Shown here one piece after another: positions 1 to 64,000 of a DNA stretch of 64,000 nucleotides. The position numbers were made by a program, and so were the translations under genes. Under the pieces are notes generated by a model, which ran no database searches, had not been told where the DNA came from, and saw only the letters and a program-made list of their open reading frames with translations. Source of the stretch: Methanosarcina flavescens (lineage in GTDB: Archaea > Halobacteriota > Methanosarcinia > Methanosarcinales > Methanosarcinaceae); NCBI RefSeq assembly GCF_001304615.2, contig NZ_CP032683.1:992001-1056000 (forward strand), written 5' to 3'. Numbering within the stretch: position 1 is the stretch's first letter; each line of letters begins with the position of its first letter.

Positions 1-1023
1 TATGTGAATTGGACAGGGGATATCGAACTGGTCAAGCTGCTGGAAAACAATGTGGATCGGGCGCTTGAATGGATCGATGTTCACGCCAACATGGAAGGAA
101 ATGGCTTTATCTACTATGCGGTGAAATCCCCATTAGGTATTTACAATCATGGTTGGAAAGACTCTCCCGACTCTATCAGCCGTTCAGATGGAACTCTGGC
201 AAAACAACCTATTGCCGTTGCCGAAGCACAGGGATATGTGTATATGGCAAAAAAAGGACTCGCACCGCTTTTCAGACGGATAGGTCGAAAAAGCGACGCT
301 GCCAGACTGGAGAGGGAAGCAGAGGAACTGAAAGAAAGGTTTAACCGTGAGTTCTGGATGGAAGACAAGCAATTTTTCGCCCAGGCACTGGATGCTGACG
401 GCGTGTGCGACGTGATATCATCTAATCCAGCGCAGTGTTTGTGGACAGAAATCATTGATCAAAGATACGCAAAATGTCTGGTCAACAGGATCTTCAGAGA
501 CGATATGTTCACCGAATGGGGGATTCGCACGCTGTCCTCGAAGGAGAAGCGATACAACCCTCTAGGCTATCACAACGGCACGGTCTGGCCTCATGACAAT
601 GCGATAATTACTATGGGCTTGAGAAAGTACGGGTTCATCAAAGAGATGTCCTTATTATTTACAGGCATGTATGAGGCGGCAAGAGAGTTCGACGACTTCC
701 GTCTGCCGGAATGCTTTGGTGGGCTGACGCGCTCAGAGTATGGTATCCCTGTTAAATACCCGGTAGCCTGTAGCCCGCAGGCGTGGGCATCCGGTGCCAT
801 ACCATTTATGTTAACCGCCTGCCTGGGCATAACTCCTGATGCTCTGAATAACCGGCTAATTATCAATAGACCTCATCTGCCTTCATGGCTGGATAACGTG
901 CAGTTCAACAACGTGAAGGTTGGCAACACTTTGACGGATCTGAATTTCAGGCGCGTTGAAGAAGAGACACTGGTTAACGTATCCAAGAGGAGTGGGGATA
1001 TTAATGTGCTCATAAAGTATTAA
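1..1023 (+). CDS. Amylo-alpha-1,6-glucosidase / glycogen debranching-type protein, C-terminal part
   Basis: The reading frame is open to the left edge, so the 5' end lies outside the window and the GTG at 4 is probably internal. The visible 340 residues look like the (alpha/alpha)6-barrel catalytic domain of archaeal and bacterial debranching-type glycosidases. Supporting motifs are GWKDSPDSISRSDGTLA near residue 50, a YHNGTVWPHDN segment near 192 and CSPQAWASGA near 257. Members of this family usually have about 700 residues, so roughly half is present. The family hydrolyses alpha-1,6 branch points or related alpha-glucosides in the cytoplasm; the exact substrate cannot be read from sequence. 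The GH130-type gene at 3492-4556 fits a small carbohydrate locus, although it lies on the other strand. Confidence 0.8.
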   Translation, partial: YVNWTGDIELVKLLENNVDRALEWIDVHANMEGNGFIYYAVKSPLGIYNHGWKDSPDSISRSDGTLAKQPIAVAEAQGYVYMAKKGLAPLFRRIGRKSDAARLEREAEELKERFNREFWMEDKQFFAQALDADGVCDVISSNPAQCLWTEIIDQRYAKCLVNRIFRDDMFTEWGIRTLSSKEKRYNPLGYHNGTVWPHDNAIITMGLRKYGFIKEMSLLFTGMYEAAREFDDFRLPECFGGLTRSEYGIPVKYPVACSPQAWASGAIPFMLTACLGITPDALNNRLIINRPHLPSWLDNVQFNNVKVGNTLTDLNFRRVEEETLVNVSKRSGDINVLIKY

Positions 1024-1076
1024 CGCCGGAACTGAACGGAAAGAAATTGAAGAAAACAGAATTAACAATAAAATCA

Positions 1077-1086
1077 GGGGGGGGGG
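1077..1086. repeat. G10 homopolymer in intergenic DNA
   Basis: Ten consecutive G residues lie between the debranching gene and the Old Yellow Enzyme gene. No gene spans the tract. It is prone to slippage and sequencing error. The rest of this 248-base gap shows only the purine-rich ribosome binding site before 1272. Confidence 0.6.
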
Positions 1087-1271
1087 CATATGGCAAAAAC
1101 ATCAATGTAACCATAAGCGTCTGCCTCATACCGGAAAAATAAAGGAATTTTTCTGATCCAAAAGCATGTCATTTAAGTTTATGGATTATGATCTCTCCAC
1201 CGAGAGCGAGAAAATAAGAAAATCTGAGAAACTCGAACTGGCAACCAGTCAGGCTTAAAGAGGGGGTTATC

Positions 1272-2363
1272 ATGGAAAGAGACATAAACCTTTTTTCACA
1301 GTATAAGATGGGCGATCTCATACTGCCAAACCGTATAGTAATGGCGCCAATGACTCGCAACCGCGCAGGGGATGGCGATGTTCCGGTTCCTTTGATGGCT
1401 ACTTATTATGTGCAGCGAGCCTCTGCCGGCATGATTATCACCGAGGGTTCGCAGGTTAGCCCACAAGGAGTGGGCTACATTCATACACCAGGTATTTACT
1501 CTGCAGCACAGGTCGCTGGCTGGAAAAAGGTGACGGACGCCGTCCACCAGGCTGGCGGCAGGATTTTCATCCAGCTCTGGCACGTAGGGCGAATCTCTCA
1601 CCCCGACCTCCTGGGGGGCGCTCTGCCCGTTGCACCATCCGCGCTACCAGTCGAAGGTACTGTCCACACGCCAAGTGGAAAAAAGCCAATACCAGTACCC
1701 AGGGCTCTTGAAACCAACGAAATACCGGACATCGTCAGACAGTTCCGGCAGGCAGCAGAAAACGCCAAAACGGCGGGTTTCGATGGCGTAGAAATTCATG
1801 GCGCTAACGGCTACCTCCTTGACCAGTTCCTGCGGAGCGGATCTAACACGCGAACTGATGAGTACGGCGGTAGCCTTGAGAACCGTGCCCGTCTGCCTCT
1901 TGAAGTCGCAAAAGCTGTAATTGAGGTATGGGGTGGCAACCGTGTTGGCTATCGCATCTCTCCTCACAATACCGGTCATTCTATGTCGGATGCTAATCCA
2001 AGGGAAACATTTTCCTATCTCGCCAGAGAGCTTAACAAAATCGGCATGGGGTACCTTCATCTAATCGAGCCTATCGGAGGCAGGATGGGGTTTGTGCCAC
2101 CCAAAACACGGCTTGGGCCTACCCTGCGCAAAATTTTTGAAAGGACGCTAATACTGAACGGCGGCTATGATCTCCAGAGTGGAAACGAAGCTATTGCCAG
2201 CGGCGAAGCCGACCTGATATCTTTCGGGGTACCATTCCTCGCAAATCCTGACCTGCCGGAGCGTTTCAGGCAAAATGCGCCGCTAAACGAGCCAGACGTG
2301 GCTACATTCTACGTGGGCGGCGAGAAAGGCTACACGGACTATCCGACACTGACCGATAGATGA
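1272..2363 (+). CDS. Old Yellow Enzyme family alkene reductase (NemA/OYE-like)
   Basis: This 363-residue protein is a complete FMN-binding TIM barrel of the Old Yellow Enzyme family. Visible family marks are the N-terminal LPNRIVMAPMTRNRA, the FMN-contact segment IQLWHVGRISHP, the active-site block HGANGYLLDQFLRSGSNTR with the substrate-binding His and Asn and catalytic Tyr, and the following RTDEYGGSLENR. Such enzymes reduce activated C=C bonds, quinones, nitro compounds or N-ethylmaleimide with NAD(P)H. The ATG at 1272 is preceded by the purine-rich stretch AAAGAGGGGG, a good ribosome binding site. The sequence resembles bacterial NemA-type enzymes more than archaeal proteins known to me, so horizontal acquisition is likely. 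The physiological substrate is unknown. Confidence 0.93.
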   Translation: MERDINLFSQYKMGDLILPNRIVMAPMTRNRAGDGDVPVPLMATYYVQRASAGMIITEGSQVSPQGVGYIHTPGIYSAAQVAGWKKVTDAVHQAGGRIFIQLWHVGRISHPDLLGGALPVAPSALPVEGTVHTPSGKKPIPVPRALETNEIPDIVRQFRQAAENAKTAGFDGVEIHGANGYLLDQFLRSGSNTRTDEYGGSLENRARLPLEVAKAVIEVWGGNRVGYRISPHNTGHSMSDANPRETFSYLARELNKIGMGYLHLIEPIGGRMGFVPPKTRLGPTLRKIFERTLILNGGYDLQSGNEAIASGEADLISFGVPFLANPDLPERFRQNAPLNEPDVATFYVGGEKGYTDYPTLTDR

Positions 2364-2584
2364 TGATTAAAAAGGTTTTACTGTAAGTCTGCGAGGATGG
2401 ATAGTTTACAGGTTCTACATTAGCTGAAAAAAATCTCATATCTCGAAGATTTTGCACAACTGGTGCTGACCTTCGGACTGGTCTCAGAGCTTACTGAAAA
2501 TTTATCCCAACCCCGCAGACTATAGAGAACTCTCTTATTTTTCTTTTAACAAATTACATTGCTAATTTTACATCACATAGTGCC

Positions 2585-2896
2585 TTATGGAATACTAAAT
2601 ACGTTTTTCATTGTGCTCAGTTTTATCTCATCACACAATTCTTTCAGTTTCACAAAAGCTGCTTTAAATTCCGGCTGCTGCCGCCATGCCTGCACGCAAG
2701 CTGGAGTTTTCCACGGACCAAATGATATAAACCGGTTCTTTTGCTCTAAATCTTGCAACAGGACAGCTCCAGTGTTACACATCTCATTAGCCTTAGTCCA
2801 GTTAGCCAGATCCGTCCAGATTTTCAGAAATTCTTCCTCTTTCCCCTGTTTCACAGACCAGATCTCAGCTGCATATATTATTTCTTTATCCCCCAT
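2585..2896 (-). CDS. Antibiotic biosynthesis monooxygenase (ABM) domain protein
   Basis: A 103-residue single-domain protein of the dimeric alpha+beta barrel (ABM) type. It begins with an AAEIWSVKQGKEEEFLKIW strand-helix, and its middle RFISFGPWKTPACVQAWR is typical of small ABM proteins. These proteins act as cofactor-free monooxygenases, haem-degrading proteins or stress proteins, and the role here is open. The start is supported by GGGTGA seven bases upstream of the ATG. An AT-rich stretch containing ATATATAG around 2940-2960 could be its promoter. It faces the OYE gene tail to tail. Confidence 0.75.
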   Translation of the reverse strand: MGDKEIIYAAEIWSVKQGKEEEFLKIWTDLANWTKANEMCNTGAVLLQDLEQKNRFISFGPWKTPACVQAWRQQPEFKAAFVKLKELCDEIKLSTMKNVFSIP

Positions 2897-3215
2897 TGTC
2901 TTTCACCCGTCGAATTTATATTCCCCATATAGACTTGTGAAATATATAGTTATATACTTATGGTTATTATTTTGTTCCAAAATTATTTCGCATTTCCTGT
3001 TTGATTTTCCTGAAGCCTCTTAGTTATCAGATCTTTTTTTAATTACAGGGCTCATATTTAGTAATAATAGAAATAGACAGGGCCATAAGTTCCTTATGTT
3101 TCCGTGAAAGACAACCAGCTTCAAATACTTACCTTTATAATTCAAGAAAAGAATTATAATTGCTGCAATTTCTAAAAATCGGGAATGATGCCGTTTTCTA
3201 TCATTCATACTTTGA
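2897..3215. other. Intergenic region without recognised gene
   Basis: AT-rich DNA. The first 60 bases probably hold the promoter of the ABM gene, with TATA-like runs at 2940-2960. A minus-strand open frame (3020-3250) encodes a leucine/isoleucine-rich peptide but has no family resemblance and no ribosome binding site, so I do not call it. Confidence 0.4.
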
Positions 3216-3476
3216 TTATAGGTTTTGGAGCGAATTCGCAGATAACTCAAGCAATTTTGATAAAAAATAGGAGCCTGGGCGTAAGAATCTCTTAACGCCC
3301 CTGTTTACGCCGAAGTTCTTACGCCCTTCGCTCATCTTCCGGTTTTTGTCGATTTTCTCTTTCGCGAGCCTCGTGACAAGCTCAAGACCAGATTTGACTT
3401 CTTCGATGGGCTTCGTCTCGAACATGCCCGCGGCGACAGCCTTGGACCAGATTTCATACCCTACCCTGGTGCGGAC
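3216..3476 (-). pseudogene. Unrecognised gene fragment with coding-like composition
   Basis: A frame open from just after a TGA at 3477-3479 encodes about 86 residues, including an internal ATG at 3425. The first 60 residues (YEIWSKAVAAGMFETKPIEE, then a lysine-rich helix) use GC-rich third positions quite unlike the surrounding AT-rich DNA. This suggests the 3' remnant of a real gene whose front is gone. No family was recognised. It could instead be a short intact gene starting at 3425, but no ribosome binding site is seen there. Confidence 0.3.
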
Positions 3477-3491
3477 TCAATAATGAAAACA

Positions 3492-4556
3492 TCAACCACG
3501 TACTGATGGAGTTTCATTTTTGACTTTTATTTTAATGTCACCTTTTTTGGCATCACTTGAAAGCCCACTGTTTTCTTCAAACCATCTACAGTAATCCTCT
3601 GGGCATTGAGTTTCCGGGCATTGATGTATGTACTCCAGGACATCACTCATTTTTGCAGTAGCTAATGACACAGAAGTGTCCGCACTTCCGTAATAAATAC
3701 GGAGTTCATCATCTACAACAACCCATCCGCAGGGGAAAACAACATCATTAACATCCCCACTGCGTTCATACATTTCACGCGGTCCGAAAACCCAGCCTTC
3801 CGACCTGTGGAGCACTTTTCTGGGATCCTCAAGATCAAGAAGAGCTAGCCCAAGCCTATAACTTGCTTTAGCCGTTGTCTGGCGTACTCCATGATACATA
3901 ATTAGCCATCCATCAGGTGTACGTAGTGGCTGCGGGGATAATCCGATTTTTCGGGCGTCCCACCATCCACCTTCTCGAGCATATAGAAGAACTTCGTGTT
4001 CTCCCCAGTATTTCATATCTGGAGAAAAGGATATCCAGATATTTGCCTTTGCACCCGCCATACCAGATACAGGCCTGTGTAACATTGCCCATTTGCCTTT
4101 AAATCTTACAGGAAAAACAGCAGCATCTTTATTTTCAGGCGGCAGGGTAGCTCCTACCCGGTCAAAATTACGGAAATCTTCGGTAAATGCAAGAGCTGTT
4201 AATGGACCGGAATCAGAAAAAGCCGTATATGCTACAGCCCATTTTCCCATCTCGTCTATATAAGTTATACGCGGATCTTCAATGCCGTATATTTCTTCAG
4301 GGTAATTTACAGGGTCTGGCATAAAGGTTGGCTCTGGGTCAATTTCCCAGCCATCAATCCCGTTCTCACTCCTGGCTACTGTAAAGTGAGAAAAGCCTCG
4401 ATGATCCTCGACACGCACCATTAATAAAGTTGTTCCATTAACTATAGCTGCTGCAGGGTTAAATACTGAGTGAGCTCGATATGGCCAATCATCGACGGTA
4501 AGTATAGGGTTTTTAATGTTCCTCTGGAACAGCTCTCCATGGTCTTTCCACATCAT
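3492..4556 (-). CDS. GH130-family glycosidase / beta-mannoside phosphorylase-like protein
   Basis: The 354-residue protein is a five-bladed beta-propeller of the GH130 (PH1107-related) type. Typical segments are YRAHSVFNPAAAIVNG near residue 26, RVEDHRGFSHF near 48, YGIEDPRIT near 91, HRPVSG near 160, GGWWDARKIGLSPQP near 197 and VNDVVFPCGWVV near 270. The family phosphorolyses or hydrolyses beta-1,2- or beta-1,4-mannosides. Substrate specificity cannot be assigned from what is visible. The start ATG-ATG at 4556 follows GAGGTAG. Together with the debranching-type gene at the window start it suggests intracellular oligosaccharide turnover. Confidence 0.88.
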   Translation of the reverse strand: MMWKDHGELFQRNIKNPILTVDDWPYRAHSVFNPAAAIVNGTTLLMVRVEDHRGFSHFTVARSENGIDGWEIDPEPTFMPDPVNYPEEIYGIEDPRITYIDEMGKWAVAYTAFSDSGPLTALAFTEDFRNFDRVGATLPPENKDAAVFPVRFKGKWAMLHRPVSGMAGAKANIWISFSPDMKYWGEHEVLLYAREGGWWDARKIGLSPQPLRTPDGWLIMYHGVRQTTAKASYRLGLALLDLEDPRKVLHRSEGWVFGPREMYERSGDVNDVVFPCGWVVVDDELRIYYGSADTSVSLATAKMSDVLEYIHQCPETQCPEDYCRWFEENSGLSSDAKKGDIKIKVKNETPSVRG

Positions 4557-4650
4557 ATCTACCTCATTCTACCTGATTTGTTAATAGCGGCTCCTTTTTG
4601 CAGAGCATGTCACTTACTTAGGTTGGACACTGTACTGAAAAATTATTTTT

Positions 4651-4667
4651 GAGCTCTGTAGAAATCT
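4651..4667. repeat. Solitary insertion-element end (GGCTCTGTAGAAA family)
   Basis: GAGCTCTGTAGAAATCT matches the terminal inverted repeat of the elements at 44292-44885, 46990-47109 and 50854-51134 except for one or two bases. No partner end is found within the next 600 bases. It is probably a remnant of a deleted copy. Confidence 0.4.
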
Positions 4668-4987
4668 TCAGAATAAAAAAGCTCCAATTATTGAAATGAA
4701 CTACGTCATATATTTATTTCTATATTTTTCAGCCTAATGAAGTTAATTGAAAACCTATCGAAAAATGCGTGACCTCCTATAATATTAAATTTTTTAAGGA
4801 ATGTGCTCGAACCCGGTGAAATGTTATCCGGCTAAAAAAAGTTAAATAAATTTCTTAATAACTGTCTTTAAAATATATTGAAACACAGCATCAGTTGGTA
4901 GGAGTAGCGCAGTATTAGTTAGTAGAAGAAAAGATGGAAACTAACATTAATAAGGTTTTATAAATCTATTACCAGCCTTAGTAAATT

Positions 4988-5026
4988 TAACAAAGAGCCT
5001 CGATTTTCCAGATGGGCTCTTTGTTA
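4988..5026. terminator. Perfect 12-bp stem-loop
   Basis: TAACAAAGAGCC at 4988-4999 is the exact reverse complement of GGCTCTTTGTTA at 5015-5026, with a 15-base loop. A T-rich stretch follows on the plus strand. It could be a transcription end for the minus-strand coiled-coil/aldehyde dehydrogenase unit or part of the neighbouring element relic. The structure is certain and the role is not. Confidence 0.4.
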
Positions 5027-5048
5027 CCAAATTTCTTTTTAATTCCGG

Positions 5049-5128
5049 TAGAGTTGACGTATTCCTCATCCACCTGCCAGCCTGCGGCTGTCGAGGAAGG
5101 TGTCTCCTGCTTATGACGATGAAGCTCC
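5049..5128 (+). mobile_element. Relic resembling an IS200/IS605 (TnpB) element end
   Basis: The segment shares an ordered set of blocks with 15669-15745: GAGT.GA, a CCTC block, a GC-rich GCGGCTG block, GAGGAAGG.GTC and a CTTATGA-type block. Such C-rich hairpin segments with GAGGAAGG are found downstream of tnpB genes in Methanosarcina IS200/IS605 elements. No tnpB reading frame remains. Assignment to IS605 is from memory of the pattern; the similarity between the two copies is seen directly. Confidence 0.35.
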
Positions 5129-5267
5129 ATTTGGAGTGAGAATTTGGAGTGAGATATTTAATAGGCTTAAACACAGGCTTACCGATTTTAATATTCTATG
5201 TATTTTATACAAAGATCATGGCTGCCATATTCTATGTAAAAAGGATCAGTATTAAACCGTGTAGCAC

Positions 5268-5648
5268 TTAGTCCGGTTTACTCATTCTTTTTCTTCTTAT
5301 TTCTTCTCTGATCTCTGCGAGTTTACTGCGAGCATCATTATATTCGTTCCTTAGAGTATCAATGTCCGCCGGAATGGTTTTTATCCTTGCCTCTACCAGT
5401 TCCCTCATCTGTTCATCTTCGATTTCGTCAGATAATTTGCAGCTTAAATCTTCTTTAATCTGTCCTACCTCTTCGAGGTATTCATCGAATTTATCGACAA
5501 AGCCTGTCATTTTTAATTCTCTGGCTACAGTTTGCAAACTCTCTAATTCATCTATAAGAGCATCTGAACTTCTATCCAAATCGTTCATTTTCTGTTCTAA
5601 TCGGGTTAATCTGGACATTATATCCTGTTCAGTTGATTCAGACAACAC
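5268..5648 (-). CDS. Small coiled-coil protein of unknown function
   Basis: A 126-residue, highly charged protein with heptad-like patterns at residues 5-50 and 90-122 (LTRLEQKMNDLDRSSDALIDEL and SKLAEIREEIRRKR). No membrane segment, cysteine motif or known domain is visible. It lies 53 bases downstream of the aldehyde dehydrogenase on the same strand and may be cotranscribed. I do not recognise a family. Confidence 0.6.
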   Translation of the reverse strand: MLSESTEQDIMSRLTRLEQKMNDLDRSSDALIDELESLQTVARELKMTGFVDKFDEYLEEVGQIKEDLSCKLSDEIEDEQMRELVEARIKTIPADIDTLRNEYNDARSKLAEIREEIRRKRMSKPD

Positions 5649-5701
5649 ATTTCCCCCTAACTATTGAATGTCAAAGACACTACTTATCTAAAAATTCTTC
5701 A

Positions 5702-7066
5702 TTATTTATTGACAACGACAGTCTTTATATTTACAAATTCCCTGAACCCATACTGGGAAAGTTCTCGCCCCACTCCGGATTTTTTCACTCCACCAAAAGG
5801 CAGCCTAGGATCGGATTTAATCATTCCATTGATAGATATAGACCCACACTTTATTCTTTTTGCGAGCCTTTCAGCTCTTTCCAGGTCTTGAGACCAGAGT
5901 TTGGCCGCGAGCCCGTATATGGTAGAATTTGCAATTTCTACAGCCTCATTCTCGTCTTCTACAGTAATTATTGGGGCGATTGGCCCGAAAACCTCGACAT
6001 TGCATACTTCCATATCTATACTGGCTGCAGGGATAATAACAGGATTGAAGAAAAAACCTCTTTCAGGTTTTTCTCCGTAGATATGGGGTTTTGCACCTTT
6101 CTTTTTCGCATCTCTCAAAACCCTATCAAGACTATCGATAAATTCTTTCTTTGCAATCGGCCCTATATCGGTTTCCTCATCCATAGGATCCCCGATTTTC
6201 AATTCCTGCACGCGGCGTTCAAATGCCTTGATGAAATCCACGACAATATCCTCTACAACAATGAGCCGCTTGGCTGCGATACAGCTCTGCCCGGCATTCA
6301 GGAAGCGTGACCTTACGGCCGCCTGTGCAGCTTTCTCAATGTCAGCATCCTCAAGCACTATAAAAGGATCTGAGCCTCCCAATTCCAGCACTAAAGGCTT
6401 GATCAACCCTCCGGCAAGTTCCCCTATCTCTGAGCCTGCGCCTATACTGCCGGTGAGCGAAACTCCATCTACCAGTTCTTCCTTAATAATCTGCATGGCA
6501 GTTTTAGAGTCAATTAACAGGGAACTAAAAACGTTTTCTGGAAACCCGGCTTCAATAAAAACTTTCTCAATCTCCAGTGCCGACTTCGGCACATTTGATG
6601 CATGTTTTATAACGCATACATTCCCTGCGCACATTGCGGGCACTGCAAACCTGAAGACCTGCCAGAACGGAAAATTCCAGGGCATGATCCCGAAAATTAT
6701 CCCCAGTGGCTCAAAAGTTACATAGCTCTTCTCAGCTCCTGTATCCACAATCTCATCTTTCAGAAGTCTTGCTGCGTTTTCTGCGTAATAATCACAGAGC
6801 TGGGCGCATTTTTCAATCTCATGCCTTGACTGCCTGATAGGTTTTCCCATTTCCTTAGTAATAATTTCGGCATAGATCTCAGTATTTTGCCGAAGGACAC
6901 TGGAGACTCGTGTGAAATGCTTTGCCCTTTCCTCCACAGGCATTAAACTCCAAACTAAAAAAGCGGCCCTGGAATTTTCAATCCGGGCTCTACATTCCCC
7001 GAGTGAAAATGAGTCATATGTCCAGTTTACCTCTTCAGTATAAGGGTTAATTGACTTAATTTTCAT
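5702..7066 (-). CDS. NAD(P)-dependent aldehyde dehydrogenase, succinate-semialdehyde dehydrogenase type
   Basis: A full-length 454-residue ALDH-superfamily enzyme. Visible marks are the substrate-channel motif GIMPWNFPFWQVFR near residue 126, the nucleotide-binding loop GSIGAGSEIG at about 206, the general-base Glu in LELGGSDPF at about 228 and the catalytic Cys in NAGQSCIAAKR at about 262. The C-terminal PFGGVKKSGVGRE is the usual oligomerisation segment. The closest pattern is the succinate-semialdehyde/lactaldehyde dehydrogenase group, but the substrate is not certain. The ATG follows GGGGGGAG, a strong ribosome binding site. The coiled-coil gene follows on the same strand. Confidence 0.9.
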   Translation of the reverse strand: MKIKSINPYTEEVNWTYDSFSLGECRARIENSRAAFLVWSLMPVEERAKHFTRVSSVLRQNTEIYAEIITKEMGKPIRQSRHEIEKCAQLCDYYAENAARLLKDEIVDTGAEKSYVTFEPLGIIFGIMPWNFPFWQVFRFAVPAMCAGNVCVIKHASNVPKSALEIEKVFIEAGFPENVFSSLLIDSKTAMQIIKEELVDGVSLTGSIGAGSEIGELAGGLIKPLVLELGGSDPFIVLEDADIEKAAQAAVRSRFLNAGQSCIAAKRLIVVEDIVVDFIKAFERRVQELKIGDPMDEETDIGPIAKKEFIDSLDRVLRDAKKKGAKPHIYGEKPERGFFFNPVIIPAASIDMEVCNVEVFGPIAPIITVEDENEAVEIANSTIYGLAAKLWSQDLERAERLAKRIKCGSISINGMIKSDPRLPFGGVKKSGVGRELSQYGFREFVNIKTVVVNK

Positions 7067-7299
7067 ACTCCCCCCGAAAAAGAGTCATTATTAGTATTGA
7101 AATTCCCAGTATTATAAATTAAGGAGAAATAAAATCTGAAGAGGAAGAAACATCTTGAGTTCAACATTAAAACCGATTTTTGGAGGAAAGAAAGCTGCCG
7201 ATTAAAAATAAGAGAAGAATTATGCTCAGAGCCCACAAGGACAGGATATCCTTCACTTCAAACAAAAGATTTATTCCATAGTCTCAAAGATAACTACTC

Positions 7300-8406
7300 A
7301 TGAATTCTAGCGATGAGGTTGTCGGTTCTTTAGGTCAGGATCTCAGGAGCGGCCAGTCATATGATTTTGCGGTAAGTCTTGGAGCAGCCTGCATAGTTGC
7401 CAGTAAAATGGAACAGAATAGCCTGAGGCTTTTTGCAGGACCTTTTGACTGGATAGTAGGATCTCCCGAAAGAGTAAACTATTTAATAAAAAATAATTTT
7501 GAGAGTTTTTTTCGGTATGAGAACCTGGAAATCGAGGGAAGGAGAGATGGGAAATTTTTAGTAAGGGACAGGTTGAACTGGCTTCTATCTGTCCATGATT
7601 TTAAGGAGCTTGGAAGTAAGATCTCCAGAAGTGAGTATAGCAAGGTAATGGAGAAATATAATCGGCGAATCAACAGGTTTTATGAATGGTGCAGAAGATC
7701 CGAAAATGCCCTGTTTGTTATTTTTGTGGGATCTGAAGAGGATCTCCAAGACGTATACAGGATAAAAGAAACAATAAGTTCTGGTTTCCCACAGCTGGAT
7801 TTTGACATTTTGGTAGTTTATCTTTGCTCCGAAAAAATTTCCGAGATAAATAAAATAGACGATAATATCTACCTTGCCAGAGTATACCATGACGAGAGCA
7901 ACTGGCCAGGATCGGATTTGCACTGGAAGAATATCCTCAGCCACTTTTCCATTAATTTCTCGCATAAAACGATTTATCTTTCCAAAGTGCTTCCTTTAAA
8001 GAATAATCGCCTTGATTTTAAAAATTCTCATGGTAAGCATCATGATGATAAGAACAGGTTTGTTTATCTGGGCTTATCCAACCCTGAACCTCATGGCAGG
8101 TGGTCAGTAGGAAATAAAACAAGAATAGGGTTGAAAGTAAATACAAAACCTGAAAAAATGATCGTAAAATGTGGCTCTTATAAAAATAATAGCAGTTTAG
8201 TGTATATAAATGGAAAATGTGCAGGAAGCATGGACTTTACGAAAGGCGGTTACTCCCATGAATTTGATTTAAAAGACATTGATATGGAGAACGGTTGTTT
8301 AGTTATAGATTTTATTCATGAATCTCCAATATCTCCCCTCTCTATTGGAGAATCGGCAGATTCGAGAATGTTAGCCGTTCTATTTGATGAGATAAAATTT
8401 TCCTAA
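7300..8406 (+). CDS. DUF1796 papain-like cysteine peptidase family protein with extra C-terminal domain
   Basis: Residues 20-200 match the DUF1796 pattern: FAVSLGAACIVASKM carries the putative nucleophilic Cys and is followed by the conserved RLFAGPFDWIVGSP. The protein has 368 residues. The last 120 or so (from FVYLGLSNPEPHGRWSVGN) look like the beta-sandwich domain that often follows glycosyltransferases and starts with an E-x-HGRWS motif. The DUF1796 family is called papain-like from fold prediction, and activity is unproven as far as I know. The ATG at 7300 has no strong ribosome binding site, so a leaderless transcript is possible. The gene stands alone between divergent neighbours. Confidence 0.75.
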   Translation: MNSSDEVVGSLGQDLRSGQSYDFAVSLGAACIVASKMEQNSLRLFAGPFDWIVGSPERVNYLIKNNFESFFRYENLEIEGRRDGKFLVRDRLNWLLSVHDFKELGSKISRSEYSKVMEKYNRRINRFYEWCRRSENALFVIFVGSEEDLQDVYRIKETISSGFPQLDFDILVVYLCSEKISEINKIDDNIYLARVYHDESNWPGSDLHWKNILSHFSINFSHKTIYLSKVLPLKNNRLDFKNSHGKHHDDKNRFVYLGLSNPEPHGRWSVGNKTRIGLKVNTKPEKMIVKCGSYKNNSSLVYINGKCAGSMDFTKGGYSHEFDLKDIDMENGCLVIDFIHESPISPLSIGESADSRMLAVLFDEIKFS

Positions 8407-8804
8407 TGAAATTGGTTGCTGCTTCCTAGGGTTGCTGCCTCGTAGAAAGTTTTCATGTCAAAATAAAGAAAATTTTCATGCCAAAACAAAGAAAGTGGTT
8501 GAAACAGCTACAGATATAAGACCGATTAAAAGGTTAATTCCTAAAGTTATTAAAGCACTCCGTTTTCCCAGAAAAATTTCTTTTTTGAACTGCGCTCAAA
8601 TTTCTCAAAAAGGCTGGAAGTTCTAAACAAATCTATAGTTAATCACTAATATCTTTGTGAAAATATGGAAATATTTCAGTATATATATAATCGGGCAAAT
8701 CTGAATCCGGATAAATCCATCCGGAAAACCTTAATCTAAAAAAAGAATATACCATATTGGGGAGAAATTTAATACTTAATAAAAATAATCAAGATTAAAT
8801 TGAA
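8407..8804. other. Intergenic region with a short tandem duplication
   Basis: A 22-base sequence beginning TTTTCATG is present twice at 8450-8471 and 8473-8494 with two mismatches, and GTTGCTGC occurs twice just before it. A 64-codon frame (8432-8626) runs through these repeats and has no recognisable product. The last 100 bases are AT-rich (ATATATATAA near 8680) and probably hold the promoter of the PHP gene. Confidence 0.45.
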
Positions 8805-8816
8805 TTGTCGGGTTTT

Positions 8817-9827
8817 ATGCCTATGGGAAGAAGGCCGAGGAACTACGAGGAGAAACTTATAGCCCCGGAAAAGGCAGCCGAAATTATGGAAGAGGGCTGG
8901 AAGCGAGCAGATCTGCACGTTCATACCACCTGTTCTTTTGACGTACTTCCTGTTAGAGACCTGCATCCGGAAAGCCTTTATGAGAAAGCACTCAAGCTCG
9001 GTATGGATTATATCACGTTTACGGACCACGATACCATAGAAGCATACGAAATTCTAGGATGGAATCGTGAGAAGCTAATTCCCGGGGTTGAGATGAGTGT
9101 TTATGACCCTGAATTTGCAGGACATAGCCTTCATATTAACATTTTTGAATTTGACAGAGAAGAGTTCTTTGAACTCAGAGAAATTGCAGAAATTGAACAT
9201 GACCTGAAAAGTTTTATAAAATATCTCAGGCGGCATAAGCTTCCATTTATATACAACCACCCATTCTGGTTCGAATTCCACCGTGAGCCAAATCCTTCGG
9301 CAGTACCGAGACTGGCAAAATTTTTCCCTGTACTGGAGTACAATATGCATGAGCTCAAGCAGAAGAATGAACTTACTATTGCCCTGGCTGAAAAATTCGG
9401 AAAAGGCATTGTTGCGACAACCGACACTCATTCCGGCAGACTCGGGAAGGTGTATACCCTCTCACAAGGAGATAATTTCAGGGAGTTTTTCAGGAATATA
9501 GAAAAGGGGAAGAACTACATTGTCCCTAAAAACCTTACCAGGGAGCTCCTGATAGATGAGATGAATACCTGGATAGATCTGATTTTTGAAAAAAGCCAGA
9601 AAAGCAGCGATATAAAAAATTATCTTACAGGAATAAAATCTCTGGACACGATGGTAAAAATCTCCAGAAGCACTCTTTTAAATTACTCTCCAAAGCTCAA
9701 CAAAACCGCAATGAACCTGTTCTACATGATCTCAAACACAGGGCTTCCGGCTTCATTCTACATTCATTCGGAAAAAAGTTTTGCCAAAGAAATAGAAAAA
9801 AATATAGAGATCGAAAGCCAGAAGTAA
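8817..9827 (+). CDS. PHP-domain metal-dependent phosphoesterase
   Basis: The protein has the metal-binding motifs of the PHP superfamily in order: DLHVHTTCSFD near residue 31, FTDHDT near 68, an EMS segment near 89, a YNHPFWFE segment near 145 and a final TTDTHSG near 202. The C-terminal 100 residues are helical, without a recognised domain. PHP proteins hydrolyse phosphoesters in nucleotides, DNA ends or small molecules, and the substrate here is unknown. A TTG at 8805 would add four residues. I prefer the ATG at 8817, but neither has a clear ribosome binding site. Confidence 0.8.
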   Translation: MPMGRRPRNYEEKLIAPEKAAEIMEEGWKRADLHVHTTCSFDVLPVRDLHPESLYEKALKLGMDYITFTDHDTIEAYEILGWNREKLIPGVEMSVYDPEFAGHSLHINIFEFDREEFFELREIAEIEHDLKSFIKYLRRHKLPFIYNHPFWFEFHREPNPSAVPRLAKFFPVLEYNMHELKQKNELTIALAEKFGKGIVATTDTHSGRLGKVYTLSQGDNFREFFRNIEKGKNYIVPKNLTRELLIDEMNTWIDLIFEKSQKSSDIKNYLTGIKSLDTMVKISRSTLLNYSPKLNKTAMNLFYMISNTGLPASFYIHSEKSFAKEIEKNIEIESQK

Positions 9828-10251
9828 AAACGAATTTTCTTTTTTCAAGTTTTCCTATTCTCAGTTTTTCTTTTATCCTCTTTTTATAAAACCCCTGTGA
9901 TTAAGATCTCATTGCACCTGGTCTGCTTTTCAAAAATGCGTAAAAAATGAAAAGGTTTATATTACGAGATTGAAAGATCTTAGCATAAAAACTAAATTTT
10001 TCGTATTATTTTTAATTATTTGATTAATGGATATTAATAATAGATGCAAATAAATTTAAAGAAAACGGCGCATTGAGGTTACCATTATCATTCTTACTCA
10101 TATTTCACGCATAATACATCCCGTTACTGCCGATAAGCAGAGAACCGGAGAAAAATGAGAAGAATAGAAGTCTTATTCAAAGTAACCGGAACCTCTGGCG
10201 CTATTTATGTAAATCCAGGAGAAAAAATTTGAAAAAGGAAGAGGCAGCAGA
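9828..10251. other. Upstream region of the ABC transporter operon
   Basis: A T-rich end of the PHP transcript (9835-9890) is followed by AT-rich DNA. TATA-like stretches around 10000-10035 are plausible promoter material for the 10252-15665 operon. AAAAAGGAAGAGG just before 10252 is the ribosome binding site. No gene or clear operator is seen. Confidence 0.4.
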
Positions 10252-12045
10252 ATGAAACAGATAAAAGGTTTCACTGGACCGGAATTAAAAAAAGAGTTGA
10301 AACGGTGGTTGATTTATTCCGTACTCATGACCATTTTTTGCTCAAATATATGCCCGGCAGGGGCGGTAGGGACAGAAGATTCGGGAGAAAATCTTTCGGC
10401 CTCAAACGGCGGGATCTTTGACAGGATTATAACGTACATAAAAAGCCTTCTGGGAGAAGAAAATGTTCAGAGTTCCGAAAATGTTTCCGGAGCATCAACC
10501 GCAGGTATGCCGTCAACCGCAGGTATGCCGCAATCAGCAGGTTCTGAAGGGACAGTCCTGAAAATAGCGACTCCAAACGTAATAAAGTCTGCATCATTTA
10601 TAGGAGACTCAAATCTCGGAGTTTTTGCCCATCTCTCAAATCCGCCACTAATGAAAATGGACTCTGAGGGGCACCTTGTCGGGCAGCTTGCAGAAAGCTA
10701 TAATGTATCGGAAAATAACACGTGCTGGACTTTTTACCTCAGGGATGACCTCTACTGGAGCGACGGAGAACCTGTGACCCCGGAAGATGTCGAGTTTTCA
10801 ATCCGTTACTACGGGAAAAAAACGCCCTGGGCTAGCTGGATAAATGAGACCCTGGAAAGCTCAACTGTTTCGGGAGTCAACAATTCCGTGACCTTCAAAT
10901 TTAACAAGCCTTACACCCGAGTTAACCTGGAATTTGCGACCTACAATATCCTCCCTGCCCATATATGGAAAACAATTGAAAATCCAATGGAGTACACAAA
11001 TAACGGCCCTTATGTGGGCTGCGGACCCTATTACCTCAAGCTGATAGACCTTAACGCCGGAAAACTCGTTTTTGAGAAAAACCCATACTGGAAAGGAAAA
11101 GCTCCGGAATCCGAAACTGTAGAGGTCCACTTTTACTCAAGTGTTGACGTAGCCACCCTGGCCCTTGAAAACGGAGAGGTTGATACTTACTATAAATACG
11201 CAGGTTCATACTCATATTCCGGAATTGAGCAGCTCGAAAAAACTGGAAATTTCGACTTTATTGAAAAGACAGATATAGGGCTTGTATTTCTTGCTCCCAA
11301 TTTGAAGAAAGCTCCTCTTTCAGATGAGGATTTCAGAGACGCACTGGCTTATGCAATAAATTATGAAGAGATTGTAAATCTTGAGACTCTGGGGTACGGA
11401 AAAGTTCCGAATCGTGGTTTTGTGCCTCCAACCATGGAAAATTTCAAGGAAACCGAAAAACTTGAGTACAACCCCGAAAAAGCCAGAGAAATTCTCGAAA
11501 AAGCAGGATACTCAGACAGTAACGGAAATGGGGTACTTGAAGGAAAAGACGGGAAAGACATCAAGCTTGAAATCCTTATCCGGCCGGATTATGCCCGTAC
11601 AGGCGAGCTTCTTGAAGAATACTTTGAACAGGTGGGCCTTGACTCAGATCTTAGGACTGCAGATGCAGATACCTGGTTCACACTCAAGGACAAATACGAG
11701 TATGACCTGACAGTAACCCGCTCCACCCCCTGGGGCATGCTCATGCACGCAAGCTGGGGAAGCGGCTATTTCGATTCAAGAAGGACAGGCCAGGGAGTTA
11801 TGCATAATCTGGATGACCCCGAATTCCTGCAGCTCTGCGACGATATCCTTGCAACCACGGACCCTGAAGAACTTGACGGCTATTCATCCGAGCTTCAGGA
11901 CTACTATGCTGAGAATTTGCCTGCAATCCCTCTCTACTGGAACAATGTTGTTACCCCGTATAACAGGCACTTTGAGGGCTGGTATACCGATCCTCTTTAC
12001 GGGATCTATAACCTTGACACCTTCCTCAATTTACATGAGGTATGA
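10252..12045 (+). CDS. Peptide/nickel-type ABC transporter substrate-binding protein (family 5)
   Basis: A 597-residue exported binding protein. Residues 18-40 form a hydrophobic signal segment (WLIYSVLMTIFC) ending near CPAGA. A serine/alanine/glycine-rich linker with a duplicated STAGMP follows, then the SBP_bac_5 fold: FYLRDDLYWSDGEPVTPEDVEFS, NPYWKGKAPE and FRDALAYAINYEEIV are all diagnostic. Family 5 proteins bind oligopeptides, nickel complexes or other small solutes outside the membrane and deliver them to the permease. The gene opens a five-gene unit whose members overlap by a few bases. Whether the ligand is a peptide or Ni(II) cannot be told from sequence. Confidence 0.92.
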   Translation: MKQIKGFTGPELKKELKRWLIYSVLMTIFCSNICPAGAVGTEDSGENLSASNGGIFDRIITYIKSLLGEENVQSSENVSGASTAGMPSTAGMPQSAGSEGTVLKIATPNVIKSASFIGDSNLGVFAHLSNPPLMKMDSEGHLVGQLAESYNVSENNTCWTFYLRDDLYWSDGEPVTPEDVEFSIRYYGKKTPWASWINETLESSTVSGVNNSVTFKFNKPYTRVNLEFATYNILPAHIWKTIENPMEYTNNGPYVGCGPYYLKLIDLNAGKLVFEKNPYWKGKAPESETVEVHFYSSVDVATLALENGEVDTYYKYAGSYSYSGIEQLEKTGNFDFIEKTDIGLVFLAPNLKKAPLSDEDFRDALAYAINYEEIVNLETLGYGKVPNRGFVPPTMENFKETEKLEYNPEKAREILEKAGYSDSNGNGVLEGKDGKDIKLEILIRPDYARTGELLEEYFEQVGLDSDLRTADADTWFTLKDKYEYDLTVTRSTPWGMLMHASWGSGYFDSRRTGQGVMHNLDDPEFLQLCDDILATTDPEELDGYSSELQDYYAENLPAIPLYWNNVVTPYNRHFEGWYTDPLYGIYNLDTFLNLHEV

Positions 12046-13070
12046 GGAAGGACAAGCCTTTGAGGAGGTGCGAGGCAGGAGAAGCATTTGAGAATAATAC
12101 TTTGAAAACAGTAAGTGGTACGATGCGTGAAGCAGTAAAAAAAACGTTCAGGTACGCAGCCTCCTTTCTCCTCATAGTTACCCTCAACTTTGCACTCCCG
12201 AGGCTCATGCCAGGGGACCCCGTAAAGAATCTCATAGGAGAGGAAGTCTACGTTTCAGAAGCCGTAATGGAGGAATTGAGAGCCGAGATGGGGCTGAACA
12301 GGCCGATTTATGAGCAGTTTACAGCTTATATCGGAGACCTCCTCCGGTTTGACCTGGGTTACTCATATCACCTTCACAGCCCAGTTGCCGAGGTTTTGAG
12401 GGAGAGGATTGGCTGGACCCTCCTTTTTGTGGGGGTTTCCGTACTTCTGGGAGCAGTTCTGGGGACCCTGCTAGGGGCATACGCGGGCTGGAAACCTGAA
12501 ACAAAGGCAAACCGCCTCATATGCTGCGGGTTTATTGCACTCTCCTGCACACCTCCCTATTTCCTTGCCCTGCTTTGCCTGGATATCTTTGCTTTTGAAC
12601 TGGGGCTTTTTCCTTTCAAGGGCTTTTATGATGTCCCGACCCCTGGAAGTGTTATACACCACATGTTTTTACCGGTAACTGTGATGGCCGTCTTTTCGGC
12701 CTCCAGGAACTTCCTGATAATGCGGGGGAGTGTCATACAGGAAAAAGGACAGCTTTATGCCACCTATGCCCGGGCAAAGGGCCTTTACGACATATCCATC
12801 CTTTTCAGGCACGTCATAAAGAATGCCTCCCTTCCTATCATTACCCTGCTGGCCCTTGATTTTGGATTTCTTTTCAGTGGAGCCCTTTTTACAGAGATAG
12901 TTTTTTCCTTAAACGGTATGGGGACCCTGATCTATGATGCAATTATAGGAAAAGATTACCCCGTCCTCCAGGGGTCTTTTCTGGTAATAGCCCTTGCAGT
13001 CTTGCTTGCGAATATGCTTGCGGACCTGCTGTATGCAGTTGCTGACCCAAGAGTAAGGAGGCCGACATGA
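12042..13070 (+). CDS. ABC transporter permease, DppB/NikB type
   Basis: An inner permease of the oligopeptide/nickel class. A membrane segment near residue 40 is followed by the conserved LPRLMPGDPVKNLIGEE extracytoplasmic start, several further transmembrane helices, and the EAA-like cytoplasmic loop YATYARAKGLYDISILFRHVIKNAS that contacts the ATPases. The ATG at 12042 overlaps the upstream stop as ATGA, which favours translational coupling. A second ATG at 12123 would give a protein nearer the usual family start, because the first 27 residues look atypical. Length is 342 residues with the first start. Confidence 0.9.
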   Translation: MRKDKPLRRCEAGEAFENNTLKTVSGTMREAVKKTFRYAASFLLIVTLNFALPRLMPGDPVKNLIGEEVYVSEAVMEELRAEMGLNRPIYEQFTAYIGDLLRFDLGYSYHLHSPVAEVLRERIGWTLLFVGVSVLLGAVLGTLLGAYAGWKPETKANRLICCGFIALSCTPPYFLALLCLDIFAFELGLFPFKGFYDVPTPGSVIHHMFLPVTVMAVFSASRNFLIMRGSVIQEKGQLYATYARAKGLYDISILFRHVIKNASLPIITLLALDFGFLFSGALFTEIVFSLNGMGTLIYDAIIGKDYPVLQGSFLVIALAVLLANMLADLLYAVADPRVRRPT

Positions 13071-13981
13071 TGCAAAAGGAAATATACATACAGGAAAGTC
13101 CCAGGCAGTGGAAAGACTTTATAGCTCATTATTTAAACCTCGATATCCGAAAATATGAAAAAGCATTTAAAAAATTCAACCGGGGAGGACTTTTTCTCTT
13201 CTTCTTTTTCCTTATCCTTGCCCTGTTTCCCTCTCTTTTTGCCCCTTACCCCCCTACCGAACGTTTCGTTTCCTATGAACCGCCATCTGTTGCCCACCTC
13301 CTTGGGACAAACGATATAGGAAATGACATACTCTCGGAGCTGGTTTACGGAGCAAGAATCTCTATGATGGTGGGCTTTGCCTCTGCCTGCATATCAACCT
13401 TAATAGGCCTTATGATAGGACTTTGTTCAGGTTACTTCAGGGGGACGATGGACGAGCTGCTTATGGGCTTTACAGACGTTGTCCTGATAATCCCGAAGAT
13501 CCCTCTGATCATAATCATAGGTGCTTTCCTTCACCCAAGCATCTGGACCCTTATCCTTGTCCTGGGGCTTCTTTCCTGGGAGTCCATTGCAAGAGTCGTA
13601 CGCTCAAAAACCCTTCAGATAAGGGAAGCAGGTTATGTTAAAAGTGCCCAGTGCATGGGATTTTCCTCATTTCACATCATGGCCTCGGACATATTCCCGA
13701 ACCTCATCCATGTCCTGCTACCCAAGTTCATGCTGGCAACGGCTTCGGCAATGATTTCCGAAGCCTCACTTTCCTTTCTGGGACTTGGTGACATAAACAT
13801 GAAAAGCTGGGGAATAATGCTTTCCTTTGCCTTTTCCCGGGGCGGTTTTATCAGGGACATGTGGTGGTGGTACATACCTCCTGGGGTCTGCATTACGCTC
13901 TGTGTAATGTCCATTGCACTGATAGGGTTCGGGTTCGAAGGAAAGGATGAGAACGGAAAAAGAGGAGTAGATGCGGAATGA
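13067..13981 (+). CDS. ABC transporter permease, DppC/NikC type
   Basis: A 304-residue second permease. It carries the family hallmark HLLGTNDIGNDILSELVYGARISM near residue 83, five or six membrane helices, and the ATPase-contact loop REAGYVKSAQCMGFSSFHIM near 188. EASLSFLGLGD near 238 is also typical. It overlaps the DppB-like gene by the ATGA junction at 13067, and its own end overlaps the next gene in the same way. It should pair with the DppB-like subunit to form the channel. Confidence 0.92.
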   Translation: MMQKEIYIQESPRQWKDFIAHYLNLDIRKYEKAFKKFNRGGLFLFFFFLILALFPSLFAPYPPTERFVSYEPPSVAHLLGTNDIGNDILSELVYGARISMMVGFASACISTLIGLMIGLCSGYFRGTMDELLMGFTDVVLIIPKIPLIIIIGAFLHPSIWTLILVLGLLSWESIARVVRSKTLQIREAGYVKSAQCMGFSSFHIMASDIFPNLIHVLLPKFMLATASAMISEASLSFLGLGDINMKSWGIMLSFAFSRGGFIRDMWWWYIPPGVCITLCVMSIALIGFGFEGKDENGKRGVDAE

Positions 13982-14982
13982 ACCCCCTGCTGGAAGTAAA
14001 AGACCTCATCGTTTCGTTCCAGGAAAATGAAACCGAGAACAAAAACAAGAACAAAAACGAAGATAAAAATGAAGATAAAAACGAAACAGTGACCGCGGTT
14101 TCCTGCCTATCATTTTCGATAAGGGAAAAAGAAACACTGGCCCTTGTAGGAGAGACCGGGTGCGGGAAATCTGTCGTTGCACATGCTATTATGCGTCTTC
14201 TGCCCCCGGAATCCAGAGTTAAGGGTGCAATCGAATTTAGAGGTAAAAACCTCCTGGAGATGAGCGAAAAAGAGATGGCAAAATTCAGGGGAAAAGAGAT
14301 CTCAATCATTTTCCAGAACCCTTCTCTCGCTTTAAATCCCGTATATTCCATAGGGCATCAGCTTGCAGAACCCTTCCGAATTCACGGGCAGGAAAAAAAG
14401 AAAGAAAAAGGGAATACCACCCTCTCAAAAGTTTCAGGAGCCCTTAAAAGAGTGGGTTTTTCAAATCCTCATGAATACATGGGTTACTACCCCTCCTGGT
14501 GTTCCGGAGGAATGAACCAGAGGTTCCTGATCGCGGCCTCAACCATGCTTGACCCCGCCCTACTTATAGCAGACGAACCTAGCAAAGGGCTTGACAGAGA
14601 CCGCGTATCCGAACTTGAAAATGAACTGAAAAATCTGAAAGAGAAGAATGAAAATGCCCTGCTTCTGATAAGCCACGACCTTGGCTTTGTGAGGCGACTT
14701 GCAGACAGGGTTGCAGTAATGTATGCAGGAGAAATAATTGAGATTGCTGGCCCTTCAAGCTTATTTGAAAGCCCGCGCCACCCTTACACCCGGGGACTGC
14801 TTAACAGCCTGCCGGAAAATGGTTTTGTGCCCATACCCGGTTCATCTCCGCCTCTCAGCAACCCGCCTGCAGGCTGCAGGTTCCATCCGAGATGCCGCAT
14901 TAAGGAAAAACGCTGTATGCAGGAACATCCCGAACTTAAAGAAAGCAATGGAAGTGCAGTGAGGTGTTTTTTGTGTCCCTGA
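13978..14982 (+). CDS. ABC transporter ATPase, DppD/NikD type, with low-complexity insertion
   Basis: A 334-residue ATPase with Walker A GETGCGKS, a Q-loop, a signature region written CSGGMNQRF, Walker B LLIADEP and the switch His in LLISHDLG. The C-terminal oligopeptide-transporter extension has the Cys motif CRFHPRCRIKEKRC plus a final Cys pair, which binds an iron-sulfur cluster in related proteins. Unusually, residues 17-38 are a run of Glu, Asn, Lys and Asp encoded by degenerate AAAAAC/GAAGAT repeats (14029-14090) between the first two beta-strands. That looks like a microsatellite expansion. The start overlaps the upstream stop as ATGA. Confidence 0.9.
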   Translation: MNPLLEVKDLIVSFQENETENKNKNKNEDKNEDKNETVTAVSCLSFSIREKETLALVGETGCGKSVVAHAIMRLLPPESRVKGAIEFRGKNLLEMSEKEMAKFRGKEISIIFQNPSLALNPVYSIGHQLAEPFRIHGQEKKKEKGNTTLSKVSGALKRVGFSNPHEYMGYYPSWCSGGMNQRFLIAASTMLDPALLIADEPSKGLDRDRVSELENELKNLKEKNENALLLISHDLGFVRRLADRVAVMYAGEIIEIAGPSSLFESPRHPYTRGLLNSLPENGFVPIPGSSPPLSNPPAGCRFHPRCRIKEKRCMQEHPELKESNGSAVRCFLCP

Positions 14983-15665
14983 AAGCAGAAAACATCTCAA
15001 AGAGATACGGGTCCGGCCTGCTGCGTGAGGGAAAATGCATTTTCCGGGAAGTGTCGTTTGAACTTGAACCCGGGAAAACCTTCGGGCTGATGGGGCCCTC
15101 GGGGGAAGGAAAAAGCACGCTCGGAAGAATTATTGCAGGGCTTGAAAGCCCCACCGATGGCGCAGTTCTTCTTAACGGGAACCCGCTTTCCGGGATGAAA
15201 AAAGCCGAATACGCAGCTTTCCGCCACAGGGTCCAGATGATGTTCCAGGACCCTACAGATTCTTTTAACCCCAGGAAACGGATCGAGCACTCTATCTCCG
15301 AAGTCCTGAAACTGCTCAATAACCAGGAAACCAAAAGACTTCAGAGCACAAAAGAAATGCTGAAGACGATAGGCCTTCCTGAAGAGGTGCTTGCCCGCTA
15401 CCCGGCCCAGCTCTCAGGCGGACAGCTCCAGCGCCTTGCCCTCGGCAGAATTCTCCTTCTCGAACCGGAATACATTGTGCTTGACGAGCCTACCTCAGCA
15501 CTTGACGTTTCGGTCCAGGCCCAGATCCTACACCTTTTGAAAAAGGTCCAGGACGAACAGGGGATAGGCTACCTCCTGATCTCCCATGACGAAGCCGTCA
15601 TCCGCTTCATGTCGGAGAGGATTGGAATGCTTAAAAAAGGGAAGCTGGACATGATTAGAACATGA
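14964..15665 (+). CDS. ABC transporter ATPase, DppF/NikE type
   Basis: A 233-residue ATPase with Walker A GPSGEGKST, signature LSGGQLQRLALGR, Walker B YIVLDEPTSALD and switch His in LLISHDEA. It lacks the Cys-rich C-terminal extension of its partner, as is usual for the shorter NikE-like subunits. The GTG at 14964 overlaps the end of the DppD-like gene by 19 bases; a second in-frame GTG at 14973 is possible. It ends the five-gene importer operon. The two ATPases probably form a heterodimer. Confidence 0.9.
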   Translation: MFFVSLKAENISKRYGSGLLREGKCIFREVSFELEPGKTFGLMGPSGEGKSTLGRIIAGLESPTDGAVLLNGNPLSGMKKAEYAAFRHRVQMMFQDPTDSFNPRKRIEHSISEVLKLLNNQETKRLQSTKEMLKTIGLPEEVLARYPAQLSGGQLQRLALGRILLLEPEYIVLDEPTSALDVSVQAQILHLLKKVQDEQGIGYLLISHDEAVIRFMSERIGMLKKGKLDMIRT

Positions 15666-15668
15666 TAC

Positions 15669-15745
15669 TGGAGTGAACTACTCCTCCCTATCGGCCTTGT
15701 AGCCGCTGAGGAAGGAGTCCTCTCGCCTTATCGAGATAGAAAGAT
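15669..15745 (+). mobile_element. Second relic of the IS605-like segment
   Basis: This segment immediately follows the ABC operon and aligns block by block with 5049-5128: GAGTGAACTA, CTCCTCCC, GTAGCCGCTGAGGAAGGAGTCC and GCCTTATCGAGAT. No transposase frame is adjacent. It may have been left by excision or partial deletion of an IS200/IS605-type element, or it may double as a transcript end for the operon. Confidence 0.35.
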
Positions 15746-15929
15746 TTCCTTAGTCCCGGATAAAAAATATCCTGCCTCACTGCGTTTACATTTCAAAGAA
15801 AATTAGGAAAGGAAAATTGAGAAGATAACACAAACAGAAAAGAGGAAAACGAAAGCCTGAAAAACCAAAGATAAGGAAGGGAAAAAGAAGACAAGTAGAC
15901 ATAAAAAACATAACGGCGTTAACAATACA

Positions 15930-15982
15930 TTTATATATATCAAATGAATACCAATAAATGATAAATCAACTTAAGTTGATTT
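15930..15982 (+). promoter_or_regulatory. TATA-like sequence followed by a perfect 20-bp palindrome
   Basis: ATTTATATATATC at about 15930 resembles an archaeal TATA box. About 20 bases downstream, 15963-15982 reads AAATCAACTTAAGTTGATTT, a perfect palindrome. This could be a promoter with an operator for an unrecognised small RNA, or simply a structural remnant. No gene start follows on either strand. Confidence 0.3.
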
Positions 15983-16117
15983 TAGAGTACTTATGCCATT
16001 GGAAATCTCCACAATTTCCACGGAAAAATGAATACTCCACAAAATCCACTTTTTTATTTTTTATTTTTTTAAGGAATAAAAGTTTCCTTACCGGGAGGTA
16101 TGGAAAAGTTATCACAT

Positions 16118-16157
16118 CAAGTGAAGTTTCATCCTGACAAGTGAAGTTTCATCCTGA
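16118..16157. repeat. 20-bp exact tandem duplication
   Basis: CAAGTGAAGTTTCATCCTGA is present twice in direct succession at 16118-16137 and 16138-16157. It lies just beyond the 3' end of the dmrX cluster. Confidence 0.85.
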
Positions 16158-16225
16158 TGCCTGCGTAACTTCCGAAGAAAAAAGAGAAGGAGAAAAGGAA
16201 GAAAAGAGAAGAAAAAAGAGAAAAA

Positions 16226-16945
16226 TCAGAAAAGCTCCAGAATGGCTTCAGGGCTTTCGAGTACAGTTATTCCTTGCAGTCCTTTTACAATCTCAACATT
16301 TCGCATGTCCACGTCCCTGACAAGGACTTCAACAGGCCCACCCTTGATAGCATTGTAGGGACAGAGTTCTTTGCAGGCCCCGCAGCCTTTGCATTTAAGG
16401 AGTTCTATCTGGTCCGTAACGCCATTTTTCTCGGAAATTGCTCCATGAGGACAGTTTTCCCGGGGAGGACAGGTCTCACAGTGCCTGCACTGTTTCCTAT
16501 CAATGTTGTAGGGCATTTCGGATATTATCGAACCTTCAATGTCCACAGGTACGATATAGACCGGGACCCTTCCTTTAACGGCCTGGGCAACGGCATTGGT
16601 TACAAGGGAATCGGCAATTCCGTAGGCGATTTTCGAGACCGTGTTTGAAGTTGCAGGCGTAACGAAGAGGGCATCATACCTGTCAAGGAGAAAACGCCCG
16701 ACTTTGGGGGAACTTGAGCCCTGCTCGCTTTCCCTGAAAACCTCTTCCAGGTAGTCCCCACCTGAGATTTTAACAAGCTTCTGCTCAAGCCCGTACATCC
16801 GGAGAACTTCTTCGGCTGCCCTTGAGACATATGTGTTTATGGAAAGTTCGGGGTTTCTGAGTTTAAGTTCTTTAAAGACCTGATAACTGCGGTCCAGGAA
16901 ATGACCTGCTCCTGTAATACCCCATGCAATTCTCTGAAAACTCAT
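16226..16945 (-). CDS. dmrX: Dihydromethanopterin reductase (acceptor), archaeoflavoprotein with ferredoxin domain
   Basis: The first 150 residues are an FMN-binding flavoprotein domain of the UbiX/archaeoflavoprotein type, with WGITGAGHFLD at the start and a LFVTPATSNTVSKIAYGIADSL segment. The last 90 residues carry two [4Fe-4S] motifs, CRHCETCPPRENCP and CKGCGACKELCP. This domain pair matches the Methanosarcina mazei DmrX enzyme, which reduces dihydromethanopterin to tetrahydromethanopterin, the last step in making the C1 carrier. It is the last gene of a minus-strand cluster with DUF447, CitG-like and marker-9 genes. The gene symbol rests on domain match and context, not on an alignment. 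Confidence 0.78.
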   Translation of the reverse strand: MSFQRIAWGITGAGHFLDRSYQVFKELKLRNPELSINTYVSRAAEEVLRMYGLEQKLVKISGGDYLEEVFRESEQGSSSPKVGRFLLDRYDALFVTPATSNTVSKIAYGIADSLVTNAVAQAVKGRVPVYIVPVDIEGSIISEMPYNIDRKQCRHCETCPPRENCPHGAISEKNGVTDQIELLKCKGCGACKELCPYNAIKGGPVEVLVRDVDMRNVEIVKGLQGITVLESPEAILELF

Positions 16946-16996
16946 GGAAAGAAGTCATGCCTGAGGGGGATAATATAATTTTCTAAAAAAGAGGGC

Positions 16997-17626
16997 TTAA
17001 AGCCCGAGTACTTCATAAAGCAATTTCATAGCTTTCTTTTCACCCTCGCCCCCGCATCTGGAAGCAAGGCTCTCGTAATGCATTATCCATTCGAGGTATT
17101 TTTTGTCTCCTGTAAGCTTATAGCGGGTTGCATGGACAGCAGCCTCAAGCACGGCATTAAAGCCGCGGTTAGGGGCCGGAATCGCTCTCCTGTTCGCCTC
17201 AAAAAAGCCCGCTCCAAGAGGAATGAGGTCGGATACCACAGTCTGTTCCGTATTCTTGATGTTGGTGCACCTGAAAGCCACCCAGGAAATGGCCGATTTA
17301 AGGACAGGAAACTTTTTCCCGCCAATGTCCACAAAATCGAATTCGGAAGATTCAATGTCAAAGAAAGTGGAACGTACAAGGAGCAGGGGGTCGTATACCA
17401 CGTTTGCTACAAGAACCCCTTCCCGAACCAGGTTTTCCCCGGTATGGCTGCCTTTGAAAATGCGGACAAAGATCTTCTGGTTTTTCCTTATAATCCCGAT
17501 AGGGGCCGCATTGGGAGTATCAAGCCCGGTACTTACGATTGTCTCAGAGATGCCTTCCAGAATCCCGTATTCGGAGAGGTCGATATCTGGTTTACAGCTA
17601 TCTCCGGATTCATCAAATTTCTTCAA
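16997..17626 (-). CDS. DUF447 family protein (flavin-reductase-like fold)
   Basis: A 209-residue protein matching DUF447. It opens with a GILEGISETIVSTG strand and NAAPIGIIRK, as in FMN-binding split barrels, and later carries the conserved NRGFNAVLEAAVHATRY helix. The function is unproven. Homologues occur beside H4MPT-related genes in methanogens and, as I recall, in C1-transfer clusters of methylotrophic bacteria. Its start overlaps the end of the CitG-like gene by four bases, so the two are probably translated together. Confidence 0.8.
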   Translation of the reverse strand: MKKFDESGDSCKPDIDLSEYGILEGISETIVSTGLDTPNAAPIGIIRKNQKIFVRIFKGSHTGENLVREGVLVANVVYDPLLLVRSTFFDIESSEFDFVDIGGKKFPVLKSAISWVAFRCTNIKNTEQTVVSDLIPLGAGFFEANRRAIPAPNRGFNAVLEAAVHATRYKLTGDKKYLEWIMHYESLASRCGGEGEKKAMKLLYEVLGL

Positions 17627-18663
17627 AAACGTAGTCCTCCAAGAAGGGCAATAAAAAGCCCTGCAATAATGATATCTGCCGTAGAGCCCGGGTTAATCCT
17701 TTTTTCCAGAAGCTCGGAATCAAATTCCTGTACATCAGGAAGAATTGAGGCAAAGTCTCCTGCCCTTTTTCCTGATATTTCCCAGTCTGAAAGAATCTTG
17801 CCTGCTCTGGAAGAGACATAATCCGCAGTTTCGGCATCAAACTTGGTCTGGATAAAGGTATCCCTATTCATTGAAAGCAGTTTCAGAAAAGTGTATACTA
17901 CGGCCTCATTGATTCCTGTGCCAGAGCAGATCGAAACCGACCCTCCTGTCAAAGCTTCTGCACTGCAGTTTCGTGCCTGCATGAACTCAAGAATGCTTTT
18001 TGCTCCCTCAAGGCAGCGCCCGAAACCTGTGGTCCACTCATTTGCGATCAGGTCATAGTCCCTGGCAATCTCCATAAGAGAGTAAAGGGTAATATTCTGT
18101 TTTCTTAGATCTGAAGTTGATTCAGGGTCTTTAAGGTCAAATTCCTCAACGCTGTTTACCCTGACCCCTGCATGTCCGAAAGCCCTGTAAAAATCAACGG
18201 CATCTTCACAGTCCGTTGACCGGACAAAGGAATGGGCACGGGAAGCGAGCTCCTCAAATTCTCCGATCTCAAGCCTGAAACCTGCTTTACCGCAGCTGGA
18301 CTGTTCCCTTGAAAGTTCGCCTGCAGCCATTGACAGAGGGATCAGGAGTAAAAAAGCCCCAAAATGCGTGTTTCCTCCCTGCTGCCAGGCAGAGCTTTCG
18401 TAAACTGCACTCCTGAGAAGCACCCCTATCCTTCCTGTGTTCTTTGCAGCAAGCTCAAGGACAGGGTAGACGGCAACCGAAGAGGCAACAAAATGCTCAA
18501 AACAGGTATCGGGATAGTTATGTTCCCTATCAACATTCCCTGGTTTCGGAGAAGCTGAGACTTCAAGCAGCATAGCAAGCTGTGCACAGCGCGCGATCAG
18601 GCTTGAGGTAAGAGATTCTCCTCCAGGTGTATGACAGGAAAAAACAGTGTTAGTGGGATTCAT
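17623..18663 (-). CDS. CitG/MdcB-like triphosphoribosyl-dephospho-CoA synthase family protein
   Basis: The 346-residue, all-helical protein matches the CitG family. Visible segments are ASPKPGNVDREHNYPDT near residue 36, HFVASSVAVYPVLELA near 56, GGNTHFGAFLLLIPLSMA near 95 and RINPGSTADIIIAGLF near the end. Bacterial CitG makes the prosthetic-group precursor of citrate lyase, but methanogens lack citrate lyase. The archaeal member probably transfers a phosphoribosyl-type group in cofactor synthesis, perhaps for methanopterin. The gene overlaps its upstream neighbour by 14 bases and its downstream one by four, which marks a tight operon. Confidence 0.8.
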   Translation of the reverse strand: MNPTNTVFSCHTPGGESLTSSLIARCAQLAMLLEVSASPKPGNVDREHNYPDTCFEHFVASSVAVYPVLELAAKNTGRIGVLLRSAVYESSAWQQGGNTHFGAFLLLIPLSMAAGELSREQSSCGKAGFRLEIGEFEELASRAHSFVRSTDCEDAVDFYRAFGHAGVRVNSVEEFDLKDPESTSDLRKQNITLYSLMEIARDYDLIANEWTTGFGRCLEGAKSILEFMQARNCSAEALTGGSVSICSGTGINEAVVYTFLKLLSMNRDTFIQTKFDAETADYVSSRAGKILSDWEISGKRAGDFASILPDVQEFDSELLEKRINPGSTADIIIAGLFIALLGGLRF

Positions 18664-19789
18664 TTACAGGAATCCTGGCGTGGTCAAGGACATATTTTGC
18701 CAGCTTTTCTTTAAGCTTCATGTACTCCGCGTCAGAGAGACCGATCGTATTCAGTACGCCGTCCCTGATCCAGCAGGGTTTTGTAATCTTACAGCACCAG
18801 ACAAGGCTGCCGAAACAGGTATCCTCTCCATACTCAAGCATGGTTCCTCTGGCAAACTCCATTTTTGTCCGGGCGAACTCTTCTGCGGTATATCCCAGCT
18901 TTTTGTATTTCCCATGCACAGGGCAATGTTTTACCGGAAGGCAGCAGAAAGCCAGAGCTCTGAAGTCCCCTTCACTGCAAACGTGTTTGGGAGCATTATA
19001 CCAGCCTATTGACTCCTGATACGAAGTGGCACCTTCTACGAGTTCCTTTATGAGATTGGGGTTTTCCATAGTCCCTCTTGCAACAGAGACCATGTCAGCT
19101 CCCCGGGAAAACATATCCTTTGCGGCGGCAAAATCAGTAACCGAATTGTTGCCTATAATAAAGAGCCTTGTAGCGTCCCTGTAATTTGAAATTGCATCAA
19201 GGTCTGCCCCAAAACCTTCGAGCATGGCATCCACATGGATAATATCAGCTCCAGCCTTATCAATAAGCCTGGCAAGTTTGACATCATTTACTATATTTGC
19301 CCGCACCTTCACAGAAAGCACGACTCCGGTTTCTTTTATTGCCTTTATCCAGGCAGAGAGTCTTGGAAGGTCACGCAAAAGGGCTTCTCCCATACCCGCT
19401 TTAAGCATTTCAGGCTGCTTGCAGTGAGCGTTTAATTCAAGAATTGCCCCTTCTTCCTTTACAAGTTTTGCAGCTTCAATCAGGGGTTCAAGGGTGGTGC
19501 TTCTTACGTTTACAGCAACCGCACTTCCAGAGTTTACCGCCCGAATTTCCCTTTTTATAAGCTCCAGAGGTTCATCGGAAATGAACTCTTTCCTACCCCG
19601 AGATGTAAGGTCTGATGCAACTTCCATAGATCCTTTATCAAGATTGAAGGCTCCAAGCACTACGAGCCCGGCATAGCCTGCATACTGGTTGGCAAAAGCG
19701 CTGTCAACAATTCCGGCCATTGGCGCCAGTGCGATAGGGTTTCTAAAACGGACATAACCAGCATGCAAATCAAATAGACAATCACTCAT
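18650..19789 (-). CDS. Methanogenesis marker 9 protein, dihydrouridine-synthase-like TIM barrel
   Basis: Residues 1-260 form a FMN-type TIM barrel like dihydrouridine synthases: NPIALAPMAGIVDSAF at the start, NAHCKQPEM in the middle and ADMVSVARGTMENP near 250. The C-terminal 115 residues are Cys-rich, with CSEGDFRALAFCCLPVKHCPVHGKY then CFGSLVWCCKITKPC, which is the methanogenesis marker 9 signature. This protein is found in methanogens, but its reaction is not established. It is the promoter-proximal gene of the cluster ending in dmrX, so a role in methanopterin synthesis or repair is a reasonable inference. RNA modification is the alternative. Confidence 0.82.
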   Translation of the reverse strand: MSDCLFDLHAGYVRFRNPIALAPMAGIVDSAFANQYAGYAGLVVLGAFNLDKGSMEVASDLTSRGRKEFISDEPLELIKREIRAVNSGSAVAVNVRSTTLEPLIEAAKLVKEEGAILELNAHCKQPEMLKAGMGEALLRDLPRLSAWIKAIKETGVVLSVKVRANIVNDVKLARLIDKAGADIIHVDAMLEGFGADLDAISNYRDATRLFIIGNNSVTDFAAAKDMFSRGADMVSVARGTMENPNLIKELVEGATSYQESIGWYNAPKHVCSEGDFRALAFCCLPVKHCPVHGKYKKLGYTAEEFARTKMEFARGTMLEYGEDTCFGSLVWCCKITKPCWIRDGVLNTIGLSDAEYMKLKEKLAKYVLDHARIPVNESH

Positions 19790-20174
19790 GTTTTACCTCT
19801 TAAAAATAAGCGTGGAAACTGAACACAAAATGATAGTAATAGTTAGATATTAAACTAACGAATCTTTTTAGGCTTACGATACTTTTTTCAAAGAATTCGC
19901 AAGAATGGAAAATCCATATTATTTTTGCGATAATAATACATATATATAAATATTTGGGAACATTTCCAGCAAGCAAAAGTTATATAGAGTGCACGGAAGG
20001 GAGACACTTGCTTAACCCAGCCGCTGGAGAACTGAAATTAACCGGAAAAATCAACCTGCTGTTGAGGAAAGAATTCCTATCAGGAGACCATTTCATCCTT
20101 TCCCTTGCTGTAGAAGTATTCTCCCATAAATATATATAGGTTTAAAAAATAGATAGAGCCAGGAAATCAGTAAC
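19790..20174. other. Divergent promoter region between the marker-9 gene and RNase P RNA
   Basis: AT-rich DNA with a TATATATAAATAT stretch around 19941-19953 and another TATA-like sequence at 20127-20140. The latter is correctly placed for RNase P RNA. The 61-codon plus frame (19954-20139) has no ribosome binding site or family and is not called. Confidence 0.5.
20127..20140 (+). promoter_or_regulatory. Probable TATA box for RNase P RNA
   Basis: ATAAATATATATAGG lies about 40 bases before the predicted 5' end of the RNase P RNA, on the same strand. A start about 25 bases downstream would leave a leader of some 15-20 bases. Confidence 0.5.
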
Positions 20175-20543
20175 GTGCGAGAGAGGCTGGACGGCTGCCG
20201 GACCTTCAGGTCTGAGGAAAGTCTCCCCACCGCTCCGGACACACGAACGTCTGTAAAGGATGTCGGGCGAGAGCCCGGGCCCTGGCACAGAAACGAGAAC
20301 CATCCCCTGCAAATGCGATGATGCCATAAGCTGAGGTCACAGGGAGAGTGGATGAAACGGCGAATCCTCGTGGGTGCAAGTTGGAAATCGGGAAGAACGA
20401 GCAGTCCGGAATCGCCCGATTGGTTTTGGTAACGCTTAGCCGAATGCCGTCGCTGCAAGAGTCTTCAGGGACCATTTCCCTCACTGATGGGTGACAGGAA
20501 ATCTTTGCAGCAACAGAAGGGAGCTTACGTGCCTCACTCGCAT
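20175..20543 (+). ncRNA. rnpB: RNase P RNA, archaeal type A
   Basis: The catalytic RNA of RNase P, which removes 5' leaders from pre-tRNAs. The universal core elements are visible in order: GAGGAAAGTC with CCCCAC near 20213, CACAGAAACGAGAA near 20285, GGTGCAAG near 20372 and GTGACAGGAAA near 20492. The ends are set by the P1 helix: GTGCGAGAGAGGC at 20175-20187 pairs with GCCTCACTCGCAT at 20531-20543 with one mismatch and one G-T pair. The resulting length, 369 bases, agrees with known Methanosarcina RNase P RNAs. Exact mature ends may differ by a few bases. Confidence 0.93.
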
Positions 20544-20595
20544 AAACTTGCTTTATTCTGTTATTTTACTTACTTTCTCTGTTCTGCTAATGTTC

Positions 20596-20690
20596 TTAAA
20601 TCATCTTTATGTTTTTTAAAATCCTCTTTGTGTTTTTAAATCCTTTTTGTGTTTTTAAATCCTTTTTGCGTTTTTTAATTCTCTCTGTGC
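20596..20690. repeat. Degenerate T-rich tandem repeat behind RNase P RNA
   Basis: A unit of about 19-20 bases, TTTGTGTTTTTAAATCCTT, recurs four times with small changes between rnpB and the 3' end of the geranylgeranyl reductase gene. The oligo-T runs could end transcription of rnpB. Confidence 0.6.
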
Positions 20691-21884
20691 TTATTTTTCC
20701 CTTCTTGTTCCATTTTTGTCGGACCCTTCCAGTGTAAGAGACTTTATTCTGGAGACAGGTTCAGCCAGGCAGAAATTCAATAGTAACCAGCGGACGTAAT
20801 CCTTATAATTCCTGCCGATTACCACCTCGTCCAGATATTTATCCAGGATCTCTCTGTTGTTGACAGTCAGTTTAAAAGAGATCCCAGGAAAGCGATGCAT
20901 TATTTTTTCCATTTTAAGAGAACCGGCAAGATAATTACCGAGCTCCTTCCTGCAGCTGGATTCGTAGGCTTTAAGGCTGCTTAATTTCAGGCTATACATA
21001 ACAAGATTGGCAACTGCTTCCGCAGCAAGCTGTCCTGATCGGATGGCGTATGAAATGCCTTCTCCCGTAAAAGCATCTACAAACCCGGCTGCATCTCCGC
21101 TCAGGAGCAGCCTTGAATTGATGATTTTTCTCTTAATTCCACCTTTGGGGATAATATGGGAATGGAAAGGAAAATTCCCTGGTAAGTTGTTTTCCTGCAG
21201 AAAGTCCAGCAGTACTTTTTTCGGATGCTTCAGGTACTGAGCTGTTCCAACAATCCCTGCAGAATAATATCCTGAATGAGGAAAGATCCAGCCATACCCT
21301 CCCTGCGCAATCCCGAAATGAATATCTATAGTTCCCGGGAACCGGGTCCTTATTGCTTCATCCTCAGCAGGGATTTCCGATGTAAGACCTATCCCGTAAT
21401 CTGTTCTTTTGTCTCTCGGCCTTACTTTATATTTAAGGGTTCCACCTGAACCTTCTGCAATAAGCACGAACCTGCCCAGGTAGGTATTATCCGTGGTCCT
21501 GACTTCAACATGATCATCTTTTTCAATGCAATCCAGAACTCTCTCCCCTGTACGAATCTCAATTCCGGTTTCTCTGGCTTTCTCAAGCAGAAAGTTATCA
21601 AAGACTTTCCTGGAAATAAGCAGGGCAAGATCAGGTTCTTTCACTCCCTCTACAAAGCGATCCCGGAAATGAACCCTTACCTTTGAGATATTTCTCTCGA
21701 TTACGTGTTCAGGGAGCTTAAAATCCAGGCAGGATAAACCGTAAGAGGATAGAGCCCCCCCACAGGGCTTGTACCTTGGAAAATTTTCTTTTTCAATTAA
21801 AAGGGTTAAAAGTCCCCTTTTCCCGGCTGTCCTTCCTGCCGATGCTCCTGAAGGTCCTCCTCCTACTATAATTAGATCGTACAT
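20691..21884 (-). CDS. Geranylgeranyl reductase family flavoprotein (copy 1)
   Basis: A 397-residue FAD enzyme. The N-terminal dinucleotide motif is VGGGPSGASAGR, followed by PRYKPCGGAL, the Cys-containing motif of the geranylgeranyl reductase group. YGWIFPHSGYYSAGI and LLSGDAAGFVDAFTGEGISYAI form the second FAD-contact region. The family saturates the isoprenoid chains of archaeal lipids or reduces prenyl groups of quinones and chlorophylls. A paralogue lies directly upstream. Which of the two is the archaeal lipid reductase cannot be decided here; the other may act on methanophenazine or another prenyl substrate. The C-terminus is basic (NGTRREK). Confidence 0.88.
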   Translation of the reverse strand: MYDLIIVGGGPSGASAGRTAGKRGLLTLLIEKENFPRYKPCGGALSSYGLSCLDFKLPEHVIERNISKVRVHFRDRFVEGVKEPDLALLISRKVFDNFLLEKARETGIEIRTGERVLDCIEKDDHVEVRTTDNTYLGRFVLIAEGSGGTLKYKVRPRDKRTDYGIGLTSEIPAEDEAIRTRFPGTIDIHFGIAQGGYGWIFPHSGYYSAGIVGTAQYLKHPKKVLLDFLQENNLPGNFPFHSHIIPKGGIKRKIINSRLLLSGDAAGFVDAFTGEGISYAIRSGQLAAEAVANLVMYSLKLSSLKAYESSCRKELGNYLAGSLKMEKIMHRFPGISFKLTVNNREILDKYLDEVVIGRNYKDYVRWLLLNFCLAEPVSRIKSLTLEGSDKNGTRREK

Positions 21885-22037
21885 GGTAAGACACCTAGTT
21901 ATGGAATAGGGGCATTCATATACAAATAGAAATAACCTGCCCTCAAAATATATTAAAGCTGGAGCGATAAAAAGGTAGAGGAAAGAAAAAGAATACCTGA
22001 AAAAGTTAAAACTCTTAAGAAGTTCTTATCAGTTCGA

Positions 22038-23162
22038 TCACTTAAGTTTGAAATTCAGGAGAACCCAGTGCAGGTAATCCTTATAGTCAATTGTGAAATC
22101 CACAACCTCAAGATACTTATTGATCATTTTATCACCTGACGTGAAGATCTTAAATGCCCGGTCAGGAAAACGGTGCATTATCCTGGAAAATATAAGTGAA
22201 TACTTGAGATGAGTCCCAAACTCTGCCTGGCAGAGAGCCTCATATCTGCTCAGATCTTTAAGGCTTTTACCTTGCAAGCAAAATCCTGCGATTACATCAG
22301 CCGCAAACTGTCCTGAACAGATTGCATAGGCAAGCCCCTCACCTAAGAAAGAATCTACATATCCAGCAGCATCTCCGCTTAGAAGGACCCTTGAACCCAC
22401 GACTTTCCGCTTAATCCCTCCCCAGGGAATTTTATGCCCATGAAATTTATATTCTCCGGAAAAGCCATTTTTCTTCAGGAACTCGAGCATGGATTCTTTG
22501 GGATGCGGGAAATCCTTGATAACCCCTCCAATACCGACAGAATAATAGGTTCTGTGAGGAAAGATCCAGCCATATCCCCCTCCAGCGACGCCAAAGTGTA
22601 GCTCTACGGTTTTTCCCAGACGCTCTTCAATTTCTCTTTCTTCCGCAGGAACTTCGGTGACAACACAGATTCCATACTCTTCTCTATTATCTGTGGGCCG
22701 CACACAGGTTTTGACAACCCCATGGGCGCCTTCTGCGATTATCGCAAATTTTGCCCGGTATGTACCCTCCTTGGTATCCACTTCAACGCAGTCAGGCATT
22801 TCCCTGCAGCAAAGAGCCTTTTCTCCGGTATGGACTTCAATTCCTGTTTCTTTTGCCTTTTCAAGAAGGAAATTATCAAACTTATCCCTGGAGACAAGTA
22901 TAGACAGACAATGGTCTCTATGTACTTCAATTGACTGATCCCTGAAAACCACATTTGCCCCTGTGATTTCCCACTCAACAATATCCTGAGGGAGTTCGAA
23001 ATCAAGATAAGACAACGCATGCTCTGAGAGTCCTCCGCCGCAGGGCTTATATCTGGGGAATTTCGTTTTCTCAAGCAGCAGTGTCTTCAGCCCAAGTTTT
23101 CCTGCCCTTCTTCCGGCCGAGGCTCCGGAAGGACCACCACCTATGATAATTACGTCATACAT
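22038..23162 (-). CDS. Geranylgeranyl reductase family flavoprotein (copy 2)
   Basis: A 374-residue paralogue of the neighbouring gene, with the same motif order: IGGGPSGASAGRRAG, PRYKPCGGGLSEHAL, YGWIFPHRTYYSVGI and LLSGDAAGYVDSFLGEGLAYAI. The two proteins can be aligned over nearly their whole length, so they arose by tandem duplication, but they have diverged widely and are probably specialised. A gap of 153 bases separates them, so each may have its own promoter. Confidence 0.88.
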   Translation of the reverse strand: MYDVIIIGGGPSGASAGRRAGKLGLKTLLLEKTKFPRYKPCGGGLSEHALSYLDFELPQDIVEWEITGANVVFRDQSIEVHRDHCLSILVSRDKFDNFLLEKAKETGIEVHTGEKALCCREMPDCVEVDTKEGTYRAKFAIIAEGAHGVVKTCVRPTDNREEYGICVVTEVPAEEREIEERLGKTVELHFGVAGGGYGWIFPHRTYYSVGIGGVIKDFPHPKESMLEFLKKNGFSGEYKFHGHKIPWGGIKRKVVGSRVLLSGDAAGYVDSFLGEGLAYAICSGQFAADVIAGFCLQGKSLKDLSRYEALCQAEFGTHLKYSLIFSRIMHRFPDRAFKIFTSGDKMINKYLEVVDFTIDYKDYLHWVLLNFKLK

Positions 23163-23376
23163 GCGAATAGCACCTCTAAAAATATCCTGAGTATCTTGAT
23201 TTTATTTTATATAATTAAGCTAGATTAACTAATTTAAGATGTTGATATCAATTTAAAATTGCGATATAATGAGGAAAGGAAAGCCGAAAGAAAGGAAAAT
23301 TATCAGGATAAAAAGATAGATTCTCATCAAAGTGTATGAAAAGAAAGAGAAGTATAAAACTCTTTTACTCATTTAT

Positions 23377-23997
23377 TTAATCCTTAAAAGTTTCAAAAAC
23401 ATTCAAAACCTTCTGGTAATCCACCTCCGTATCGAAGCAGCCGTCCCTTTCCATAGGAATACCGTAGCTTACAACGTTTTTTCCTTTGAGGGCACGCATT
23501 ACCTTGTTGATTTCGTAATCGCAGGCAATCATAAGGACACCGTCGGCAGCTTCCATTTTAAGGATATTCTTTACAAAGGAGGAACCTGTAACAATGAACA
23601 ATTTATACCCATATTTCTCAGCGTCTTTTTTCAGTTGAGTAAAGACGCATTTCCCGCAGGATTTACACTGTATCCCTGTCTGAGTAGAATAAGCCGGGCA
23701 GTCAAGACTCCGCATGCAGTGTGGAGCCAGAAGAATCCTCTTTTTTGTTTTTGCAAAATTAGACTTATAGGCTAGGTTTTTCAGAGATGCCATCCACTTA
23801 TCCAGAATTCGTATATCGGAAAATTTAAGGAAAAGTTGTCTTAAAGGCAAATAAAAGAAATCAAGCACATTTGCAAAAAAACCTGCAAGGTAAATGTTTC
23901 CCGTCAGACTTCGTCTGCTGGCAAACAGAGCTATACCAGAAAGAAGAAGGGAGGCAACTATAAAAAAGAAGAGAACCTTCCCGATGATATTATACAT
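23377..23997 (-). CDS. DUF116 membrane-anchored cysteine-rich protein (copy 2)
   Basis: Residues 1-60 contain two hydrophobic segments. The cytoplasmic-type remainder has the DUF116 cysteine pattern: LLAPHCMRSLDCPA near 91, then CKSCGKCVF near 112, DGVLMIACDYEI near 153 and a final RDGCFDTEVD. Eight conserved Cys suggest metal or iron-sulfur binding. The function is unknown. Its start overlaps the end of the upstream DUF116 gene by eight bases. Confidence 0.82.
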   Translation of the reverse strand: MYNIIGKVLFFFIVASLLLSGIALFASRRSLTGNIYLAGFFANVLDFFYLPLRQLFLKFSDIRILDKWMASLKNLAYKSNFAKTKKRILLAPHCMRSLDCPAYSTQTGIQCKSCGKCVFTQLKKDAEKYGYKLFIVTGSSFVKNILKMEAADGVLMIACDYEINKVMRALKGKNVVSYGIPMERDGCFDTEVDYQKVLNVFETFKD

Positions 23998-24625
23998 TAC
24001 ACATCTCCATTTTTTGAATTATTTCCTCAACATTGGCCTCAGTATTAAAGCATCCATCCCTTAGAAGAAGAACACCTTGCACAGGAACAAACGATACAGC
24101 CTGCATATTTTCGGAAAGCTCATGATAACAGGCAACTCCCAGGCAGGCTTCAGGCCTGTGCTCCTTAAAGATCTTTTTGACAAAACTTCCTCCAGGCACT
24201 ACAAAAACCTTGAAACTGCACCTGTCAGCAGCTTCGGAGATTTTTGAGATGTCACATAGTCCACACCGTTTACATTCATACCCGTGTACGGGATCACACC
24301 TTGCTTTACAGTTTGGATGGCGCAGACATTGAGGAAGGAGCAGAATTTTCTTACCTTTAACATGCTGGAAATCATCATGCATAACAGCGTTTCGGACATC
24401 AATGAGGATATCGTCAACAAGAGTATCCCTTATCCTGAAAACTTTACAGAGCCATTTTGCAGGGGAATAGAAAAGATAAAGCGTAAACAACACAAATCCT
24501 GGAAAAATAATCCTGTGCTTTTTGAACGAATATGCCCCAATAATCAGGGCAATCCCGGTTCCTACAAGTGCAAATAATACCAGGATTATAAATATTTTCC
24601 CTAAAAATTCGTAAGGCATATACAT
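23990..24625 (-). CDS. DUF116 membrane-anchored cysteine-rich protein (copy 1)
   Basis: A 211-residue paralogue of the next gene, with the same layout: two N-terminal membrane segments, then LLLPQCLRHPNCKARC, CKRCGLCDIS, a GGSFVKKIFKEHRPEA segment, GVACYHEL and RDGCFNTEA. The Cys positions are nearly superimposable on the second copy. The overlap of the two genes and shared domains suggest a hetero-complex or a recent tandem duplication. They follow hdrED on the same strand after a 155-base gap, so a shared transcript is possible but not shown. Confidence 0.82.
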   Translation of the reverse strand: MYMPYEFLGKIFIILVLFALVGTGIALIIGAYSFKKHRIIFPGFVLFTLYLFYSPAKWLCKVFRIRDTLVDDILIDVRNAVMHDDFQHVKGKKILLLPQCLRHPNCKARCDPVHGYECKRCGLCDISKISEAADRCSFKVFVVPGGSFVKKIFKEHRPEACLGVACYHELSENMQAVSFVPVQGVLLLRDGCFNTEANVEEIIQKMEMCNV

Positions 24626-24780
24626 GTTTAAGGGGAAGGAAGTGTCGATATTTAAGTTTTGCTATAAAATAGCGTAAAATAAAAAAGAGAAGTAAAGAAA
24701 GCCTGGAAAAGAGAGAAACAAAAAAATTTAAAAATGAGGGAAATAAAGAAAACTGGAAGAACCAGTTTTACTTCTTTCGG

Positions 24781-26010
24781 TTATTTAGTCTCAAGGCCCA
24801 GAGCCTCTGCAACCAGTTCAATGACGTCCTCGACAACCATGTCAACTTTGAGTGAGTCCCGACCATCCATCAGGTTTCTCTTACAGAATGGGCAGCAGCT
24901 GGAAAGGATATCTGCATCGGTTGCAACAGCATCCTTAACCCTGGATTCTGCGACTGCCATAGCAAGATCAGGGAGACCTGCCTTTACACCACCGCCAGCT
25001 CCACAGCAGCGCTGGAATTCTTTTATTCTGTCCATCTCGACAAACTTAACACCAGGAATGTGGGATAGCACATATCTGGGGGCATCAAAGACGCCTACGT
25101 GACGTCCCAGGTGGCAGGGGTCGTGGTAAGTAACTGTCTTGTTAATAGACTTCTCCCACTTAATTTTATCTTCTTTTATCAGGCCTGCAAGGAACTCTGA
25201 AACGTGGACAACCTCAAAAGGCAGTTCTTTGCCGAGAAGCCGGGGCCAGTCGACCTTTGCAGCGCGGAAACAGCCTGCACATGCAAAAAGAACCTTCTTG
25301 GCACCCTTCTTCTGGATAGCTTCAACATTGTGTTTCGCAAGTTCAAGGGGCACATTATTGATATGTGCCTGACCCGTCCTGATAAGGGCTGAGCCACAGC
25401 ACCATTCATCTTCACCAAGCATGGCGAACTTAATACCCAGCTTGTTGAGCACACGTGAGGTCGCATAGGCTAAAGCGAGCTGATTATATCCAGCAGTACA
25501 GCCGGTAAAATAGACAATATCGGCTTTGTCTTCAATTTTCACATCTGGTGGAACCCAGGCAAGCCTGTCTTTCTGATCCTTCATGTAAGGGTTGCGGTAC
25601 TGCCCAATAAGTTTTGGGAACATGTTCTGCTTCCCATAAGGACCTATACCTTTCTTTACGAGGTTTGCCCTCATAGATTCCCAGAGTTCCACGGTATTAA
25701 TGCCTGCTTCACAGACAGTTGAACAGATACCGCAGGTGGTACAGCCGTGTACATCATCTTTGAATTCTTCAAGCTCTGAGCTTGGGATTTCTTGCGGACC
25801 AAAGAGCCTTGCCTTAAGTCCGTAAGACTTGTTCATGTACTGCCTCCAGCGCAGGATCTTGTCTCTAGGGGCTAATCCTGGCTTCTCGCCGGAAGCGGCA
25901 TAAGTTGGACACCATTTTACACATTCACCGCAGCGAACACAGGAATCAAGTTCCATAAGCTGGACTGCAGTGAGATTCTTCGTATCGATTGAAGGGTTAC
26001 GTTTTGCCAT
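24781..26010 (-). CDS. hdrD: CoB-CoM heterodisulfide reductase subunit D
   Basis: The catalytic iron-sulfur subunit of the membrane-bound reductase that splits CoM-S-S-CoB in the last step of methanogenesis. From the start [12 protein letters not shown] the N-terminal region has two [4Fe-4S] motifs, [12 protein letters not shown] and [12 protein letters not shown]. Two CCG domains follow, with [34 protein letters not shown] and CCPFCKRN; these bind the special active-site cluster. The ATG at 26010 follows AAAGGAGGCG, so it is preferred over the longer frame beginning at 26046. The sequence is the one I know from Methanosarcina HdrD. hdrE lies four bases upstream. Confidence 0.97.
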
Positions 26011-26014
26011 TTTA

Positions 26015-26797
26015 TTATTCGCCTCCTTTATTTGCAAGTAATGCAAGCGGTATGGCGATTATGTGAATATATTTACTGTATGGAATAAATGCAATACAGA
26101 AGAGCAGGGAAATTACGGAATGGAAGAGTGCTGCCGGCGGTGCCAGTGATGGGTCAAGCCCGAAGCTCCAGATAAATCCTGTTCGGATTCCGTCGGCAAG
26201 AAAACCGGAAATAGTAACTAAGAAAACTACTCCGATCAAAACCCAATCATACATAATGGAAGCTTCCCTGACTTCAGAGACAAACAGTCTTCTTACTATT
26301 GCTATAAGAACCCCTATAAGCAGGATATACCCGAAGATATAGTTCGGAATGGAGAGCCATTCTCTAAACACGTAGGGGGTGAACGGGAGTTCAATTCCGA
26401 TCATATGAGACATTTCAACTGAAAACATGAGTCCTGATAGAGCAAAGAGGGTCATCCAGCCCGCGAAAATCGTGAAGTGCATGAACCAGCGAAGAGGGCT
26501 TCTCTTGAGAATTCTCCTCTGGAAAAGGATATCAAGAATGAGAATCTCAAGGATAGGCTTTCCATGACCGTGGGAAGATTCTTCAGTCACCTGTTTCCAC
26601 CAGGTCTTTAAGAATGTGATTGCACTTCCTCTTTTTCCGTCCTGAGGCTCAAGAGCGTAACCTGTGGCTCCTGACCCCCATTTCTGCATGGTAATAATCA
26701 TACCATATAAGAAAATCACAATGGCTATTGCGCTAATTATCATCATCTGGACAAACGTGATTCTCAGTGCGTCCGTGAGCCCAGAAAAATAAACCAT
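26015..26797 (-). CDS. hdrE: CoB-CoM heterodisulfide reductase subunit E, cytochrome b
   Basis: A 260-residue membrane protein with five hydrophobic helices. It is the dihaem cytochrome b that takes electrons from reduced methanophenazine and passes them to HdrD, with proton translocation. Conserved His residues lie in the helices, for example [11 protein letters not shown] near 105 and FHSVISLL near 228. The gene precedes hdrD by four bases, the standard order. Upstream DNA contains a TATA-like TTTAAATATAA on the minus strand around 26973, about 180 bases before the start, which would give a long leader. Confidence 0.96.
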
Positions 26798-27340
26798 TTC
26801 CTCACTAATAGTTTCTTCCTCCTATGTATAGATCAAAAACTGGGAGCTAATGCTGCTTTTACAATTTTCATGTTACAGGCGTCAATGATGCGTCAATAAT
26901 AATAAAGACAGAATGATAGCCGCAGCGACTGTTTGTATAAGATTTGAATATTCTGTTAGTCTTTGTATCTATTATATTTAAACGTTATCTTTATTAATGC
27001 AATAGATAGAAAAGCCCACTGAGTAGTAAAATGAGAAGAATAGAAGTAATCAAAGAGAGATAGAAAAAAGTAGAACTAGAAAATATAATGTTTAAATTAT
27101 AAAATAAAAATTATAAATTAATTATATAAAACCCTTCCAGTCTGGAAAGTAAGAAAACAAAATATAAAAAAATAAAAAGTAAAGGTGCAGGAAAAAAAAA
27201 TTCAATTGCAAGCCTCCTCACAAGCCTTCTCAAAAAAGAGCTTGAGCGCAAACTTTTTGAGAAAATGTTTGATCAAAAACCGGCACGGCGGCATGGTCAA
27301 GCGACTCCACGCTTGTGGGTCAACGATTTTGGGAAGCTCT
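26798..27340. other. hdrED upstream region and a dispersed repeat
   Basis: Two minus-strand units meet here: hdrED starts at 26797 and the sulfite-reductase-like gene ends at 27341. A promoter-like AT-rich block lies near 26965-26990. From about 27000 the DNA is A-rich. The segment 27221-27305 is an inverted copy of 41500-41575. Confidence 0.5.
27221..27305 (-). repeat. Dispersed hairpin-bearing repeat, copy 1
   Basis: Read on the plus strand, ACAAGCCTT, CAAACTTTTT, GTTTGATCAAAAAC and GGCA.GG.GGC.TG follow one another exactly as in the reverse complement of 41500-41575, with a 12-base insertion near the left end. It follows the sulfite-reductase-like gene and could shape its transcript end. 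Confidence 0.6.
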
Positions 27341-28018
27341 TTACAATCCTACTTCGGCTTTGAATTTTTCAAGTCCCATCTCGTCAATTACTTCTCCAAT
27401 TCTTCTTGGCTTTGGATATTCCTTGTAGAAGTTAATTATTCTTTCGACAAGATCCATAGCCTGCTCTTCCGTAAGATCCTTCGCTACCACATTTCCCAGT
27501 CTTGGACGCGGGCCTGCACTGCCTCCTACAGATAGAGTAAAGCCTTTTGCCGTACCCATGAGCCCTATATCCTTTATCATAGGTTCGGAACATGAGTTCT
27601 GGCAGCCGGAAACCGCCATCTTGAACTTGGACGGAAGCTGCATCCCGTGGTACTTTTCATCTAGTTTTAACCCAAGCCCGACAGCATCCTGCTTGCCCCT
27701 CTTGCAGAAGGTAGTTCCGGGACAGATTTTAATACTCCGAACACAGAGCCCTATTGCAGCCCCGGGTTTTAGATTCAGCTCTCCCCATGCCGCATCCAGA
27801 TCTTTTTCTTTCAACCCTACAATTGCTATTCTCTGAGCTGAGGTGAGTTTCAGAGCAGCAGCCCCGTATTTCTCTGCAATGTCAGCTATCTTCCTGAGCG
27901 TTTCCGGGTATACAATTCCTCCTGGAATATGGGGAGCAATTGCATATGTTTCACCATCTCTTTGCAGGATTGCGGCTTTCTCTGGAAGGTCACCTTTCAC
28001 ATATTCACGACTTACCAT
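27341..28018 (-). CDS. Small sulfite/nitrite-reductase-like protein (methanogen Dsr-LP type)
   Basis: A 225-residue protein with one ferredoxin-like half domain followed by one sirohaem domain. The binding motif is split as CPGTTFC (C-x5-C) near residue 99 and GCQNSC (C-x3-C) near 136, the pattern for a coupled sirohaem-[4Fe-4S] centre. Full sulfite reductases have twice this length, so this belongs to the small group found widely in methanogens. Its substrate is unknown; sulfite or a related sulfur or nitrogen species is likely. The ATG at 28018 has GAGGGG eight bases upstream, so the GTG at 28027 is not used. Confidence 0.85.
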   Translation of the reverse strand: MVSREYVKGDLPEKAAILQRDGETYAIAPHIPGGIVYPETLRKIADIAEKYGAAALKLTSAQRIAIVGLKEKDLDAAWGELNLKPGAAIGLCVRSIKICPGTTFCKRGKQDAVGLGLKLDEKYHGMQLPSKFKMAVSGCQNSCSEPMIKDIGLMGTAKGFTLSVGGSAGPRPRLGNVVAKDLTEEQAMDLVERIINFYKEYPKPRRIGEVIDEMGLEKFKAEVGL

Positions 28019-28027
28019 ATTAAACAC

Positions 28028-28508
28028 CCCTCTAACTCAATTAATTACACGCCTATTTTAAAATTTATTCGTTTAGCGTTTTTTCACAATTCGATTGCTA
28101 TGTGCCTTATATTTCTGCATTATTTAATCTGAAACCAATATCGGAAAATCGGAAGCAAAGCTAACTCCATAGAGCCGATTGGTTCTTGGGTTAATTAGCA
28201 GATTACAGCGAATTCTACTTCAGCCCCCTGAAAATTAAACCCCCATCAGAAGGTAAAGAATCCGATATTCCGGCATTTTTCCTGACTAAGTAAATTTAAG
28301 GCCCGAAAAAAGATTTCAGATCCAGAGAGTATATCTGTTTGAAACAATATAAAATTGCATCCCTTATATAACCCAGCCTGTGGCAAAACCAAAGAATTCA
28401 ATGCAGTAACTTTAGGAAGCCCAGTATTGACCGGGCTATAACAAAAGATAACAAGGTTACAACAAGAAGAGTAGTTAACAGTTAAAACATTAATTTAAAA
28501 GTTTTAGA
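28028..28508. other. Intergenic region, no gene seen
   Basis: AT-rich DNA upstream of the sulfite-reductase-like gene. Possible TATA elements for the minus strand lie near 28060-28130. No open frame with family resemblance and no strong repeat was found. Confidence 0.4.
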
Positions 28509-28805
28509 TATTAAAAAGAAGGATCTTCCAATCCTTTTTTCTTATTACTGTTTTTAATATTTCCACGAATCTGTTAAACCCTGCGTTGTGCCTGGCTTCG
28601 TCCAGAACTGCCCTTTCAAAGAAAAGAGTAACTCTTGTATTTCCTTCTTGTCTGGCTATTTCTGCGGCTTCAGCTTTCTAGATTTCGGCTTTTCTTTATC
28701 CTTCAAGCATCATTTCCAGGTTTTCAAGGGTTGTTTTTTTAACAAGCCCAAGGATTTCAGCTACTCGGTAGCATGCCAGGCTTCATCCATAGCGACCTGG
28801 CTCAG
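28509..28805 (-). pseudogene. Decayed rubrerythrin family gene
   Basis: Reading the minus strand from about 28805 gives LSQVAMDEAWHATE. A +1 shift then leads to AEILGLVKKTTLENLEMMLEG, a stop, RKAEI, a second stop, and KAEAAEIARQEG followed by FFERAVLDEARHNAGFNRF. The ExxH pairs (DEAWH and DEARH) are the di-iron ligands of rubrerythrin/ferritin-like proteins. One frameshift and two in-frame stops rule out a product. The gene would have encoded an oxygen or peroxide defence protein. The N-terminal part is also missing. Confidence 0.8.
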
Positions 28806-29069
28806 ATAAATAAGGACTTAAGACTAATATATTTGGGGAGTAAATACGACTTCTTAGTTCAACCGGAAAGAGCATTACAAAAAGAAAGGGTTGAGAAGGA
28901 TTAGAACTTAAATAGGAAAGGAAAGAATAAAGGAAAGTACTAACAGGAAGGAAAGGTCATAATAAATTTCACATCACAGTGAGATCTCAAATTACCATAA
29001 GACCTGAAAACGTTGCAATAAGGTTTGAACACACTACAATAAGACCGAAATACATGGAAATTAATCTGC

Positions 29070-29267
29070 ATGAAAATATATACTAATGAGGAGAAGTGTA
29101 CAGGTTGTGGTAATTGCAAAGCTGCCTGTCCGAAAGGCCCAAGGGTTTACTCGATAGAAGAAAAGCACGGGAAAAAGGTCTGCGTTTTAAAGGATCCATC
29201 TTACTGCCTGGGCTGCAGAATGTGTGTGACTGTCTGTATGGAAGATGCAATCACACTTGAAAACTGA
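29070..29267 (+). CDS. 2[4Fe-4S] ferredoxin
   Basis: A 65-residue ferredoxin with two cluster motifs: CTGCGNCKAACPKGP near residue 10 and CLGCRMCVTVCMEDA near 47. The insert between them (residues 25-45) is longer than in clostridial ferredoxins. It probably serves as a small electron carrier. Its last 23 bases overlap the longest frame of the following trmJ gene. No strong ribosome binding site is seen, and the start follows a run of degenerate repeats. Confidence 0.85.
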   Translation: MKIYTNEEKCTGCGNCKAACPKGPRVYSIEEKHGKKVCVLKDPSYCLGCRMCVTVCMEDAITLEN

Positions 29268-30048
29268 TTCTAAAAAAGGATTGAGAAATTTGTCACTTGA
29301 GATTCGTATAATACTTGTAGAGCCCATGTATCAGGGAAATGTTGGATCTGTTGCAAGAGCCATGAAAAACTTCGGACACACCGACCTTGTGCTTGTAAAT
29401 CCCTGTAAACTCGAAGGGGAAGCAAGAGCCATGTCGTCCCATGCAAGAGATGTGCTTGAAAGGGCAAGAATTACTTCAACACTTGAGGAAGCTGTAAAGG
29501 GTGCAGACCTGAGGATAGGGACGACCGGAGTGGCGAGCTTGAAAACCGGAGAGCACATACGTCTTCCGCTTTATACTCCAAGAGAACTCAAAGAGAAATT
29601 TAAAGGTTACAGCGGAACAATTGCACTTCTTTTCGGACGCGAAGACAGCGGCTTTAGCAATGATGAGCTCAAAAGCTTCGATATGCTCATAACGATTCCG
29701 ACTTCCGAGATTTATCCAATTATGAATCTCTCACATGCTGTTGCAGTGGTGCTTTATGAACTCTCTGAGCTGGAAGGAGGGAATAATCCGCTCGCCGATG
29801 GGTTTGATCTCCAGCTTCTATATGAGCATCTGGAGGAATTGCTGGAGGAAATCGATTATCGCCCTCATAAAAAAGATAAAACTTTCCTGATGTTGCGAAG
29901 AATTTTCGGAAGAGCAGGACTAACTCCAAGGGAAGTTCAGACTTTAAGAGGTGTAATAAGAAGAATTGAGAGAAAAATGGGATATCCATTAAGAGAGTCC
30001 GGGGGTCAAGAACCAGAAATTTCGGAAAGCATGGAAAGGTTCATATGA
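29245..30048 (+). CDS. trmJ: tRNA (cytidine/uridine-2'-O)-methyltransferase, TrmJ family
   Basis: A SPOUT-class methyltransferase. After a 20-residue lead, IILVEPMYQGNVGSVARAMKNFG marks the family. ALLFGREDSGFSNDEL and IPTSEIYPIMNLSHAVAVVLYEL form the knotted S-adenosylmethionine site. The C-terminal 90 residues are helical, as in TrmJ. The enzyme methylates the 2'-O of nucleotide 32 in tRNAs. The frame starts inside the ferredoxin gene at 29245; a start nearer 29290 (TTG) would remove the overlap and fits the usual length better. I cannot decide without transcript or peptide data. Confidence 0.85.
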   Translation: MQSHLKTDSKKGLRNLSLEIRIILVEPMYQGNVGSVARAMKNFGHTDLVLVNPCKLEGEARAMSSHARDVLERARITSTLEEAVKGADLRIGTTGVASLKTGEHIRLPLYTPRELKEKFKGYSGTIALLFGREDSGFSNDELKSFDMLITIPTSEIYPIMNLSHAVAVVLYELSELEGGNNPLADGFDLQLLYEHLEELLEEIDYRPHKKDKTFLMLRRIFGRAGLTPREVQTLRGVIRRIERKMGYPLRESGGQEPEISESMERFI

Positions 30049-30170
30049 GAATAAACCTGTTCTTACATCAGAATTTATGATACGTGTTTTTGACTTTTTT
30101 TAAAGTTCTTTAAACAAAAAATCTCGTAATGAAGAATGAAAATTTCACTTAAAGCCAGATAGAGAATGAT

Positions 30171-32273
30171 ATGACTGAAACAGAAAGCAAGTGGAATGAA
30201 AAGCTAAAAAGGTTTTTTAAAGATTACTACTGGAATGAGATCCTCCAGCTTGCAAACGAGTATCCGGATCAGCGAAGCCTTAGCGTGGATTTTACGGACA
30301 TCGAGAAATTTGATAGAGAACTTTCAAAAGAGTTTCTTGAGCATCCAGGAGAACTTATACAGGCGGCTGAGGCTGCCCTGAAAGAAATCGACCTTCCTGT
30401 TGAGAAAAACCTTGAACAGGCTCATGTAAGGATAGTAAAAATCCCTAACAGAGTATCTATAAGAGAACTCAGAAGCAAACATCTATCCCGGTTTGTTGCT
30501 ATTGAAGGTATGATAAGGAAAGCAACTGAAGTGAGACCGAGAATTACTAAGGCTGCTTTCCAGTGCCTCAGGTGCGGGCATCTGACTATTGTGGAGCAAA
30601 ACAGCTTCAAATTCGAGGAGCCTTTTGCAGGCTGTGAAAACGATACCTGTGGAAAAAAAGGACCTTTTAAGGTGATAATAGAAGACTCCACTTTTGTTGA
30701 TGCTCAGAAACTCCAGATTCAGGAATCGCCGGAAAACCTTAGAGGAGGTTCCCAGCCCCAGAGCCTTGAAGTAGATTCCGAGGACGACCTGACAGGAAAT
30801 GTAACTCCTGGAGACAGGGTAATAATTAACGGAATCCTGAGATCCAGGCAGCGCACCCTAAAAGATGGAAAATCCACTTTTTATGACCTTGTACTCGAAG
30901 CAAACTCCATAGAACAATTAGACAAGGACTTTGATGAACTTGAGATAACCGCCGAGGATGAAGAAAAGATTCTTGAGCTTTCCCGCGATCCTGCAATTTA
31001 TGACAAGATTATCGGCTCGGTTGCGCCCTCAATCTATGGGTACGAGGACATAAAAGAAGCTCTTGCCCTTCAATTGTTCTCTGGTGTTGTAAAGAACCTT
31101 CCTGATGGCTCCAGGATAAGGGGCGATATTCATATTATGCTTGTAGGAGACCCCGGAATCGCAAAATCCCAGCTCCTGCGCTATGTGGTCAAACTTTCTC
31201 CAAGAGGTGTATTTACTTCAGGACGAAGTGCCTCAGCAAGTGGTCTGACTGCGGCTGCTGTAAAAGATGACCTCAACGACGGCAGATGGACAATCGAAGG
31301 TGGTGCCCTTGTCATGGCTGATATGGGGATTGCTGCGGTTGACGAAATGGATAAAATGAAAGCTGAGGATAAGAGTGCCCTGCACGAGGCAATGGAACAA
31401 CAGACTATAAGTATTGCCAAGGCTGGAATTATTGCAACTTTAAAATCCCGTTGCGCCCTTCTAGGAGCTGCAAACCCGAAATACGGGCGTTTTGATCGGT
31501 ATGAGGGGCTTGCAGAGCAGATAAGTATGCCGCCAGCACTGCTTTCCCGATTTGACCTTATCTTCGTTTTGCTCGACACTCCTAACCATGTTCTGGACAG
31601 CAGGATTGCGAATCACATTTTACAGTCTCATTATGCAGGAGAACTCTTCGAGCAGCGGGAAAAGCTTCCCGGCTCTCACATTCCGGAGGATTTTGTCGAC
31701 GCCGAAATGGAAGTGATCGAACCTGTGATACAGGCCGAGATCATGCGAAAATACGTTGCATATGCCCGAAAGAATGTATTTCCTGTGATGGAGGAGGATG
31801 CCAGGGATCATCTGATAAAATTTTATACAGATCTTCGAAAAACAGGAGAGGGCAAAAACACACCTGTGCCTGTAACTGCCAGACAGCTTGAAGCCCTTGT
31901 CCGTCTTTCGGAAGCAAGCGCAAGAGTCCGTCTGAGCAATACAGTTACGCTTGAAGATACAAAAAGAACTATCAGAATAGTTATGAACTGCCTGAAAAAT
32001 GTAGGTGTCGACCCGGAAACTGGAGCCCTTGATGCGGATATAATTGCATCTGGCACAAGCATGAGCCAGAGAAACAAGATAAAAATCCTGAAAGATGTAA
32101 TTAAAAAAGTGAGCGAAAAGCATCCGGGAGCTAAAGCCCCTCTGGAAGAGGTTTATGCTGTAGCTGAAAGCGAGCACGGGATAGATCGAACTCATGCTGA
32201 GGAGTATATAAGAAAAATGAGGCAGAGAGGAGATCTGCTCTCCCCAGACCAGAACCATATCAGGCTTGTTTAA
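30171..32273 (+). CDS. mcm: Replicative DNA helicase MCM
   Basis: A complete 700-residue archaeal MCM. The N-terminal region has the Zn-binding Cys set CLRCG and CENDTC at about 132-162 and the OB-fold. The AAA+ core has Walker A GDPGIAKSQ at 326-334, Walker B VDEMDKM at 390-396, sensor-1 region AANPKYGRF and arginine finger segment LLSRFDLIF. A winged-helix domain closes the protein. The hexamer unwinds DNA ahead of the replication fork. The ATG at 30171 has only a weak upstream purine stretch. The GINS and primase genes lie 25 kb away. Confidence 0.97.
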   Translation: MTETESKWNEKLKRFFKDYYWNEILQLANEYPDQRSLSVDFTDIEKFDRELSKEFLEHPGELIQAAEAALKEIDLPVEKNLEQAHVRIVKIPNRVSIRELRSKHLSRFVAIEGMIRKATEVRPRITKAAFQCLRCGHLTIVEQNSFKFEEPFAGCENDTCGKKGPFKVIIEDSTFVDAQKLQIQESPENLRGGSQPQSLEVDSEDDLTGNVTPGDRVIINGILRSRQRTLKDGKSTFYDLVLEANSIEQLDKDFDELEITAEDEEKILELSRDPAIYDKIIGSVAPSIYGYEDIKEALALQLFSGVVKNLPDGSRIRGDIHIMLVGDPGIAKSQLLRYVVKLSPRGVFTSGRSASASGLTAAAVKDDLNDGRWTIEGGALVMADMGIAAVDEMDKMKAEDKSALHEAMEQQTISIAKAGIIATLKSRCALLGAANPKYGRFDRYEGLAEQISMPPALLSRFDLIFVLLDTPNHVLDSRIANHILQSHYAGELFEQREKLPGSHIPEDFVDAEMEVIEPVIQAEIMRKYVAYARKNVFPVMEEDARDHLIKFYTDLRKTGEGKNTPVPVTARQLEALVRLSEASARVRLSNTVTLEDTKRTIRIVMNCLKNVGVDPETGALDADIIASGTSMSQRNKIKILKDVIKKVSEKHPGAKAPLEEVYAVAESEHGIDRTHAEEYIRKMRQRGDLLSPDQNHIRLV

Positions 32274-32414
32274 TTTGAGACAAGGTAAAGCGCTGGAAGT
32301 TCTACCATAACTTTCAAGATCCTATGATGTGAAAAAAGAGCATCTACAGAATAATTATGTAAGGACGGTTAAGCTGTAAATACTAAAAGGGCATTACTAT
32401 TTAAAAGGGAGAAT

Positions 32415-32705
32415 ATGTATTTAAAAATCTACAGAAATGGGGAGCATGTCCTTGTTGCAGCCTGTGACAGAGAAGTGCTCGGAAAGACCCTGAAATACGG
32501 GAATACCGTAGTTGAGATCAACAGAGCCTTTTATGAAGGAAAATATGTTTCCGGAGAACAGCTCCAGAAAGCTCTACAAGAAGCTACGACTGCAAACCTC
32601 TTCGGAGAAGAAACGATAAAATGCGCCATAAAATACGGGTTAATCGATCCGGATTCCGTGATGGTAATCGATAACGTGCCCCATGCCCAGATCTTCAGGG
32701 TTTAA
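32415..32705 (+). CDS. DUF424 family protein
   Basis: A 96-residue protein of the archaeal DUF424 family, with MYLKIYRNGEHVLVAACD at the start, VEINRAFYEGK in the middle and the conserved C-terminal IDNVPHAQIFRV. Homologues often lie beside translation or tRNA genes. The function is unknown to me. AAAAGGGAGAAT directly before the ATG is a good ribosome binding site. Confidence 0.82.
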   Translation: MYLKIYRNGEHVLVAACDREVLGKTLKYGNTVVEINRAFYEGKYVSGEQLQKALQEATTANLFGEETIKCAIKYGLIDPDSVMVIDNVPHAQIFRV

Positions 32706-32831
32706 CTCGATATTGCGTGATTGGTTCCTGGAGAAACTGAGTCAGTGACAGCCAGATTACTGGCTTTCAGGGCTAATTATATAGAAAATAAAACAACCTA
32801 TGTATAAATAATAAATGCAGATTGTGATACA

Positions 32832-33455
32832 GTGACTGAAAACATTGAAGAAGCCGGATTCAGAGTGTTGACAGAAGAGGAACTGATCGCGGCAGCTGTG
32901 GAAAAACACAGACGGTTTCTGGAAGAGAATATAAAGGAATTTGCAGAGCTGGACAGCAGGCTAGCCCAGGTCGAAGAAGATATAAAAAACGTAAAAATTT
33001 TCAGAATCCGAATGGAAGAAAGAAAAGAAGTTCTCAAGGAGAAACGCCAGCAGTTCTACCATCAAGCCGAAACATTCCTTGAGAAAGAGGTCTTCCCGAA
33101 GCTGGACTCAATTACTGCCAGTAAACTTCAGGAAGAACTTAAAAAGCTCAAAGGGCAGATAGAGCCCGAAGAGGAACAGAGACGTAAAGATTCTTTTATT
33201 GAAAACCTGCACGAGGTTGTTCGGGCAACAGGAAGTGGAGAGAATATTCTCCTGCAAATCGATGCCAGAATGGAAGAAGCCAGGAATTCAAATCAAGAAC
33301 TAAAAGAAATAATCCAGTCTGAAAAGCAGCTTGTAGAAGATGACGACAGCAAGAATGAAGAGATTTCAAAAAGCAGATCCCAGCATAAACGGCTAAGCAC
33401 TAAAATAAAAAACCACGAAGAAGCCCTGAATTACTGGGAAAAATTGAAAGCATGA
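32832..33455 (+). CDS. Coiled-coil protein of unknown function
   Basis: A 207-residue protein starting at a GTG, rich in Glu, Lys and Arg. Heptad-like helices run from about residue 20 to 80 and 130 to 205, interrupted by a short hinge. No catalytic motif or membrane segment is seen. The next gene is also a coiled-coil protein, 30 bases further on, and the pair probably forms one operon. I know no function for it. Confidence 0.65.
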   Translation: MTENIEEAGFRVLTEEELIAAAVEKHRRFLEENIKEFAELDSRLAQVEEDIKNVKIFRIRMEERKEVLKEKRQQFYHQAETFLEKEVFPKLDSITASKLQEELKKLKGQIEPEEEQRRKDSFIENLHEVVRATGSGENILLQIDARMEEARNSNQELKEIIQSEKQLVEDDDSKNEEISKSRSQHKRLSTKIKNHEEALNYWEKLKA

Positions 33456-33485
33456 CACTTCTTCGAAAACACGCGGGTGATACAC

Positions 33486-34445
33486 ATGACCAACGACGTT
33501 TCAACGACAGAAATTGCAACGGCCGACCTTTCAAACCTTAACGAACGGGAGCTGAAGAGCAAGATAAACGAGCTCAGGAGCAAGATAGAGAAAAGCGAAA
33601 GGCAGTTGGCTTCGATTTTTAAGGAACTGAAAATGAACAGGGCCGATATCGACGAACTGAAAGAAAAGAGAGACTCTCTGAACCAGCAGGTTAAGGAAAG
33701 GGTTGCAAAAGCACAGGAATTAAGAGATAGACGGGATGAGATTAACAAAGCAATCAGTGAGTATAAGGAGAAAAGAAGTGAAGTAAACTCAAAGACGCAA
33801 GAACTGTTTTCAGGGATTGCGGAACTCAAGGAACAGCGGGACGAATGGAATAAACTTTCCCACGGAAGTGTGGAATCTCTCACAAGGGCTTATGAAGCCG
33901 AACTTGATGCTTTTCTTAATAAAGAACTGCCTCTTGCAGTGGAAATTAAAATTTTCCAGAAATTGAATGACCTCAGTAAACGCCTGCAAGCTGCAAAGAA
34001 AGCAAATGAACTGCATGCACAAATTCAGGATAGGTATAAACAGTCAAAAGGAATTCACAAAAAAGGGGATGAATTCCATGAAAAAATCCAGGCCCTTTCA
34101 GATGAATCCCAGGCATGCCATCTGGAAATGCTTGAAAATTTCAAATCTGCTGATGAGATCCGAAAAGAAGCAAACGTATACCATGCCCAGCTTACTGATA
34201 AAATCATGAATATAAACTCAATCAAAGAAAAAATTGACCCGCTTAAAAACAGCATTGCTAACAACCGTAAGGAACTCTCTTTATATCTTGACAGGTTAAA
34301 AGACCTGCAGCTTACAAAAGACGAGCACAAAGTAAGCCAAAAACACAGCGATGCCCGCGAGAAACTTCAGAAAAACGCTCGTATGAGCCTTGAAGATCTA
34401 AAAATTCTTATCGAGAAAGGGGACGTAAAATTTTCCAACGAATAA
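33486..34445 (+). CDS. Archaeal coiled-coil protein, SMC-like helices without ATPase
   Basis: About 319 residues, nearly all predicted helix. From STTEIATADLSNLNEREL onward the sequence is a run of charged heptads to residue 110, a more compact middle (SVESLTRAYEAELDAF, then NKELPLAVEIKIFQKLNDLS), a second long coiled coil, and a short end with ARMSLEDLKILIEKGDVKF. Similar archaeal proteins have been misannotated as phosphatases. The ATG at 33486 follows GGGTGAT, so I take it rather than the GTG at 33477. A structural or RNA/ribosome-associated role is possible but unproven. Confidence 0.72.
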   Translation: MTNDVSTTEIATADLSNLNERELKSKINELRSKIEKSERQLASIFKELKMNRADIDELKEKRDSLNQQVKERVAKAQELRDRRDEINKAISEYKEKRSEVNSKTQELFSGIAELKEQRDEWNKLSHGSVESLTRAYEAELDAFLNKELPLAVEIKIFQKLNDLSKRLQAAKKANELHAQIQDRYKQSKGIHKKGDEFHEKIQALSDESQACHLEMLENFKSADEIRKEANVYHAQLTDKIMNINSIKEKIDPLKNSIANNRKELSLYLDRLKDLQLTKDEHKVSQKHSDAREKLQKNARMSLEDLKILIEKGDVKFSNE

Positions 34446-34473
34446 GTACTCGGGAGATTCATAGGAAACTGGC

Positions 34474-34575
34474 GAGAAAAATCAGTTCCAGTGAAAAATC
34501 AGTTCCAGAGAAAAATCAGTTCCAGAGAAAAATCAGTTCCAGAGAAAAATCAGTTCCAGAGAAAAATCAGTTCCA
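34474..34575. repeat. Six tandem copies of a 17-bp unit
   Basis: GAGAAAAATCAGTTCCA is repeated six times without spacers; only the second copy has a single change (GTG for GAG). The array starts 29 bases after the coiled-coil gene and lies between convergent genes. The near-perfect identity suggests a recent expansion. Transcribed repeats of this kind could form a length-variable 3' region. Confidence 0.95.
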
Positions 34576-34640
34576 GAGGAACTGTATCCGGCTTATAAAT
34601 TTTAACTAAATTTCTTTTTTCCCGTCCAGCGTTAAAAAAG

Positions 34641-35264
34641 TTATTTTCCCTTCCTTTTTCCTGCAAAGAAACCTGTCGCTAAAAGCACGGTACCTAGGCC
34701 CAAGAGGAAGAGAGGCATATCAAAACCCTTTGCCTGTGTTTCCATTTCAGGGTAGTCTGAAGAGATGTTTTTATCCGAAGCATTGTCATACGATTCAGTT
34801 GAGCTTTGAGGCATGGGAAGCCTGGTATCAAGATACTGGTATACAGGCGAGAACCTGACCAGTACTCCATCCGCTCCTTCGTATATTGTATTCACCGTCA
34901 GATTAAGGATTTCAGTGGAATTCTGCGTATATACGAACTGGGAGCCTTCGGTGACAATTGCATCCTGAAGGGGAACTCCTTTTCTGCTAAGTTCAACCCA
35001 GATTCTTTTGCCTTCGGTATCAGTACCCTTTATATAAAGCTGATAATCCTGCAAAAAGGTGTGAGATCTACCTGACCTTATGTAAATCTCATCTCCATCG
35101 ATTAGGATGATGGTAAGTCTTTCTTTATTGTCAGCGGCTAAACTAGGTGACATGGAGTAAAAGATAGCTGAAAAACATAAGGAGATAAGGAGTAAAAAAG
35201 AAAATACAGAAGCGAAGTTTATCTTCTTATTTTCCTTCCTTCCAGGTTTATCTGGGACGCGCAT
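34641..35264 (-). CDS. Membrane-anchored surface protein with S-layer-duplication-like domain
   Basis: A protein of about 207 residues. An N-terminal hydrophobic segment (VFSFLLLISLCFSAIFYS) serves as signal or anchor. The central part, around DGDEIYIRSG and YQLYIKGTDTEGKRIWVELS, resembles half of the Methanosarcina S-layer duplication domain. The C-terminus has one membrane helix (MPLFLLGLGTVLLATGFFAG) followed by KRKGK, which puts the bulk of the protein outside the cell. The start at 35264 overlaps the end of birA by 17 bases; an upstream ATG at 35282 is possible. Function beyond the envelope is unknown. Confidence 0.72.
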   Translation of the reverse strand: MRVPDKPGRKENKKINFASVFSFLLLISLCFSAIFYSMSPSLAADNKERLTIILIDGDEIYIRSGRSHTFLQDYQLYIKGTDTEGKRIWVELSRKGVPLQDAIVTEGSQFVYTQNSTEILNLTVNTIYEGADGVLVRFSPVYQYLDTRLPMPQSSTESYDNASDKNISSDYPEMETQAKGFDMPLFLLGLGTVLLATGFFAGKRKGK

Positions 35265-36225
35265 AAATGCATCTGCCTGCAATAATTTCTTCTTTTGTAT
35301 CGTCAGCTTTTTTAATTACTAGAGCTCCGTCGGGGGTTATTCCTACGGCTTTTCCTTCAATTATTCTTGAAGGCGTTGTGACCTTTACCTCTCTTCCTAT
35401 AGTGTCGGAAAGAGCAAGCCATTCGTTGAGAATATGTGAGAACGGACGGATCTTGAAATTTATATATTGCTGCTCGAGCTCGAAGAGTAAATCCTGAAGG
35501 AACGAAACCCTCTTTATATGTCTTCCAAGCTCAACTTTCAAAGTTGTGGAGCCTGCACGGAAAGACTCCGGGATATCCTTTAAATCCATGTTTACATTGA
35601 TCCCTATCCCCAGCACAACATAATCCACCCTATCCACTTCGGCCTTTGCCTCAGTAAGAATCCCGCAAACCTTTTTTCCATTTATCCGGACATCATTTGG
35701 CCATTTGATGCTGGCATCAAGACCCATATTACGAATAACATTTGCAACCGCAAGCCCTGCAATCAAGGTAAGCCTTGAGGCGTGCCTGAGAGGAATTCCG
35801 GGTTTCAGGATTACTGACATCCAGATCCCGCCGTGAGGAGAGACCCATTCCCTGCCCATCCTTCCCCGGCCTCCTTTTTGCACTTCGGCAATTACAAGCG
35901 TTCCTTCTTCTTCCGATGCTGCAATCTCTTTTGCAGTATTATTTGTTGAAGTTACTTCTTCGAAATAATGAATTTTTTTCCCCAGAAGGGTTGTCTTGAG
36001 CCCCATCTGGATTTCTTCCGGATACAGGAGTTGAGGTACGGATTTCAAGACATATCCCCTTTTCGGAGATGATTCTATCTCATAGCCATCCGCCTTAAGG
36101 GATTTGATATACTTCCAGACCATTGTCCTCGAGATCCCTAACTGAAGCCCCAATTCCTCTCCGGAAACAGGGCTTTTCTGTGCATCTTTAAGCGCCTTGA
36201 TAATCCGAGATCTTTTGTCTCCCAT
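35248..36225 (-). CDS. birA: Biotin protein ligase and putative biotin repressor
   Basis: A 325-residue two-domain protein. Residues 1-65 form a winged helix-turn-helix (GEELGLQLGISRTMVWKYIKSL). The ligase domain has GGRGRMGREWVSPHGGIWMS, the biotinyl-AMP loop, then WPNDVRINGKKVCGILTEAK, and an SH3-like C-terminal domain. It attaches biotin to the PycB carrier domain. With the DNA-binding domain present it may also repress the pyc genes, as BirA does in bacteria. It lies 110 bases after pycA on the same strand, the order pycB-pycA-bpl reported for Methanosarcina barkeri. Confidence 0.94.
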   Translation of the reverse strand: MGDKRSRIIKALKDAQKSPVSGEELGLQLGISRTMVWKYIKSLKADGYEIESSPKRGYVLKSVPQLLYPEEIQMGLKTTLLGKKIHYFEEVTSTNNTAKEIAASEEEGTLVIAEVQKGGRGRMGREWVSPHGGIWMSVILKPGIPLRHASRLTLIAGLAVANVIRNMGLDASIKWPNDVRINGKKVCGILTEAKAEVDRVDYVVLGIGINVNMDLKDIPESFRAGSTTLKVELGRHIKRVSFLQDLLFELEQQYINFKIRPFSHILNEWLALSDTIGREVKVTTPSRIIEGKAVGITPDGALVIKKADDTKEEIIAGRCIYARPR

Positions 36226-36335
36226 CCGTGCACCCCATACAAATGTATACGTTCCACCGTATATAATTATTTAGTTCAAACTATTCCATATCTAACTGTA
36301 TAAAGTCCTGTTCCTGTTTCTCAGGAGGACATCTT

Positions 36336-37817
36336 TCAGTGCTGCGTTTTCTGTGCCATGCTTACATAGGCGTGTACAGCAGCAGTGATAGCCGCAACTT
36401 TTTTGTCTTTTGCATCAAGAGCCGAGGCCAGAGTAGCTCCCTTTTCAGCATCTGCTTTGACGACCTCTTCAACTGACTCCAGAATCTTCTGATCTTCGAT
36501 AAAAGACGTTGTAAGGTCACCCCTGCGGAAGGCCGGGTTGCGCATAACTGCCTTGTGGAAAGGGATATTGGTTTTTACTCCAACAATCACATATTCGTAA
36601 AGCGCTCGTTCCATCCTGGCAATCGCTACATCTCTTGTCTTTGCCCAGACACAGAGCTTCGAGATCATCGAGTCATAGTATGGAGAGATCGTGTAACCTG
36701 TATGTACTCCGCTATCCACCCTAACTCCAGGACCGCCTGCAGACCGATATCCCCGGATCTTTCCAGGAGAAGGCGCAAAATCATTTAACGGATCTTCCGC
36801 ATTGATCCTGCACTCGATAGCATGCCCGTTAATGACGATATCTTCCTGGTTAAACTCAAGTTTTTCTCCCCAGGCTATCCTTAGCTGTTCCCTTACGATG
36901 TCAACACCAGTTATCATTTCGGTTATCCCGTGTTCGACCTGCAGGCGGGTATTGACCTCAAGGAAATAGAAGTTGCCCTTTGAATAAAGAAACTCCACTG
37001 TGCCGGCGTTTACATAACCAATTGTCTTTGCTACTCTGACTGCAGCTTCTCCCATCTGTGCCCTGAGTTCAGGGGTCATGATAGGAGAAGGAGCTTCCTC
37101 AATGAGCTTCTGATGCCTTCTCTGGATGGAGCACTCCCTATCTGAGAGGTAAATTGTGTTTCCATACCTATCTGCCAGAATTTGAATTTCTATGTGCCTT
37201 GGTTCTTCTGCATATTTCTCGATGAAGACCGAGGAATCCCCAAAAGCCGAGCCAGCCATTTGTCTGGTTGAGTTGAGTGCGGTGGCAAGTTCGTCCTTGC
37301 AATGTACCACTTTCATTCCAATTCCGCCACCTCCTGCCGAGGCTTTGATCAGGACGGGATAGCCAATTTCTTCCGCTATCTTCAGAGCCTCATCCGTATC
37401 CTCAACTGCATCCTTCGTTCCAGGCACTACAGGCACGCCAGCCTTCATCATAAGGTTCCTTGCCCTTATCTTGCTTCCCATCTCGGCAATCACATGACTG
37501 GGAGGGCCTATGAAAACAATTCCTTCTTCTTCACAGCGTTTTGCAAAGACAGGATTTTCGGAAAGGAAGCCATAGCCCGGATGAATTGCTTCAGCTCCTG
37601 TGTTTTTTGCAACTGCAAGGATAGCTTCCATATTCAGATAGCTCTGGCTGGAAGGAGCCGGGCCTATAAGGTAGGCCTCATCTGCATACTTGGCAAAAAG
37701 GGCATTTTTGTCAGCCTCCGAACAGACCGCGACTGTAGAAATCCCGAGTTCTCGGCAGGCACGCATAACCCTTATCGCAATTTCACCGCGATTTGCAACG
37801 AGTACTTTTTTGAACAT
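36336..37817 (-). CDS. pycA: Pyruvate carboxylase subunit A (biotin carboxylase)
   Basis: The protein of about 493 residues from [20 protein letters not shown] is a complete biotin carboxylase. Visible are the N-terminal domain, the glycine-rich ATP-grasp loop [12 protein letters not shown] near 160, [12 protein letters not shown] near 276 and [14 protein letters not shown] near 290. The subunit uses ATP and bicarbonate to carboxylate biotin on PycB, and the complex makes oxaloacetate for the incomplete TCA cycle. The ATG at 37817 follows GAGGTGGAAGG; the GTG at 37829 lies within that binding site and is not used. pycB ends 22 bases upstream. Confidence 0.96.
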
Positions 37818-37839
37818 AATACCTTCCACCTCGCCACAT

Positions 37840-39555
37840 TTATTCGATTGACATTATTATGTCTCCGGGAGATACAGTGTCGCCTTCAGAAACGAAAATT
37901 TCTTTTACAATGCCTGAATTGGGAGCGTGGACAGCATTCTCCATTTTCATAGCTTCGATAACAGCGACTGTATCGCCTTCTGCAACGGTGTCTTCGACCT
38001 TGACCTTAAGAGAGAGGATCATGCCTTGCATTGAACTGCTCACGGCTCCTTTAACGGAATCGGCACTTGGTTTCTTGGGAGATGCCTCAGATACGGAAAT
38101 TCCACCGCCCAGTGGCTCAACCTTGACCTCGTAGATTTCATCATCTACTTCAACCTTGAAATGGTTTGGAATTGTATACTCCTGCTGAACTGCAGGGGCA
38201 GCGACTGCCAGAACTTCTTCTTCCACTTCTCCTTTCAGGAATTTGGGGGCTATAGCCGGATAGAGAATATAGGTAAGGATATCTTCCTCGGATTTTGCAA
38301 TGCCTATTTCCTCAGCTTCCTTTTTCCTTTTCTCGTATTCAGGCTTAAGAAGATCGGCAGGACGGCAGTGAATAGGTTCTTCATCTCCGATCACCTTGCC
38401 TATTATCTCAGGGCTTATGGGAGCAGGAGGTCGCCCGTAAAGTCCACGCACATAGTCCTTTACTTCTTTAGGAATAACCTTATAACGCTCGCCCATGAGC
38501 ACGTTGAGCACTGCCTGGGTGCCCACTATCTGGCTTGTGGGAGTGACAAGAGGCGGATATCCAAGTTCCTCTCTAACCTTTGGCATCTCGTCAAGAACAG
38601 TTCCATACTTATCAAGAGCATTTTGCTCCTTTAATTGAGAAACCAGGTTTGAGAGCATCCCTCCCGGGATCTGATAGATAAGGACATTAGTATCGATCTG
38701 CTCGGAAATAGGGTCAAGTATACCCCTGTATTTCTCTTTCAAACTTTTAAAGTATTTAACAACCTCTTCAAAAGCTTCGAGATCAAGTCCCGTATCATAA
38801 GGAGTGCCCTTAAGGGCAGCTACAACTGTTTCAGTCGGAGGCTGGGAAGTTCCCCAGGCAAGGGGGGAAAGTGCAGTATCCAAAATATCCACCCCTGCCC
38901 CACAGGCTGCCATATAGCTCATAGGAGCCATTCCTGAGGTACAGTGGCAGTGCAGAGAAATTGGAATGGAGATTTCCTTTTTCATGGAATTTATTATTTG
39001 GGTAGCATCGTTAGGGGAAAGAAGACCTGCCATATCTTTGACACAGATGGAATCGCACTCAAGTTCTTGAAGCTGTTTTGCAAGTTCAACATATTTCTCA
39101 ACAGTGTGCACTGGACTTATTGTATAGCAAACTGTACCCTGAACGTGAGCACCAAGCCCTTTTGCCACCTTAATAGAGAATTCCATGTTCCGGATATCGT
39201 TAACCGCATCAAAAATCCGGAAAACGTCAATTCCGTTCTGGTAGGACTTAGTAATGAATTTCTCGACCACATCATCCGAATAGTGCCTGTACCCTACAAG
39301 GTTCTGACCCCTGAGCAGCATCTGTGCATAGGTATTGCTCATTCCTTTCTTGATATCTCTTAGCCGCTGCCATGGATCTTCATTAAGGTAGCGAATACAG
39401 CTGTCAAAGGTAGCACCTCCCCACATTTCGAGAGAGAAATACCCGATCTGGTCCAGTTGCCCAACCACTTCGAGCATATCTCTTGTCCGCATTCTGGTTG
39501 CCAGGAGAGACTGATGTGCATCCCGGAGGATGGTTTCGGTAATTTTTACACTCAT
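37840..39555 (-). CDS. pycB: Pyruvate carboxylase subunit B (carboxyltransferase and biotin carrier)
   Basis: A 571-residue protein. Residues 1-300 are the carboxyltransferase TIM barrel, beginning with [19 protein letters not shown] and containing [10 protein letters not shown] with the metal-binding His pair. The C-terminal 75 residues are a biotinyl domain with the target Lys in [10 protein letters not shown] near residue 535. It transfers CO2 from carboxybiotin to pyruvate. The gene heads the pycB-pycA-birA cluster. Its upstream region contains an inverted repeat with 15-base spacing. Confidence 0.96.
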
Positions 39556-40235
39556 GGATGAACCTCTTAAAAGCGAATCAAGATAACCGGGTTTACCATT
39601 CTTGACAGTATATTTTGAATGGTTTTCCAGAGGGTTTCGTTTAATATCCCGGAAATATATCGGTTAATACTTTGATCCGGTTTGAGTAAAGTGTATTAAA
39701 TTTCTGATTGTAATTTTAGCATGATTTCTTGCGGTTTTACCGGGAAAAGGGTTTCTATTATTCGGTATAACCGACTTTCTGAAACCACAATCAGAGGAAA
39801 TCAATTTTATAGTCTTAAACGCAGTACTCAACTAATCTGCGTTGATAAGAATTCTTTAATATACCATTGTTAACAAGTATATACTTTTCGGCCGTTGACA
39901 TTAAAAAAGTGGTTTTATGAAGATGTTTTTGATTTATGAAACACATTGAATTTGCAGGAAAGAAGCTTTCTAATTTCTGAAGTACAGAGGAACTTATTCA
40001 GAACTAGTCCTTTCTGAAACGTAACCTATGAGTATCGAAATGAGATAAACAAGCAGCAAATATCCAGCAAATACGCAGTGAACTTTAATCGATGAGGCTG
40101 GAAGATAACCGTCGGGCTGCAAAATAATTAGGAGATTGGAGACCAGGAAAGATTAAACGTTTAAAAGGCTAAAAATAAATCAGTTTGAAGTGAGAAATAT
40201 AAATTTTCCAGGAATTCCATCCGTAATCAAGCTTT
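39556..40235. other. 680-base gap upstream of pycB
   Basis: Besides the inverted repeat near pycB, an AATATATCGG block around 39655 can serve as a TATA element for the minus strand. From 39830 to 40230 the DNA is AT-rich and holds no supported gene, strong hairpin or repeat. The methyltransferase gene ends at 40236, so the left part may contain its transcript end. Confidence 0.4.
39595..39623. promoter_or_regulatory. Inverted repeat upstream of pycB, possible BirA operator
   Basis: ACCATTC at 39595-39601 and its reverse complement GAATGGT at 39617-39623 are separated by 15 bases, 40-68 bases upstream of the pycB start. Bacterial BirA sites also have half-sites separated by 14-16 bases, but with a different half-site sequence (TTGTTAACC type). 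The DNA-binding domain of the clustered BirA makes regulation plausible. The link is inference. Confidence 0.35.
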
Positions 40236-41183
40236 CTATTTTCTTCCTACAAAGAACCACTGATCGTAAGTCCCCTCAGAGTCTGTGTTATCTACAATCT
40301 CCCCTTCAACTCCCATCCTGAGTAAAGCCCTGGCAAGAATCTCAATCTCAGGTTTGCTGCTGACTGTAAAAAGTATGAGACCGCCCTCTTTTGCAACCGA
40401 GACTGCCTCTCTCATAATGCCTATCCAGAGTTCTTTGTTAAATTCATAGACAAGCCCCAGCATAAATCCCATTACTGCATCAAAGCTTCCAGGCTCAAAA
40501 TATCGTGAAAGGGAGGTTGCGTCCATTACAATCGTTTTTTTGGGGTTTAAAACTCCCTGTTCAAGCCCCTGGCAGACTGCACATTTATTGATCTCTACAG
40601 CCAAAGGGTCAAGTCCGAGTCTGTAAAGGGCAATTGTGGACATCCCGTTTCCACAACAAACCTCAAGAACCTTGCCTTCAGGATAAAAACCCTTTTTTTG
40701 AAGAATATCAAAAACTTCTGTTACTCTTCGCACACGATTTTCGGAAAAAATACTTCCATAAGACTCAGGCTTAACAGAACAACCCTCGCAGAGGTTACGG
40801 TTTACAAGCATAAGGGAGTAATATTCATTGACGGCATCTCGCCAACTTTCCGAGGAGATCTCAATATCTTTCTCAGGTAGATTAAAAGCAAGAAGAGAAT
40901 CCGTAAGAACCTCAAAATCTTTCTTTGAGCGAGTTCCCGCAAGAGCTCCGGTAAAAACCGACCAAAAATCCACAGGGACTTCCTCACCTGCCGGATTAAA
41001 AAGCAGTATCCCGAGCGTATGCTCTCCTTCCCGGACCCTCAATAGTCGTATTTGCCCTCCCTCTGCAAACCTCCGTACCCCCTTAAGATAATCAAGCGTA
41101 CGCTCGAGAGTCCTCTGGGCGAGATAACTTTCCTCTACAAAATAGACCTCTTCATCAATACCAAGGAGTTCCTGTAAAAGCAT
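40236..41183 (-). CDS. Class I SAM-dependent methyltransferase, archaeal family
   Basis: The 315-residue protein has an unassigned N-terminal half and a C-terminal Rossmann methyltransferase. The S-adenosylmethionine site is GKVLEVCCGNGMSTIALYRLGLDPLAVEIN near residue 173, followed by VMDATSLSRYF and SFDAVMGFMLGLVYEF. Two Cys in NRNLCEGCSVKP near 134 are notable. The substrate is unknown. The gene is monocistronic as far as can be seen. Confidence 0.75.
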   Translation of the reverse strand: MLLQELLGIDEEVYFVEESYLAQRTLERTLDYLKGVRRFAEGGQIRLLRVREGEHTLGILLFNPAGEEVPVDFWSVFTGALAGTRSKKDFEVLTDSLLAFNLPEKDIEISSESWRDAVNEYYSLMLVNRNLCEGCSVKPESYGSIFSENRVRRVTEVFDILQKKGFYPEGKVLEVCCGNGMSTIALYRLGLDPLAVEINKCAVCQGLEQGVLNPKKTIVMDATSLSRYFEPGSFDAVMGFMLGLVYEFNKELWIGIMREAVSVAKEGGLILFTVSSKPEIEILARALLRMGVEGEIVDNTDSEGTYDQWFFVGRK

Positions 41184-41408
41184 ATCTGATTAGATTCGGA
41201 TAATCTCATATCAAGATTTCGAAGAAGAAAGCTTCACCTGAGGCATTCAAACCTCAATAACCGTTAAACTCTGATCTGTCAGAGAAACATACCTGACTGT
41301 CATTATCACCAACAAAGAAATCAATCAATCGACATAACCACGATACATATCAGAATAGAAAATATCCTTCCAACCCCATTTAATATAAACTCTCTTGAGC
41401 TCAACCGC

Positions 41409-41509
41409 TGTGCCGCGACTGTCGCATCGGTCGATCGCGCCGGAGGGTTTGGGATAAGGTTCTCAAATCCAAAAGGCATGCCGAAACCGTTGCACCGGTC
41501 GATCACGCC
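41409..41509 (+). repeat. Imperfect direct repeat, two copies of about 32 bases
   Basis: TGCCGCGACTGTCGCATCGG and TGCCGAAACCGTTGCACCGG begin the two copies, and both continue with TCGATC.CGCC. The GC-rich copies stand out in AT-rich surroundings and directly abut the hairpin repeat. Confidence 0.55.
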
Positions 41510-41575
41510 TCCATGCCAGTTTTTGATCAAACTTTTTCTGAAAAAGTTTGTGATAAGGCTTGTAGGTTGGTGAAA
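41500..41575 (+). repeat. Dispersed hairpin-bearing repeat, copy 2
   Basis: This is an inverted copy of 27221-27305. In its centre AAACTTTTT at 41529-41537 and AAAAAGTTT at 41541-41549 form a perfect 9-bp stem with a 3-base loop. Two unlinked copies with conserved flanks suggest a small mobile or structural repeat family. Confidence 0.6.
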
Positions 41576-41728
41576 CCCGGATATAGCAATTTGGAGAGCA
41601 AAAGTGTATTAAAGGCTGAATAGATAGTGAAAAAATCCAAATATAAGCAAAGTTATTTATAGAATCTGAGTACAAAATCAGGGATTATAAGGATATATAT
41701 TAGCAAAAAAAGTAGATTGGAGGATAAT

Positions 41729-41938
41729 ATGGCAAAAGTAATACCGTTTGCACCAATTGAGCGTTTAATAAGGACTGCAGGTGCTCATAGAGTAAGTGAG
41801 AGTGCGGGAGTAACTCTTACAGAAATTCTGGAAGAATATGGACTTGAGATTTCAAGAGAAGCAATAAAACTTGCAGAACATGCAGGCAGAAAAACCGTAA
41901 AAGCTGAGGATATAAAATTAGCAAAAGAAATGTTATAA
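41729..41938 (+). CDS. Archaeal histone
   Basis: A 69-residue histone-fold protein starting MAKVIPFAPIERLIRTAGAHRVS and ending KTVKAEDIKLAKEML. The three helices and the RT pair of the dimer interface are in place, and there are no tails. It packs DNA as dimers and higher oligomers. The ATG at 41729 is preceded by GGAGG; the TTG at 41717 lies at the edge of that binding site and is not used. The gene stands alone. Confidence 0.96.
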   Translation: MAKVIPFAPIERLIRTAGAHRVSESAGVTLTEILEEYGLEISREAIKLAEHAGRKTVKAEDIKLAKEML

Positions 41939-42080
41939 GTTAGATAGATCATCCGTATAGATCGACCATCCCTTAAAAGCTATTCACCAGTACTATCTTG
42001 CTTTAAGGGACAGAATAAAAAATAAAATGCTGAGGATCAGCATTTTTCCTATTATTTTCCTATTTTTACTTAAAATTCAA

Positions 42081-42344
42081 TTATGCGGTTGCGGACTCCA
42101 TATCCACTACGGTCAGAGATTCCACAGGGCAAATCTTTGAGCAAGCTCCACAGCGGACACAAACTTCATCATTGATAATTGCTACTCCGTCCAGGATCCT
42201 GATTCCCAGTTCAGAGGTTTCGGGATCAAAGTCTTCACTTTTCATCAGTTTTACATTTACAGGGCAAACGGAAGCACAGATTCCGCATCCAACGCATTTT
42301 TTGGACTGAACTACTTTTTTGTTTTTCTTATCTGCTTTTGCCAT
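42081..42344 (-). CDS. Small 2[4Fe-4S] ferredoxin-like protein
   Basis: An 87-residue protein with a basic N-terminus (MAKADKKNKKVV) and two cluster motifs, CVGCGICASVCPVN near 17 and CVRCGACSKICPVE near 62. The two are separated by a 35-residue insert rich in acidic residues. It should carry electrons; the partner is unknown. GAGGTGA six bases before the ATG supports the start. The gene lies between the histone and the COG2426 membrane protein, without tight linkage. Confidence 0.85.
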   Translation of the reverse strand: MAKADKKNKKVVQSKKCVGCGICASVCPVNVKLMKSEDFDPETSELGIRILDGVAIINDEVCVRCGACSKICPVESLTVVDMESATA

Positions 42345-42518
42345 TAATAGTCACCTCAAAATTCCAGAAAACTGCCAGACAACGAAAATAAGCTGCAGGA
42401 AGTTGTAAAAGCAGGAGCTGGTAATAATATAATCGTAAATTTATATTTGTACTGTCAGTGGTATATTTGATATTTTTAAAATATATGAAGATTTCGAAGC
42501 AAGCGTTTTTAAGGAAGG

Positions 42519-43031
42519 TTATACACCCAGGACCATATCAGCGAGACCTATGCCTGTCACAGTAAGGGCAGTTACTATAACTCCGGCTATCATGACGCCG
42601 AGAGCAATTGCTGGCAGCGCCTGCCTGAACTTGACCCCGAATACAAATGCTGCTGCACAACCTGACCAGGCGCCTGTAGCGGGCAGGGGTATGGCTACAA
42701 AAACGGTCAGCGCAAGGAGTCCGTATTTCTCAAAATTCTCAGTATTGTTCCTGCGGGTTCTTGAGAAAAGCCAGGTGAAGAAAGTATCAAAGATTGAATA
42801 GCGTCTGAGATAGTTCGAGACCGGTTCAAGGAAGAGCAGAAGGGGAATTACAGGAAGAAGGTTCCCAAGCACTGAGAAGAAGAAGGCTTCGAAGGGTCCC
42901 ATTCCATAAATGCCCATTGCGACAGGGATTGCCCCCCTCAGTTCGGAAACGGGTACAGCTCCTAGAATCAAAACCGCAAGCCAGTGGGGGACAGCCCCCA
43001 GCATATCTACTAATGCTAGTTCAACAGACAT
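42519..43031 (-). CDS. COG2426 small multidrug-export-type membrane protein
   Basis: A 170-residue protein with four or five hydrophobic helices. The family marks are PVSELRGAIPVAMGIYGM near residue 27, LGNLLPVIPLL near 55, and PLPATGAWSGCAAAFVFG near 116. The family is named for a supposed export function, but a transport role is weakly supported. It may act in the membrane without a known partner. The RfcS gene lies upstream on the same strand with a 118-base gap. Confidence 0.82.
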   Translation of the reverse strand: MSVELALVDMLGAVPHWLAVLILGAVPVSELRGAIPVAMGIYGMGPFEAFFFSVLGNLLPVIPLLLFLEPVSNYLRRYSIFDTFFTWLFSRTRRNNTENFEKYGLLALTVFVAIPLPATGAWSGCAAAFVFGVKFRQALPAIALGVMIAGVIVTALTVTGIGLADMVLGV

Positions 43032-43149
43032 AGTAATCAGGATTTGTTTAATTCCGCATTTTCCTATTTTAAGAAAAGGCTAAATTCAAGCCTTTTCAAA
43101 CTTTTAAGAGATCTGGAGTATAGAGAAGCTGCTTCCTGTTCATTAAACC

Positions 43150-44169
43150 TTAATCTGCACCTGAGAGTGCAAAATGTGCGAGTAAAGCTTCGAGCTGAAT
43201 CTTTTCAGTAGCACCTTCAGTGAGCCTGAAATCGATCTCACCTACTATATCTACGAGTTCGACAATGCGCCTTTCAGAAAGCCCGAGATCCAGAATCATC
43301 CGGTCATCCATTTCCGAGATTGCCCTGTAAATCTGTCCAATTATATCTTCCCCGGAAAGACCCTCTTCGTAGAGCAACCTGTTCAGTTCCTTTCGTGCAA
43401 CCCTGAAATTCCCGCTCAGGGCCGTTTCGATCAGGTTCCTGATATCCTCAGGATTTGCGGTTGCTGTAGTTCTATAAATGGTTTCCCTGGATATAGGCTT
43501 TTCTGGATCTATGAAAGCAGCAGCTTGGAGAGAATTCACAGCTTTTCTCATATCTCCCTGGGATACGTAAATAAGTGCCTCATATCCGTCTTCAGTAATG
43601 GATAAATCCTGATCTTTAGCTATGTACTCAAGGCGGCTCCTGACAGCCTCTTCAGAAAGGCGCCTGAACCTGAAAACTGCACAGCGGGACTGGATAGGTT
43701 CTATAATTCTGGAAGAATAATTGCAGGACAGAATAAACCTGCAGTTATTGCTGAAGCGCTCCATTGTCCGCCTGAGTGCAGATTGGGCATCCGAGGTCAG
43801 TGCATCGGCTTCGTCCAGAAAGATAATTTTGAACTCGGCTCCTCCTATAGGGGCAGTTTTTGCAAAATTTTTAATTTTCGTCCGGACAACATCAATACCT
43901 CTTTCATCTGATGCATTGAGTTCGGTAAAGTTCTCACGCCAGAGATCTTCCCCGAAGATTTCTCTTGCAATCGATACTGCAGAGGCTGTTTTTCCGACCC
44001 CAGGCGGCCCTGAAAACAGGAGATGGGGAAGATTTCTCGTTGCAACGTAGGATTTCAGGCGTTCAATTGTTTCTTCCTGCCCTACCACCTGGTCCAGCCT
44101 GATAGGCCTGTATTTTTCGATCCAGATCTCTTCTTTAATCGTAGAGTCCTCCATCAATGCTTGCACCAT
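43150..44169 (-). CDS. rfcS: Replication factor C small subunit
   Basis: A 339-residue AAA+ clamp-loader subunit. It has the RFC start WIEKYRPIRLDQVVGQEETIE, Walker A GPPGVGKT near 54, Walker B IIFLDEADAL near 113, the SRC motif QSRCAVFRF near 159 and the C-terminal collar domain. With the large subunit it loads the PCNA ring. The frame starts MVQALMEDS at 44169; MEDS at 44154 is an alternative. Neither has a ribosome binding site, so the message may be leaderless. Confidence 0.95.
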   Translation of the reverse strand: MVQALMEDSTIKEEIWIEKYRPIRLDQVVGQEETIERLKSYVATRNLPHLLFSGPPGVGKTASAVSIAREIFGEDLWRENFTELNASDERGIDVVRTKIKNFAKTAPIGGAEFKIIFLDEADALTSDAQSALRRTMERFSNNCRFILSCNYSSRIIEPIQSRCAVFRFRRLSEEAVRSRLEYIAKDQDLSITEDGYEALIYVSQGDMRKAVNSLQAAAFIDPEKPISRETIYRTTATANPEDIRNLIETALSGNFRVARKELNRLLYEEGLSGEDIIGQIYRAISEMDDRMILDLGLSERRIVELVDIVGEIDFRLTEGATEKIQLEALLAHFALSGAD

Positions 44170-44291
44170 ATTTAGAAAAGATAATATTTAAACTTTTGAA
44201 TGTTCTCAGTTGTTATGTTTAAACTGCATCTTAAAAGTACAGTTATGCGTTACAGCCAGGATACAACTAATATATAAATGTATAGAAAATA

Positions 44292-44885
44292 GGCTCTGTA
44301 GAAATCCTAATTCGATCCATATTATTTCTATTACGTTTTTGTTTATGTTATAGACTATTAGTTTAACTTTTACTTCTTTTTATTTGATTTCTAGACTTTC
44401 TTGCCCTTAATATCTCTCCAAATTTCCTTATTACGGCAGATATTATTGTCTCTAATATATTTCTTCTATTTATTTGATCTTGTCAAACTCAGGTTAAACA
44501 ATGAGGAAGGAATTCTGGACACAAACTTTTGAAGAGTAGTGTAATGAGGAACCTTATCAAGGTCAAGTTTTTCTTTTATATTACTCATAAGGTCAATAAG
44601 TTCTGCAAAATCACGGTAATCTGTATTTATATACTCTTTCAGTAAAACAAAAACAAGAAGCTGATGTTGAGTATAAACATGTTTAAAATATTTACAGGAG
44701 TAAAGGTTCAGTCTTCAAGACTGAACCGTTTTAAGACTGAGATCAATAAATTTAATATACTTATTCGATGGCAATAGCAATTGCTCTTTTGTTTTTTGTG
44801 GGGACAAAAAAGTAAGAAGCATTTCTACAATTTTATTTTTATAAATTTTTGGGCAAAATAAAATTTATAGGATTTCTATAGAGCC
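44292..44885. mobile_element. Internally deleted insertion sequence with GGCTCTGTAGAAA-type ends
   Basis: GGCTCTGTAGAAATCCT at 44292 and AGGATTTCTATAGAGCC ending at 44885 are inverted copies of each other with one mismatch. Between them lies a transposase N-terminal fragment on the minus strand (44466-44725) and a perfect 11-bp-arm palindrome GGTTCAGTCTT-C-AAGACTGAACC at 44706-44728. At 594 bases the element is too short to encode a full transposase. A clear target duplication was not seen. Confidence 0.75.
44466..44725 (-). pseudogene. Transposase fragment, N-terminal region
   Basis: The minus strand reads LYSCKYFKHVYTQHQ, then LLVFVLLKEYINTDYRDFAE, followed by LDLDKVPHYTTLQKFVSRIP and soon a stop at 44466. 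This is the N-terminal part of an IS5/IS1182-like transposase common in Methanosarcina genomes, as judged from pattern memory. The catalytic DDE region is absent, so the copy is inactive and would need a transposase from elsewhere to move. Confidence 0.65.
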
Positions 44886-45022
44886 GATACAAAATCTAGT
44901 TAAGAAGGTTATTGGACTATACTAGGGAATTAGTATATTTGAATGCCGATTAAAGGTATAGCGGTTGTCTGCATAAATTACATTGAGAGCAAATACTTTT
45001 ATTTAATTTGGAAAAGTCGAGA

Positions 45023-46061
45023 ATGGAAGAACAAGCTGAAAAATCGAAAATGGAAAAACTAACTGAAGAACTCAAAGAAATGGCTCTGACCCTTGGAGCT
45101 TTTAAAGTGGGCATCGCTACAACCGAAACCCTTGCAGGCGGCCCTCCTTCCACGGATCTGACATATGTGCTGCCAGGGGCAAAATCGGCAGTCGTTTTTG
45201 CCCTTGCTTTTGACCAGAACCTCATAGAACCCTACTTTAGAAAAAAGGATCACAAATCCTTGGACACAAATAAGGTGCGGACAACCACCCTTGCTAACGG
45301 GATAGCCCTTGAAATGGCAGGATTCTTGCAGCAGTATGGTTACAAAGCTGCCCCTCAGCTTGCGAATTTCGTTTACCGTCAGGATTCGGAAAACTGGCTG
45401 CTGGATATGCCCCCCCCCTATTTCCCATAGGTATCTAGCAGTTCGCTCCGGGATAGGGCACTTCGGGTACTCAGGGAACATAATTACGGACGCGGAGCTT
45501 ATCCCGACAGAGCCACTGCCAGAAGAAGAGAATTATTGTGATGAATGCAAGATCTGCCTTGCAGTCTGCTCCTCTGGATATGTTGACCCTCTTGAAAAGG
45601 TAACAGTAAATCTTGGAGGGAAGGAGTTTACCTACGGAAAGAGGAGAAGCAACAGCCGATGTTTCCTTGTCTGCGGAGGGCTTACAGGTCTGAATGCCTC
45701 GGGAAAATGGTCAACCTGGTCTCCGGCTCGCTTTGAGATTCCAAAAAAGGACGAGGATTTCATCGCTGCGTTGCCCGGTGCAATAGAGGCATACCTCAAA
45801 CGACCGAAAATCAAAGGCGGATTTTTCATATGCCTGATCCCAGGAAACAGAATGGAATATACCTGTTCAAACTGTCATTTTGTCTGCCATCCTGACAAAG
45901 AAGTCCGGAAAGCACGATACAGGATGCTCTCGGAAAGCGGCGTGGTCATACAGGAACCCGATGGAACCTGCAGGGCCGTGTCTCCGGAGGAGGCAAAGGA
46001 GTTTCTCAAAGCCATGCCTTTAGAAAGGAGAAAGCTTTACGAATCGGTTCCAGAGGAGTAA
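45023..46061 (+). pseudogene. Epoxyqueuosine-reductase-like iron-sulfur protein, frameshifted at a C9 tract
   Basis: Two overlapping frames together encode one protein of about 345 residues. The first (from ATG 45023) ends at 45430 in LLDMPPPYFP; the second carries on with ISHRYLAVRSGIGHFGYSGN. The break is a run of nine C at 45410-45418; eight would restore one frame reading DMPPPISHRY. The second part has CDECKICLAVCSSG and CSNCHFVCHPD, a double [4Fe-4S] pattern as in QueG-like enzymes. This may be a true mutation, a phase-variable tract or a base-calling error. The remaining sequence is well preserved, so the break is recent or artificial. Confidence 0.8.
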
Positions 46062-46204
46062 CTGATCCAGAGCAGAGGAAGTTAATTCAAAAAGTCACAA
46101 ATACGATTTGCTCTAGGGCAGCATAGAAAGAAGATCTAACAGAGAAAACAGAAGTAAGAAGAGAAAAAAGGTGTTGAAGAGGAAGAAAATATAAAACCGA
46201 AAGT

Positions 46205-46750
46205 TTAATCCATGTACACTGTGTGCAGGGTTTCATAAATTGGTCCTTCAGGGGTAAGTGTGCTTTTCTTTAGAGCCACTTTATTTACCCACATGGTACC
46301 AATTTCAATATCCTTTAACTCCTTCACGGTATTTATAAAGGCATTTTTCTTATCTTTCTTGAGGAATTTTATCCTGGCAAGAGTAGCATGTGCGGTAAAT
46401 TCCCTGTCATCTTTTTCGAACTTGAAAGGTTCCAGTAAATTCTCCACATTCTCATGTAACGCCCAGAAATTTCCAGTTGCACCCAGCCATAGCACTCTAG
46501 GATTCGAAGGTTTGGGGAAAACTCCAAGCCTCCCGATTTTTGTCTCAAAAGGTTCACACGTAATGGAATCGAGGGCTGCGGAAAGCGATGGAATCTTTGA
46601 TTCGTCCACATTTCCAAGGAATTTCAAAGTTATATGAACGAGTTCAGGATCAACAAACTTTAGATCAAAACCGGAAAATCTATCCTGAAGCTCTCGAATC
46701 TTCTCTATAAATCCGGGATCTAATTCTACTGCTATAAATGTCCTGATCAA
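46205..46750 (-). CDS. thpR: RNA 2',3'-cyclic phosphodiesterase (2H family)
   Basis: A protein of about 181 residues with the two His-x-Thr motifs of the 2H phosphoesterases: HITLKFLGNV near residue 42 and HATLARIKF near 124. The start MIRTFIAVELD is typical. It opens 2',3'-cyclic phosphates of RNA and was formerly called LigT. The TTG at 46750 has GGTGA five bases upstream and gives the usual N-terminus, so I prefer it to the TTG at 46762. Confidence 0.9.
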   Translation of the reverse strand: MIRTFIAVELDPGFIEKIRELQDRFSGFDLKFVDPELVHITLKFLGNVDESKIPSLSAALDSITCEPFETKIGRLGVFPKPSNPRVLWLGATGNFWALHENVENLLEPFKFEKDDREFTAHATLARIKFLKKDKKNAFINTVKELKDIEIGTMWVNKVALKKSTLTPEGPIYETLHTVYMD

Positions 46751-47328
46751 AACATTCACCAATCTTAATTGAAAAGCGAACCAGAAAAATCTTCCTGTTA
46801 CTCTTTTCTATCTGCCTATTAACTATCTTCTGGAAAAAATTGGCTTCAGATCCCTGTTGAGGGGATTGTAAACCTTCCTGAAAATTTTTGAGAAAAAAAG
46901 AAGTTAGAGGAAAAATGCAAGAAAGCCGGAAAGAAAAAAGGAAAAAAACGAATGGATCACAGGGCAATTATAATATATAAGAGATAAGTGGCTCCGTAGA
47001 AATCCTCTTAAATAGCCAATCTTAACAAATTAAAACTAAATTGCCTGATTCATTTTGCTGAAGAACTTTAAGTCTATTGATGACGATTAAGTAGGTTTTC
47101 TACAGAGCCAGATAAGTACAGATTTGTAAATAAGCTTAAGTATTTATAAAGTTGGCTTCAATGTTAACCTTAGGTAGACAGTTATAACCCAGAGAAAAGC
47201 GGTAAATTAAAAAAATATAACCCTAAATTTAAGAAAAATAATATTAATTCAAAAAAAGTAATTTTAACTTTATAAATAAAATGTAGGAACCAAATCGGTT
47301 GCTGCAAAAAGAAAAAGCGGTGGATCAT
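46751..47328. other. Intergenic region with a miniature element
   Basis: After the thpR upstream DNA comes purine-rich sequence, then the 120-bp element at 46990-47109 and a last AT-rich stretch. TTTATAAAG near 47148 is a possible TATA element for dacZ, about 180 bases before its start. Confidence 0.5.
46990..47109. mobile_element. 120-bp miniature inverted-repeat element with 8-bp target duplication
   Basis: GGCTCCGTAGAAATCCT at the left and AGGTTTTCTACAGAGCC at the right are inverted repeats with few mismatches. AGATAAGT flanks the element on both sides, at 46982-46989 and 47110-47117, which is the expected signature of transposition. No coding capacity exists. The ends match the larger element at 44292, so that element's parent transposase probably mobilised it. 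Confidence 0.85.
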
Positions 47329-48204
47329 ATGGATAGAGCACGTATAATTGCAGAAACGGCAGCCCGGATTTCCAAAGAACTTGATGCTGCCGCAATTATG
47401 GTTTCCGGGGAGCTGAGTTTTGAAGGGATTGAAACGGGGGGAATTCCGGTCTATTATATCTCCATGCGCCCGAAAAGCATAATAGACCACCTGGTCTCAA
47501 CTGGAAAAGATGGAAAAGCCCCCTTAAAGGAGCTTGGTGATCAGATAAATCGGGAAGCTTCGGGGAACTCAGAAAACCTTCAGCAGGCTGCCGCCATAGA
47601 GTACGTGCTCGGGAATCAGGAAAGCGGGATTATTGTAGGCGTGGTTGAAACTCGTGGTTCCAGTTCGATTATTGTGCATAGCCTCGATGAAAACCCCCTT
47701 ATAAAAGCCATGAAGGAATGCCAGGAAAGGATAAAATCTGAAGTGATGAGTGCAATCATGAAAATCTCATTTGATATTATCCTGACAGGCAGGGAAGGCA
47801 AGAAAATGGGTGCTGCCTTCATTATAGGTGATTCTGAAGAGGTTCTGAAACGCTCTCACCAGTTAATACTGAATCCGTATGCAGGCCACGATGAAACTTA
47901 CCGGAGCGTCCTTGACAAAAGAAACTGGGAATCCATAAAGGAATTTGCCCAACTGGATGGAGTTTTTGTGGTGGATGAAAATGGTATTATCCATGCAGCA
48001 GGCCGTTATCTTGACGTTGATGGGAAAAATGTGGATATTGAAAAAGGACTGGGAGGCAGGCATGTATCGGCAGCCGCAATCAGCAGGGATACGGTTGCGA
48101 TTGCAGTTACAATATCCGAATCAGGTGGAGTTCTCAGAGTGTATAAAGATGCAAAAGAAATAATCTGTATGGAGTGCCTGAAGCCTGCGGTGAGGTACAT
48201 TTAA
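47329..48204 (+). CDS. dacZ: Diadenylate cyclase DacZ (c-di-AMP synthase)
   Basis: The protein of about 291 residues has an archaeal N-terminal domain and a C-terminal DisA_N-type cyclase domain from about residue 145. The cyclase marks are GAAFIIGD, then DGVFVVDENGIIHAAGRYL near 210 and GLGGRHVSAAAIS near 241, corresponding to the DGA and RHR motifs; here DGA reads DGV. SESGGVLRVYKDAKEI is also typical. The enzyme joins two ATP to c-di-AMP, which regulates osmotic balance in other archaea. The ATG at 47329 follows GGTGGATCAT and is preferred over the TTG at 47299. Confidence 0.88.
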   Translation: MDRARIIAETAARISKELDAAAIMVSGELSFEGIETGGIPVYYISMRPKSIIDHLVSTGKDGKAPLKELGDQINREASGNSENLQQAAAIEYVLGNQESGIIVGVVETRGSSSIIVHSLDENPLIKAMKECQERIKSEVMSAIMKISFDIILTGREGKKMGAAFIIGDSEEVLKRSHQLILNPYAGHDETYRSVLDKRNWESIKEFAQLDGVFVVDENGIIHAAGRYLDVDGKNVDIEKGLGGRHVSAAAISRDTVAIAVTISESGGVLRVYKDAKEIICMECLKPAVRYI

Positions 48205-48394
48205 TCCATAGTATCAAAAACTTTTTTCCTCAGGATTGGAAGCTCTTGATTGCACATTGGAAGTGTAGAGTTGTAGATTTTCAAGAGCGGATACTTCGAA
48301 GGAATATGAAGGAATAAGGGCAGTACATACACTCATAAACAAAGAGAAATATACTCCTGAATATGCGGGGAGATAAAAAGAACGGGGTAACTCC

Positions 48395-49114
48395 ATGAGA
48401 AGGCAACTTTTTTACATTCCTTTTAGCATTACATTCCTCCTGTTTTTAATCATCTTTGTTACCTTTGGGCTTAGTTTTCTCTTTTTTGGAGTAATTATTT
48501 CAGCTTTTGTGAAAATAGGCTTCTCTATAGGACACGCATTTCTTATCCTGCTCCTGTCCCTTCTCGGAAGCGGCATCAATATTCCTCTGGCAACCCTCAG
48601 GTCTGATACTCCTGTAGTAAGAGACGCTTATATTCGCGTGTTTGGCGTAGCTTACAGGGTTCCAGTCCGGCATGTGACAAGAAATGAGACGACAATTGCT
48701 GTCAATGTAGGGGGAGCAGTTATTCCTATTTTGATTTCAGCTTACCTCATTATGAGGTTTCCCTCTTCTCTTCTGCTTACAGGAGCCGGTGTCCTGATAG
48801 TTTCAATCATAACTTATTCAGTAGCAAGGCCTATTCGCGGGATAGGTATCGCAACACCTGCACTGGTACCACCCCTTGCAGCCGCCCTTGCTGCGATTTT
48901 ACTGACGTCTGCAGTTTCAATTTCTGATTGCCCGATTGACCAGTGCCGCGTTGTCACTGCCTATGCAGGAGGAGTACTTGGAACACTCATAGGTGCTGAT
49001 CTACTTAATCTTGGAAAAATTAAGAATCTGGGCGCTCCAGTTGCAAGCATTGGAGGGGCAGGAACCTTTGATGGAATCTTTTTAAGCGGGTTCATTGCCC
49101 TACTTCTGATATAA
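48395..49114 (+). CDS. DUF1614 membrane protein
   Basis: A 239-residue protein with six or seven hydrophobic helices. Family segments are GSGINIPLATLRSD near residue 58, NVGGAVIPILISAYL near 104 and the glycine-rich GGVLGTLIGADLLNLGKI near 192, followed by ASIGGAGTFDGIFLSG. DUF1614 proteins are of unknown function. The gene follows dacZ on the same strand after 190 bases, and a functional link to c-di-AMP signalling is only a guess. The start follows a short purine-rich stretch. Confidence 0.83.
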   Translation: MRRQLFYIPFSITFLLFLIIFVTFGLSFLFFGVIISAFVKIGFSIGHAFLILLLSLLGSGINIPLATLRSDTPVVRDAYIRVFGVAYRVPVRHVTRNETTIAVNVGGAVIPILISAYLIMRFPSSLLLTGAGVLIVSIITYSVARPIRGIGIATPALVPPLAAALAAILLTSAVSISDCPIDQCRVVTAYAGGVLGTLIGADLLNLGKIKNLGAPVASIGGAGTFDGIFLSGFIALLLI

Positions 49115-49265
49115 AAGAAAATCAGTTAGAAATCAGTTACAAAAATAAGAAAGCAGTCATAAGGTTAAAAAACTTAAAAAATGGGGTAAAGGGGAAAAAG
49201 GAAGAAAAAAGAGGGGAATTTAAAGAGATTGTTCTTTTTTTATCTCATTCTTCAGGATAATCCTT

Positions 49266-50573
49266 TTAATACCTTCTTTTTAGGAGAGCATGGCAAAGAA
49301 CTACCCCAAGAATTCCTGCAAGCACATCGAAACTGGGGGTTTTTGCGGAAGTTTCTATCGCCATTTTATCATGAGGGATGTCACTGTCTCTGGAGTCATT
49401 ATCCTCATTCTGAATAAGAGAAGTGGAAGATGCAGATTTATTAGAGGTTTCAGGATCGCTGCTACTTATGGTTTCCGTTATATTTGCTTCTTTTGCAGAA
49501 GTTGTATTCTCTTTGGGTCCTGAAATACTTTTATCCTCTACAATGACGTCGGCTGCTGGATAGATAACATATCCTTCTGGAGAAATACTGCCTTTTCCCT
49601 CATCCGAAGTCTGGAAATACCAGGAATCAGTAAAATAGGTCTTTTTATCCTTATCAATATCCAGGGTAATGGATTTCGAATTCTTAAGAACAATTTCACT
49701 TTCGGAAGCCTCAGTTACCTCGAAACCCTGATACTCGTCTCCTTTCTCGATAAGCATCAGGTCATCTTTGTCAATGAGCCAGGTATATTTGAAGACTGCA
49801 AATGAATCAGTTGCACTTGTGAATACCTTATCTACATAAGTGATAAAGTAAAGCTGGTCTTTCATATCCCCGAAATCTGCGGTTGCAACAAAGGTTTTAT
49901 CGTTAACTGTTCCATTTGAACTTACAATTCCGGACTCGATTTCTTCTCCGTTTTTACAGAGGGAGAACCAGACCTTCTCGCCTTCCACGTCAACCTGGTT
50001 AACGGTAAGAGAATAGTTTTTCCCGAGATCCCAGGACTCTCCGGTCTTTAACTGTTTTTTCTCTCCGGAAGCCTGAGAGATCACAAGGGTTGTAAGCTGG
50101 GTAGAATCATTTCCAATGGTAATGTATGGTTTTCCGAACCAAGCAAGCTTATAGTAGAACATTCCGCCAAGTTTCTCAGGGATGGTTTTTGAATTCAGTT
50201 CAAGGGCGGAAACAAGTGTGTATTTGGAGGAGAACGGACGGGTGGAATATACGAGTTCTCCTTCACCGATTACATGGTTTCCGGGGTTATTTTTGCCAAG
50301 TTCGTTCTGACCGTCTTTCTCAACATACTGGAGGCGTTCACCAGACCAGTTTTCAGAAGCTACGAAGCTTTTGTGCTGGTTTACAGGATAGTTAAAGCCG
50401 CCAAAGGTGGCTGCAGTCCAGACAAAACCATCAGAGGAGGTTTCGCCAGTGTCGAGGGGAAACCCAGAAACAGCTGGAGCCGGCGGAGCTGCAGAACCTA
50501 GGGGAGTTAGCATCAAACATGCTGTTAGCGAAGCAAACAGCAATAGTAAAACTCTTCGAGTACAGGGTTTCAT
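49266..50573 (-). CDS. S-layer duplication-domain surface protein
   Basis: A protein of about 435 residues. Residues 1-30 are a signal peptide (RRVLLLLFASLTACLMLTPL, cleaved near SAA-PPAP). The body matches the S-layer family duplication domain of Methanosarcina: GETSSDGFVWTAATFGGFNY, GKPYITIGND, WDLGKNYSLTVNQVDVEGEK and YTWLIDKDDLMLIEKGDEYQ. A Ser/Thr/Glu-rich stalk follows, then a C-terminal hydrophobic helix ending LLKRRY as membrane anchor. The main S-layer protein has two copies of the domain, whereas this one has a single copy. It lies at the cell surface. The ATG at 50573 with GAGTGAT upstream is preferred over the GTG at 50585. Confidence 0.88.
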   Translation of the reverse strand: MKPCTRRVLLLLFASLTACLMLTPLGSAAPPAPAVSGFPLDTGETSSDGFVWTAATFGGFNYPVNQHKSFVASENWSGERLQYVEKDGQNELGKNNPGNHVIGEGELVYSTRPFSSKYTLVSALELNSKTIPEKLGGMFYYKLAWFGKPYITIGNDSTQLTTLVISQASGEKKQLKTGESWDLGKNYSLTVNQVDVEGEKVWFSLCKNGEEIESGIVSSNGTVNDKTFVATADFGDMKDQLYFITYVDKVFTSATDSFAVFKYTWLIDKDDLMLIEKGDEYQGFEVTEASESEIVLKNSKSITLDIDKDKKTYFTDSWYFQTSDEGKGSISPEGYVIYPAADVIVEDKSISGPKENTTSAKEANITETISSSDPETSNKSASSTSLIQNEDNDSRDSDIPHDKMAIETSAKTPSFDVLAGILGVVLCHALLKRRY

Positions 50574-50805
50574 AGGGAGTATCACTCTTTTCTATTTGTT
50601 ATTGTATATAATTATAATAAGTCTCCATAAATAAGCAAGTATTATTATAAATTGAGCAAAAAGTAACAAGATGTAAGGCTAAATAGTTAATAAATTTTAC
50701 TAATTTGAACTAAAAAAATAAAAATAATACTAAGCAGAACATAAAAAGAAAAAGTAAAAATCCACATTTTTATTAGCCAGAGAAGCGAACGCTGGAGATT
50801 AAAAA

Positions 50806-50853
50806 TAAAATAAAATAAAATAAAATAAAATAAAATAAAATAAAATAAAATAA
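50806..50853. repeat. TAAAA microsatellite, nine units
   Basis: Nine perfect TAAAA units plus TAA lead straight into the insertion element at 50854. Two more units, then TAAAAAA, follow the element at 51135-51150, so the insertion split one array. Confidence 0.9.
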
Positions 50854-51134
50854 GGCTCTGTAGAAAACCTATGAGATTACGAATATAAACCAGTTTAAAC
50901 TGAATAGCCTGATATATTTTTGCTTATCTATTTTTTCGCCTCTTGAAGCTGGTTTAGATAAGTTTTCTACAAAGCCCTTAGATAATCAATTAAAATTCGT
51001 CATCCAATTTATTCTCTGCAAATTCAATTTTTATATCGAGCTTATGTTCCAGTTTTTAATCTCATAAACTGCCTCTACGGGGATCTCTACAATGCCGAAA
51101 TAATATAGATTAAATTAAGGATTTCTACAGAGCC
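50854..51134. mobile_element. 281-bp insertion with GGCTCTGTAGAAA-type ends, composite
   Basis: GGCTCTGTAGAAAACCT opens the element and AGGATTTCTACAGAGCC closes it. Another inverted end, AGTTTTCTACAAAGCC, lies inside at 50961-50976. The left 123 bases (50854-50976) alone resemble the 120-bp element at 46990, including the internal GCCTGAT and TTTTGCT blocks. The structure therefore looks like a miniature element plus an extra segment and second end. There is no coding capacity. Confidence 0.7.
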
Positions 51135-51286
51135 TAAAATAAAATAAAAAAGCAAAGGAGCCTGTACATTCCAGTCCCAGCATCTGCAGGATCAGTTCCC
51201 TGTCTTGAAGCGAGCAAGGCTACAAAATTTTCTAACAAAATTGATCAAAAGCAGTGTAAGAGGGATGATAAAAGGCTTGGTTGAAA

Positions 51287-52339
51287 TTAGCCTCTCACCT
51301 TGAAACGAAGTAGGGCTGCGATTCCTCCCAATTTCTGAAGTTTTTCTCCGGGCTCAAAGGCCGTACTGAAAACAACGACTTTCCCCTGAGCCTGTTCGAC
51401 TCTCATAAGGAGTTTGTCGATATCCCCCCCTTTTTCTCGCCTCTCTCGTAAGGTTTCGTCAGCAACAAGCAGGGTTTCCACAGCCCCGTAATCAAGGGCA
51501 TTCTTAACATCGGCAAGACCGTAGGCAGCTTTGCCGTCCATTGAGATTTCACGGATAAGGTCTTCCATCAGTGTGGATTCGCGGGCTATCCGGGATTCCT
51601 GCATAATGCGATCCACTGCACCTCTGCGAAGAACTTCCTGAAAACCGGACATTCCTATCATGGAAGTATCTTCGATCAGAGCTTTTGAAGCCATAGCCGG
51701 CTCAGCTTCCTGAAAATATTTAACAAAATCTTCTTTGGTAAATCCAGGGCCAGCAACGACTATAGATGCTTCCTCAGGAACGGCATGCCTGAGCTGTTCT
51801 ACAACTTCCCTGAAGAATTCATTCCTCAAACCGGATTCTCGTTTGCCTGAGGACTGCCTGATATGAGAATAAAGCTCTATTCCATAGTGGTGCACAAAGC
51901 CGATATCGGCATCGCCCTCTTCTATTGCGACCATTACGACTTTCGGGCGTTTTGAAGCTTCTTCAGCGTCCTGTATCCGCTGGAGCTGATCGTTCTTCCA
52001 GTGTTCTTTGACTATAGAAAGATTGGTTCCAATCTCGATATTCAGAGTATGATAGGAGCCTGCATCCATCCCATGCTCTATCACTCCATGCACCCTCAGC
52101 CGATTTGCAAACTTATGAAACTCGATCTCCTCAACCCTGATCCCCAGTCTTACCTTTACTTTCTCAACCTTCTCAGGGCGGATCTTATCGCTTGCCGTAT
52201 CGGCTTTCCTTTTGGTGACCGCAAAGACCAGGTCCCCTTTTTCGATTATGTATTTCAGATGCCAGAGATCATCGAGGGTTTCGGCTGTTACTGCAATTTC
52301 CCCTTCCCTTCCTCTGAGGGAGCGGTTTGTAACTCTCAT
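51287..52339 (-). CDS. pelA: mRNA surveillance protein Pelota
   Basis: A 350-residue Dom34/Pelota protein with three eRF1-like domains: an Sm-like N-terminal domain (AVTAETLDDLWHLKYIIEKGD), a central domain with VVAGPGFTKEDFVKYFQ, and a C-terminal domain with YGLADVKNALDYGAVETLLVAD. The GGQ motif of release factors is absent, as expected. It binds stalled ribosomes with aIF... or EF-1A-like GTPases and, with ABCE1, splits them. Its ATG overlaps the stop of rqcH as ATGA, so the two are translated from one message. Confidence 0.95.
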   Translation of the reverse strand: MRVTNRSLRGREGEIAVTAETLDDLWHLKYIIEKGDLVFAVTKRKADTASDKIRPEKVEKVKVRLGIRVEEIEFHKFANRLRVHGVIEHGMDAGSYHTLNIEIGTNLSIVKEHWKNDQLQRIQDAEEASKRPKVVMVAIEEGDADIGFVHHYGIELYSHIRQSSGKRESGLRNEFFREVVEQLRHAVPEEASIVVAGPGFTKEDFVKYFQEAEPAMASKALIEDTSMIGMSGFQEVLRRGAVDRIMQESRIARESTLMEDLIREISMDGKAAYGLADVKNALDYGAVETLLVADETLRERREKGGDIDKLLMRVEQAQGKVVVFSTAFEPGEKLQKLGGIAALLRFKVRG

Positions 52340-54534
52340 ACCTTTTTCACTCCACGAATTTCAATTTCCCCTTTAATTCCTTCTCTGCTATCCTCAGGCT
52401 CGTGCTCTATTTCGAGGGTTTTGTATTCTTCTCCGTACTCGACTTTCTCTCTCTTTCTTTCAGGTTTTTGGCTCTTTAAGTCCGATTCTCCGGGTGGGAT
52501 CATCATGGCTATCTGATCAGGAGAAGCTATCTGTTTCACGAAGCGGGGGTCATTGAGCTCATCCACATAAATTCTGTAGATTTTTTTTGAAATATCGTTC
52601 TGATTAAAACTCCCAGGGACTATTTCGAGGATATAATCCCCATGTTTTCGGACAGCAGATGCAGGCCCGCCTATTACTCTGGTCTCGCCTCCTTTGAGCT
52701 CAAGACCAACTGCAACGCCCAGAGGAACGTCCTTAAAGTAATTACGTTCCCCACGGATAACAAAAGCCCCTTTTCTAAGATATTCTCCGGATTCCGGGGT
52801 CTTTGTAACCTGTTCGGCTTTGACTAAGTAGCAATCACCGCTGAAATGCCCGGCTTTCCACAGGCTGGAGTAGGAAACAGCAAACTGTGCCGCTTCCTGC
52901 AGGGTAGATTTGGGAACTTCTTTTCCGCCTGTCTTAATAATGGTAAGGGGAGCACCAGGCGCCTGGGTATGGAATACAAGATCTCTCTTTTCCAAGTATT
53001 TTTTGAAAACTTCCTCATTAGTATCGGCATCCCTGCCTCCTACAACAAGGAAGCCGTCCGAGGACACAAACCACCTGAACCTGTCGTACCAGTGCTTTTT
53101 CCGCGATACCTGAAGTTTCCTTCCTGCCTTTGTAGCTTTTGCCACGGCTTTTTTCTCCATAGCCTTCCTGGTATCTTCAATAGCTTTGAGAGCGCCTTCT
53201 TTTTTCTTGTTAAACTTTTTGATCTTCTCATAGTATTCCTGAGCGTTCTGTGGAACTGTCTTCCGAATATCAAGATTGACACTCTTTCCTTCAAGATCTA
53301 CAGTTATGGTCCCGGTTCTTGGGTCGATATTTGTGATCTTTTGCGCAGCAGGTACGGTCTTTTTGGCCTGTTTCAGAATGGATCGTATCTCATCCCAGGA
53401 ATAGCCCTTTGCCCTTGCACCATTAAGCACGGAAAAAAGCTCTTCGATAATCTGGTAATTTGCGTAGATAGTCTCAGCAAGGATGTTATTCTTCTCGATC
53501 TCTTTTTCAAATTTTTTAAGGCTTTCCTCCTGCTGGAGAAGCCTTCTCTCATAAACACCAAGAGTTTTCTCTTTTTTCTGAGCCTCTTTTACCTCTTCAA
53601 CTTGCTCAAGCGCTTTTTTTCCAAAGAATTCATCAAGCGCAGTGTTAAAAGAATCGAAATATTCTTTTTCAAACCCGGAATAGCGAATAAGGTCAAAGGG
53701 AAGCACATCGAAGGTTTCCAGCTTTCCGTTAATTTCCTTTTTCACATGCTGGGGCCTGAGTTCAGGAGCTTCGGCTTCAACCCCGCTTTCTGTTTCTCTG
53801 ATACCTTTCTCTCCGGCTCCTGTCCTGAACAGCGGGGAAAAGAGTTCATGCATTGCATTGCAGAGTCGCAATGCGTCTTCTTCGGTTGCTTCCTTCGAAG
53901 GCTTTGATTTGTCAATTCCTGCCCTGGCACACACTTCTTCTGCCAGAACCCCTCCCAAATTGAACTTTGTGGCAATCGTGCGGACAATATCTGCTGTAGA
54001 CCTGGAAAAAGCCTCCATGAGGTCTGAAACCCTGGCTTCCAGCGGGCTCAACTGAGCCTCTGGCAGTTCGTAAATTTCTCCGCTCCGAAGCCGCCTATCC
54101 TTAAGTGTTACAGGATTCATAGGCAGGATAATCCTGTTTTCCGAATCGACAATAAGCACGTTTCCCCGGGCGAAAAGCTCCACAATAAGAGTACTTCTGA
54201 TCCCTCCTCTTTCGATCCCGATCTTTACTATCCTGTCAAAATCGTGCTGCTCGATAGATACTATCCTGCCTCCCATAAGGTATTTTCTGAGCAGCATCGG
54301 AAAAGCCTGTGGAAGCTTAGGGCTTGCCCTGATATACTTGCTTAGATGAATTCGCTTTCCTGCCTCAATAACCAGGTTGTCCCTGCCCTGGTGAAAAACA
54401 TAAAGATTGATGCGGATCTCCTCATTAGTGGGCTGGTAAATCTTCCCGATCTTCGCATCAATAATGGATTTTGGACCCGCTGACAGCTCGGCAACAACTG
54501 CAGCAACATCCGCACTTGACATATCCTGTTTCAT
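52336..54534 (-). CDS. rqcH: Ribosome quality control protein RqcH (NEMF/NFACT family)
   Basis: A protein of about 732 residues from MKQDMSSADVAAVVAEL. It has the NFACT-N domain (HLSKYIRASPKLPQAFPMLLRK), a helix-hairpin-helix part, a long coiled coil at about 330-410, and the NFACT-R domain with WYDRFRWFVSSDGFLVVGGRDADTN split over residues near 490. In bacteria and eukaryotes the homologues bind large subunits carrying blocked nascent chains and add C-terminal tails. The longer frame from 54621 begins in hairpin-rich DNA and has an atypical N-terminus, so I choose the internal ATG. Pelota follows with a four-base overlap. Confidence 0.93.
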   Translation of the reverse strand: MKQDMSSADVAAVVAELSAGPKSIIDAKIGKIYQPTNEEIRINLYVFHQGRDNLVIEAGKRIHLSKYIRASPKLPQAFPMLLRKYLMGGRIVSIEQHDFDRIVKIGIERGGIRSTLIVELFARGNVLIVDSENRIILPMNPVTLKDRRLRSGEIYELPEAQLSPLEARVSDLMEAFSRSTADIVRTIATKFNLGGVLAEEVCARAGIDKSKPSKEATEEDALRLCNAMHELFSPLFRTGAGEKGIRETESGVEAEAPELRPQHVKKEINGKLETFDVLPFDLIRYSGFEKEYFDSFNTALDEFFGKKALEQVEEVKEAQKKEKTLGVYERRLLQQEESLKKFEKEIEKNNILAETIYANYQIIEELFSVLNGARAKGYSWDEIRSILKQAKKTVPAAQKITNIDPRTGTITVDLEGKSVNLDIRKTVPQNAQEYYEKIKKFNKKKEGALKAIEDTRKAMEKKAVAKATKAGRKLQVSRKKHWYDRFRWFVSSDGFLVVGGRDADTNEEVFKKYLEKRDLVFHTQAPGAPLTIIKTGGKEVPKSTLQEAAQFAVSYSSLWKAGHFSGDCYLVKAEQVTKTPESGEYLRKGAFVIRGERNYFKDVPLGVAVGLELKGGETRVIGGPASAVRKHGDYILEIVPGSFNQNDISKKIYRIYVDELNDPRFVKQIASPDQIAMMIPPGESDLKSQKPERKREKVEYGEEYKTLEIEHEPEDSREGIKGEIEIRGVKKV

Positions 54535-54574
54535 GAAGTGGATATAATAGAGGCTTTTCGTATAAGTGTTTACT

Positions 54575-54629
54575 TCCCGAGTTTCGCTTCGGGAGCACGA
54601 AGTCCTTTTCGCTTCGCTCAAGAGGACTC
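54575..54629. promoter_or_regulatory. Two hairpins in the rqcH upstream region
   Basis: TCCCGA at 54575-54580 pairs with TCGGGA at 54589-54594. AGTCCT at 54601 pairs with AGGACT ending at 54628. Both loops contain TTCGCTTCG-like sequence. They lie 40-95 bases before the chosen rqcH start and would fall in or just before its leader. Confidence 0.35.
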
Positions 54630-54786
54630 ATTGACGGTGACAGTATTGGATAAGTTTTGAAAGGGTACGGGAAAAGAAAAATGGACTGGACGCAAGTAGC
54701 CGGAAATATTGTCTTTAACCTGTGTCATATCCCGCACCTTCGGCGTTGCTTTCAAGAAATGGTCGCGATATAGGAGTGAAGAAAAA

Positions 54787-55590
54787 TCATAGTTCTCTCA
54801 AAACTCGAAACCCAAGATTGGCGAAACGACTCTCAGGTTCGCGCTTGAAGCGACCAGCGGAACGGCAAAACCCTTTATTGCAGAGCCAGCTACACCCGCG
54901 AGAAACACGATTGGAACTATTTCCTTCCTCCCATGCCGTACCATCCAACGGAGCCCCGTTGTAATTTTCATGCCATTTATCCTGCACCCATTCCCAGACA
55001 TTCCCGTGCATGTCGTAAAGTCCCCAAGGGTTTGGTTTCTTTAGACCGACTGCATGAGTTTTACCGCCTGAGTTCTCAATATGCCAGGCGTATTCATCAA
55101 GTATTGACTCATCTTCGCCAAAGAAGCATCTTGTCTGTGTGCCAGCCCGGCAGGCGTATTCCCACTCGGCTTCTGAAGGTAAGCGATACTTATCAGTTCC
55201 TTCTATTTCATTTAGCTTCATGATAAATTGCTGGGCATCTGCCCAGGAAATCATCTCAACCGGGCGGTCTTCACCCTTGAAGTGTGAAGGATTGTTTTTC
55301 ATTATTGTTTTCCACTGCTTTTGTGTGACAGCCGACCTGCCCAGATAGAAAGAGTTCTGAATTGTTACTTTATGGAGCGGAGATTCGGAATCTGACCTCT
55401 CTTTCTCTTCGGAGGATGAACCCATCTCGAATTCCCCGGCCGGGATCAGTACAAATTGTATGCCTGTAGAAGGACTGATAAAGATTTCAGTACTACCAGG
55501 ATTATCAGCTTGTGCGAAGAGAGGTGACTCTTCAGTTTCTTCAGGTTCCTCTTTTTTCAGATAACATCTAACTGCACTAACGTAACTCAT
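54787..55590 (-). CDS. Formylglycine-generating enzyme (SUMF1/FGE-sulfatase) domain protein
   Basis: The C-terminal 220 residues are a full FGE-type domain: FVLIPAGEFEMGS, RSAVTQKQWKTIM, RPVEMISWADAQQFI, YRLPSEAEWEYACRAGT, NPWGLYDMHGNVWEWVQD and RVSRGCSW with CRSAGR. A linker of about 45 residues precedes it. True sulfatase-activating enzymes need a specific Cys pair; this protein has Cys in GCSWLCNKGFCRSA, but no sulfatase gene is nearby, so another role such as ligand binding or oxidation is possible. The ATG at 55590 and the GTG at 55620 are both possible starts. Confidence 0.85.
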   Translation of the reverse strand: MSYVSAVRCYLKKEEPEETEESPLFAQADNPGSTEIFISPSTGIQFVLIPAGEFEMGSSSEEKERSDSESPLHKVTIQNSFYLGRSAVTQKQWKTIMKNNPSHFKGEDRPVEMISWADAQQFIMKLNEIEGTDKYRLPSEAEWEYACRAGTQTRCFFGEDESILDEYAWHIENSGGKTHAVGLKKPNPWGLYDMHGNVWEWVQDKWHENYNGAPLDGTAWEEGNSSNRVSRGCSWLCNKGFCRSAGRFKREPESRFANLGFRVLREL

Positions 55591-55620
55591 AATATTGGAT
55601 TTGCTTCCCAAAAGACCCAC

Positions 55621-56221
55621 ATCCCAAATTTTTTCATTAGTTAGTTAATTATTACCTGTTAGATTTTACTTTAATTGGTTATAAGCTTCTATTTCCAGCT
55701 TTTAACTTCAACTTTTGCTGCCATGTCTATTTTAACTTTTTATTTAAAATATTCTATAATTCTACGATATCTATAATTATTCCTGTTAAAATTAAACTTT
55801 CCTGCTACCGAATGCTGTATTAAAAAGACGTTATGCTCTCAATTATAATAAAAAGCAATAAAAAAGCTTTCATAAACTAGAATTAACTGTTAAACTATTT
55901 TAAAAAAAGCTAATATAACCAAAAGTAAAATATGAGATTGATTTATCTTAGGAAAACCCAACCAAAATCCTAAAACAAAAACTTAATCAAATCCCTGATC
56001 AAAATCCCTAAACAATCCCTGATATAATCCTTGAATCAGATCCCTTGTTAAAACCCCGAACTAAAAATTCCTATTAAAATCCCTGAATTAAACCCTGATC
56101 AGAATCACTATATTAAATTCTTATCAGGATTACTAAAGCAAATCCTTGATCAGAATCCCTAAGCCATATACCTGATCAAAAACACCTAACCAAGATCCAA
56201 AAACCCAGAAGCTATGAAACC
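55621..56221. other. 600-base AT-rich intergenic region
   Basis: The first 300 bases are very AT-rich and have no gene. The second half is a degenerate repeat array (55955-56205). The priS start has no strong ribosome binding site. A TATA-like element TATAACC near 55912 is far from the gene. Confidence 0.45.
55955..56205 (+). repeat. Degenerate tandem repeat related to AAATCCCTGATCA
   Basis: Words of the type AAATCCCTGATCA, AAATCCCTAA and AATCCTTGATCAGA recur about every 15-20 bases, roughly 12 to 14 times, in 250 bases. The units are diverged, which suggests an old array. It immediately precedes priS. Confidence 0.6.
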
Positions 56222-57484
56222 ATGGACAGTCAAACCGCCAGTTTTTTGAGAAACCGCTTTCAGAACTATTACAAAAATGCCGAAATAGGTCTCCCAGACC
56301 ATCTGCCTAACAGAGAATGGGCTTTCATTTTCTATGATGATATGCCTGGGAAGATGCACAGGCATAAGGCATTCGGCTCGCCTGGCGAAGCTCTTGACTA
56401 TCTTTACGGCATGGCTCCTGCGCATGTTTACTACTCAACTGCGTATTACGAATATCCTGATGCCAGAAAGATGAATGAGAAGAACTGGCTCGGGGCAGAA
56501 TTGATTTTTGACCTTGATGCCGACCACCTACCGAATGCCCCGAAAAACTATGTGGATATGCTTGAGCTTGTGAAAAAAGAAACTTTCAAGCTCATGGATT
56601 TTCTTCTTGACGATTTCGGTTTTTCGGAACAGGAAATCGAGTTGGTGTTTTCCGGCGGGAGAGGATATCACTTTCACGTGAAGCATCCAAAAGTAATCAC
56701 TTTAGATAGTTCATCACGTAGGGAGATAATTAATTACATAAGTGGTAAGGATTTAAGAGAAAACTACGAATATTTAATTACAGAAGAAAAATTATTTGGG
56801 GATTTTGGGACTGGATCTAAAACATATAAAGGAAAAAAACAGGGAGTGACAATAAAAGTAATTAACGGATATGACTGTGGATGGGGGAAAAGAATTGCTG
56901 AGCACATAGTAGACTATTTAAAAAAGGAAGTTAGTAAAGAAAGTAAAAAAGATATGTTTAAAGATCTGCGCGAAAACTTAAAAAATGAAATACTAATAGG
57001 TCAAGAGACTATAAACAAATTAATAAAGATAGGAACGGATGAAAAAGCTCTTAATAGCATATTGAGTCGTGGTCGAGTTGATTTTGGATTCCTTAGAAAT
57101 TCAGGAAAAATTTTTGAATACTTGGTAAGACAATCGGTTCAAAAATATGCCGTAGATTTTGGGGCCAGCGTCGATGAACCCGTGACTGCGGACATTAAAC
57201 GGCTGATACGGGTGCCGGGTTCGCTGCATGGCGGGTCAGGGATGCTGGTTAAGAAACTTACTTTATCCGAATTAGAGAAGTTTGATCCGCTTAATGATGC
57301 CGTTATCTTTGGAGAAAGGCCGGTAAAGGTAACAGTTTCAAAGCCTCTTTCGGTGCAGTTAAAGGGCAGGGATTTAAGAATAGAGGAAGGCAAACAGGAA
57401 GTTCCTGAATATGCGGCAATTTATTTAATTTGCAGAGGTGTTGCGGAGTATGGATATAGAAGAAATCAGCCGAGTGTTATATAA
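56222..57484 (+). CDS. priS: DNA primase small (catalytic) subunit
   Basis: A 420-residue archaeo-eukaryotic primase. The catalytic Asp set is IFDLDADHL at residues 95-103, and the conserved SGGRGYHFHVKHP near 149 binds nucleotide. KRLIRVPGSLHGGSGM near 334 is the C-terminal active-site part. It makes the RNA/DNA primers for replication with PriL. The middle 60 residues (around 210-290) use strikingly A-rich codons compared with the ends. It overlaps the next gene, gins51, by 35 bases, a known archaeal arrangement. Confidence 0.96.
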   Translation: MDSQTASFLRNRFQNYYKNAEIGLPDHLPNREWAFIFYDDMPGKMHRHKAFGSPGEALDYLYGMAPAHVYYSTAYYEYPDARKMNEKNWLGAELIFDLDADHLPNAPKNYVDMLELVKKETFKLMDFLLDDFGFSEQEIELVFSGGRGYHFHVKHPKVITLDSSSRREIINYISGKDLRENYEYLITEEKLFGDFGTGSKTYKGKKQGVTIKVINGYDCGWGKRIAEHIVDYLKKEVSKESKKDMFKDLRENLKNEILIGQETINKLIKIGTDEKALNSILSRGRVDFGFLRNSGKIFEYLVRQSVQKYAVDFGASVDEPVTADIKRLIRVPGSLHGGSGMLVKKLTLSELEKFDPLNDAVIFGERPVKVTVSKPLSVQLKGRDLRIEEGKQEVPEYAAIYLICRGVAEYGYRRNQPSVI

Positions 57485-58175
57485 AGAAGAAGAACAAAAA
57501 TTAAAGGTAATTAAGGCTGATTTTTATCTGCAAGCTGAGAAATACATCAGAGAGCTTGAAGGAGAGATAAAAAGAATAGAGAATTCTCGTTCTCCGGAAT
57601 CCAAGATGCTTCGTGATGAGTATGAGGGAGCTCTTTCTGCCCTTGAGACTATCTTTATGAAACGAATATGGAAAGTTATTGAAATGGCAACATTTCAGTC
57701 TCATGCGGATAAGCCTATCTCAAAGGATATTGAAAAACTGCTTCCTGCGGAAAAGAGACTTTATGATCTTGTATTGGAGGGAATCGATGCAGCAAAAACT
57801 GAACTTCTAGGTCCTATTCTGTACCCTGATTCCGATAATGTCGCAGTCTGGCCTGAAATCAGAGTGGAAAGGCAGATCTCTGCCAGCTTAAGTGGGGAAG
57901 CGGAGGCACAAATGGGAACTCCTGTTATCGTAGCCGCAGGAGAAATCAGAGCAGAGCCGGACAAAAACAATATAAATGAGGAATACGTTGTTGTGCGAAT
58001 ACTGAAGGATCTGCCTACCTTCACAGGTGCAGACGGCCGAAACTACACGGTCAGTGCCGAAGAAGTCGTTGTTTTGCCGCAGCTCAATGCTACAGGGCTG
58101 ATAAAGCGAAACGCAGCCAAACTGATTGCCGCACAGGAAAGTTCCGGAAAAGATTCATTCCCCGGAAAAAATTAA
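57450..58175 (+). CDS. DNA replication complex GINS protein, Gins51 type
   Basis: A protein of about 241 residues. The N-terminal helical A domain (EISRVLYKEEEQKLKVIKAD, later LREL-type charged helices) is followed by a linker and a small C-terminal B domain, EEYVVVRILKDLPTFTGADGRNYTVSAEEVVVLPQLNATGLI, described here by its first and last parts (EEYVVVRIL and VVLPQLNA). GINS binds MCM and primase at the fork. The ATG at 57450 has GAGGTG eight bases upstream; the GTG at 57438 lies in that site. The overlap with priS supports coupled synthesis. Confidence 0.87.
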   Translation: MDIEEISRVLYKEEEQKLKVIKADFYLQAEKYIRELEGEIKRIENSRSPESKMLRDEYEGALSALETIFMKRIWKVIEMATFQSHADKPISKDIEKLLPAEKRLYDLVLEGIDAAKTELLGPILYPDSDNVAVWPEIRVERQISASLSGEAEAQMGTPVIVAAGEIRAEPDKNNINEEYVVVRILKDLPTFTGADGRNYTVSAEEVVVLPQLNATGLIKRNAAKLIAAQESSGKDSFPGKN

Positions 58176-58615
58176 TTTCCTGAGATTTACAGCTTATTTT
58201 AAGCCTGGAAAAATGGATGGCAGCCAGTTTTAAAGTGCTGAAGGCTTTCACTTGAAGCAGGAAAGCCAGATAATAGTATGAGTATTTATATGTGTAGCTA
58301 TATTTGTGTAGCATCTGTGTAGCTTAACCGTTATATACAGAATTTTCACTCAAGCCTTTCTCAAAAGGCTTGGTAGCATACTCTGATCTCATCCTCGATA
58401 GAAGAATGCCAATCATGATATCGAGACAGAAAGAGGTCTGAGAAACTTCAAGTTCATCAAATCAAAGGCTTCCCAAATAAGACCTTCCCAGGATCAAAAC
58501 GCCATACGCAAACGCCATGCGTATATCCAATGTAAATTCAATTAGATATATTGTCTTCCCGCAAAGGTCGGAGAAGGCAAACTTCAGTACCAATAATCAT
58601 TAAAAGGTGTAAAGA
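58176..58615. other. Intergenic region before the ribosomal protein block
   Basis: No gene is supported. A 6-bp-stem hairpin ATACGC...GCGTAT lies at about 58505-58526 within a duplicated AACGCCAT.CG word, and CAAGCCTTTCTCAAAAGGCTTG at 58353-58374 is a near-perfect inverted repeat that could end the gins51 transcript. TATA-like AATTAGATATATTG near 58540 suits the rpl44e promoter. Confidence 0.45.
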
Positions 58616-58894
58616 ATGAAGATTCCAAAGCGAATGAGAACTTACTGCCCGTCCTGTAAGACTCATCAGGAAATTGTTGTTGAAAGGGTCAAAAAGGGAC
58701 AGCAATCACCCATGACCCATATTGCAAGACAGAAGAGAAGACAGGAAGGTATAGGCAACAGTGGTAAATTCTCCAAGGTACCTGGTGGCGATAAGCCCAC
58801 AAAGCGGATCTGGTTAAGGTACCGCTGTACAGTATGTAAAAAAGCCTTTCAGCCACCTGCTTTCAGGGCAAAGAAATTCGAGTTTAAGGAGTAA
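58616..58894 (+). CDS. rpl44e: 50S ribosomal protein L44e
   Basis: A 92-residue archaeal/eukaryotic ribosomal protein with the zinc pairs CPSCKTH near residue 11 and CTVCKK near 74. [14 protein letters not shown] and the basic [17 protein letters not shown] are diagnostic. It belongs to the large subunit near the E site. It starts the conserved block with S27e, aIF2-alpha, Nop10 and the PAC2 protein; S27e follows six bases later. Confidence 0.97.
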
Positions 58895-59089
<195 letters not shown>

Positions 59090-59161
59090 CCGGAAAGGTA
59101 AAAGCATTTTATCAGACTAGAATAAAAATAAATAAAATAAAAAATAAAAGAAGTGGTGCGA

Positions 59162-59968
59162 ATGGGAAACGATAACTGGCCCGAAGTCGGAGAGTTCGTT
59201 GTCTGTACTGTGAAGAATGTGACGGATTTCGGAGCCTATGTCGAGCTTGAGGAGTTCGGAGGAAGGGAAGGTTTCATCCATATCTCCGAAATTAAAGCAG
59301 GCTGGGTCAAGTACGTCAGGGACTACGTAAGGGAAGGGCAGAAGATAGTCTGCAAGGTTCTTAACGTGGACCCTTCCCGCGGCCACATAGACCTTTCACT
59401 GAAAGATGTTAACGAGCACCAGCGGCGCGCTAAGATCCAGGAATGGAAAAATGAGCAAAAAGCCGCCAAATGGCTCCAGTTCGTGGCTGAAGAGACGAAA
59501 ACCGATGAGAATAGCGTGAAAGCTCTGCACGAAAAACTCGTAGAGGAGTTTGGAAGTGCATACTCGGCCTTTGAAGAAGCTGCTATTGAAGGAGAGAAAG
59601 CTTTCAAAGGAATGAAAATCAATAAGAAATATTTAAAGAGCATAGTCAAAATAGCAGGGGAAAATATCAAACTGCCTTTTGTCGACATCGCAGGCTATGT
59701 GGATCTGACCTGTAACCTTCCAAACGGCATAGAAGTCATAAGGCAGGCTCTCAATGCTGCAAATTCTATCAGTGACGTTGATGGAAAAGATGTCAGGCTC
59801 GAAATAAGTTACATAGGGGCTCCGAGATATAGGATTAAAGTAATTGCCCCAGATTACAAGAAAGCTGAATCAGTCCTTAAAAAATCCGCCCAGACAGCAG
59901 TGGATACCATTGCCAAGCTTGGCGGGCATGGGACTTTCAAGCGGCACATCGAATCAGCAAAGGCGTGA
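59162..59968 (+). CDS. aif2a: Translation initiation factor aIF2 alpha subunit
   Basis: A 268-residue protein with an N-terminal S1/OB domain (PEVGEFVVCTVKNVTDFGAY, then GFIHISEI), a helical middle and a C-terminal alpha-beta domain ending KLGGHGTFKRHIESA. It is part of the trimeric factor that brings initiator tRNA to the small subunit. The ATG at 59162 follows AAGTGGTG; the GTG at 59153 lies in that site. nop10 starts six bases after the stop. Confidence 0.96.
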   Translation: MGNDNWPEVGEFVVCTVKNVTDFGAYVELEEFGGREGFIHISEIKAGWVKYVRDYVREGQKIVCKVLNVDPSRGHIDLSLKDVNEHQRRAKIQEWKNEQKAAKWLQFVAEETKTDENSVKALHEKLVEEFGSAYSAFEEAAIEGEKAFKGMKINKKYLKSIVKIAGENIKLPFVDIAGYVDLTCNLPNGIEVIRQALNAANSISDVDGKDVRLEISYIGAPRYRIKVIAPDYKKAESVLKKSAQTAVDTIAKLGGHGTFKRHIESAKA

Positions 59969-59974
59969 TATCCT

Positions 59975-60130
59975 TTGGGACAAAAGATCCGCAAATGCAA
60001 AAATTGCGGCAGGTACACTTTAAGGGAAATTTGTCCGGTTTGTGGGGGAATAACTTTCCCCGCACATCCAGCTCGCTTTTCTCCTCAGGACCCTTACGGT
60101 AAGTACCGCAGAATGGCAAAGAAAGGATAA
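59975..60130 (+). CDS. nop10: H/ACA ribonucleoprotein component Nop10
   Basis: A 51-residue protein beginning at a TTG: MGQKIRKCKNCGRYTL, then CPVCGG, and ending with PARFSPQDPYGKYRRMAKKG. The four Cys bind zinc and the C-terminal motif is the Nop10 hallmark. It works with Cbf5, Gar1 and L7Ae in pseudouridylation. The gene lies between aif2a and the PAC2 gene, its standard place. The start is a TTG because no ATG or GTG precedes the first conserved residues; AAGGCGTGAT upstream can act as a ribosome binding site. Confidence 0.95.
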   Translation: MGQKIRKCKNCGRYTLREICPVCGGITFPAHPARFSPQDPYGKYRRMAKKG

Positions 60131-60139
60131 GGAATTGTT

Positions 60140-60910
60140 ATGCAGCGAAGTACACTTGTCCGCCTGAAAGAAAATCTTGAGCTCAAAAAACCCATACTTG
60201 TAGTTGGACTTCCAGGAGTAGGACTCGTAGGCAAACTAGTGGCAGAGCATCTTGTAGACGAACTTAGGGCCGAAAAAATTATGGAGGTTTATTCTCCACA
60301 TTTTCCACCTCAGGTTTTGGTCAATAAAGATTGTACGGTCCGCCCGGTAAGCAACGCTATATACCTCGGAAAAGCGAAAGAGAATGATGTGCTTTTCCTT
60401 GTAGGAGACCATCAGAGCACAACCTCACAGGGGCATTATGAGCTATGTTCTCTCTACCTTGACATTGCAGAAGAACTTGGAGTGTTAAGGATTTATACGC
60501 TCGGAGGATATCCGACTGGCAAACTGACCTATGAGGAAACCGTCCTTGGGGTCGCTAACAATATAAACTTGATTGAAGAAATCAAAGCATATGGAGTAGA
60601 ATTCAGGGAATCCGAACCCAGCGGAGGAATAGTTGGAGCCTCAGGCCTGCTTGTAGCTTTCAGCAGGATGCGGGGTATTGATGCTGCCTGCCTCATGGGC
60701 ATGACTCCAGGATATTTGATGGATCCTAAAAGCGCTCAGTCCCTTCTGAAAGTAATCTGCAAATTGTTCGGAATTGAGGTAAATACTGAATCCCTTGAGA
60801 AGAAAGCTGAAGAGATGGAAAACATCCTTGAAAAGCTGAAGGAAAAAGAAGAGCAGCAAACCATCCAGGAAATCAAACCGTCCGAAGAAGACCTGCGCTA
60901 TATAGGGTAA
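60140..60910 (+). CDS. PAC2-family proteasome assembly chaperone
   Basis: A 256-residue protein of the PAC2/COG2047 family. The N-terminal part LKKPILVVGLPGVGLVGKLVAEHLV and the later YTLGGYPTGKLTYEE and GIVGASGLLVAFSRMRG are characteristic. Related archaeal proteins (PbaB) help build the proteasome, but this subgroup may have another client. The last 45 residues are a charged helix. The gene closes the L44e-S27e-aIF2-alpha-Nop10 block, ten bases after nop10. Confidence 0.87.
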   Translation: MQRSTLVRLKENLELKKPILVVGLPGVGLVGKLVAEHLVDELRAEKIMEVYSPHFPPQVLVNKDCTVRPVSNAIYLGKAKENDVLFLVGDHQSTTSQGHYELCSLYLDIAEELGVLRIYTLGGYPTGKLTYEETVLGVANNINLIEEIKAYGVEFRESEPSGGIVGASGLLVAFSRMRGIDAACLMGMTPGYLMDPKSAQSLLKVICKLFGIEVNTESLEKKAEEMENILEKLKEKEEQQTIQEIKPSEEDLRYIG

Positions 60911-60965
60911 AAACGCATTGGACAAAACGAGCGCCACAATCAGGACTTCCGGAAAAGGTAAGTAA

Positions 60966-62303
60966 ATGAAAGTCAATACAGACCTCCATCTCCATTCAAA
61001 GTACTCCATGGCAACTTCCAGGAAAATGGAATTGCCGACAATTGCCAGGGAGGCTTCAAAAAAAGGTATAGAATTGATCGGTACTGCCGATTGCACTCAT
61101 CCGAAGTGGCTCGAGGAGATCAAAAAGGTCGCTGTTTCGGATGAAGAAATCCATATAGATGAGATTTATTTTATTCCTACCACGGAAATAGAAGACAGTA
61201 AACGCGTACACCATCTTCTTATTTTACCTTCAATTTCGAAAGCTGAAGAGCTGGCTGAACGCATTGCTCCTTATGGTAACATTGAAGCTGATGGACGCCC
61301 GAATGTCGGGCTGGATGGCAATGAGATTGCCGAAATTGCAAAAGACATAGGAGCGCTTATCGGCCCCTGTCACGCTTTTACACCCTGGACTGCACTTTAC
61401 GGCTATCATGATAGCCTGAAAAGCTGCTACGGGGATATGACGGATTATATTTCTTTTCTTGAGCTCGGCCTGAGTGCGGACAGCGATTATGCCGATCGGA
61501 TAGAGGAACTGCACTGCCTGACCTTTCTTTCAAATTCCGATGCACATTCTCCTTCTACCAATAAACTGGCAAGGGAATTCACGCAGTTTGATGTGCCTGA
61601 ACTTACTTTTGACGGCTTGAAAAAAGCCATTCTCAGGAAAGAGGGGTATAGAGCCACCCTGAATGTTGGGTTCTTTCCCGAGGAGGGAAAATATAGCAGG
61701 TCAGCCTGCATCAAGTGTTTTACCCAGTACGCACTGCCCGAAGCAGTTGAGAATAAATGGCGCTGCCCGATTTGTGAAGGCGTCATAAAGAAAGGGGTTT
61801 TCGACCGAATAAATGAACTTGCAGACTTTAAAGAGCCGAAGCACCCTGACCACCGTCCCCCTTACCTTCATCTCATCCCTCTTGCTGAAATTATCCAGAT
61901 GGCGCTCGGGCATGCAAGCGTTCAGACAAAAGGCGTCCAGACTGCCTGGAATAAGCTTATAGAACGCTTTGGAAACGAAGTCAATGCCCTTATCTACTCC
62001 AAACCGGACGAACTGAAAATCGTAGGAAATGACCGGATAGTAAATGCAATCCTGGCTTTCAGGAAAGGTAATGTGATAATCCATCCCGGCGGTGGAGGTC
62101 AGTACGGCTGGCTTGAGCTGCCTGAAAACCTGAAAAAGGAAGAAACCCGCAATGGACAGCTTTCACTTGCAGACCTTGAGAAGCTAAATCCCGAAAACGA
62201 AAGCAAGACCGCAAAGAAGAAGGGTAAAAAGCCCAGGAAAGAAACTGCCGAAACCGGGAAAGAACCGGAAGACGCAAGCCAGAGCTCACTTTTCGATTTT
62301 TAA
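60966..62303 (+). CDS. Endonuclease Q-type DNA repair nuclease
   Basis: A 445-residue protein. Residues 1-215 form a PHP domain with DLHLHSKYS, a TADCTHP segment, GPCHAFTPWTALYG and LSNSDAHSPS. A zinc finger follows (CIKCFTQY and CPICEG near 240-265), then a helical part with KIVGNDRIVNAILAFRKGNV. EndoQ nicks DNA 5' to deaminated bases such as hypoxanthine and uracil. The very C-terminus QSSLFDF fits the PCNA-binding PIP box (Q-x-x-L-x-x-F), in line with the known EndoQ-PCNA contact. It lies 55 bases after the PAC2 gene. Confidence 0.9.
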   Translation: MKVNTDLHLHSKYSMATSRKMELPTIAREASKKGIELIGTADCTHPKWLEEIKKVAVSDEEIHIDEIYFIPTTEIEDSKRVHHLLILPSISKAEELAERIAPYGNIEADGRPNVGLDGNEIAEIAKDIGALIGPCHAFTPWTALYGYHDSLKSCYGDMTDYISFLELGLSADSDYADRIEELHCLTFLSNSDAHSPSTNKLAREFTQFDVPELTFDGLKKAILRKEGYRATLNVGFFPEEGKYSRSACIKCFTQYALPEAVENKWRCPICEGVIKKGVFDRINELADFKEPKHPDHRPPYLHLIPLAEIIQMALGHASVQTKGVQTAWNKLIERFGNEVNALIYSKPDELKIVGNDRIVNAILAFRKGNVIIHPGGGGQYGWLELPENLKKEETRNGQLSLADLEKLNPENESKTAKKKGKKPRKETAETGKEPEDASQSSLFDF

Positions 62304-62450
62304 GGAATTACTTTTAGACATTTAAGATACAGATCCTGCTGATGACAAAATATATATGAAGGAAAGTATATTCACTAACCCTGCATCTTAAAAGCGATGC
62401 ACCAAAAAGCACAGGGTAGCTCCCGAAAATTTTTTCACTTTAAACAAAAT

Positions 62451-62534
62451 GCCCAGGTAGTCTAGCGGTAAGGCGACGGTCTCGAAAACCGTTTCTCCTT
62501 CGGGAGAGCGCAGGTTCGAATCTTGCCCTGGGCG
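62451..62534 (+). tRNA. tRNA-Ser (anticodon CGA)
   Basis: Acceptor GCCCAGG at 62451-62457 pairs with CCTGGGC at 62527-62533, with discriminator G at 62534. The anticodon stem ACGGT/ACCGT encloses loop CTCGAAA, which gives anticodon CGA. The long variable arm CTCCTTCGGGAG is typical of serine tRNAs. The T-loop TTCGAAT is standard. No CCA is encoded and no intron is present. TATATATGAAG at about 62348 is a likely TATA element. Confidence 0.95.
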
Positions 62535-62617
62535 CTTCTCTTTATATTTCGGCATGTGAAGCATTTTTCCTGCCGATAGCTATTTAAAATAGAAAAGATA
62601 TTTGAGTTTCTTGTTAA

Positions 62618-62809
62618 GGGGCTGTGGCCTAGTCCGGCATGGCGATGGGCTCCAGCGGATAAATGATGAACAACGGGTCTACCGAGTCTTTCCCGACGGG
62701 GCAGGACAATGAGGAACCGTTGGAGCACTGATAGATGCTCACCAGAAAACTGTATAAGCAGTTGTTCGGAGATACCCGTCGATCGTGAGTTCGAATCTCA
62801 CCAGCCCCA
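62618..62809 (+). tRNA. tRNA-Trp (anticodon CCA) with 118-base intron
   Basis: Acceptor GGGGCTG at 62618-62624 pairs with CAGCCCC at 62802-62808; A at 62809 is the discriminator. Exon 1 is 62618-62655 and exon 2 is 62774-62809, giving a 74-base tRNA. The anticodon CCA is at 62652-62654 and the intron follows position 37. A bulge-helix-bulge is visible: CTCC at 62650-62653 pairs with GGAG at 62768-62771, the bulges are AGC and ATA, and GGG/CCC and GGATAA/TTGTTC close the flanking helices. Cutting after the second base of each bulge yields stem ATGGG/CCCGT and loop CTCCAGA. Confidence 0.96.
62656..62773 (+). ncRNA. Box C/D guide RNA within the tRNA-Trp intron
   Basis: Box C is ATGATGA at 62663-62669, box C' ATGAGGA at 62709-62715 and box D CTGA at 62728-62731; box D' is probably the variant CCGA at 62682-62685. 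Both guides between boxes are exactly 12 bases. The D guide contains TGGAGC, which pairs with GCTCCA of exon 1 and puts the fifth base upstream of D opposite C34. The D' guide contains ACGGGT, which pairs with ACCCGT of exon 2 and selects position 39 (C). Guides for 34 and 39 in this intron are established for Haloferax. Confidence 0.85.
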
Positions 62810-62811
62810 CC

Positions 62812-62818
62812 TTTTTTT
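62812..62818 (+). terminator. Oligo-T terminator after tRNA-Trp
   Basis: Seven T residues start three bases after the discriminator base, as is usual for archaeal tRNA transcript ends. Confidence 0.65.
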
Positions 62819-63052
62819 AATTTAATTCTGCTCCTCATTGCTACTCTTTTAACATTTCATTCTGCGCTTACTTTTTTAACTTCTTCATTCCATGATTTTC
62901 TTTTACTCCGTCGTTTTTCTCTTAATATTTGCCACTATGTACAAAATTTTTTAGTGCCTTAATATCAAGTTCGGTAGATATACAAATCTAATTTTATAAC
63001 ACTTCGAAGTATAGAGAGTTTTAAGAGGTAATACTTTCATGTAACTCCCCCA

Positions 63053-63889
63053 ATGATTAATAACCTGAAAATCCAATCTTCTTCTACCTGCTCAAGCCTG
63101 TTCAATACAAGCGAGGTTCTCACTTTGAAGCGCGAAAAAGAAGAAATAGCTGTCCTTGTCAGAGCCACCCCTGAGAAAAGCAAAAAGGATGGGGAGGGAC
63201 ATGCCGTAGGAGTGATCGGCATCAATAGACAGGGAGAATTGCTTAGGCTCTATCCTCTGGGGTTCAGGTATGGGGAAGGATTGGTTGATTTCAGGAAAAA
63301 TGATCTGCTTGAGGTCACGGTTACAAAACCTGAGCACGACATCAGGTGGGAGAGCAAGAAAGTCCTTAGCCACACGAACCTCGAGAAGCCTCTTAAAGAG
63401 AGGGAAATAAAAGAGCTTGTCCTGCCGCTCGTAACGTCTATAGAAAGGCTGAATATTGGGGGAGCGAGCCTTGGAATAGTAAAGCCTGAAATCGCGAATA
63501 TCGAGATAAATGTGAACAGCACCGAAGCTTATGACCGACAGCAGTATTTCAATCTCATGGGAGATTTTCTGGAAAAAGGGGAGAAAACTGCCAGAATGCC
63601 GGTTGAAATCAGATTTTTCTTCAGATGTAAGGGAGAAGAAGCTTGCCGGGGACATAAAATAATCCTGCTCGACTGGGAATTCAATGATACCGTCCGGAAC
63701 ATTATAAGGGAAGTGCACGAACCGGCTGCCATTGAGAGGAAAATAAAAGATCATTTCTCCGACCTCATCAAAGAAAAGGAACTCTACTTTATCATGGGAA
63801 CACATTTTACGTATGGAACCTGGATAATAACAGGGCTTTTCTGCCCGGAGAAGAATGGAAAGATCCAGAGTAACCTATCCGGGTATTAA
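63053..63889 (+). CDS. Conserved protein of unknown function with RLYPLxFR motif
   Basis: A 278-residue soluble protein. The N-terminal half contains EIAVLVRATPEKSKKDGEGH, an ELLRLYPLGFRYG segment near residue 63, then DFRKNDLLEVTVTKPEHDIR and ESKKVL. I have seen this RLYP-x-x-FR ... F-x-K-x-D ... D-x-R-x-ES pattern in uncharacterised bacterial and archaeal proteins but cannot name a function. The C-terminal half has two Cys in FFRCKGEEACRGHKIILLDW, with the WEF region and a final TYGTWIITGLFCPEK. No membrane segment is seen. The gene is not tightly linked to its neighbours; the window ends about 110 bases after it. Confidence 0.7.
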   Translation: MINNLKIQSSSTCSSLFNTSEVLTLKREKEEIAVLVRATPEKSKKDGEGHAVGVIGINRQGELLRLYPLGFRYGEGLVDFRKNDLLEVTVTKPEHDIRWESKKVLSHTNLEKPLKEREIKELVLPLVTSIERLNIGGASLGIVKPEIANIEINVNSTEAYDRQQYFNLMGDFLEKGEKTARMPVEIRFFFRCKGEEACRGHKIILLDWEFNDTVRNIIREVHEPAAIERKIKDHFSDLIKEKELYFIMGTHFTYGTWIITGLFCPEKNGKIQSNLSGY

Positions 63890-64000
63890 GAGTGTACTGG
63901 GAGAGGAGAATGGCTTAAAACACTCTAAAAAGAAAGGGTTTAAAAGAAAAAGAAAACTTATCGTAATTCGATCATAATCGGATTATAAAAATTTTCATCC

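Follow-up and report, generated by a model that had tools for sequence, protein, structure and literature searches.

Does a tight run of four genes in Methanosarcina flavescens, one of them encoding a dihydromethanopterin reductase, serve a single cofactor? An earlier note on the window, the whole 64,000-nucleotide stretch of DNA analysed here, argued from their linkage that all four supply or repair the same cofactor, and guessed at a phosphoribosyl transfer for one of them. The layout that it described, four minus-strand genes with overlaps of 14 and 4 bases followed by a 51-base gap before the last, agrees exactly with the ORF coordinates.

Organization of the locus

All four ORFs lie on the minus strand. 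Marker 9 (18650..19789; 379 aa, ATG) is a Dus-like protein with a Dus/DHOD-type FMN TIM barrel at about residues 1-250. The CitG-like protein (17623..18663; 346 aa, ATG) belongs to an archaeal/methylotroph subfamily, Orf7-type, and matches Pfam PF01874 with 250 bits. DUF447 (16997..17626; 209 aa) begins with a TTG start that has GGAGG in front, and matches DUF447_N (92 bits) and DUF447_C (72 bits). DmrX, dihydromethanopterin reductase (acceptor) (16226..16945; 239 aa, ATG), scores 414 bits over residues 5-239 against the curated, full-length TIGR02700 cut-off of 251. Its Pfam matches, Flavoprotein and Fer4, correspond to a flavoprotein with a 4Fe-4S region.

In most of the archaeal loci that we inspected, marker 9/Dus-like, CitG and DUF447 stand in this order, and DmrX adjoins DUF447 in six archaeal families (f1, f3, f11, f13, f17 and f18). 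The linkage therefore exceeds chance. Of the four, DmrX has the loosest link, since a well-placed, though weak, terminator-like hairpin with a T run (16993..17005, minus strand) stands at the end of DUF447, ahead of dmrX. The hairpin in the 51-base gap is well placed despite a lack of enrichment over shuffled sequence, terminator-like sites in the region being no commoner than expected (3 observed, 5.7 expected in shuffles). The MptG gene of this genome is encoded elsewhere, outside the cluster.

Bacterial homologs sit in H4MPT gene clusters

All 80 of the nearest bacterial CitG-like loci sit in H4MPT/methylofuran (MYFR) clusters, with mch beside 77 of them, MyfB beside 78 and MptG beside 73. 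Both the CitG-like protein and DUF447 are found in methylotroph H4MPT gene clusters, including those of Phyllobacterium and Azospirillum, and on Phyllobacterium pT1293c a single cluster holds MptG, CitG-like, DUF447, AfpA and a DHPS-like protein. DUF447 is present in each of the 40 bacterial genomes tested that have the CitG-like protein. In bacteria, the search for DUF447 or CitG-like without MptG covered plasmids, and MptG (RFAP synthase) was found on all 35 that carry a strong DUF447.

For DmrX and early methylotroph genetics we drew on PMC6193120, PMC8141765 and PMC3615186. The gene orders given for methylotrophs are mch-orf5-orf7-fae and orf19-orf20-afpA-orf21-orf22 (PMC3615186). We read orf7 as CitG-like and orf20 as DUF447 from this gene order, which comes without a stated annotation. 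The 'archaeal-like' H4MPT/methylofuran cluster of methylotrophic proteobacteria (orf5, orf7, orf9, orf17, orf19-22, afpA, mptG, mch) resembles the archaeal units in combining CitG-like and DUF447 with MptG and an AfpA/DmrX-type flavoprotein. The archaeal units, in contrast, set CitG and DUF447 side by side, leave MptG elsewhere, and add often DmrX and also the Dus-like barrel, a gene absent from the bacteria. The locus DmrX, which passes TIGR02700, is comparable to the AfpA/DmrB dihydromethanopterin reductases, and AfpA adjoins the same CitG-like/DUF447 module in bacteria. DmrX differs in being absent from most Halobacteriota genomes tested, haloarchaea included.

Haloarchaea retain and lose the three genes together

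Among archaea, CitG was found in 123 of 130, DUF447 in 122 and MptG in 126, and CitG-like and DUF447 co-occur with MptG in archaea, haloarchaea and bacteria. The earlier note had proposed profiling the families against H4MPT use, with wide occurrence in organisms lacking H4MPT as evidence against a common role. That profile comes out in part against the proposal: CitG-like and DUF447 are kept in almost every haloarchaeal genome, yet an MptG homologue is kept along with them. In Haloferax volcanii this homologue is HVO_2628. The haloarchaeal MptG passes its subfamily cut-off (130 against 113.5) and does not reach the equivalog cut-off (155 against 328). CitG and MptG are each absent from 5 of 222 haloarchaeal genomes and share 4 of these absences, a co-loss (p=2.5e-7 by genome, 7e-5 by genus) that represents about three independent lineages. 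In the loss genomes asd directly follows CofD-DusL, a clean loss of CitG-DUF447 from an otherwise intact neighbourhood. In archaea and bacteria alike, the MptG, CitG-like and DUF447 families thus occur, move and disappear as one set.

Haloarchaea have been described as organisms without methanopterin that use folate (PMC8305020, PMC4500146). This published view, in which they have no methanopterin enzymes, would fit a re-purposing of the haloarchaeal CitG-like, DUF447 and MptG proteins for a product that is not a C1 carrier, leaving the H4MPT role to the methanogen and methylotroph members. None of the 222 haloarchaeal genomes has an H4MPT-type DHPS-related protein over the cut-off and, with DmrX missing too, the haloarchaeal product cannot be ordinary H4MPT. 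Genomes that have lost the module, moreover, keep Mch, so haloarchaeal Mch is independent of it. Against re-purposing, two haloarchaeal genomes hold operons with Mer and methionine synthase, that is, with C1 chemistry. In one, a Mer-CitG-DUF447-MptG operon is present twice, next to methionine synthase genes, and Halobellus limi has npdG plus Mer-DUF447-MptG-MetE-MetE. Since the MptG homologue is both kept and co-lost with CitG, the haloarchaeal set points to a retained RFAP-type branch, not an unrelated role, and we regard re-purposing as rather unlikely.

The gene neighbourhoods could be taken to mean that CitG-like and DUF447 serve a different redox cofactor, F420 being the likeliest. CofD is usually the gene upstream of Dus-like, CitG and DUF447 in haloarchaea and in some lineages related to methanogens. 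It lies directly upstream in the haloarchaeal loci and in two further loci (L050 and L051), adjoins CitG in a third (L037) and stands close to it in three more (L039, L041 and L061); the Mer of the haloarchaeal operon is F420-dependent, and npdG is nearby in Halobellus. However, the bacterial clusters join CitG-like and DUF447 to MptG, mch and fhc, with no CofD annotated in those of Phyllobacterium or Azospirillum, and CofD and the Dus-like gene stay behind when CitG, DUF447 and MptG are lost. A role in F420 is accordingly improbable.

The CitG-like protein is probably distinct from CitG/MdcB

In principle the CitG-like protein could be a true CitG/MdcB (ATP:dephospho-CoA triphosphoribosyltransferase), making a CoA-derived prosthetic group for some acyl carrier protein. 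It shares with CitG/MdcB the Pfam family, the all-alpha fold and the core motif residues K-P-G, N, D and P-G-A-D; its own conserved residues are K-P-G-N-V, N-T-x-x-G, D and N-P-G-x-x-A-D. Its scores, however, fall far under every CitG/MdcB NCBIfam equivalog cut-off (51 against 272, 42 against 280, 37 against 477 and 32 against 282 bits), and the GxRGEA loop of CitG is missing. In the tree the CitG-like proteins stand apart from citrate-lyase CitG on a fully supported branch of 4.3 changes per column. CitX/MdcG, citD and mdc carrier genes were not found near the CitG-like gene at this locus or in the Phyllobacterium and Azospirillum clusters, whereas the E. coli context of CitG is citCDEFXG. 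We therefore reject the assignment as true CitG on its scores, the absent loop and the separate branch, and consider it very improbable. The missing loop suggests that the donor or acceptor of the CitG-like protein may differ from that of CitG. A foldseek search returned 3H9P as the single match, which gives no mechanistic hint.

CitG forms an alpha ribosidic bond from beta-linked ATP, and methanopterin bears an alpha-ribofuranosyl phosphate. The ribosyl transfer guessed at in the earlier note is chemically sensible, and we predict that the CitG-like protein transfers a ribosyl phosphate in building the methanopterin side chain. For DUF447 the prediction is an FMN-dependent reductase acting on that side chain. 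DUF447 proteins presumably bind FMN in an FMN fold, and solved structures of homologues, found by sequence, are 2IML, 2NR4, 2PTF and 3B5M. The family has no conserved stretch suited to a sequence pattern.

Marker 9 is separable from the proposed side-chain unit

Marker 9 scores 180.5 bits against the TIGR03277 cut-off of 96.2 for the Cys-rich C-terminal domain, which spans about residues 262-369 and has eight conserved Cys. It also matches Pfam Dus, and TIGR00736 with 165 bits. Its structure model (pLDDT 93) finds Dus, DPD and DHODH as the best PDB folds, and the barrel Cys is retained in an AHC[RK]Q motif. Methanogen marker 9 thus resembles the Dus/dihydropyrimidine dehydrogenase FMN barrels in fold and in a Cys at the Dus-type motif position, but differs in its added eight-Cys domain and in a DusB score well below the tRNA-dihydrouridine synthase equivalog cut-off (66.6 against 293.3 bits).

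The Dus-like barrel is absent from 80 of 80 bacterial CitG-like loci, is missing in many archaeal genomes of several lineages that have MptG and Mch, and remains where the CitG/DUF447/MptG set has been lost. We found the Cys-rich tail in methanogen-type genomes only, where it may serve something specific to methanogens, and the eight-Cys domain occurs alone, without the barrel, in two lineages (f8 and f16). Marker 9 is not present wherever MptG and other H4MPT genes occur, and was rejected as an obligate H4MPT gene. It is separable from the side-chain unit, a neighbour in methanogens and haloarchaea that is not needed. The same-cofactor claim is thus supported in part: for CitG-like and DUF447, by their methylotroph H4MPT/MYFR clusters, co-occurrence with MptG and recurrent adjacency to DmrX, but not, in the form stated, for marker 9. 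That the four genes are merely neighbours with no common function is scarcely credible: in most genomes of the phylum DmrX is lacking or lies elsewhere, and in a species of the same genus (G120) it is broken or on another contig, but the gene order recurs across families and MptG, CitG and DUF447 are co-lost; this reading is already disfavoured for CitG-like and DUF447 and may yet apply to marker 9.

A model for side-chain assembly

MptG, CitG-like and DUF447 probably form a ribosyl side-chain module, the conserved heart of a methanopterin assembly unit, with reactions that we infer as follows. MptG would make the aryl riboside phosphate (step 1). DUF447, as a flavin-fold reductase, would reduce the first furanose, that of the MptG product, to the deoxyribitol (step 2). 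The CitG-like protein would then attach the second ribose, alpha-linked and carrying a 5-phosphate (or 5-triphosphate), to the ribitol through displacement at a nucleotide donor, in the way that CitG acts on dephospho-CoA (step 3). DmrX would carry out the final reduction, of the finished dihydropterin (step 4).

The persistence of the three genes without DmrX or an H4MPT-type DHPS suggests that haloarchaea may have an unrecognised, RFAP-derived methyl carrier that feeds Mer and methionine synthase. We tentatively propose that haloarchaea, said to be folate-only, use MptG, CitG-like and DUF447 to produce a second pterin, derived from RFAP, or an analogue that has no pterin, as a methyl carrier between F420-dependent Mer and the core methionine synthase, and that CitG-like and DUF447 perform the two so far unassigned side-chain steps in H4MPT; this combined proposal is possible, with the odds somewhat against it.

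Methanogenesis and much of methanol oxidation use methanopterin as their one-carbon carrier, and to our knowledge no enzyme has been assigned to several steps in the making of its side chain. The present analysis supplies candidates for two, CitG-like for the second ribose and DUF447 for the reduction, both testable in genetically tractable hosts. The surprising part of the result is the haloarchaeal branch. Because haloarchaea keep three such enzymes, inherited together and in two cases encoded next to Mer and methionine synthase, the published statement that they are without methanopterin-specific enzymes is called into question.

Conservation of the four-gene unit

The four genes do form a unit, and two of them, CitG and DUF447, belong to methanopterin chemistry. 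The window covers positions 992001–1056000 of a single 3.28-Mb contig from a Methanosarcina-like genome, and its nearest relatives in the searches come from that genus and family. An ORF check returned the four minus-strand genes in exactly the order and spacing that the earlier note gave them, and profile matches bear out its family assignments: marker 9 (18650–19789), CitG (17623–18663), DUF447 (16997–17626) and DmrX (16226–16945). The marker 9 domain scores above cut-off and lies C-terminal to a Dus-like barrel. The next two proteins match the CitG family and the N and C domains of DUF447, and DmrX is above cut-off. DUF447 starts with TTG, is preceded by GGAGG and overlaps the CitG stop by 4 bases, an arrangement by which CitG and DUF447 look translationally coupled. 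A small hairpin and T run within the 51-base gap ahead of dmrX are a weak sign that this gene is partly uncoupled from those upstream. The other strand encodes an archaeal RNase P RNA (20179–20539, plus strand; Rfam RF00373, 197 bits) upstream of marker 9, and two adjoining DUF116 proteins (23377–24625, minus strand) are encoded next to heterodisulfide reductase-type genes (24781–26797).

A survey of 130 genomes from this phylum recovered CitG in 123 of them and DUF447 in 122, with 126 for MptG (RFAP synthase) and 129 for Mch. There were matches to the Dus-like barrel in 80 genomes; the marker 9 tail exceeded its cut-off in 52 and DmrX did so in 31, with no DmrX above cut-off in the majority; absences in incomplete genomes are unreliable. 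CitG adjoins DUF447 in nearly all of the 40 loci inspected, and the barrel stands immediately upstream of the pair in methanogens and haloarchaea. DmrX adjoins DUF447 in members of six families and is sited away from it in families f2 and f10. In G120, a species of the window's genus, dmrX is broken or sits on another contig: a stop or frame change interrupts it at C139:12519–13222, and it does not adjoin DUF447. Across loci L022–L033, L050, L051 and L062, CofD, a gene of F420 biosynthesis, usually stands immediately upstream of Dus-like–CitG–DUF447 in haloarchaea, and it precedes DmrX too in L050 and L051.

The window's own genome carries an intact MptG at C1:1476063–1477004. A second copy (L175, C1:1103000–1108000, 1245–3943) is split by an IS200/IS605-like insertion encoding a TnpA-like protein of 134 aa and a TnpB-like protein of 401 aa. 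Two related genomes each have two full-length copies.

Bacterial clusters

On the Phyllobacterium plasmid pT1293c, mch and a RimK-type ligase are followed by a CitG-like gene, DUF447 is grouped with a DHPS-like protein and an AfpA-type flavoprotein, and MptG, MtdB, fhc and MfnB lie within the same stretch. An Azospirillum cluster resembles this arrangement. Public genomes were scanned with a bacterial CitG-like alignment and 80 loci were kept, all proteobacterial and many from methylotrophs. They adjoin mch (77/80), MyfB (78/80) and MptG (73/80); because the query itself came from such clusters, these counts show that this subfamily, not all CitG proteins, is confined to them. DUF447 is held by all 40 genomes tested out of this set. 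In a set of 72,556 plasmids compared by accession, a strong DUF447 match occurs on 35, many of them related, and every one of these also carries MptG. Published methylotroph gene orders are mch-orf5-orf7-fae and orf19-orf20-afpA-orf21-orf22 (PMC3615186). By gene order, the CitG-like gene corresponds to orf7 and DUF447 to orf19 or orf20, probably orf20. For methylotrophs, therefore, the association with H4MPT genes had been described before.

Marker 9 is separable from the unit

The predicted structure of marker 9 is a Dus/DPD/DHODH-type FMN barrel (pLDDT 93, fold search). Its Cys-rich tail is absent in the phylum survey from lineages f6, f7, f13 and f17, which have CitG, MptG and mostly DUF447, and those of them visible in the barrel search gave no Dus-like match. 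In Archaeoglobus-like genomes (f5) the barrel is sited elsewhere, and haloarchaea have it without the tail. The tail occurs by itself in a short frame in f8 and f16, and intact after a truncated barrel without the AHCRQ motif in f2 (L043), so the two domains are separable. Marker 9 is also absent from all 80 bacterial CitG loci. This distribution rules it out as a general H4MPT enzyme and makes it a neighbour in methanogens. The earlier note's proposal that the linked genes share one cofactor is supported for CitG and DUF447, and marker 9 is to be set apart.

Predicted mechanism

CitG takes ribose triphosphate from ATP, displacing adenine and forming an alpha-ribosidic bond. In methanopterin the ribitol bears an alpha-linked ribofuranose 5-phosphate, esterified to 2-hydroxyglutarate. 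Displacement with inversion would yield the alpha linkage if the donor is beta-linked, as ATP is, and the beta linkage if a single inversion takes place on PRPP; hence CitG-type chemistry would fit the stereochemistry of methanopterin. A triphosphate product would be activated for forming the phosphodiester later on, much as with CitG and CitX. By this analogy the CitG-like protein is a plausible though still tentative candidate for the ribosyl transfer of the side chain. CitG-like proteins retain the K-P-G-N-V, N-T, D and N-P-G-x-x-A-D residues, but the GxRGEA loop of CitG is absent. The nearest solved structure in a fold search is 3H9P, an uncharacterised Archaeoglobus fulgidus protein. A sequence search found solved homologues of DUF447, which we take to be of the FMN split-barrel type. 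The step that reduces the furanose of RFAP to deoxyribitol has no assigned enzyme, so DUF447 is a tentative candidate for it, somewhat less likely than the ribosyl transfer by CitG. Carrier proteins owe their phosphoribosyl-dephospho-CoA group to CitG and MdcB, which assemble it with CitX and MdcG (PMC5534430). The bacterial form of methanopterin is without phosphate and hydroxyglutarate (PMC8141765).

Haloarchaea keep and lose the genes together

Published curation has haloarchaea using tetrahydrofolate, without methanopterin-specific enzymes, and the MptG homologue HVO_2628 probably not making RFAP (PMC8305020, PMC4500146). Yet 217 of the 222 Halobacteria genomes surveyed encode CitG, and equally many encode a member of the MptG family. 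Both are missing from G008, G060, G119 and G326; G328 is without CitG only and G230 without MptG only. Counted in genomes at least 90% complete, this co-absence (Fisher p = 2.5e-7 by genome, 7e-5 by genus) spans about three independent lineages. Haloarchaeal identity was assigned by grouping, synteny with Natrinema and the named control Haloferax volcanii, which matched CitG, DUF447, MptG and Mch and gave no match for marker 9. G008, G060 and G119 are missing DUF447 too: CofD-DusL runs directly into asd, where other haloarchaea, such as Natrinema thermotolerans, have CofD-DusL-CitG-DUF447-S17e-asd. The rest of the neighbourhood is intact, which rules out an assembly gap. Mch is kept in genomes that lost the module, so haloarchaeal Mch is independent of it. 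The DHPS-related protein of H4MPT producers exceeded its cut-off in none of the 222 genomes and DmrX was not found in haloarchaea in the phylum survey; the haloarchaeal product therefore cannot be ordinary H4MPT.

In the haloarchaeal genome G331, both CitG genes lie in Mer-CitG-DUF447-MptG operons (L168, L169) with two methionine synthase genes alongside, and these CitG copies sit within the haloarchaeal clade of the tree. Mer scored 433 bits (cut-off 276) and methionine synthase 512 (cut-off 406), CitG and DUF447 exceeded their Pfam cut-offs, and MptG fell above the TIGR00144 subfamily cut-off and below the equivalog one. A Halobellus limi plasmid (L166) carries npdG and Mer-DUF447-MptG-MetE-MetE. 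Haloarchaeal-class genome G287 has an extra methanogen-like MptG (L167, C1:131130–131960, 288 bits) apart from CitG and DUF447. Alternatively to an RFAP-derived carrier, the module may have been re-used for something else. The operons with Mer and methionine synthase hint at an RFAP-derived methyl carrier that would serve methionine synthesis. Profiling of the families, which the earlier note had suggested against H4MPT use, gave a sharper and partly unexpected result: CitG and DUF447 track MptG and not H4MPT as annotated, as haloarchaea keep both.
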